This document shows, piece after piece, positions 1-6,240 of a stretch of DNA of 6,240 bases. Below the pieces are notes generated by a model, which was not told where the DNA came from, searched no databases, and was given only the letters and a program-made list of their open reading frames with translations. A program made the position numbers and the translations under genes. How positions within the stretch are numbered: the first letter of the stretch is position 1; each line of letters begins with the position of its first letter. Source of the stretch: a bacterium (GTDB lineage: Archaea > Nanoarchaeota > Nanoarchaeia > Woesearchaeales > UBA10216); contig JAAGZO010000976.1 of the NCBI GenBank assembly GCA_024206195.1, positions 1 to 6,240 on the forward strand, written 5' to 3'.

Positions 1-184
1 AGATTCAGATTTAGGTCCGACATCGCCGATACATACACTCCAATTACCACCAATACAACTTTGCACTCCGAATGAACATCCACCTATATGAGTAGTTCCG
101 CACTGCCTTTCTGCTCCATCTTCACAGCCGCAATCTTCATCAACAGAACCATCACAATCATTATCAATATCATCACAGATCTCA
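1..184. repeat. Direct DNA repeat, copy A (partner at 709-892)
   Basis: Positions 1-99 are identical, base for base, to 709-807. A single change at 100/808 (g/a) and a short divergent patch around 120-137 follow, then another matching run to about 184/892. The offset is 708 bp, which equals two 354-bp double units of the MopE array. This points to recent duplication or gene conversion. Copy A is cut by the window edge. Confidence 0.93.
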
Positions 185-3100
185 TTATCAGGATCTGTCC
201 ATAAACAGATATCCCACCTACCTGTTGTGCAATTCTGTATACCAACAGTACATTGACCTACATCAGTACCGCAGCCAAGAGTTGACCCGTCTGGAGAACA
301 TGAACAATTCTCATCGATCGAACCATCACAATCATTATCTATAGAATCTCCACAAATCTCAAAGTCAGACTCTATACTTCCTGTACATTCTCCCCAACCA
401 TCATCCGAACAAACCTGGACACCATATGAACACATACCTATATTTGATGACCCACACTGCCTTTCTGCTCCATTGTCACAACTGCAATTTTCATCAACAG
501 AACCATCACAATCATTATCAATAGAATCTTCGCAAGATTCTTCCACAGGAACAACCCACTCACATTCACCCCACCCACTTGCTGTGCAGTTCTGTATACC
601 AACAGTACATTGACCCACATCAGTACCACAAGGTATAATCTCTCCTATCGTGCATGTGCAGTTCTCATCTATCGAACCATCACAATCATTATCAATAGAA
701 TCTTCGCAAGATTCAGATTTAGGTCCGACATCGCCGATACATACACTCCAATTACCACCAATACAACTTTGCACTCCGAATGAACATCCACCTATATGAG
801 TAGTTCCACACTGCCTTTCTGCTCCATTGTCACAGCTGCAGTTTTCATCAACAGAACCATCACAATCATTATCAATATCATCACAGATCTCATCAGCTCC
901 AAAATATGTCAGATTGTCATCATCATCACAATCATCACAGAATGTGCATCCTGTTCCATTAAATGTTTCATTTACATGAGTATCATTATCAAGATCAACA
1001 CAATCACTAACACAGTTTAGGATAGTCTCCCCATATGCAGGATCACATGATCCATCATTGTTGCATGCTAAGATCAATACTGATGAGTTGATCCAGGATG
1101 AATTGACTTCACCATCATCAGCCATGCAACTTAGTGTCCAGTTTTCTCCTACTGATGTTTGAGAGCTTGAAACAGTCGATACATATCTCTCTCCACCTTG
1201 TGTGAATGAACCAGATATATCAATAACAGTCAACGAAGCATTAAACCGGCTTGCAACATAAGCAAAATCACCATCAACAACAACTGAGAAAGCACCATCC
1301 AACGAAGATGATGAAAGCGAATCCACCATAAAAATATCAGACTTATTAGACACATCAATAACAGTCAACGAATCATTATCTCCGCTTGCAACATACGCAT
1401 AATCACCATCAACAACAACTGAGTAAGCAACATTCATCGAAGATGATGAAAGAGAATCCACCAGAACAATATCAGACTTATTAGACACATCAATAACAGT
1501 CAACGAATCATTAATGTAGCTTGCAACATAAGCAAAATCACCATCAACAAAAACTGACCAAGCACCACCCAGCGAAGATGATGAAAGATAACCCACCTGA
1601 ACAATATCAGACTTATTAGACACATCAATAACAGTCAACGAATCACTAAGAGCACTTGCAACATAAGCATAATCACCATCAACAAAAACTGATCGAGCAG
1701 CATCCATCGAAGTCGAATTTTCAAGATAATCCACCCGAACAATACTTGATTTATCAGACACATTAATAACAGTCAACGAATCACTATAATAGCTTGCAAC
1801 ATAAGCATAATCACCATCAACAAAAACTGAGTAAGCAGATTCCATCGAAGATGATGAAAGATAACCCACCTGAACAATACTTGATTTATCAGAAATATTA
1901 ATAACAGTCAACGAATCATTATAGTAGCTTGCAACATAAGCAAAATCACCATCAACAAAAACTGAGGCAGCACCATCCATCGAAGATGAATTTGAAAGAG
2001 AATCCACAATAACAATCTCAGACTTATCTGATATATTGATAACAGTCAACGAAGCATTATTCCAGCTTGCAACATACGCATAATCACCATCAACAAAAAC
2101 TGACCGAGCAGCATCCAACGAAGATGATGAAAGCGAACTAACCTGATGAATATCATCTATATCTTGTTTCAATCCAGAACTGTTTAAAACACCATCCTTA
2201 AACCACTGCCAGTAATAAGTCAGGGTGTCACCCTCACCATCAGTTGCATTACAATAACCTGTCAGATTATCCAGGCCATAAGCTGGGATCGGAGAGATCC
2301 TTGATGTTTCCATGACTGGAGGATTGTTTGAACTCAATATCTCCACAACAGTAGAATTCTCCCATGAACTATTATCTTCACCATCATTGGCTTTGCAGCT
2401 TAGTGTCCAGTTGTCTTCTGCTGTCAGATAAGAATCAGGAATAGTTGAAACATTCACCTCAACACCCTGAGTTGTGTTTACATCATAATATCCAGCCTCA
2501 TCCAAAACATCATTCAAGTACCATCTCCAATAATAAGTAAGATTATCACCATCAACATCAGTTGCATTACAATAACCAAGCAAAGTATCATTATCATAAG
2601 CTGGGATCGGAGAGATCCTTGATGTTTCCATGACAGGAGGATTGTTTGGAGGCTCTGCCAAAACAATCAGACCACCAGAACACTCAGTTGTTCCATCTTC
2701 AACCCCATCATTAGGTGTTACGCATGCACTCCACACATCATCGGAAGTTGTTTCCTGTGAGACTATCAGATCTGTCCTGTTATCAGATAAAGCTTTGATC
2801 TGCTCAGCTGATAATGAAATGTTGTATATCTGCACATCATCTATTGTTCCTTTAAAATATCCTGTTGTTTCGCTAGGATTATAGTGCCTTCCTAGCCACA
2901 CATTTCCTGCAACCTGAGGCAGAGGTCCTGAATAGTCTGTGTTTGTATCTTCAAGATCTCCATCAACATATAATCTCATCTCAGAGCCATCATAAGTAGC
3001 AGCAATATAATGCCACTCTCCATCATTAAGATCTCCAGAGTAAGCAGCCTTATACTCCTGGCTGTTATTGATAATCAAAAACTCCCCTCCGTTTATTGTG

Positions 3101-6100
3101 CTTAAAGCATAAGGGACATCTGATTTTTGTGATGGTAATTCTGCGCAAGTACTAGTGCCAGGATCACAATAACCACTTGAACAGTCACCATCAGAATTAC
3201 AAGAATCTCCATTCTGAAGAGGATCAGCAGCTTCAAAAACAATATCAGCAAGTCCATATATGTTATCGGAAGTATACTCCTTAAAATCTGAGTCAAGAAA
3301 ACAATTAGTATCAAAATACTCAATAAACCCATTCTTGATATAAATATCATCACAACAACTCGATGGATATGCAAAACCATTAATAGCATATCCGCCAGCA
3401 CCAGCACCTTGAAGACAAGCGCCCAAATAATAATCTGTGCCTGAATTGATATAGTAATCAGTTATATCAGTACATACCCAATTATTATGTGAAAAAACAA
3501 CAGTTGATGTAAGTTCAGTACGCTCTATATTCCATAGTTTTACTGATCTACCTCCTTCAAACATTCCACAAAGATGAGTTATATAACCATTTGAATTAGG
3601 GCTAAATCTATAACCCATAATACGAGACCAATCCAAAGGTCCAGTCGGATTTGCTGTTGGACAATTCTGCAACTGAGGTGGATCTTTCGCAACAATATAA
3701 CCTCCAGGATATGAGTCGTCAGCCTTGACCCATGCTGAGATTGTTATCTCATCCTTGATATTCAGACTTGGATCATCTTCTACATCAATATAGTCATCAA
3801 CACCATCAAACTCATAAGCTCCTTTCCCATCATGACCTCCAGAAGCATCCCACACAACACCATTGACAGTTCCGTTATTACCCAAACCAGAATAATCTTT
3901 TGCAGTGTGATTGTTAAGGGTTAATTTGACATCATCAATAAACAGTTGGCCTGATGATATAGAGGCTGCAGCAAACCTAAATCTGAAAGTTGAGAACAGG
4001 AAAAGAGGATCATCAGTTGTGTATGTCACCTTGACCCATTCAGAACTGCTTATATTTGTCAGCTTGATCATATAATTATTCCAGTTATTTGGTGGATCAC
4101 GGAACCTGAGATAAGCATTATCTCCATCAGGAACTCCCAGATCCAACAGCCAGAATGAGATTGTGATGCTGTCAGCTGATGATGTATCAATATCAGTAGT
4201 TGTAAGACCCGTACTTGTAGAGTTAGCCCTAGCTGAATATGATCCTGAATGGACAATGCTAGTATTAATATCCCAGTCGTTAGCAGAATTCCATGCTGAG
4301 AAATCACCTGACTCAAATCCATCACCAAAACCAAGAACATTATCAGAGCCTTCAAAAGGCATGTTCAAGACAGCGATTGAACTGCCATCTAAATACCAGT
4401 TTATGATAGGTTTAGTAGTATCAGTGTCAAGATCTGTTATCTGATAGTGCAAAGTAAGGTTTTCAACTGTAAGATTTGTTCCAAGAGTTGAATTAAGGAT
4501 GATATTTTGAACACTTGGAGGACTATTAGAAGGAACTGCAGACAGGATAATCACACTACCATTCTTCCAAGAGCTGTTAACAACCCCATCATCAGCCATG
4601 CAGCTTAATGTCCAGTTTTCCCCTACAGATGTTTGAGAGCTTGAAACAGTTGATACATTAACCTCGACACCTTGCGTGAATGGCTTTGAGATATCAATAA
4701 CAGTCAACGAATCATTATCTCCGCTTGCAACATAAGCATAACCACCATCAACAAAAACTGACCAAGCACTATCCATCGAAGGTGATGAAAGCGAATCCAC
4801 CATAACAATGCGCGACTTATCAGACACATTAATAACAGTCAACGAATCATTAACCGCGCTTGTAACATAAGCATAACCACCATCAACAAAAACTGACGCA
4901 GCACCCTCCATCGAAGGTGATGGAAGAGAATCCTCCAGAACAAGACCAGACTTATAAGACACATTAATCACAGTCAACGAATCACTATATTCGCTTGCAA
5001 CATACGCATAATTACCCTGAACAAAAACTGAGAAAGGACGATCCATCAAAAACCTATCTTTAAGATAATCCACCTGAACAATATCATACTTATTAGACAC
5101 ATCAATAACAGTCAACGAATCACTGATTGCGCCGGCAACATAAGCATAATCACCATCAACAAAAACTGACCGAGCACCATCCATCGAAGTCGAATTTGAA
5201 AGAGAATCCACAATACTAATACTCGACTTATCAGACACATCAATAACAGTCAACGAATCATTATCCCAGCTTGCAACATAAGCAAAATCACCCTGAACAA
5301 AAACTGACACAGCACCATTCAGCGATGAATCTATAAGATAACCCCTCCGAACAATACTCGACTTATCAGACACATCAATAACAGTCAACGAATCACTGTC
5401 TAGGCTTGCAACATAAGCAAAACCACCATCAACAAAAACTGACATAGCACCACCCATCGAAGGTAATGAAAGATAACCCACCTGAACAATATTAGACTTA
5501 TCAGATATATTGATAACAGTCAATGAATCACTGCCTTCGCCTGCAACATACGCATAATCACCATCAACAAAAACTGAGTGAGCACTACTCATCGAAGATG
5601 GATCTGAAAGCGAACTAACCTGCTGAATATTACCTACACTTTGTTTCAATCCAGAACTGTTCAGAACACCATCCCTATACCATTTCCAGTAATAAACAAC
5701 ACCCTCACCATCACCCTCTGTCGCATTACAAAAACCTGTCAGATCATCAATGTCATAAGCTGGTATTGGAGAGATCCTTGATGTTTCCATGACAGGAGCA
5801 AAATTTGAACTCAATATCTCCACAACAGTAGAATTCTTCCAAGAGCTGTTAACAACCCCATCATTAGCTGAACAGCTTAGTGTCCATTCTTCTCCTGCAG
5901 TTGTTTGAGAGCTTGAAACAGACGATACATTAACCTCGACACCTTGAGTGAATGGCTTTGAGATATCAATAACAGTCAACGAATCATTAAACCGGCTTGC
6001 AACATAAGCATAACCACCATCAACAAAAACTGAGGCAGCACCATCCAACGAAGATGATGAAAGATAACCCACCTGAACAATACTTGACTTATTAGACACA

Positions 6101-6240
6101 TTAATAACAACCAACGAATCACTATCCCGGCTTGCAACATAAGCAAAATCACCATCAACAAAAACTGACTGAGCAAAATTCATCGAAGTCGAATCTTGAA
6201 GATAATCCACCCGAACAATATCAGACTTATTAGACACATC
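1..6240 (-). CDS. Giant multidomain surface/secreted protein, internal fragment (Ig-like, LVIVD propeller, LamG, CBM-like, MopE repeats)
   Basis: One reading frame, with codons aligned to window positions 3k to 3k-2 on the minus strand, is open for all 2080 codons. I translated it line by line and met no stop. Every segment reads as recognisable domain sequence, so this is real coding DNA without a visible frameshift. Start and stop lie outside the window, so signal peptide, membrane anchor and true length are unknown. The order is propeller (residues 1-94), Ig half (95-146), Ig/propeller/Ig (147-572), Ig/LamG/Ig with nested inserts (573-1195), intact Ig (1196-1304), Ig/propeller/Ig (1305-1720), Cys/Asp linker (1721-1780), and MopE repeats (1781-2080). 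Abundant N-x-S/T sequons, paired Cys and Asp-rich turns indicate an extracytoplasmic location. The likely role is adhesion or ligand binding at the cell surface; this is inferred from the domains, and no catalytic motif was seen. No gene symbol is justified. Confidence 0.97.
709..892. repeat. Direct DNA repeat, copy B (partner at 1-184)
   Basis: This is the second copy of the near-identical segment, covering the end of MopE unit 1's core and its Cys-rich tail. It is coding on the minus strand in the same frame as copy A. An intervening unit of the same subtype (around 400-520) is clearly more diverged than these two are from each other. Confidence 0.93.
901..1080 (-). other. Cys/Asp-rich linker with a degenerate calcium-type motif
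   Basis: Residues 1721-1780 contain ACNNDGSCDPAYGETILNCV, SDCVDLDNDTHVNETF, then CTFCDDCDDDDNLTYFGADE. The first part resembles the 'C.DG.CD...GE....C..DC' disulfide turn common in archaeal surface proteins. The second resembles a 'DxDxDG...DC.D.D....GA.E.CD' lead-in to MopE-type repeats. The Gly of the expected Asp-x-Asp-x-Asp-Gly loop is replaced by Thr (DLDNDTH), so the first metal site may be weakened. Confidence 0.7.
1081..1212 (-). other. Ig-like module 5, C-terminal half
   Basis: Residues 1677-1720 read GSFTQGGERYVSTVSSSQTS, then VGENWTLSCMADDGEVNSSWINSS. The module resumes at 'FTQG' directly after propeller 3. The first strand has drifted (GGERYVST in place of GVEVNVST), while the Trp/Cys/DDG core is intact. 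It is followed by the Cys/Asp-rich linker. Confidence 0.8.
1213..2163 (-). repeat. LVIVD-type beta-propeller 3, complete with seven repeats, inserted in Ig-like module 5
   Basis: Residues 1360-1676 again hold exactly seven 'SV(F/V)VDGD(Y/F)AYVAS' cores, with spacing of 135 bp or 138 bp. The segment starts with an outer-strand-like IHQVSSLSSSS and ends 'ASLTVIDIS', as in propeller 2. The last two blades have SVVVDGD instead of SVFVDGD, possibly because one copied the other. The blades differ mainly at the residue before 'SVFV' and at the two residues after 'VAS', with lesser variation in the outer strand. Function is unknown; ligand binding on one face is inferred. Confidence 0.88.
2164..2328 (-). 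other. Ig-like module 5, N-terminal half
   Basis: Residues 1305-1359 read NNPPVMETSRISPIPAYGLD, NLTGYCNATDGEGDT and LTYYWQWFKDGVLNSSGLKQD. They match module 2 closely and lead into propeller 3. A stretch of about 40 bp (near 2281-2320) is almost identical to 2599-2640 at the start of module 4, which shows recent duplication at the DNA level. Confidence 0.82.
2329..2655 (-). other. Ig-like module 4, uninterrupted
   Basis: Residues 1196-1304 carry the full module: PVMETSRISPIPAYDNDTL, LGYCNATDVDGDNLTYYWRW, YLNDVLDEAGYYDVNTTQGV, EVNVSTIPDSYLTAEDNWTL, SCKANDGEDNSSWENSTVV. It is about 105 residues with a Cys in each half, as expected of an Ig-fold disulfide. Only six residues (YYDVNT) separate the 'EAG' hairpin from the 'TQGVEVNVST' strand. 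In modules 2 and 5 that place holds a propeller of about 318 residues, so this copy defines the insertion site. Confidence 0.82.
2656..2787 (-). other. Ig-like module 3, C-terminal half
   Basis: Residues 1152-1195 read DNRTDLIVSQETTSDDVWSA, then CVTPNDGVEDGTTECSGGLIVLA. The Trp...Cys pair followed by a 'NDG' turn corresponds to 'NWTLSC.A.DG' in the other Ig-like modules. It resumes the module that began at 4524 after about 520 residues of inserted LamG and other domains. A second Cys (TEC) could pair with the first. Confidence 0.72.
2788..3120 (-). other. LamG/concanavalin-type domain, C-terminal part
   Basis: Residues 1041-1151 read DVPYALSTINGGEFLIIN, DLNDGEWHYIAATYDGSEMR, LYVDGDLEDT, GNVWLGRHYN and FKGTIDDVQIYNISLSAEQI. 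'W.YIA.TYDG....LYVDG' and 'F.G.IDDV.IYN..LSA.QI' are the best-known LamG signatures, so the call is firm. Together with 3682-3900 and the opening strand near 4350 it makes one complete domain. The domain is interrupted twice and is itself set in an Ig-like module. Confidence 0.92.
3139..3201 (-). other. Short four-cysteine knot between the DUF4082-like insert and LamG
   Basis: Residues 1014-1034 show Cys-x5-Cys-x4-Cys-x6-Cys within CNSDGDCSSGYC and DPGTSTCAE. This is a compact disulfide-bonded turn of the kind common in archaeal and bacterial surface proteins. It probably rigidifies the return point where the inserted domain rejoins LamG. Confidence 0.65.
3229..3630 (-). other. DUF4082-like beta domain inserted into LamG
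   Basis: Residues 871-1004 include RIMGYRFSPNSNGYITHLCG, RSVKLWNIERTELTS, WVCTDITDYYINSGTDYYLG, a Gly/Ala-rich turn and a closing YGLADIVFEA strand. The series 'GYRF...I..LCG.F....V.LW.....L....F.....W.C.DI.....GT.YY' resembles DUF4082-type jelly-roll modules of surface proteins. Several Cys residues (LCG, VCT, ACL, a CC pair, NC) suggest disulfides. The assignment is from memory of the pattern. The position inside LamG is clear, because LamG strands resume at 3120. Confidence 0.6.
3682..3900 (-). other. LamG/concanavalin-type domain, first major part
   Basis: Residues 781-853 read KDYSGLGNNGTVNGVVWDAS, then GGHDGKGAYEFDGVDDYIDV, and end ITISAWVKADDSYPGGYIVAKD. 'GKGAYEFDGVDDYI' and 'ITISAWVK' are hallmark strands of LamG_3/concanavalin A-like domains. 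The usual next strand, '.YAL..NGG.F', does not follow here but appears 187 residues later at 3120. LamG domains bind glycans or proteins on extracellular surfaces. Confidence 0.88.
3913..4320 (-). other. Carbohydrate-binding-like jelly-roll module inserted near the start of LamG
   Basis: Residues 641-776 (136 residues) begin GFESGDFSAWNSANDWDINT and continue with HSGSYSARANS, ITISFWLLDLG, AYLRFRD, SSEWVKVTYT and FRFRFAAASI, ending QLFIDDVKLTL. The opening 'GFESGDF..W', the 'SGSYSAR' strand and the closing 'IDDV.L' strand are typical of CBM4_9-type and related jelly-roll ligand-binding modules, and the length fits. It sits between the LamG opening strand (LNMPFEGSDN) and the usual continuation (HTAKDYSGLGNNGTV). 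The exact family would need a profile search. Confidence 0.7.
4345..4524 (-). other. Ig-like module 3, N-terminal half, leading into LamG
   Basis: Residues 573-632 read SPPSVQNIILNSTLGTNLTV, then ENLTLHYQITDLDTDTTKPIINWYLDGSSIAVLNMPFEG. 'INWYLDG' is the equivalent of 'YYW.WY.DG' in modules 2, 4 and 5. 'LNMPFEG' is the typical opening strand of an archaeal LamG/concanavalin-type domain, so the LamG domain begins inside this Ig-like module. The remaining Ig strands appear at 2656-2787. This subfamily of Ig-like module is more divergent than the propeller-bearing ones. Confidence 0.72.
4525..4686 (-). other. Ig-like module 2, C-terminal half
   Basis: Residues 519-572 read KPFTQGVEVNVSTVSSSQ, then TSVGENWTLSCMADDGVVNSSWKNGSVIIL. 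They pick up the Ig pattern at the 'TQGVEVNVST' strand, with the Trp/Cys pair and 'DDG' turn intact. The junction with propeller 2 has the same sequence as the propeller 1 / Ig-1 junction exactly 1272 bp away, so Ig plus propeller was duplicated as a unit of 424 codons. Confidence 0.82.
4687..5640 (-). repeat. LVIVD-type beta-propeller 2, complete with seven repeats, inserted in Ig-like module 2
   Basis: Residues 201-518 contain exactly seven copies of the 'SVFV(D/Q)G(D/G/N)(Y/F)AYVA' core, mostly at 135-bp spacing. The segment opens with only an outer-strand sequence (IQQVSSLSDPSS) and closes with inner strands ending 'DSLTVIDIS'. This is the layout expected when the first outer strand completes the last blade (velcro closure). 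Two blades carry Gln-Gly instead of Asp-Gly at the turn, three carry Gly-Gly, and the fifth is the most divergent (KDRFLMDRPFSVFVQGNYAY). Outside a few fixed variable positions the blades are nearly identical, implying recent amplification or homogenisation. Binding of a protein or glycan ligand is an inference from the fold. Confidence 0.88.
5641..5802 (-). other. Ig-like module 2, N-terminal half
   Basis: Residues 147-200 read APVMETSRISPIPAYD...LTGFCNATEGDGEG, then VVYYWKWYRDGVLNSSG. The 'CNAT.GDG' turn, the 'YYW.W' strand and the 'DGVLNSSG' hairpin match the first half of the intact module at 2329-2655. The chain then passes straight into propeller 2 instead of continuing to the 'TQGVEVNVST' strand, which appears only after the propeller at 4686. 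The two halves together are read as one split domain. Confidence 0.82.
5803..5958 (-). other. Ig-like module 1, C-terminal half
   Basis: Residues 95-146 read FTQGVEVNVSSV...EEWTLSCSANDGVVNSSWKNSTVVEI. The Trp-Thr-Leu-Ser-Cys strand, the 'ANDG' turn and the closing 'SSW.NST' strand match the second half of the intact module at 2329-2655. The first half presumably lies beyond the window, on the other side of propeller 1. Three N-x-S/T sequons are visible. This is probably a stalk module. Confidence 0.8.
5959..6240 (-). repeat. LVIVD-type beta-propeller 1, last two blades (partial)
   Basis: Residues 1-94 hold two full repeats of the form x-SVFVDGD-(Y/F)AYVAS-xx-DSL(T/V)VI-(D/N)VS, preceded by the tail of another (DVSNKSDIVRVDYL). 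The repeat length is about 45 residues (135 bp). The segment ends at 'DSLTVIDISKP', exactly as propeller 2 does, so these are most likely blades 6 and 7 of a seven-bladed propeller whose first five lie beyond the high-coordinate edge. LVIVD repeats are a known family of propeller blades found in secreted proteins of bacteria and archaea. The family is named here by motif recognition, not by a search. Confidence 0.85.

Follow-up and report, generated by a model that had tools for sequence, protein, structure and literature searches.

The window, i.e., the whole stretch of 6,240 nucleotides that was analyzed, is occupied on its minus strand by a single frame of 2,080 amino acids (1..6240), which is free of stop codons and open at both ends. 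In the Pfam scan (E 0.001), the LVIVD, Laminin_G_3, MopE, Lactonase and Laminin_G_2 families were matched. The LVIVD repeat (PF08309) scored 278.6 bits against a curated cut-off of 20.2, in 13 tandem stretches, and the Lactonase match was of the Lactonase-propeller type. The WD40 profile gave no match in the 2,080 amino acids at the same E value, and no NACHT/STAND or effector domain was matched by Pfam in these residues, which are cut at both ends. No Rfam family was matched at the gathering score in the window, and no tRNA was detected. A motif scan located 16 LVIVD blades, two, seven and seven in propellers 1, 2 and 3, respectively, with a spacing of 45-46 amino acids inside a propeller (Table 1). 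The gene product is a very large predicted cell-surface protein, probably of a DPANN (Nanoarchaeota-type) archaeon, in which LVIVD propellers lie between Ig-like, LamG and MopE modules. A signal peptide or an anchor is not visible in the window protein because both ends are cut.

Table 1. Features on the window. In each blade, the x1 codon is the top 3 nt and the x2x3 codons are the bottom 6 nt of the interval; the residues at x1 and x2x3 are given after the blade number. "Ig-like" is a label given in this analysis to repeats without a Pfam match.
Feature	Positions	Strand	Basis or remark
LVIVD propeller 1, C-terminal part, two visible blades	5962..6240	-	ends at contig edge
Blade 1.6, Q..RD	6124..6171	-	motif scan
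Blade 1.7, A..RF	5989..6036	-	motif scan
Ig-like repeat copy 1, after propeller 1 (aa 99)	5833..5946	-	internal control repeat
LVIVD propeller 2, seven four-stranded blades, residues about 206-516	4693..5625	-	Pfam, motif scan, AF2
Blade 2.1, H..EG	5533..5580	-	motif scan
Blade 2.2, M..LD	5398..5445	-	motif scan
Blade 2.3, V..WD	5263..5310	-	motif scan
Blade 2.4, R..AI	5125..5172	-	motif scan
Blade 2.5, F..EY	4987..5034	-	motif scan
Blade 2.6, A..AV	4852..4899	-	motif scan
Blade 2.7, W..GD	4717..4764	-	motif scan
Ig-like repeat copy 2, after propeller 2 (aa 523)	4561..4674	-	
Laminin_G_3 (ConA-like), C-terminal half	2794..3081	-	residues 1054-1149 = profile 58-151 of 151
Ig-like repeat copy 3 (aa 1258)	2356..2469	-	
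LVIVD propeller 3, seven four-stranded blades, residues about 1365-1674	1219..2148	-	
Blade 3.1, R..WN	2059..2106	-	motif scan
Blade 3.2, A..YY	1921..1968	-	motif scan
Blade 3.3, Y..YY	1786..1833	-	motif scan
Blade 3.4, R..AL	1648..1695	-	motif scan
Blade 3.5, W..YI	1513..1560	-	motif scan
Blade 3.6, Y..GD	1378..1425	-	motif scan
Blade 3.7, F..RF	1243..1290	-	motif scan
Ig-like repeat copy 4, after propeller 3 (aa 1681)	1087..1200	-	
MopE-type putative metal-binding repeats, five DNDCDGS copies	1..933	-	Pfam, repeat analysis

The blades are homogenised at the DNA level, while the triplet of residues x1, x2 and x3 (together, x) differs in every blade: the 16 blades carry 16 distinct triplets. 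Through propellers 1, 2 and 3, x1 reads QA, HMVRFAW and RAYRWYF, and x2x3 reads RD, RF; EG, LD, WD, AI, EY, AV, GD; and WN, YY, YY, AL, YI, GD, RF. An earlier note on this DNA had described 16 blades with a nearly constant frame, and the motif scan and the column entropy confirmed it; the residues that it listed at x1 and x2x3 match letter for letter. The entropies of x1, x2 and x3 were 3.03, 2.73 and 2.73 bits, whereas all other columns from -1 to +25 had 0-1.12 bits. In codon diversity, x1, x2 and x3 were the top three of 31 columns (-5 to +25). Many frame codons are identical in all 16 blades including the silent base, for example, TCA at +1, GTT at +2, GGT at +6, TAT at +10 and TTG at +19, and the frame identity between blades was 0.84. 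The mean pairwise nucleotide difference between blades was 0.106 for the frame and 0.654 for x, and the two were uncorrelated across blade pairs (r = -0.14). Between blades 1.7 and 2.7, only 2 of 84 frame bases differ, whereas 7 of 9 x bases do. The contig is repeat-rich, so assembly errors are possible; independent relatives have the same pattern.

AF2 models were obtained for propellers 2 and 3, as the earlier note had proposed. Both were predicted as closed propellers of seven four-stranded blades (pLDDT 95.1 and pTM 0.92 for propeller 2; pLDDT 94.5 for propeller 3). In the propeller 3 model, strand a has x1 as its second residue, and the b-c loop holds x2x3. Judged by strand order in the models, x1 and x2x3 are predicted to share one propeller face. 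The weaker variable site of the outer strand (R, Q, L, M, I), also described earlier, is present in the window blades. The d-a loop, which is on the x side, contributes an extra variable site at -2/-3 (2.08 and 1.95 bits). Position +29 in the c-d loop was also variable (2.48 bits; 2.19 bits without the three terminal blades), and by strand order it is on the opposite side. The strongest variation, not all variation, is on one face, and the placement proposed by the earlier note is supported for the main variable sites.

The substitution comparison across blades was performed by the Nei-Gojobori method. In the window, pN was 0.687 at x, and the frame had a pS of 0.096 and a pN of 0.084. The ratio pN(x)/pS(frame) was 7.1 (bootstrap over blades, 4.9-13.1), which serves as a guide and is no clean dN/dS, since blade pairs are non-independent and frame pS is low because the blades are homogenised (the frame pN/pS itself is 0.88). 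Amino-acid diversification at x is well above the silent rate of the frame, in support of the earlier note. The pS at x was also high (0.55), and among pairs with the same residue, codons differed in 14 of 34 at x, compared with 183 of 2,326 for the frame. At the x sites of the window, a locally raised mutation rate or an escape from gene conversion may therefore contribute. As an internal control, the three other repeat families of the gene, two Ig-like and MopE, gave pN/pS of 0.38 (the Ig-like repeat with copies at aa 99, 523, 1258 and 1681), 0.52 and 0.58 at pS 0.24-0.57. Around the blade, the d-a loop before x1 on the x side had pN 0.27 and pS 0.03. Among the opposite-side elements, the a-b turn had pN 0.138 and pS 0, and the c-d loop from +24 to +26 had pN 0.253 and pS 0.293. 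The x sites are clearly the strongest, and the opposite side also varies. One explanation is neutral drift: x would be exposed and free of constraint, while purifying selection and gene conversion maintain the scaffold that carries it. The location of x, at the end of a strand and within a loop, agrees with it, as does the variability of the opposite-side loop residue +29. However, the several-fold excess of pN(x) over pS(frame), found in the window and in other young arrays, argues against drift, as do the low ratios of the three other repeat families.

The third bases of the x1 codons in the window were G in eight, C in seven, A in one and T in none. G or C was therefore used in 15 of 16 (expected 7.1, P 5e-7), in a test that was picked after the codons were seen; at x2 and x3 alone, the wobble bias was not significant (P 0.05 and 0.18). 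These codons bear on targeted mutagenesis, by which a diversity-generating retroelement or a similar system would write the x codons. Such a system would account for the tight confinement of changes to x and for x codons that resemble NNT or NNS sets in which the third base is biased. Of the frame positions where A is the majority base, 9 of 15 varied, vs 21 of 69 of the others (Fisher P 0.04), and this adenine excess is a weak hint towards adenine-directed mutation. However, 6 of the 15 majority-A frame positions are invariant across all 16 blades while those 21 non-A positions vary, and the x1 third bases are neither fixed nor random as an A-mutated template predicts. No reverse transcriptase or template repeat was found within the visible 6.2 kb. 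We consider targeted mutagenesis very unlikely.

To place the window within the family, relatives were collected. Protein searches, in which 7,976 and 7,979 candidates were scored, gave 481 and 162 relatives; the best 120 of each were used, and 98 of these 240 best matches had at least six blades. From a genome scan of named archaea and bacteria, 80 of 181 loci were kept, and two viral scans gave two and seven loci. An initial genome scan queried with the window's own propellers gave no relative. The highest identities among the named matches listed belonged to two Nanoarchaeota relatives, P0069 (51%) and P0184 (52%, across one third of the query), and many other matches had better scores. A megablast search against plasmids gave no near-identical DNA, the exact frame pattern had 0 matches in viral_contigs, and the protein-level search against named phages gave no match at E 1e-5. 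The protein-level search against plasmids matched three records (best E 5e-10).

We analyzed 44 arrays, comprising the window and 43 arrays from the 89 loci, each with at least seven blades with at least 27 of 35 columns; they are not independent, since several come from one genome. When 27 columns (-1 to +25) were ranked by variability, x1 fell within the top four in 43 of 44 arrays, x3 in 37 and x2 in 36, followed by +1 (12 arrays) and +17 (11 arrays). Position -2, which is outside this ranking, was fourth in mean entropy over arrays. In all 44 arrays, pN(x) exceeded pN(frame), and in 39 it exceeded pS(frame); the five exceptions have a frame pS of at least 0.61. In older arrays, pN(x) was about equal to pS(frame), which is the relation that drift would give. 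In the frame, codon base 3 was the most variable in 44 of 44 arrays, whereas at x, bases 1 and 2 varied more than base 3 in 33 of 44. This excess was seen in 20 of 22 young arrays, which speaks against drift, and in 13 of 22 older ones; its fading with array age is as selection predicts and speaks against a retroelement. Strong third-base preferences were also observed in other arrays: T was used in 32 of 35 x codons of the Lokiarchaeal array L028 (expected 14.5) and in 32 of 36 of L036 (expected 17.7). The P values of this test are uncorrected for 44 x 16 tests; for L028, L036 and L004, they are low enough to withstand such a correction. Such an array-specific bias is the trace expected from fast amino-acid replacement on a freshly copied blade.

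The x residues of the 44 arrays comprised 14.2% Tyr, 9.7% Arg and 5.0% Trp, compared with 4.8%, 2.1% and 1.2% outside the blades and 9.1%, 8.5% and 2.1% from random codons. Cys accounted for 0.5%, vs 5.4% from random codons. The aromatic- and Arg-rich character that the earlier note had seen at x is therefore present, although against random codons, which already give 8.5%, the Arg excess is only slight. The enrichment of Trp and Tyr and the depletion of Cys relative to random codons are further points against drift. The x sites of the window change at the amino-acid level far faster than the silent sites of its frame, and the pattern recurs across phyla. A conserved frame with variable x is a general feature of repetitive LVIVD arrays, whether they come from archaea, bacteria or viral contigs. 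The scaffold-and-surface pattern first noticed in this protein is real, more marked than the sequence alone could reveal, and not special to it.

We compared orthologues and paralogues among 94 arrays with at least five blades from 132 loci, and examined 14 pairs with a flank identity of at least 68% over 80 amino acids. The Bacteroidia genome L018 possesses two adjacent genes that are 95% identical over 137 flank residues. Between these paralogues, 21 of 25 x residues are different (30 of 38 under another labelling), as are 119 of 437 residues of the frame. In contrast, when the first L018 gene is compared with L115, from another species of the same genus, the counts are 2 of 31 at x and 65 of 445 in the frame. 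The paralogue and orthologue differences at x are distinct (Fisher P = 1.9e-9), while within L018/L115 the conservation of x did not significantly exceed that of the frame (P = 0.29). Over 10 gap-free blades of this pair, x had a pN of 0.028 at a pS of 0.514 (pN/pS about 0.05), whereas within either gene the x pN was about 0.68. Fixed silent differences, a sign of concerted evolution, were found at 0 of 111 sites, so that no homogenisation was seen for this pair. For the Lokiarchaeal pair L053/L063, the difference at x amounts to 3 of 25 residues, and for the Methanogenium pair L006/L007 to 9 of 21. When the three likely orthologue pairs were pooled, x (14 of 77) and frame (180 of 1,220) showed no difference (P 0.41). 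For the L082 pair, one of four comparable x residues differs, and for the second L018 gene (ORF2) and L115, 21 of 24 differ. The eight remaining pairs differ at 62-90% of x; these are L008/L011, in one genome, and seven Lokiarchaeal pairs of uncertain orthology (62-84%).

For two of the three likely orthologue pairs, x is thus conserved to the same degree as the frame. The term "hypervariable" in the earlier note holds between blades and between paralogues, and need not hold over time. The x sites look like specificity residues that diversified when blades or genes were duplicated and were retained afterwards. Orthologues can conserve x as well as they conserve the scaffold, in L018/L115 at the low pN/pS given above; this is not explained by neutral drift, and we regard drift as very unlikely. 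The same comparison bears on a folding aid, in which the sole role of the differences at x would be to keep similar repeats from slipping in register or swapping domains. Very similar blades could conceivably mis-pair. However, this need would not concentrate change at three positions, and a relative in another species keeps x while the adjacent paralogue with the same frame differs. That x is simply a folding aid seems very unlikely.

Several relatives show signs of surface exposure. By eye, L028, L036 and L039 have an N-terminal hydrophobic segment and a C-terminal membrane-like segment, and L004 has a C-terminal membrane-like segment with a basic tail. L018 carries a Por_Secre_tail sorting domain (Pfam). 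By analogy, the window protein would be exported, as its relatives appear to be. On the viral contig L084, an LVIVD protein with a tail-protein match lies between terminase-matching and portal-matching genes. On contig L085, the LVIVD protein precedes a gene matching virion structural families and follows genes read as portal and capsid, which themselves had no PHROGs match.

At strict E-value limits, which leave weaker relatives uncounted, LVIVD arrays were found in 12 of 24 genomes of one Lokiarchaeal genus, in 2 of 180 genomes of one order, and in 6 of 28, 3 of 6 and 6 of 19 genomes of three other groups, the last being a Lokiarchaeal genus. At these cut-offs, the occurrence thus appears patchy. 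Patchiness (as in the 2 of 180 and 6 of 19 genomes), apparent surface exposure of relatives and the diversifying signal at x would all be consistent with antigenic variation, in which the face is a target of phages, predators or host defences and changes to escape; several Lokiarchaeal pairs that differ at most x residues point the same way. However, constant antigenic change fits poorly because some orthologues, two of the three likely pairs, keep their x residues. Viral contigs carry such propellers themselves, near virion genes, and the residue types at x resemble binding surfaces. We therefore consider antigenic variation unlikely, while the Lokiarchaeal pairs leave room for continuing x change in some lineages.

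TAL effectors are a familiar case of nearly invariant tandem repeats in which a variable diresidue sets specificity. They are alpha solenoids that read DNA, and no code of one unit per blade is apparent here. Closer parallels come from WD40 propellers, for which, in the available parts of the sources, the idea of a conserved scaffold with a variable face is already in print (PMC5587647, PMC2873952). Highly repetitive WD40 repeats are reported to keep their sequence apart from certain sites, predicted hotspots among them; bacteria and fungi carry such propellers, and PDB 2ymu is a solved example (PMC5587647). The top-face hotspots of WD40 propellers are placed at the start of strand a and the end of strand b in the text available (PMC3419727). 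Like highly repetitive WD40 propellers, the window has very similar blades with diversity at hotspot positions, the face being assigned by strand order. Unlike them, its blades are LVIVD, and its relatives are predicted to be extracellular or in virions; the pattern was tested here at the codon level and by comparing orthologues with paralogues. For the HNWD repeats of Podospora, the accessible text reports concerted evolution and four positively selected codons on the interaction surface (PMC2873952, PMC12222747). The HNWD NLRs (het-d, het-e and het-r of Podospora anserina) are intracellular fungal STAND receptors with an effector domain and WD40 repeats, and their allele-level variation is known. 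The window shares with them diversifying codons within homogenised repeats (pN(x)/pS(frame) 7.1, with frame pS lowered by the homogenisation). Unlike the HNWD proteins, it shows no effector domain within its visible frame, which is cut at both ends, and x residues are conserved in some orthologues.

The LVIVD repeat itself was defined in 2004 from archaeal and bacterial cell-surface proteins; the window blades are members of this family (PF08309), and the part of that source available describes a repeat, not a scaffold with a variable face (PMC2447325). According to the available part of a further source, LVIVD was modelled in 2021 (PMC8078820). Recently amplified propellers, including Lactonase-like ones, occur in all major lineages, and innate immunity or self-recognition has been suggested for some; a variable face is not discussed in the available text (PMC9218822). 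The accessible parts of PMC10907252, PMC11417379 and PMC6851277 likewise describe no variable LVIVD face. Among the full-text matches listed, none reported a variable face for LVIVD propellers, in a search whose coverage excludes most subscription journals.

Based on these comparisons, the recognition surface is the best supported reading, with the x sites behaving as specificity residues that lineages can retain. The earlier note had proposed a diversified recognition surface: diversification, placement and composition agree with that proposal, and the retention of x by descent, which is specificity-like, modifies it. In this explanation, x1 and x2x3, together with the weaker site two residues before x1, would form a composite putative ligand-contact face of approximately 21 residues per propeller, corresponding to the R1-2/R1/D-1 hotspots known from WD40 propellers. 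Amplification of blades or genes, with rapid replacement of amino acids thereafter, would create new faces, and a working face would then be held by purifying selection. The bound partner may be a protein, a glycan or the surface of another cell, and most likely the face would serve to attach the protein to a second cell or a surface polymer. As a whole, this explanation, a composite putative binding face of LVIVD that was diversified and then kept, seems to us quite probable from the sequence comparisons. A much bolder version, which we hold to be doubtful, is that LVIVD is a widespread programmable binding scaffold in uncultured archaea, CPR bacteria, Bacteroidetes and phages. Each triplet would read one piece of a ligand, faces would be minted by duplication under intense selection and then frozen, and the list of triplets would be a specificity code for cell-cell and phage-host recognition.

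To our knowledge, partner choice by DPANN archaea, CPR bacteria and many phages is mostly unknown. A surface scaffold with specificity residues that can be read from the sequence, differ between paralogues and persist in some orthologues would make unannotated giant proteins testable receptors. They would also extend the principle of a conserved scaffold with a variable face from WD40 to a second propeller family, probably outside the cell.

In the frame of the blades, that is, the nearly constant columns outside the three most variable positions (x1, x2 and x3), silent differences were found in 183 of 2,326 same-residue codon pairs (window 1219-2148 and 4693-5625). At silent sites, the blade frame codons are far more homogenised than the gene's Ig-like and MopE repeats, for which pS was 0.24-0.57. 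This difference points to a recent amplification or gene conversion that was confined to the propellers. A second, weaker variable residue was detected at blade position +29 in the c-d loop (2.19 bits over the 13 non-terminal window blades). Strand order puts it on the side of the propeller away from x1, x2 and x3.

The x positions were also compared in relatives with LVIVD arrays. In the tandem Bacteroidia paralogues (L018, 9152-13982), the C-terminal flanks are almost identical, with 1 of 101 residues different, and the x residues differ at 21 of the 25 positions compared. In two Lokiarchaeal arrays, x codons end in T in 32 of 35 cases (L028, 5484-7859; expected 14.5) and in 32 of 36 cases (L036, 5073-8240; expected 17.7). 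We read this T as a wobble base that has stayed frozen at sites of recent diversification. Another Lokiarchaeal LVIVD array (G028:C135, 3476-3574) is interrupted by an in-frame TAG and is possibly a decaying copy. Upstream of the Pacearchaeotal LVIVD gene (L003), a gene pair at 4515-5970, partly N in the sequence, looks like a putative AbiEi/AbiEii toxin-antitoxin system.

The LamG domain of the window protein appears to be split by about 180 residues, which are partly Cys-rich.

Apparent parts of the LamG domain in the window protein
Feature	Window	Strand	Residues
Plausible first half (judged by eye)			near 815-870
Insert between halves	3082-3633	minus	about 870-1053
Second half (the only half matched by Pfam)			1054-1149

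LVIVD propellers lie near virion genes on two contigs of viruses of prokaryotes (L084, 8792-11821; L085, 9818-11767). L084 also carries a 1,438-aa terminase frame, in which endonuclease- and helicase-like matches suggest inteins. Among the protein-search matches listed, PF13884 accompanies LVIVD arrays in several of P0028, P0036, P0061, P0081, P0083 and P0084, one of which is named 'tail fiber domain-containing protein' (Patescibacteria bacterium) in its source. These proteins may be adhesins or virion proteins.
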